Of a DNA stretch of 13,169 bases, positions 1 through 13,169 are shown piece by piece. Numbering within the stretch: the first letter of the stretch is position 1; each line of letters starts with the position of its first letter. The stretch is from positions 1 through 13,169 of the forward strand of contig JAIMZO010000019.1 of NCBI GenBank assembly GCA_020054965.1, in the 5' to 3' direction. A model generated the notes under the pieces. That model made no database searches and was not told where the DNA came from. It saw only the letters and a program-made list of their open reading frames with translations. Position numbers and translations under genes: made by a program. The stretch comes from Spirochaeta sp. (GTDB lineage: Bacteria; Spirochaetota; Spirochaetia; Sphaerochaetales; Sphaerochaetaceae).

Positions 1-170
1 TTTCCCTGGCTGACCCCTCGTACGGTTTTCTCCAGTTTGTCCCCATACTGTACCCCTGCCTTGAGGAATACAAAGATGAGCCTCCTGATGTCCTTGTCTA
101 CCAGTCCCATGAGGATATCATGGTCTACGGTATCGAAGTATCTGGAAAGGTCGAGATCCACCAAGGAATG
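1..170 (-). pseudogene. Group II intron reverse transcriptase/maturase fragment (ltrA-like)
   Basis: The minus-strand frame starting near 170 translates to HSLVDLDLSRYFDTVDHD, then a stretch ending LEKTVRGVSQG at the window edge. This is the fingers/palm part of a group II intron reverse transcriptase: the VDLDLxxYFDTVxHD block carries the first catalytic aspartate of the polymerase site, and GVSQG precedes the usual GPLSPLLANI motif, which would lie just outside. The helix between DILM and RRLIFVFLKAG looks a few residues shorter than in relatives. The N-terminal hundred or so residues that should precede this block are absent, because domain I RNA sequence abuts it. There is no start codon or ribosome binding site at the join. 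Whether the frame stays open to the left cannot be seen. Confidence 0.75.
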
Positions 171-325
171 CCTTAGGGGATTTCTGTTCGTCAGGCCGGA
201 AATTTGCCACCGGCTTTCTTCAGATTCCTCCTCACGGGGGACACCCTTGCCATTGGCTAGGTACTTGGCGCTATCACCTGTACTTGGGACTTTCACCCTT
301 TAGAAAATGTTCATACCGAGCGCAC
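1..325 (-). mobile_element. Group II intron remnant, 5' end (internally deleted, left end outside window)
   Basis: Read on the minus strand from 325, the sequence opens with GTGCGCTCGGTATGA, a good match to the conserved 5' end of bacterial group II introns. It continues with typical domain I blocks: GGGTGAAAGTCCC (about 292 down to 280), a CTAGCCAATGGCAAGGGTGTC-like block, AATCTGAAGAAAGC and CTGACGAACAGAAATCCC (near 180). In an intact intron several hundred more bases of domains I-III and the start of the domain IV reading frame would follow. Here the ribozyme text ends near 171-176 and runs at once into the middle of a reverse transcriptase, so a large internal deletion is inferred. The 5' splice junction lies 8 nt past a perfect terminator stem, the kind of place that class IIC introns use. 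The class itself is not proven. The ribozyme should be non-functional. Confidence 0.8.
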
Positions 326-360
326 AACCAAAAGGCCAGTGGTCGGGAAAACCACTGGCC
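326..360 (-). terminator. Rho-independent terminator (leftward)
   Basis: A perfect 10-bp stem, GGCCAGTGGT (334-343) with ACCACTGGCC (351-360), has a 7-nt loop. On the minus strand it is followed by TTTTGGTT (333 to 326), after which the group II intron begins. The U-tract is only on the minus-strand side, so it ends leftward transcription. No leftward protein gene lies upstream; the only candidate it could serve is the predicted small RNA. Confidence 0.75.
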
Positions 361-535
361 CAAGGGAGTCGCGTTGTTTGGCAGTAAAAGTAAAACCAAG
401 ATGTAGTACCGGACAATCGCGTAAGAGAAAAATACCCAACATCAAGTAGATCAAAGCAGTAGGACATCGCTGGGACTGAAGGGCTTTATCCCTGCCAGCA
501 ACCTTCTATTCTTCTCCTAATCATATCCCTTCCTA
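326..535 (-). ncRNA. Predicted structured small RNA, about 210 nt, 6S-like rod
   Basis: No convincing reading frame exists here, but on the minus strand the interval lies between a sigma70-type promoter and a strong terminator. The transcript can fold into nested complementary arms: 526-531 with 362-367 (AAGGGA/UCCCUU), 499-502 with 373-376 (GUUG/CAAC), 492-497 with 379-384 (UGGCAG/CUGCCA), 471-473 with 396-398, 464-468 with 400-404 (GAUGU/ACAUC) and 457-461 with 407-411 (UACUG/CGGUA). They are all collinear, giving one long interrupted hairpin with a large internal loop between 474-491 and 385-395; the 5' side of the loop holds a small AGGG/CCCU hairpin. Length, rod shape, internal bubble and own terminator resemble 6S RNA, but I cannot recognise a 6S consensus by eye. 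It lacks the hallmarks of RNase P, SRP or tmRNA. The family assignment is inference. Confidence 0.5.
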
Positions 536-541
536 GGTACA

Positions 542-571
542 AGCATATGCCGGAATGTCTGAAATTGTCAA
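542..571 (-). promoter_or_regulatory. Sigma70-type promoter for the predicted small RNA
   Basis: On the minus strand a perfect -35 TTGACA (571 to 566) is separated by 18 nt from TATGCT (547 to 542), which matches four of six -10 positions. The start point would be near 535. Reading leftward it meets the terminator about 200 nt later with no protein gene between. Confidence 0.55.
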
Positions 572-774
572 TATACCTATGGATTATACTATTTGCATAT
601 ATAAATTTATCGATTTTCTTTAGCACTATTTATTTACTGGAAAAAAAGTACTTGATCCTGTCAGAACATACCCCGATTTTTATGTAAAATTTGCAGGTTC
701 TTGGTTATCTCCAAATTTTTCACTTTCAACTATGTCATGGCGGAAAAATAATTCACTCTTTTTTTATCTACATA
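572..774. other. AT-rich intergenic stretch, no gene recognised
   Basis: This stretch lies between the leftward small-RNA promoter and the rightward MarR promoter. It is strongly AT-rich with several A and T runs. I see no reading frame, tRNA or clear hairpin in it. It may serve as upstream promoter DNA for both directions. Confidence 0.5.
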
Positions 775-802
775 TTGACCAAAAAAAGCCTTTCCTTATA
801 TA
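775..802 (+). promoter_or_regulatory. Promoter of the marR-like/persulfide reductase operon
   Basis: TTGACC (775-780) is spaced 16 nt from TATATA (797-802), close to the sigma70 consensus. The predicted start, around 809-812, falls at the left edge of the palindrome at 811-825. Confidence 0.6.
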
Positions 803-810
803 TTTGATTA

Positions 811-825
811 TAGCAATTATTGCTA
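811..825. promoter_or_regulatory. Palindromic operator, probable MarR-family binding site
   Basis: TAGCAATTATTGCTA is a perfect inverted repeat with 7-bp arms around a single central T. It sits at the predicted transcription start of the operon, 26 nt before the marR-like start codon. MarR-family repressors typically bind AT-rich palindromes of this size in their own promoters, so autorepression is inferred. Confidence 0.6.
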
Positions 826-850
826 AATAAAATTACTCATGGAGGTTTGC

Positions 851-1207
851 ATGATTGATCTCTGCGCCATCCGAAAGCTGCAGACTTCCCTTCGCTACTT
901 CGAAGACCAGCTGAAGCAGCAAACAGGACTCTCTTTCAATGATGCCTTGTTGCTGTGTGCTGTAAACAAGGGAATCTGCGAACCCAGTGCCTTGGCAAAG
1001 GAACTGGAACTTTCCCCATCCCGGCTTACCCGTATCTTGGATAGTCTGGAGAAACGTAAACTTGTTCAGAGAACCTTGAGTATCATGGATCGAAGAAGCC
1101 TTACCGTTGCCCTGACCGAAACAGGCAGTGAAATGGTACAAACCTATAGTTGTTCTGAACTCAACCTTCCGAACGAACTACAGTTCACTCAGTCACCCAC
1201 CACCTAG
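851..1207 (+). CDS. MarR-family transcriptional regulator (short, cysteine-containing)
   Basis: This is a 118-residue winged-helix regulator. The ATG at 851 is chosen because GGAGGT (841-846) is well spaced before it; an upstream in-frame ATG at 839 overlaps that site. The recognition region reads SALAKELELSPSRLTRILDSLEKRKLV (residues 46-72), followed by the MarR wing with the conserved DRR (80-82) and LTETG. The protein is shorter than the usual 140-150 residues: the C-terminal dimerisation helices are cut down and replaced by a polar tail. Cysteines at 5, 36, 43 and 101 make thiol-based sensing possible, which would suit the next gene. Its stop codon overlaps the ribosome binding site of that gene, so the two form an operon. 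The effector is unknown. Confidence 0.85.
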   Translation: MIDLCAIRKLQTSLRYFEDQLKQQTGLSFNDALLLCAVNKGICEPSALAKELELSPSRLTRILDSLEKRKLVQRTLSIMDRRSLTVALTETGSEMVQTYSCSELNLPNELQFTQSPTT

Positions 1208-1215
1208 GAGAACCT

Positions 1216-3723
1216 ATGGAAAAGAAATATCTCATCATTGGAGGAGTCGCAGGAGGGGCAGGTACTGCCGCCAGACTCAGAAGACGGGATGAAAAAGCCC
1301 AAATCATCATGTTTGAACGCGGTGAATACATCAGCTATGCAAACTGCGGTCTGCCCTACTATGCCGGTAATGTGATAACCGAACGCTCCAGATTGTTTGT
1401 CATGACCCCTGACAAGTTCATGGAGTCGCTGAACGTGGAAGCCCGTATACAAAGTGAAGTTGTAAGGATTGATCGTGAAGCAAAGACTATCCACGTTAAA
1501 GACCTGAAACGGAATACGGAATACGATGAACGCTACGACGTACTCATCCTCTCCCCTGGGGCAAGCCCGGTAAAACCTCCCATCCCAGGGATAGAGCACC
1601 CGGCAATCATGTCTCTTCGATCTGTCAGCGATATTGATAGCATCAAGGAAAAAGTTGACAGTCCAACAACCAAACGTGCAGTGGTTGTAGGCGGTGGATT
1701 CATCGGCATCGAGATGGCAGAAAACCTGAAGGAGCGTGGCCTGCAGGTATCGGTGGTGGAAGCACTCGACCAAGTCATGAATATCATTGACTACGACATG
1801 GCAGCGGAAGTACAGCAACACCTCAGAGCAAAAGGGATCAATCTCTTCCTGAAGGATGGAGTAGCCTCCTTTGAGCATCATGGGTCACTGGTCAGCGTAC
1901 GATTGCAATCGGGAACCCTGATCGATGCAGATCTGGTAATCCTCTCCATTGGCGTGAGGCCCGATACCGCATTCCTCAAGGACTCAGGCATCGAACTTGC
2001 AAAGAATGGGGCGATCAAGGTAGATGAATATTTCACCACCAATGACAAGGACATCAGGGCAGTAGGTGACGCTATTGTCTTTGAAAGCCCGCTCTCAGGG
2101 AGCCCGGTCACCATCCCCCTCGCCGGCCCTGCAAACAAGCAAGCCCGTCTCTGTGCAGATAATATCGTGGATGGGAACAAGAAACCCTATACAGGGATCA
2201 TCGGTACCAGCATCGCAAAGATTTTTGACCTGACGGTTGCTTCCACCGGTCTGACCGAGAAAGGCTTGAAAGCTGCCTCTCTCCCCTATCGTTGTGCTAT
2301 CACCCATGTGGGCAATCATGCAGGATATTATCCCAATGTAAGACAGCTCTCCTTGAAAGTACTCTACCACCCAGAGACAGGAAAGATCTGGGGAGGGCAG
2401 TCCGTAGGATACGGTGGGGTCGACAAACGTATCGACGTCATCTCCGCTTTCATCGGGAAGGATGGTACGGTCTATGACCTGGCAGAATTCGAACAAGCCT
2501 ATGCACCTCCCTTCTCCAGTGCGAAGGATCCCGTGAACATGGTCGGCTTCATTGCCGTCAACGTCCTTGAAGGTATGAGCGACACCATCAGTTGGGATGA
2601 AGCAGAGGAGGCACGGAAAAACGGCACCTTCATGCTTGATGTAAGAAGTGAAGAGGAGTTTGAACTCGGTGCAATAGAAGGGGCTGTGAATATCCCCAAT
2701 ACCGATCTCCGTGACCGCTTGAAGGAAATCCCAAAGGACCGCGACATCATCCTTAACTGTGCCATGGGTCTGCGTGGCTACTTTGCCGAACGCATCCTTC
2801 GCCAGAATGGCTTTACCCGTGTAAGGAACCTCACGGGAGGCTTCAAGACCTATGACAGTGCAATGCGCGAACGTGAATTGCTTGAGCGTAAGACGGTACT
2901 GAGCATCAAGGAAGAGAGTGCAACAATCGACAATCTCAACGAAGATGGATCATTCCGCAGAAGGACAGAGAACAAGATCTTCAAGGTGGATGCCTGTGGA
3001 TTGCAATGCCCCGGTCCGATCATCCGGCTCAAGAAGGAAATGGACAACCTCGAAGAGGGGGACCGCATAATCATCAAGGCTTCCGACCCTGGTTTCGGTG
3101 TTGATGTACAATCCTGGAGCAAGCTCACCGGCAACAACCTTGTTTCGGTGACCACAACAGAAGGGGTTATTGAGGCCGTTGTTGAGAAGGGAAATGCAAA
3201 CATCTGCTCAATGCCTGATTCAGCAGGTGAAAAACCTGCCATCTGTGCCCCCGATAATGGTGCAACGATGGTTGTATTCTCCAATGACTTGGACAAGGCC
3301 CTCGCATCCTTCGTACTTGCAAATGGAGCTGCTGCCTCAGGAAAACAGGTAACCATGTTCTTCACCTTCTGGGGTTTGAGTGTACTACGCAAGAAAAACG
3401 CGCCACCAGTAAAGAAGGACTTCATGGGGAAGATGTTCTCCAGCATGCTTCCCAAGGGAATGGACAAGCTTGGACTCTCCAGCATGAATATGGGAGGATT
3501 GGGAGCAAAGATGATGAAAAGCCGCATGAAGAAGAAACATGTCGACCAAGTCACCCAGATGTTCCTGGATGCAAAGAGCTCAGGAGTCCGCATGGTGGCC
3601 TGCCAGATGTCTATGGATATCATGGGCATCACCAAAGAGGAACTGCTTGACGGCGTCGAGGTAGGAGGCGTTGCCACCTACATGGGTGCCGCATCTGGGA
3701 GCAAAGTCAATCTGTTTATCTGA
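1216..3723 (+). CDS. CoA-disulfide/persulfide reductase fused to rhodanese, TusA and DsrE-like domains
   Basis: An 835-residue cytoplasmic flavoprotein made of four sulfur-handling modules. Residues 1 to about 445 are a CoA-disulfide reductase-type FAD/NAD(P)H oxidoreductase: FAD loop GGVAGGAG (9-16), the single redox cysteine in YANCGLPY (Cys44), NAD(P) loop VVVGGGFIGIE (about 157-167), a GD motif near 283, then the dimerisation domain. Residues about 460-550 are a rhodanese domain with the CAMGLRG active loop (Cys515). Residues about 588-660 are TusA-like with the CPGP motif (Cys598). Residues about 672-835 are a DsrE/F-like domain with a cysteine at 796. Relatives with reductase plus rhodanese reduce CoA persulfide or polysulfide with NAD(P)H; TusA and DsrE domains relay persulfide sulfur. 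I infer sulfane-sulfur reduction or transfer. AGGAG at 1206-1210 places the start. It is probably under control of the MarR-like protein, 8 nt upstream. Confidence 0.9.
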   Translation: MEKKYLIIGGVAGGAGTAARLRRRDEKAQIIMFERGEYISYANCGLPYYAGNVITERSRLFVMTPDKFMESLNVEARIQSEVVRIDREAKTIHVKDLKRNTEYDERYDVLILSPGASPVKPPIPGIEHPAIMSLRSVSDIDSIKEKVDSPTTKRAVVVGGGFIGIEMAENLKERGLQVSVVEALDQVMNIIDYDMAAEVQQHLRAKGINLFLKDGVASFEHHGSLVSVRLQSGTLIDADLVILSIGVRPDTAFLKDSGIELAKNGAIKVDEYFTTNDKDIRAVGDAIVFESPLSGSPVTIPLAGPANKQARLCADNIVDGNKKPYTGIIGTSIAKIFDLTVASTGLTEKGLKAASLPYRCAITHVGNHAGYYPNVRQLSLKVLYHPETGKIWGGQSVGYGGVDKRIDVISAFIGKDGTVYDLAEFEQAYAPPFSSAKDPVNMVGFIAVNVLEGMSDTISWDEAEEARKNGTFMLDVRSEEEFELGAIEGAVNIPNTDLRDRLKEIPKDRDIILNCAMGLRGYFAERILRQNGFTRVRNLTGGFKTYDSAMRERELLERKTVLSIKEESATIDNLNEDGSFRRRTENKIFKVDACGLQCPGPIIRLKKEMDNLEEGDRIIIKASDPGFGVDVQSWSKLTGNNLVSVTTTEGVIEAVVEKGNANICSMPDSAGEKPAICAPDNGATMVVFSNDLDKALASFVLANGAAASGKQVTMFFTFWGLSVLRKKNAPPVKKDFMGKMFSSMLPKGMDKLGLSSMNMGGLGAKMMKSRMKKKHVDQVTQMFLDAKSSGVRMVACQMSMDIMGITKEELLDGVEVGGVATYMGAASGSKVNLFI

Positions 3724-3726
3724 TTC

Positions 3727-3933
3727 CTAATAGTGGGGTGGCCTCTGGTCCGAAGGGACTACGTCATCCCCCATTTCATCCACCACATCAGAGACACGTT
3801 TTTCCAACGCTTCGAGACGGCTTTTCAGAAGTCCGATTTCTTTGGCTTGTTCAGTGACCACAGAATCGAGGGTTGCAATCGTCTCTTCCGCATAGGCAAG
3901 TTTCATTTCAAGCTTCGTCAGACGTTCTTCCAT
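3727..3933 (-). CDS. slyX: SlyX family protein
   Basis: A 68-residue protein that is almost wholly a charged coiled coil with heptad leucines and isoleucines (MEERLTKLEMKLAYAEETIA to about residue 48), ending in SDQRPPHY. That proline-rich tail with a terminal HY is characteristic of SlyX. The family has no established biochemical role. AAGGAGAG lies at good distance before the ATG at 3933 (minus strand). The gene converges on the persulfide reductase gene with only 3 nt between stop codons and no terminator hairpin in the gap, so the two transcripts probably overlap at their 3' ends. Confidence 0.85.
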   Translation of the reverse strand: MEERLTKLEMKLAYAEETIATLDSVVTEQAKEIGLLKSRLEALEKRVSDVVDEMGDDVVPSDQRPPHY

Positions 3934-3997
3934 AGTAGTCTCTCCTTAGTAAGCATATCCTACCATGAGTGTGATTCCTCGACAACTCTCAGTGATG

Positions 3998-4025
3998 TTG
4001 CAAAACTGCGTTCATTTGTGCAAAT
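3998..4025. promoter_or_regulatory. Candidate operator upstream of the WYL gene promoter
   Basis: This holds the palindrome TTGCAA (3998-4003) and the inverted repeat ATTTGTGCAAAT (4014-4025, 5-bp arms, 2-nt centre). The 8-mer GTGCAAAT (4018-4025) occurs again at 4082-4089. It lies just upstream of the -35 element. Confidence 0.35.
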
Positions 4026-4030
4026 TAACC

Positions 4031-4058
4031 TTGTAAGATGGGGCATCCATGGTATACT
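4031..4058 (+). promoter_or_regulatory. Promoter of the WYL regulator gene
   Basis: TTGTAA (4031-4036) and TATACT (4053-4058) are separated by 16 nt, each close to the sigma70 consensus. The start point would be near 4065, leaving an untranslated leader of about 40 nt. Confidence 0.6.
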
Positions 4059-4071
4059 GACTTGTATTTTG

Positions 4072-4089
4072 TTGCAGAATGGTGCAAAT
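4072..4089. promoter_or_regulatory. Candidate operator in the WYL gene leader
   Basis: TTGCA (4072-4076) and TGCAA (4083-4087) form an inverted repeat with a 6-nt spacer, containing the second copy of GTGCAAAT (4082-4089). It lies just downstream of the predicted transcription start, a typical position for repression. Confidence 0.35.
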
Positions 4090-4104
4090 GAGAGGAATTA
4101 GTAT

Positions 4105-5073
4105 ATGAAAGGCGAACGTGTTGCACAACTTGAGTTGTTGCTCCACTCCCATCCGGAAGGATTGAGGAGAGCCGAGATTGCGCGCCGTCTTGGCGTCCAT
4201 CGCTCGACGATCAGCAGATATGTTGACGAATTGAAACAGTACATTGATATCTTTGAGGAAAACAACCTCATCAAGATAAAGAGCAGGGAAGAAGATGAGA
4301 ACATTGCCCTCAGTGTGTATGAGAGCCTTGCATTCAACCTCTCTGCGGAGATGCTTGCAACCAGCAGCGAGTACCAGAATCCACACCTTGCTTCTGGCCT
4401 GAGAAAGATTGCCATGAATATGCGGTCCTATGCCCCGAAGATCAGTGAAAACGTCGTCAACCTTGCCGAACAGATTGATAAGAAAATTCAGGAGAAGAAG
4501 GAGTGCAGCAAGTTCAACTCTGTGTTGGAAGTGCTTATCGATTCCTGGGTATCGGGTCGTATTGTGAGAGTTGTACAGAGCCTGAAAGGATTCGACCCCA
4601 TTGAGACGGAACTTGCCCCCTACTTCATAGGGTTCCGGGAGGAAGACACCGGAGGACGGCATCCTATCAGTGTGACGGGTAGATTACGCCATACCACTGA
4701 GATCATTACCATCGATATCAGCACCATCACCAGTGCAATCATCCTGGATGAGACCTACACCATCCCGGACAACCTCAAACCATTCAAGTTCCATGAAGCC
4801 GAGGAACACTACGAAGCCATCGACATGATTCCACTAAGCCTGAGGCTCAAGGAACGCTCAGCGATGAACGTCTTTCGCTCGGTAGTGCATGGAACCCCTG
4901 TGTTCGAGAAAACGGAAGAGGGGGATCTTATCTGCAACATGGATGCAGAGAACTCAATCGAACTCTATCTGAGAATCATCCAGTGTGGTGACTCAGTGGA
5001 GATATTGGGACCTGATAGTTTCAGGAAGAAATTCTGCAAGATGCTGAATAAAATCCTGGCCCTCTATCAGTAG
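4105..5073 (+). CDS. HTH and WYL-domain transcriptional regulator
   Basis: A 322-residue DNA-binding regulator. Residues 1 to about 60 form an N-terminal helix-turn-helix (RRAEIARRLGVHRSTISRYVDEL, about 21-43). The C-terminal half resembles a WYL domain and its WCX tail: a beta-rich stretch with a conserved-looking YFIGFRE, PDNLKPFKFHEAEEH, then a final strand/helix SVEILGPDSFRKKF. The actual W-Y-L triplet is degenerate, as is common. WYL proteins sense small molecules, often nucleic-acid or nucleotide ligands; the ligand here is unknown. AGAGG at about 4091-4095 precedes the ATG. Repeated GTGCAAAT sites around its own promoter suggest autoregulation. The IS605-type element begins directly after the TAG stop, but the C-terminal sequence ends as relatives do, so the protein appears complete. 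Confidence 0.8.
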   Translation: MKGERVAQLELLLHSHPEGLRRAEIARRLGVHRSTISRYVDELKQYIDIFEENNLIKIKSREEDENIALSVYESLAFNLSAEMLATSSEYQNPHLASGLRKIAMNMRSYAPKISENVVNLAEQIDKKIQEKKECSKFNSVLEVLIDSWVSGRIVRVVQSLKGFDPIETELAPYFIGFREEDTGGRHPISVTGRLRHTTEIITIDISTITSAIILDETYTIPDNLKPFKFHEAEEHYEAIDMIPLSLRLKERSAMNVFRSVVHGTPVFEKTEEGDLICNMDAENSIELYLRIIQCGDSVEILGPDSFRKKFCKMLNKILALYQ

Positions 5074-5300
5074 TGACAACTCTCCCGCCTAAAGGCAGGG
5101 AGCTTCTTGGAAAGCATTCCCAAGAACTATTTCTGCTTCTACGATGTCGGGCTTCTTAGGCTCAAAGAGCGGTCGTCCACCATGTTCATCTCCACAGACG
5201 TTACTTTCCCGCAGTCCACGGGTACATGCCCAATCCCTCAGGTTCAAGCTGGCGTTCCTGTCACGTTCAACCAGCTTCCCGCAGGATGGGCAAATCCACT
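5074..5300 (-). ncRNA. Predicted omega RNA (TnpB guide RNA) scaffold region
   Basis: In IS200/IS605 elements the TnpB guide RNA is transcribed from the 3' end of tnpB through the right-end hairpin and continues into flanking DNA, which supplies the guide. By position, the scaffold here would be the last 200 or so bases of tnpB plus the hairpin at 5082-5102, with the guide starting at 5073. The 5' limit is a guess; no promoter was sought for it. Confidence 0.45.
5082..5102. repeat. IS right-end hairpin
   Basis: CTCCC GCC TAAA GGC A GGGAG folds into an 8-bp stem with one bulged A and a TAAA loop. The tnpB stop codon (TAG, complement of 5089-5091) lies within it. This structure is the usual right-end site for TnpA and forms the 3' scaffold part of the TnpB guide RNA. 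Confidence 0.75.
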
Positions 5301-6321
5301 CCCTGACAGATAGGGGTAAATTCATATATCTTGTTTTGCAAGTATTGCAAGTCTTCGAGGACGCGTAGAAGCGAGGTGCTAGCACGAAGCTCTTCCCTCT
5401 CTCCCTGCACTTCTGCTCCATCCTCATCCGGAAGAATCCAAACGAGGCATCGGATATGGACCCAGCCAGCTTGCGGTTCCTGACCATACCTTTGACATTG
5501 AGATCCTCCATGCACACGGCGTCGACTTGGTTGTCATCAACAATCATGCTTGTGGCTTTCTCAATCGTATCCTTCCTCTGGTTGGCAATCTTTTCATGAA
5601 TGCGGGCGACCCGTATCCTGGCCTTCGCCCTGTTCCTGGAGCCTTTGGCTTTCCGGCCTAGATCCCGCTGGAGCCTCGCCAGTTTCTTCTCCGATTCCGC
5701 CAGGTGCTTATGGTTCGGGAACTCCATGCCGTTGGAACATACGGCCAGGGTCTTGATACCAAGGTCGATACCGACTGTGGTTTCCCTCAGTATGGGTTTT
5801 TCGACCGGATAGGGGACTGCTGTGGTTTCCACCAGAACCCTGGCAAAGTACTTTCCACTTGGTTCCTTGACAATGGTGACCGTCCTGATTTCCCCCTTGA
5901 ACCTTCTATGGAATACACAGGGTACCAAACCGACCTTGGGAACATACAGCTCCTGCTTCTGGAAATCAACCTTGCAGTTCTGGGGACATTGGAAACTCTG
6001 GCGTTCGCTTCGTTTCCTGAACCTTGGAAAGCCCGCTTCCTTTCTCTGGAAGAAGTTCTTGTAAGCGGTGTCCAGATTCCTCGATGCCATCTGCAGGGCC
6101 TGGGAGTTGACCTCGCCAAGCCAGGGATAGGCTTTCTTGAGAATGCTTCTGATTCTCTTGTTGCATTCGAAGCAGGAGAGAGACTCCTTTCTCCTCTGGT
6201 AGGCCTTGATCCTCATCTCCAGAAGCTTGTTGTAAACAAAGCGCACACTACCGAATGTCCTGGCTAGAGACTGAATCTGGGACTCTTCGGGATATAGGCG
6301 ATAGGAATAGGTCTTTAACAT
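5089..6321 (-). CDS. tnpB: RNA-guided endonuclease TnpB family protein
   Basis: A 410-residue protein starting MLKTYSYRLYPEE, the usual TnpB N-terminus; an in-frame ATG six codons upstream (6339) is also possible, and neither has a clear ribosome binding site. The RuvC-like nuclease core is complete: Asp186 in VGIDLGIKTLAV, Glu272 in VCMEDLNVKGM, and Asp354 in ERDRNASLNL. The zinc ribbon between the last two has all four cysteines (325, 328, 344, 347; CNTC and CPSC). Spacing matches characterised TnpB of about 400 residues. Such proteins cut DNA next to a short transposon-adjacent motif under the guide RNA and help retain the element at donor sites. The protein appears intact and could be active. 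Confidence 0.93.
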   Translation of the reverse strand: MLKTYSYRLYPEESQIQSLARTFGSVRFVYNKLLEMRIKAYQRRKESLSCFECNKRIRSILKKAYPWLGEVNSQALQMASRNLDTAYKNFFQRKEAGFPRFRKRSERQSFQCPQNCKVDFQKQELYVPKVGLVPCVFHRRFKGEIRTVTIVKEPSGKYFARVLVETTAVPYPVEKPILRETTVGIDLGIKTLAVCSNGMEFPNHKHLAESEKKLARLQRDLGRKAKGSRNRAKARIRVARIHEKIANQRKDTIEKATSMIVDDNQVDAVCMEDLNVKGMVRNRKLAGSISDASFGFFRMRMEQKCRERGKSFVLAPRFYASSKTCNTCKTRYMNLPLSVREWICPSCGKLVERDRNASLNLRDWACTRGLRESNVCGDEHGGRPLFEPKKPDIVEAEIVLGNAFQEAPCL

Positions 6322-6417
6322 TATTACTAGTGCAATCATATATCATTCGATGCTGTTTTTCAAGTATGACGAAAGACAGATACACAAGTTCACATGCCGT
6401 TTATTCCCCAACGGAGC

Positions 6418-6450
6418 GAGAGGAAAGGAATCATCATGATGGTTCCTCTC
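6418..6450. repeat. Nested inverted repeat between tnpB and tnpA
   Basis: GAGAGGAA (6418-6425) pairs with TTCCTCTC (6443-6450) around a near-palindromic core containing CATCATGATG (6432-6441). GGAA at 6427-6430 could pair with the same TTCC, so alternative folds exist. Confidence 0.5.
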
Positions 6451-6484
6451 GGGAGCGAGTGCAGGGAAAGCAAGGTGAGATACC

Positions 6485-6520
6485 CCGTCCCTTGGGACGG
6501 AAAAGGAGGCAACGCCTCCT
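6485..6520. repeat. Two tandem perfect hairpins in the tnpA leader
   Basis: CCGTCCC TT GGGACGG (6485-6500) is followed after three A bases by AGGAGGC AAC GCCTCCT (6504-6520), both with perfect 7-bp stems. The second contains GGAGG, a Shine-Dalgarno-like sequence, paired to CCTCC. IS200 elements are known to hide the tnpA ribosome binding site in a leader hairpin; something similar is inferred, although the nearest tnpA coding sequence starts more than 20 nt further on. Confidence 0.5.
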
Positions 6521-6573
6521 GAGTTCAGCTCTTGCCCTGAGGTATTGATACCTTTCATTCCCTCTCCTGCCAC

Positions 6574-6969
6574 ATGGTCTTCTGTCCCAAATACCGAAGG
6601 CCCGTACTGGCTGGACTCGAGGATGAGATTGGGACATTGCTCTTGGAAAAGGCAAAGGAGCTGGATATCCAGGTGCCTGGGATGGAGATCATGCCGGAGC
6701 ATGTCCACCTGGTTGTATCCTCAACCCCCGCATATGCTCCGCAGTTCGTGGTCAACCAGCTCAAAGGGTTCACTTCCAGAACATTGAGGCAGAGGCATCA
6801 ATGGTTGAGGAGCAGACTGCCGACACTCTGGACCCGTTCCTATTACCTTGGCAGTGTGGGAGCGGTCTCGGCTGATACTGTTAGGAATTATACCACCAAT
6901 CAGAAAAAACGTATGAGCACTATCATCTCCCGCCTAAAGTCGGGTGTCTTCTCATGCTCTTTCTTATAA
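6574..6969 (+). CDS. tnpA: IS200/IS605-family transposase TnpA (Y1, HUH), start codon lost or non-canonical
   Basis: A small single-strand DNA transposase. Numbered from the ATG at 6574, the HUH motif is His43-Val-His45 (MPEHVHLVVS) and the candidate catalytic tyrosine is Tyr106 (VRNYTTNQKK); LPTLWTRSYYLGSVG is the typical late motif. Relatives have 10-20 residues before VFCPKYRR that form the first beta strand. In frame these are present (IDTFHSLSCH, from 6544), but no ATG, GTG or TTG precedes them: an ATT is at 6544 and a TGA stop at 6538. Starting at 6574 would lose that strand. The C-terminus also reads on through the left-end hairpin to a stop at 6967. The gene is either crippled or begins at ATT. 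GAGG at 6539-6542 is too close to 6544 to be a good binding site. Confidence 0.75.
   Translation: MVFCPKYRRPVLAGLEDEIGTLLLEKAKELDIQVPGMEIMPEHVHLVVSSTPAYAPQFVVNQLKGFTSRTLRQRHQWLRSRLPTLWTRSYYLGSVGAVSADTVRNYTTNQKKRMSTIISRLKSGVFSCSFL
6929..6944. repeat. IS left-end hairpin
   Basis: CCCG (6929-6932) and CGGG (6941-6944) enclose an 8-nt loop. The stem shares TCTCCCGCCTAAAG with the right-end hairpin. It lies within the 3' end of the tnpA reading frame. Confidence 0.6.
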
Positions 6970-6970
6970 T
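6965..6970 (+). promoter_or_regulatory. Consensus -10 box at the IS boundary, possible rubredoxin promoter
   Basis: A perfect TATAAT lies 54 nt upstream of the rubredoxin start, at the inferred IS end. No good -35 is found 16-18 nt upstream, inside the IS. An alternative pair, TTGCCC (6975-6980) and TATGCT (6998-7003) with 17-nt spacing, would start transcription within the ribosome binding site and is less likely. Confidence 0.35.
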
Positions 6971-7023
6971 TATCTTGCCCCTTGTCATGAATGTCGTTAT
7001 GCTATGGGGAGGAGGAAACAACT

Positions 7024-7185
7024 ATGAAAGAGTACGAATGCGATCTTTGTGGGTATGTATATGACCCGAAAGTAGGTGATCCCGATAACGGAATCAAGCC
7101 CGGAACAGCCTTTGAAGATCTTCCCGAGGATTGGGTTTGCCCTCTCTGTGGAGCTCCTAAGTCTGACTTTTCACCCCGCGACTAG
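7024..7185 (+). CDS. Rubredoxin
   Basis: A 53-residue one-iron electron carrier, complete for the family. The iron ligands are Cys6 and Cys9 (CDLCGY) and Cys39 and Cys42 ([11 protein letters not shown]), with the conserved aromatic and [21 protein letters not shown] stretch between. The start at 7024 is fixed by GGGGAGGAGG (7007-7015) and by the family N-terminus; an upstream in-frame ATG at 6991 would add an unrelated 11 residues. In anaerobes rubredoxin passes electrons to oxygen, superoxide or peroxide-reducing enzymes and flavoproteins. It is followed by a terminator and lies beside flavoprotein genes. Its promoter lies at or within the IS end. Confidence 0.95.
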
Positions 7186-7202
7186 TCACGTGGGTTTCTA
7201 AG

Positions 7203-7234
7203 AACGGGGGTGGGTATTACCTTCCCCGTTTTTT
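7203..7234 (+). terminator. Rho-independent terminator after rubredoxin
   Basis: AACGGGG (7203-7209) pairs with CCCCGTT (7224-7230); the loop can form a small inner GGT/ACC pair. A run of six T (7229-7234) follows. It lies 18 nt after the rubredoxin stop and ends one base before the ATG at 7236. Confidence 0.8.
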
Positions 7235-7247
7235 CATGTGCAGAGCG

Positions 7248-7688
7248 ATGCGTAGAGCACAGCAACTCACTGAGAAAGAGACTTTGGCCATTCTTGCCTG
7301 CCTTGGGGACGATTCCTACCCATATGCAATTCCCCTCAATTACGTCTACCTTGACAATAAGCTCTACATGCACAGCGCTCAGCAAGGGCATAAAGTCGAT
7401 GCCATTGCAAACCACAGGAAGGTGTCTTTCACCGTTGTAGGCCAGGACCGGATTGTAAGCAAGGAGTACACCACCTACTTTTCCAGTGTCATTGCCTTTG
7501 GAAAGGCACGATTAGCTGAAGGGGATGAGTATACAAGGGCCTTCACAGCTTTCGCTGACAAATATGCAAGCGACAGGCCGAAACAGGAACGTATAGAGCA
7601 GATCAGAGAGTGCAGGCAGGCAATCATCATCGCCATTGATATCGATCACCTCTCAGGCAAACAAGCAAAAGAGTTGTCTCAGAAGTAG
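7248..7688 (+). CDS. Pyridoxamine 5'-phosphate oxidase-like (NimA-type) FMN-binding protein
   Basis: A 146-residue split-barrel flavoprotein. Family marks are the N-terminal MRRAQQLT, the strand pair YAIPLNYVYLDNKLYMHSAQQGHKVDAIANHRKVSFTVV (about residues 28-67 with the HSA and G-K-D blocks at the FMN phosphate site), and a C-terminal helix. Members include 5-nitroimidazole reductases (Nim) and many uncharacterised FMN or haem-binding proteins; the substrate cannot be told. ATG 7248 fits the family start; ATG 7236 would add MCRA. Neither has a ribosome binding site, and the terminator of the preceding gene ends just before, so expression would rely on read-through or a promoter not recognised here. 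Its neighbours are a rubredoxin and a nitroreductase. Confidence 0.8.
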   Translation: MRRAQQLTEKETLAILACLGDDSYPYAIPLNYVYLDNKLYMHSAQQGHKVDAIANHRKVSFTVVGQDRIVSKEYTTYFSSVIAFGKARLAEGDEYTRAFTAFADKYASDRPKQERIEQIRECRQAIIIAIDIDHLSGKQAKELSQK

Positions 7689-7793
7689 CACATTATAGAA
7701 AACAAATAGTTACCTCAGAAAGAAAAACCTTAGTCCTTGCACACGAAGAATGAAAACCATAGTACATTGAAAAGAGATGAAAGGGAGGAATCT

Positions 7794-8366
7794 ATGGCAA
7801 TGTTGGAAGTTATTGAGAAGAGGAGAGCCTATCGTGCGCTCGATACAAAACCTATCGCTGAAGAGGTCTTGTTGCGTCTTGCCGAAGCAGCACACACCGC
7901 CCCCTCATCCATGAACAACCAACCATGGAGACTGGTGACCGTATCTGATGAAACAGTACTGGATAAACTCAAGGAAGCGCTGGCCCCTGGGAACTACTGG
8001 GCAAAGAAGGCCCCTGCATTGGTAGCGATGGTAACCAACAACTCCTGGGGAATGACCCTTGGTGAACGCCACTATGCCCCATTTGAACTGGGTATGGCAG
8101 CGATGGCGTATCAGCTCCAGGCTGTACAGGAAGGATTGTATGTACATCCTATCGCTGGGTTCAACGCTGATTTGGCAAAAGAAGTGTTGGGCATTGCTGA
8201 TGAAGACTCCATCATGGTACTGATGGTGGTAGGATACCCAGGAGACAGCTCCCACCTGAGTGAGAAACATTTGGAGAGTGAAAACGACAAACGCAATCGC
8301 CTTCCCTTGGAGAGCGTACATGCATTCAACCATTTTGATAAGCAACTGAAACCAAAGGGCAAATAG
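7794..8366 (+). CDS. Nitroreductase family protein
   Basis: A 190-residue FMN-dependent oxidoreductase. The start at 7794 follows AAGGGAGGAA (7781-7790) at ideal distance, so an upstream in-frame start at 7737 is rejected. Visible family motifs are RRAYRALDTKPI (residues about 10-21, FMN phosphate contacts), APSSMNNQPWRL (about 40-51, FMN site), a central hydrophobic helix (ELGMAAMAYQLQAV) and the VVGYPGD turn near the C-terminus. Enzymes of this family reduce nitro compounds, quinones or flavins with NAD(P)H; the natural substrate is not deducible. The gene converges on the MFS gene with 2 nt between stops and no terminator hairpin. Confidence 0.9.
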   Translation: MAMLEVIEKRRAYRALDTKPIAEEVLLRLAEAAHTAPSSMNNQPWRLVTVSDETVLDKLKEALAPGNYWAKKAPALVAMVTNNSWGMTLGERHYAPFELGMAAMAYQLQAVQEGLYVHPIAGFNADLAKEVLGIADEDSIMVLMVVGYPGDSSHLSEKHLESENDKRNRLPLESVHAFNHFDKQLKPKGK

Positions 8367-8368
8367 AA

Positions 8369-9682
8369 CTACTGAAGATGCACAATCTCCTGATTGATTA
8401 CCTCTTTGAGCCGCTCTTCTTCTGTGATGATCATCTTGCTCTCCTTAAGGAAGGTGCTGCCGATCATTGCAGCAGCGAGGAGAGCGGCCAAGGTGGCGAG
8501 CAACATGGGGGCATATTGCTCGGTGATCACGAGGGAGAAGACAAGAATGACTGCACAAGCAGCTTGGCTATAAAGTAAAAGCATTCCCTGGATGACCTCC
8601 TCGCTGATCCCCTGCCCCAATTCAGCAGCATACTGTGTCCCGATGGGAATAGCAGAGAGCAGGGAGAGCCCAACAATAGAGGAGCCAATCAAGGCAATTG
8701 CCTCACTGTTCAACAGTACTGCACCAATTTGCTGGCAGAAAACCAGAAGCAGGATACCCGGGATCGAACAGACATTGCAGAATACGAAGAAAAGTTTCCT
8801 CCGACGAAAACGGTCAGAGAGGGCGGGTAGTACTATTGCTCCCACCATCCCTCCTGCAAGCATGGCAATCCCCAAGAACCCATTTGAATCGGCAAAACCA
8901 AGGAACTCACTGATCTCATCAATCTTGATGAACAAGGTCATCAGTACACCCCAACCAATTGCAAAAATAATCATCAGCCCTCGGAGGGATGAAATGGCAT
9001 TGATCGCCTTGAATGAGGAACGGTAGTGTACCTTGTTGTTGCTAGGCAAAGCTGAAGAAGGAGTGGGCGGGTACTCCCGTATCAACAGTGCTGAGGCAAG
9101 GGCAAGGGTCGAACTGAGAATCGCATAGAAACGCATCAGCTCCTCAAAACCGCTTCCCCAGGAGGGATCATCCGCCTTGGTCACAACCAAGATCGGCGAG
9201 ACAATCATTACCACTACAAGTGATAAGTATTGACTGGCACTGGTAATACCCACAGCCATGCCGCGCTCGCGGATGGGAAACCACCGGCTGACAATCTCAG
9301 TGATACTGGTCAGAACCAACGCCTGCCCAACCGCAAGGATGAACTGGCCAAGGAGAACCAGAGAAAAGGTCGAAAGATAGATCCACTTGGTCATGGAGCC
9401 GAATATAATCAAGCCACTGGCTATCCATGTAGCCTTACGGATACCGAGACGGTGCAAGACATAGGATGCAGGGATGCTTGCAACCACAAACACGATAAGA
9501 TACGTCAGTGAGAGCAAGTCCACTGGACGAGCGTAGGTGAGTGTCAGCTGAGACGCATAATATTCATTTGCAACCCTACCAACAGGAGAGAGGTTCAGCC
9601 AATGAACCTCCACAGAAAGGATCAGGAGTACCAAAGAGAGGAGAATCAACCACCGGTAGCGATATGCCTTTACACTTTTCAT
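8369..9682 (-). CDS. MFS transporter
   Basis: A 437-residue inner-membrane carrier with about 12 hydrophobic segments. The first follows YRYRW near residue 8. Cytoplasmic loop 2-3 carries a motif A variant (LHRLGIRKATW) and the matching loop in the second half reads LPALSDRFRRRKLFFV, a clear motif A. The protein ends in a charged tail, EEERLKEVINQEIVHLQ. RWFPIRERGMAVG after the fourth or fifth segment is reminiscent of FLVCR-like and other organic-anion MFS groups. The substrate is unknown. The ATG at 9682 (MKSVKAYRYRW) is chosen because the 28 upstream residues are not hydrophobic and lack family character; AGGTGG lies rather far upstream. It is divergent from the second nitroreductase and may share its control. 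Confidence 0.88.
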   Translation of the reverse strand: MKSVKAYRYRWLILLSLVLLILSVEVHWLNLSPVGRVANEYYASQLTLTYARPVDLLSLTYLIVFVVASIPASYVLHRLGIRKATWIASGLIIFGSMTKWIYLSTFSLVLLGQFILAVGQALVLTSITEIVSRWFPIRERGMAVGITSASQYLSLVVVMIVSPILVVTKADDPSWGSGFEELMRFYAILSSTLALASALLIREYPPTPSSALPSNNKVHYRSSFKAINAISSLRGLMIIFAIGWGVLMTLFIKIDEISEFLGFADSNGFLGIAMLAGGMVGAIVLPALSDRFRRRKLFFVFCNVCSIPGILLLVFCQQIGAVLLNSEAIALIGSSIVGLSLLSAIPIGTQYAAELGQGISEEVIQGMLLLYSQAACAVILVFSLVITEQYAPMLLATLAALLAAAMIGSTFLKESKMIITEEERLKEVINQEIVHLQ

Positions 9683-9760
9683 ACTGTATAGGATAGACCA
9701 TTCCACCTGATTTGTATATCTCCACTGGAAGAAGTGAACACAGTAACGTATACTCTTTCC

Positions 9761-10546
9761 ATGCAAGAAACATTGGAACTATTGAATAATCGAAGAAGCA
9801 TCCGCGCCTTCCAGGAGCGGCCCATCGAGGAGGAGCATCTCTCGCTCCTGAAACAGGCAACCCTCCGTGCCCCTACAGCAGGGAACATGGCTCTCTACTC
9901 AGTCGTTGAAGTCAGCGACAGCGAGAAGAAGAAAATCCTTGCTGGGATATGCGACAACCAGGAGATGATCAGCAAGGCACCCTTGGTCTGGGTGTTTCTC
10001 GCCGACATGCAGAAATGGGTGAACTATTTCCATGAAAGCGGTGCTGTAGAGAGAGGGAAAGAGCAAATGAATGTCTCCTATCGCAAACCTGGCCTGGGTG
10101 ATCTTCACCTCTGCATGCAAGATGCAATCATAGCTGCGCAGAACGCAGTGGTGGCTGCAGAAGCACTCGGCATAGGCTCTTGTTACATCGGGGACGTCAA
10201 CGAGCAATTTGAGGACCTGAGAGACCTCCTGGAGCTGAAACAATACACCATACCGGCATGCATGCTTATTTTTGGCTATCCCAAAGGAAAAGGTCCCACC
10301 AAATTGACCCCCCGTTGCCCCGCCCCCTCCATCTTTATGGAAAACCGATATGAGGAGCCCCACATTGAGGAGTTGGCACATGCTTATCAGGAACATGAGC
10401 AACAGAGAAGGGCAACACACTCGCTTCCCTATGAAAACAAGGGAACACTCGCAGATTACTACTACCTGAGAAAGCACACCAGTGCCTTTATGGAGGAGAT
10501 GAACCGCTCAGTCAGTGTCATGTTCGACTGGTGGTGTGGAGACTAA
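9761..10546 (+). CDS. Nitroreductase family protein (with C-terminal extension)
   Basis: A 261-residue FMN oxidoreductase (270 from a GTG at 9734). Motifs: NNRRSIRAFQERPI (N-terminal FMN phosphate site), APTAGNMALYSV (FMN site), a central helix with AAQNAVVAAEALGIGSCYIGDV, and LIFGYPKGKGP. Beyond the core are some 65 residues rich in charge and tyrosine (ENRYEEPHIEEL... to the end), as in longer NfsA-like members. The substrate is unknown. It is not a close copy of the nitroreductase at 7794. No ribosome binding site precedes either start. TATACT at 9749-9754 lies 7 nt before the ATG, so a leaderless transcript is possible. The end overlaps the longest frame of the next gene. Confidence 0.88.
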   Translation: MQETLELLNNRRSIRAFQERPIEEEHLSLLKQATLRAPTAGNMALYSVVEVSDSEKKKILAGICDNQEMISKAPLVWVFLADMQKWVNYFHESGAVERGKEQMNVSYRKPGLGDLHLCMQDAIIAAQNAVVAAEALGIGSCYIGDVNEQFEDLRDLLELKQYTIPACMLIFGYPKGKGPTKLTPRCPAPSIFMENRYEEPHIEELAHAYQEHEQQRRATHSLPYENKGTLADYYYLRKHTSAFMEEMNRSVSVMFDWWCGD

Positions 10547-10587
10547 AAAACTTGCTTACTCCCTCATTTCCCTCTACCATGATAGCT

Positions 10588-12195
10588 ATGCCGTATTCAA
10601 TACTTCTGGTTGATGATGAGTCTGCTGTACGAGAAGGAATTCGCTCCCGCACCCCGTGGGAGCGGTATAACTTTTCGGTGGTGGGAGAAGCGGGCAATGG
10701 AATAGAAGCCCTTGAACTGGTTGAGGACCTTCATCCCGATGTCGTCATCACTGATATCAGGATGCCCTATCTTGATGGCATGGACCTGATCAAGGAAATA
10801 CACAATGCCTATCCTGCAACCACACTGGTAATACTCAGCGGGTATGATGAGTTCACTTACGCCCAACAGGCAATGCACTATGATGTGACCGAATATGTCC
10901 TGAAACCAGTCTCTGTCGATGATCTGTGTGTGCTATTGGAACGATTAGGCAATCGTTTGGATCAAGAGATTAAAAGAACACAGGACCAGGAAAGGCTGAA
11001 AGAGGTCTACCAGCAAGCACTCCCCCTTATCAGGGAAAAGTTTCTCCTCTCTCTTCTCACCACCACCCAAGCCACCAGTGACCAAAACCTGATCGCCAAG
11101 GCAAGGGAATATGGCCTTGATTTGGACAAGGATGAATTCATGGTAGCCCTCATCGAAAGTGACCACATCCAGAATGACCCGCTGCAGACATTGGCAATGT
11201 TTGAGGTAGTTGATGAGGTATGCAAGAAAGAGGGAGGGTCCCTGGTGTTCCAGTATGAAAACCAGATAGCCATAATCTTCAGTGCCAACGGGCATAAACA
11301 GGCACACTATGATTCAGTATTCAAGAAACAGACGTACCGAAAAGCTGAACAGGTCCATGCATACCTGGAGAAATACAACTTCCCTGTGGTGCTTGGAATA
11401 GGCAACCAGGTGCATCGACCATCAGCAATCGCCCAATCCTACAGACAAGCCCTGAGGGCTCTCAACTATAGTTCTTGTTACCCTGAGCAATCTCTCTTGT
11501 TCATCAGCGACCTGGAAAGCGCGTCCCCTGAAGAGCAACCCGGAGTTCTCCAGGAGCTGCAAGCCAATGTGGTGCTTTCGGTAAAAACAGGAAATGAACA
11601 GCAGGTAAGTGAAGCAGTTTCCTTTCTGTTTGGAGAGGCCCTCGCATCCCTCAGCCTTACCCAGATTCAGGAACTCGTCCTCTCCCTGGCCGTCTCGCTC
11701 CAGGATCTGGCTCATAGTTATGGACATACCATCTTCACCTTCTCAGAGGAAGAGGGAAGGAACCTCTTTGCAGAGCTCGCCTCGCTCACCACCCTGGGAA
11801 AAGCACGCCGGTGGTTCACCCATCTCTGTCTGGAGATCCGGGAGAAAATAGCCGGGCAACGGGAGAACTCACACATCCAGTTCATAGGGAAGGCAAAATC
11901 CCTGATAACCAAGCACTTCACTGAGTCTGGATTCGGCCTTGAGGAAATCTGCGAGATGATCGGCGTCAGCCCGTCCTACTTCAGTTCCACCTTCAAGAAA
12001 GAAGTTGGATTGAGCTTCGTACAATACCTGACTGCGATGCGCATGGACCGTGCAAAAGAATTATTGGTCAAGACTGAAGGAAAAACCTATGAAATTGCCC
12101 AGGCAGTCGGGTTTTCTGAACCCAACTACTTCAGCTTTAGCTTCAAGCGACATGTCGGGGTGTCTCCCAGCCAGTACAGACAGGCTAACCGATGA
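10588..12195 (+). CDS. YesN-like response regulator with AraC-type DNA-binding domain
   Basis: A 535-residue two-component regulator. Residues 1-120 are a receiver: acidic pair Asp9-Asp10, phosphoacceptor Asp56 (VVITDIRMP), Ser84 and Lys106 (YVLKP). About 130-420 is the poorly conserved middle region usual in YesN proteins, with a coiled-coil linker. From about 430 to the end are two AraC-type helix-turn-helix units (LEEICEMIGVSPSYFSSTFK and YEIAQAVGFSEPNYFSFSFK) and the closing GVSPSQYR motif. MPYSILLVDDE is the family start; ATG 10579 or GTG 10531 would add 3 or 19 residues, and none has a ribosome binding site. TTGCTT-N17-TACCAT (10552-10580) would start transcription at or near 10588. The stop overlaps the kinase start (ATGA), so the pair is co-translated. 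Confidence 0.92.
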   Translation: MPYSILLVDDESAVREGIRSRTPWERYNFSVVGEAGNGIEALELVEDLHPDVVITDIRMPYLDGMDLIKEIHNAYPATTLVILSGYDEFTYAQQAMHYDVTEYVLKPVSVDDLCVLLERLGNRLDQEIKRTQDQERLKEVYQQALPLIREKFLLSLLTTTQATSDQNLIAKAREYGLDLDKDEFMVALIESDHIQNDPLQTLAMFEVVDEVCKKEGGSLVFQYENQIAIIFSANGHKQAHYDSVFKKQTYRKAEQVHAYLEKYNFPVVLGIGNQVHRPSAIAQSYRQALRALNYSSCYPEQSLLFISDLESASPEEQPGVLQELQANVVLSVKTGNEQQVSEAVSFLFGEALASLSLTQIQELVLSLAVSLQDLAHSYGHTIFTFSEEEGRNLFAELASLTTLGKARRWFTHLCLEIREKIAGQRENSHIQFIGKAKSLITKHFTESGFGLEEICEMIGVSPSYFSSTFKKEVGLSFVQYLTAMRMDRAKELLVKTEGKTYEIAQAVGFSEPNYFSFSFKRHVGVSPSQYRQANR

Positions 12196-13169
12196 AGAGA
12201 GAGAAGCAACCGTACTCCATCATGACCCTCCTGACCTTTGCTATTGCGGTAGTCTCCATCTCCTTCACGCTCCTGATCTCTGCAATCCTTTACAGCCAGT
12301 TCTCTTCCCAGATCAGGGAAAATGCAACCGTCTCAACAAGAGAGATCGTTCGCCAGGTAAATGCCAACCTGAGTTACTACACCAATGACATTCTCACCAT
12401 TGCCACCTATGCCCGAGATCTTGCCAAACAGACGAATATACTTCCCCGGGAAGAGATTGAAAACCGGCTAAGGTCCATCGTTGACAGCCGCCAGGACATT
12501 GTATGCCTTGTCCTCTTCGACCTCGAAGGGGAGACACTGCTTTCCACCAGCGATGCCCCACGCCGTCCGACAGAGGAGATCATAGGCCAGACTTGGTTCA
12601 CAAGAGCGATCGGAGGAGAAGGAAACTTCTACTTCACCGGCCCTCACGTACAACAACTGTTCACTTCCAGTTACCCTTGGGTCATCACCTATAGCCAACA
12701 GATCAGCTACACCAACAAACAGGGAGAGCTCAGCCAAGGGCTGCTCCTCATTGACATGAACTTCTGGGCGGTAAGTGAGCTTTGCCAAAGTGCAAAACTC
12801 GGGTCCAGCGGGTATGTCTATTTCATAGACAATAACGGGAAAATCGTGTACCACCCGTTCCAGCAATTGATCAACTCAGATCTGTTCAACGAAGATCTGG
12901 AGTCAGTCCAGGAACACATATTCGGGACCTTCACCAATACATTTGAAGGAAGGGAACGCCTGGTCATCATCGATACCGTGAACAACGCCCGATGGAGAAT
13001 AGTCGGGGTTGCATACATGGATGAGTTGATGGCAGGGCTCGATCAGTACACCACCGTAATGTTCATCATCCTAGCCTTCTGTATCATCACCACCATTCTC
13101 ATTGCCCGTACTGCTTCTGCCTATATCAGCCGACCGATCAAGGAGCTGGAAAGGTTGATGAACAGTGTG
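12192..13169 (+). CDS. YesM-like sensor histidine kinase, N-terminal part (runs off the window)
   Basis: 326 residues are visible and the frame is open to the edge. After a short basic N-terminus there is a membrane segment at about residues 10-34, then an extracytoplasmic sensor of about 250 residues with dCache character (FYFTGPHVQQL, GYVYFIDNNGKIVYHP, ending near WRIVGVAYMDEL). A second membrane segment follows at about 286-306 and the start of a HAMP linker (YISRPIKELERLM). The His_kinase and HATPase domains expected of this family would follow outside. The sensor probably binds a sugar or other small nutrient, by analogy with YesM. The ATG overlaps the regulator's stop by 4 nt, and they form a two-component pair. 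Confidence 0.9.
   Translation, partial: MKREKQPYSIMTLLTFAIAVVSISFTLLISAILYSQFSSQIRENATVSTREIVRQVNANLSYYTNDILTIATYARDLAKQTNILPREEIENRLRSIVDSRQDIVCLVLFDLEGETLLSTSDAPRRPTEEIIGQTWFTRAIGGEGNFYFTGPHVQQLFTSSYPWVITYSQQISYTNKQGELSQGLLLIDMNFWAVSELCQSAKLGSSGYVYFIDNNGKIVYHPFQQLINSDLFNEDLESVQEHIFGTFTNTFEGRERLVIIDTVNNARWRIVGVAYMDELMAGLDQYTTVMFIILAFCIITTILIARTASAYISRPIKELERLMNSV

Follow-up and report, generated by a model that had tools for sequence, protein, structure and literature searches.

The locus raises two questions: whether the intergenic DNA between a divergent marR gene and a group II intron encodes an RNA of its own, and what such an RNA might do. The window, which is the whole 13,169-nucleotide stretch of DNA analysed, was placed in the genus Sphaerochaeta, as its oxidoreductase gene (1216–3723) shares 98% identity with that of Sphaerochaeta sp. 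S2. A first-pass annotation had proposed here a structured small RNA, undescribed and possibly lineage-specific, that has a promoter and a terminator of its own. Conservation, covariation and the lack of any Rfam match at the cut-off support this proposal, and sequence comparison identifies the family as an undescribed structured small RNA of Sphaerochaeta. The RNA is best read as the product of an independent regulatory gene, most likely acting in trans by antisense pairing, a reading to which we assign a probability of roughly 0.6.

The RNA gene and its distribution

The small RNA is predicted on the minus strand (329–535). Its 5′ end, at approximately position 535, is derived from the −10 element and its 3′ end falls within the T run, giving a length of approximately 205 nt. 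The promoter consists of a −35 element TTGACA (566–571) and a −10 element TATGCT (542–547) separated by 18 bases, and the terminator is an intrinsic hairpin with a 12-pair stem (333–361); both signals, all on the minus strand, are present as initially annotated. Upstream of the promoter lies an AT-rich conserved element (GATAAATTTATATA...GTATA; 585–612, minus strand), a putative UP element or activator site.

Within the first 3 kb, promoter-like sites (6 seen, 4.1 expected from shuffled sequence) and terminator-like sites (1 seen, 3.1 expected) occur at chance level, and the single-sequence fold of 535–326 (−67.2 kcal/mol, z −2.42) is moderately unusual, being equalled by 2 of 200 shuffles. 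A single sequence is therefore no proof of a gene, and the proof comes from the relatives. The combination of features had been called hard to explain as chance; promoter and terminator taken alone do not exceed chance, and conservation in relatives settles that the gene is real.

The promoter pattern (TTGACAAT and TAT[GC]CT) was matched at 15/15 loci (14 genomes and the window), with either TATGCT or TATCCT as the −10 element. The −35 element reads TTGACA in G011 and TTGACT in G024. By sequence, the gene therefore has the independent promoter and terminator expected of trans-acting base-pairing sRNAs, the promoter being weaker in G015 and G020, where it was read by eye as TTGACT-N17-CATGCT, matches 8 of 12 positions, and ranks second in the scan for G020 and outside the top three for G015. 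The AT-rich element is recognizable in 17 aligned upstream regions, including that of G024, in which the RNA occupies another locus. In five relatives, identity is 62–97% over the RNA and falls to 24–52% below the terminator (300–328); on the promoter side it is 78–96% over 576–625 and 51–85% over 626–760.

Homologues of the RNA were identified in 18 of 26 Sphaerochaeta genomes, two of the 18 being weak but syntenic. Searches with blastn matched 14 of the 26. A first covariance model, built from 13 sequences, added G011 (E 3.2e-21) and G024 (E 2.6e-18), both outside its training set; these E-values are rough by construction. This model was scanned against 139 genomes of the family, 19 of which gave any match at E up to 0.1, and against the 26 of the genus, where neither G015 nor G020 was matched at E up to 1. 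A second model, run with filters off on eight marR loci, scored 23.6 bits in G015 and 25.7 bits in G020; both matches occupy the corresponding position next to marR, are divergent to it and end in a terminator hairpin. An order-wide scan (139 genomes) returned 17 genomes matching at E up to 0.01, comprising 16 already known and G053. As G015 and G020 were not among them, distant members can escape detection, and absence elsewhere is to be read as soft.

Several other matches were set aside. The G053 match (20.5 bits) spans the beginning of a long open reading frame, the second matches of G016 and G024 and the match in G010 are terminator-only hairpins, and those on contigs G011:C78 and G025:C40 are confined to the ends of the closing stem P1 and the terminator. 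The genus scan also lists second matches in G009, G023, G017 and G002 and matches in G014 and G022, and the family scan lists further weak ones in G099 (22.6 bits), G087 (19.9 bits) and G033 (13.5 bits). No score above 10.9 bits was obtained at six loci that surround oxidoreductases of more distant relationship. The RNA was not found around marR in G010, G014, G021 and G022 (in G014 by model search alone); in G025 the contig ends before the RNA position next to marR, and G012, G013 and G018 gave no marR match.

Rfam 15 contains no family that reaches its gathering threshold over the RNA, the sole match in the window being RF02001 in the intron. At E up to 10, sub-threshold matches fall over the terminator (mir-7180, 15.3 bits, cut-off 78) and the promoter (sroH, 10.5 bits, cut-off 80). 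Six homologue loci searched at E up to 1 gave nothing above threshold; the terminator of G024 is overlapped, on its opposite strand, by a sub-threshold P26 match (24.4 bits against a cut-off of 36). No earlier report of Sphaerochaeta small RNAs was found in the literature searched, which included PMC8632094 and mostly lay outside subscription journals.

Fold, covariation and coding potential

Comparative analysis of the sequences supports a branched fold, in which a closing stem, P1, is followed by a P2 arm with the two branches P2a and P2b, then by a P3 arm and by the terminator hairpin (all strands minus). P1 is formed by AAGGGA (526–531) and UCCCUU (362–367) and is paired in 100% of cells in a MAFFT alignment (A5) and in 97% in a 17-sequence model alignment. 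P2 (507–517 with 424–434) has 95.7% of cells paired and 6 of 11 pairs changed on both sides; P2a, formed by GAAGG (502–506) and CCUUC (478–482), has 96.5% of cells paired and 2 of 5 pairs so changed. In the terminator hairpin, 100% of cells are paired, and 3 of 11 pairs have changed on both sides. P3, in which 413–421 pairs with CAACGCG (370–376), is paired in 81.2% of cells, its register lying one base apart between clades.

P2b joins CCCAGCG (468–474) to UGUUGGG (435–441). In the model alignment, where its register is shifted for some clades, 74.1% of its cells are paired; with the register set by hand, pairs form in 72 of 77 cells across 11 of the 19 sequences, and U-A, C-G, G-C and U-G pairs occur at positions that are C-G or G-U in the window. 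The hand count left out near copies (G005, G016, G023, G026 and G027) and sequences with no clear register (G011, G015 and G020). Picking helix strands by hand favours pairing, both in this count and in the four most distant members. In the latter, hand-picked P2 strands pair at 9/10 positions in G020, 8/10 in G015 and 10/10 in G024, P3 pairs at 7/7 in G011, and the terminators pair fully. P1 is imperfect in G011 and was not found as modelled in G015 and G020, and the lowest-energy fold of G015 departs from the family fold. Conservation of the longest loop stretches does not extend beyond individual clades.

The model alignment (A9, the 17 sequences then known) was fitted to the covariance model and leans towards it; 92.6% of its cells are in standard pairs, versus 44–55% when the partners are slid. 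Sixteen pairs have changed on both sides, involving 46 cells, and 0/500 shuffles reach either figure. Alignment A5, which comprises 13 of 15 sequences after removal of the near copies G016 and G028, gave 93.1% paired cells and 10 such pairs in 27 cells, again with 0/500 shuffles; in the number of further pair types, 17/500 shuffles were as good. Since shuffling ignores relatedness, these counts are not probabilities. The second, terminator-only copy in G016 was excluded from later alignments.

The RNA had been drawn as six collinear arms forming one long rod. Covariation supports the branched fold instead, and the compensatory changes to be looked for in aligned homologues are present in 16 pairs (0/500 shuffles). 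Four of the grounds for doubt named by the first-pass annotation (no covariation, poor conservation, a decayed gene, or part of a mobile element) were each checked, and the RNA passes on all of them.

The statement that the region holds no credible protein frame agrees with the alignment, as close relatives are separated by one-base indels. For instance, the window, G001 and G027 lack one base at column 36 of A5, and a further base is missing from G001 at column 127. In 15/15 sequences, a Shine-Dalgarno-like AGGAAGGGA precedes an ATG (AAGAAGGGA in G004; GTG in G011, read by eye) and opens a tiny reading frame (534–486, minus strand, in the window), the length of which varies from 8 to 34 codons among relatives. 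Pairing between the conserved UG and C(A/G) could extend P1 (columns 14–15 with 175–176), and this pairing probably explains the conservation of the motif. Given the frame breaks and the P1 extension, the tiny frame was rejected as a coding sequence.

Proposed mode of action and candidate partners

In the antisense reading, a vegetative-type promoter aided by the AT-rich upstream element would direct a transcript of approximately 205 nt that ends at the intrinsic terminator and folds into P1, P2 with its P2a and P2b branches, P3 and the terminator hairpin. The folded RNA would display single-stranded pyrimidine motifs, namely UUCCC in the terminator loop and CUAC/CUGC repeats in the P2b and P3 loops, which could pair in trans with purine-rich stretches of mRNAs, such as ribosome-binding sites. 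Such action would proceed without Hfq, CsrA or ProQ, perhaps with KhpA/B. A GGGA within P2a is complementary to the UCCC of the terminator loop and may mask this loop or lock the fold.

Both motifs, UCCC (345–348) and GGGA (489–492, both minus strand), are invariant in 19/19 sequences. UCCC has a predicted unpaired probability of 0.93–1.0 in 17/17 sequences. In G015, G020 and G024, the terminator stem has other letters, yet the loop keeps its UCCC, a pattern that suggests the loop is under selection for more than termination alone. For GGGA, the predicted unpaired probability is 0.92–1.0 in G003, G016 and G019, 0.47 in G024 and 0.07–0.30 in the other 13 sequences, including the window. The two motifs can pair over 4–7 bases. 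Because this core never varies, covariation cannot test the contact, and as GGGA is moreover mostly paired in 13/17 sequences, we offer the GGGA–UCCC contact as a proposal. The motif CT[AG]C, which was selected following a k-mer scan, is in excess within individual RNAs, with P of 0.02 or less in 15/17 homologues, which are not independent of one another; the excess is not significant in G019 and G024. Its copies recur mainly in the P2b and P3 loops.

Searches of six RNA-bearing genomes, the completeness of which is unstated, found Hfq (PF17209) and ProQ (PF04352) in 0/6 at E up to 0.001; both searches match in an E. coli control. The hfq or proQ gene that marks Hfq/ProQ-dependent sRNAs was therefore not found in these genomes. 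CsrA (PF02599) was likewise found in 0/6. KhpA/B-type KH domains are present in 6/6 (six of the 18 RNA-bearing genomes). A defined gene with a testable fold, in bacteria in which the usual chaperones were not found, offers a handle on how small RNAs function there.

RNAIII and RsaA of Staphylococcus are Hfq-independent sRNAs with C-rich loops that bind Shine-Dalgarno sequences. The Sphaerochaeta RNA resembles them in two respects: the apical loop of its terminator carries UUCCC or UCCC, and several pyrimidine loops are exposed. In contrast, its architecture differs, and the likeness to RNAIII and RsaA (for the latter, see PMC3961350) is one of motif description.

A more specific version of the antisense reading can be held only tentatively. 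It takes the family as a new class of riboregulators confined to Sphaerochaeta and working without Hfq, CsrA or ProQ, in which the terminator hairpin would be the active part, its UCCC either latched by GGGA or seizing ribosome-binding sites, with KhpA/B possibly serving as a chaperone.

We judge antisense regulation the most likely role, followed by a structural or protein-binding role and then by that of a leader. As a protein-binding RNA, it would serve as a ribonucleoprotein scaffold, or as a sponge for an RNA-binding protein, rather than as an antisense regulator. In favour of this role, the RNA has a branched fold under structural selection with repeated loop motifs, as protein-titrating RNAs do, and KhpA/B-type proteins are present in the six genomes in which Hfq, CsrA and ProQ were not found. 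A CsrA sponge, suspected from GGGA, was rejected: GGA, the core motif of CsrA, is in excess (P below 0.05) in only 2/17 members (G016 and G019), and csrA was found in 0/6 genomes. These results also weigh against a protein-binding role in general, which we regard as doubtful.

Neighbouring genes, 6S RNA and mobile DNA

Divergent to the RNA are a gene for a MarR-family regulator (839–1207, plus strand; Pfam MarR_2, 5.9e-9) and, behind it, the oxidoreductase gene (plus strand), which encodes a pyridine nucleotide-disulphide oxidoreductase–rhodanese–TusA–DsrE fusion. The divergent marR gene adjoins the RNA in 17/18 RNA-bearing genomes; in G024, the RNA lies on another contig with its AT-rich upstream element and no marR. 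The stretch preceding marR in the window (761–835) is conserved and contains an imperfect palindrome, AGCAATAATTGCT and TTTTTATCTACATATTGACC; it is probably a MarR operator and promoter. Sub-threshold matches to RF02819 (V_AS7) were recorded outside the RNA at three loci (L093 2376–2544, L087 2411–2579 and L090 640–808), which by position correspond to the region of the oxidoreductase gene.

Genes downstream of the terminator, named by eye, include DctPQM or DctQM TRAP transporters, an SGNH hydrolase, GntR and a transposase. Like attenuator and riboswitch leaders, the RNA is long, structured, terminated by a hairpin and often located upstream of a gene on the same strand. As a cis-acting leader, it would control the next gene, ancestrally the SGNH hydrolase, through its terminator. 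The first reading frame to lie entirely beyond the terminator shares the strand of the RNA in 14/14 genomes and in G015 (15/18; in G003, the SGNH start was read by eye), and an SGNH-like gene follows the terminator after 35 nt in G003, 86 nt in G002 and approximately 70 nt in G015. In the gaps of G003 and G002, no promoter-like site is better than 7 of 12. With the SGNH-like gene this close to the terminator, there is room for read-through in G002, G003 and G015. In contrast to such leaders, the RNA precedes unrelated genes, so that no same-strand downstream gene of consistent function was found, and the downstream gene appears convergent, judging from long reading frames, in three lineages (G011, G020 and G024). 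Promoter-like sites of at least 9 of 12 occur in 11/13 gaps, a count that has no shuffle control and leaves out G028 and G015. Given that the downstream genes differ and appear convergent in three lineages, a leader role is unlikely. Genomic comparison establishes instead that the RNA is autonomous from its neighbours, being retained with different downstream genes, with apparently convergent genes and, in G024, at another locus.

An independent regulatory RNA gene remains the preferred reading. The first-pass annotation had likened its product to 6S RNA, an unbranched rod with a large central bubble, which would imply binding to the RNA polymerase holoenzyme. The two are similar in length (approximately 200 nt), in being structured stand-alone genes with one full copy per genome, and in having long imperfect helices. 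However, no RF00013 match was obtained in the window (1–900, E up to 10) or at six homologue loci (E up to 1), the fold is branched, with P2, P2a, P2b and P3 covarying, and a separate full-length 6S-like match occurs elsewhere in 7/7 genomes. The resemblance accordingly does not hold, and we consider 6S function very improbable.

The separate 6S-like matches score 28.2–55.9 bits in the seven genomes, one of which (G006) exceeds the Rfam gathering cut-off; those of the RNA-bearing G001–G005 score 28.2–44.5 bits, below it. In a control for RF00013, 8/14 genomes matched at the same E limit, four of them over the cut-off, and one of the eight is an archaeon, so sub-threshold 6S matches need care. 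The 6S-like sequences of five RNA-bearing genomes align closely and share the closing stem CUGCGGUG...CACCGCAG; the G007 row of this alignment is the whole locus and is uninformative on the 6S RNA of G007. As six of the seven 6S-like RNAs (L044–L050) score below the cut-off, annotation pipelines may miss them.

The terminator is directly followed by the 5′ part of a group II intron (1–325, minus strand), which matches RF02001 at 241–80 (54.1 bits) and runs off the window. Its 5′ end was set at 325, since matches in G026 (98%), G008 and other genomes start at the first query base. Some match to 325–1 is held by 13/26 genomes of the genus. Query parts 1–170 and 165–325 match different places, so this copy has lost internal sequence or the contig is misjoined at that point. 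A 56-codon frame in the intron matches no Pfam family and looks reverse-transcriptase-like by eye; the 5′ part would thus be joined to a reverse-transcriptase-like part across a large internal deletion or a misjoin. A hairpin lies directly upstream of the intron in the window and in three relatives' copies with the start motif, out of six loci given, three of which lack this motif.

From its insertion site and 5′ sequence, we take the intron to be of class IIC. Insertion after an intrinsic terminator is typical of group IIC introns, according to PMC12350094, which cites Robart 2007. Consistent with this class, the copy combines a match to the D1–D4 model with a position directly downstream of an intrinsic terminator; unlike intact group IIC introns, it has an internal deletion or a misjoin and extends past the edge of the window. 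In relatives, the RNA occurs with no intron next to it. As the intron starts at 325, after the terminator, and its copies follow other hairpins, the terminator is its target site, and the intron is not the source of the RNA. Least probable of all is the reading that the locus comprises chance intergenic features, a decayed gene or a piece of the mobile element. In its favour, promoter-like and terminator-like sites are no more frequent than by chance and a mobile intron abuts the terminator. Against it, the RNA is conserved and covaries, the 5′ end of the intron is at 325 with three copies elsewhere following other hairpins, and neither a blastn search of plasmids and phages with the RNA nor a search of viral contigs with the terminator pattern gave a match.

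The terminator of this small RNA has become a landing site for both mobile and metabolic DNA. In G016 (L073), a 5.3-kb insert carrying GntR and TRAP-transporter genes lies between two identical terminator copies (10531–10493 and 5215–5177; 39 bp matched), and an SGNH-like gene follows the second copy, as in G003; on this sequence arrangement, the terminator is a site of recombination or insertion. Elsewhere in the window, an IS200/IS605-type element (5089–6969) encodes an OrfB/TnpB-like protein (5089–6339, minus strand) and a Y1 transposase (6574–6969, plus strand), the reading frames of which are both open.
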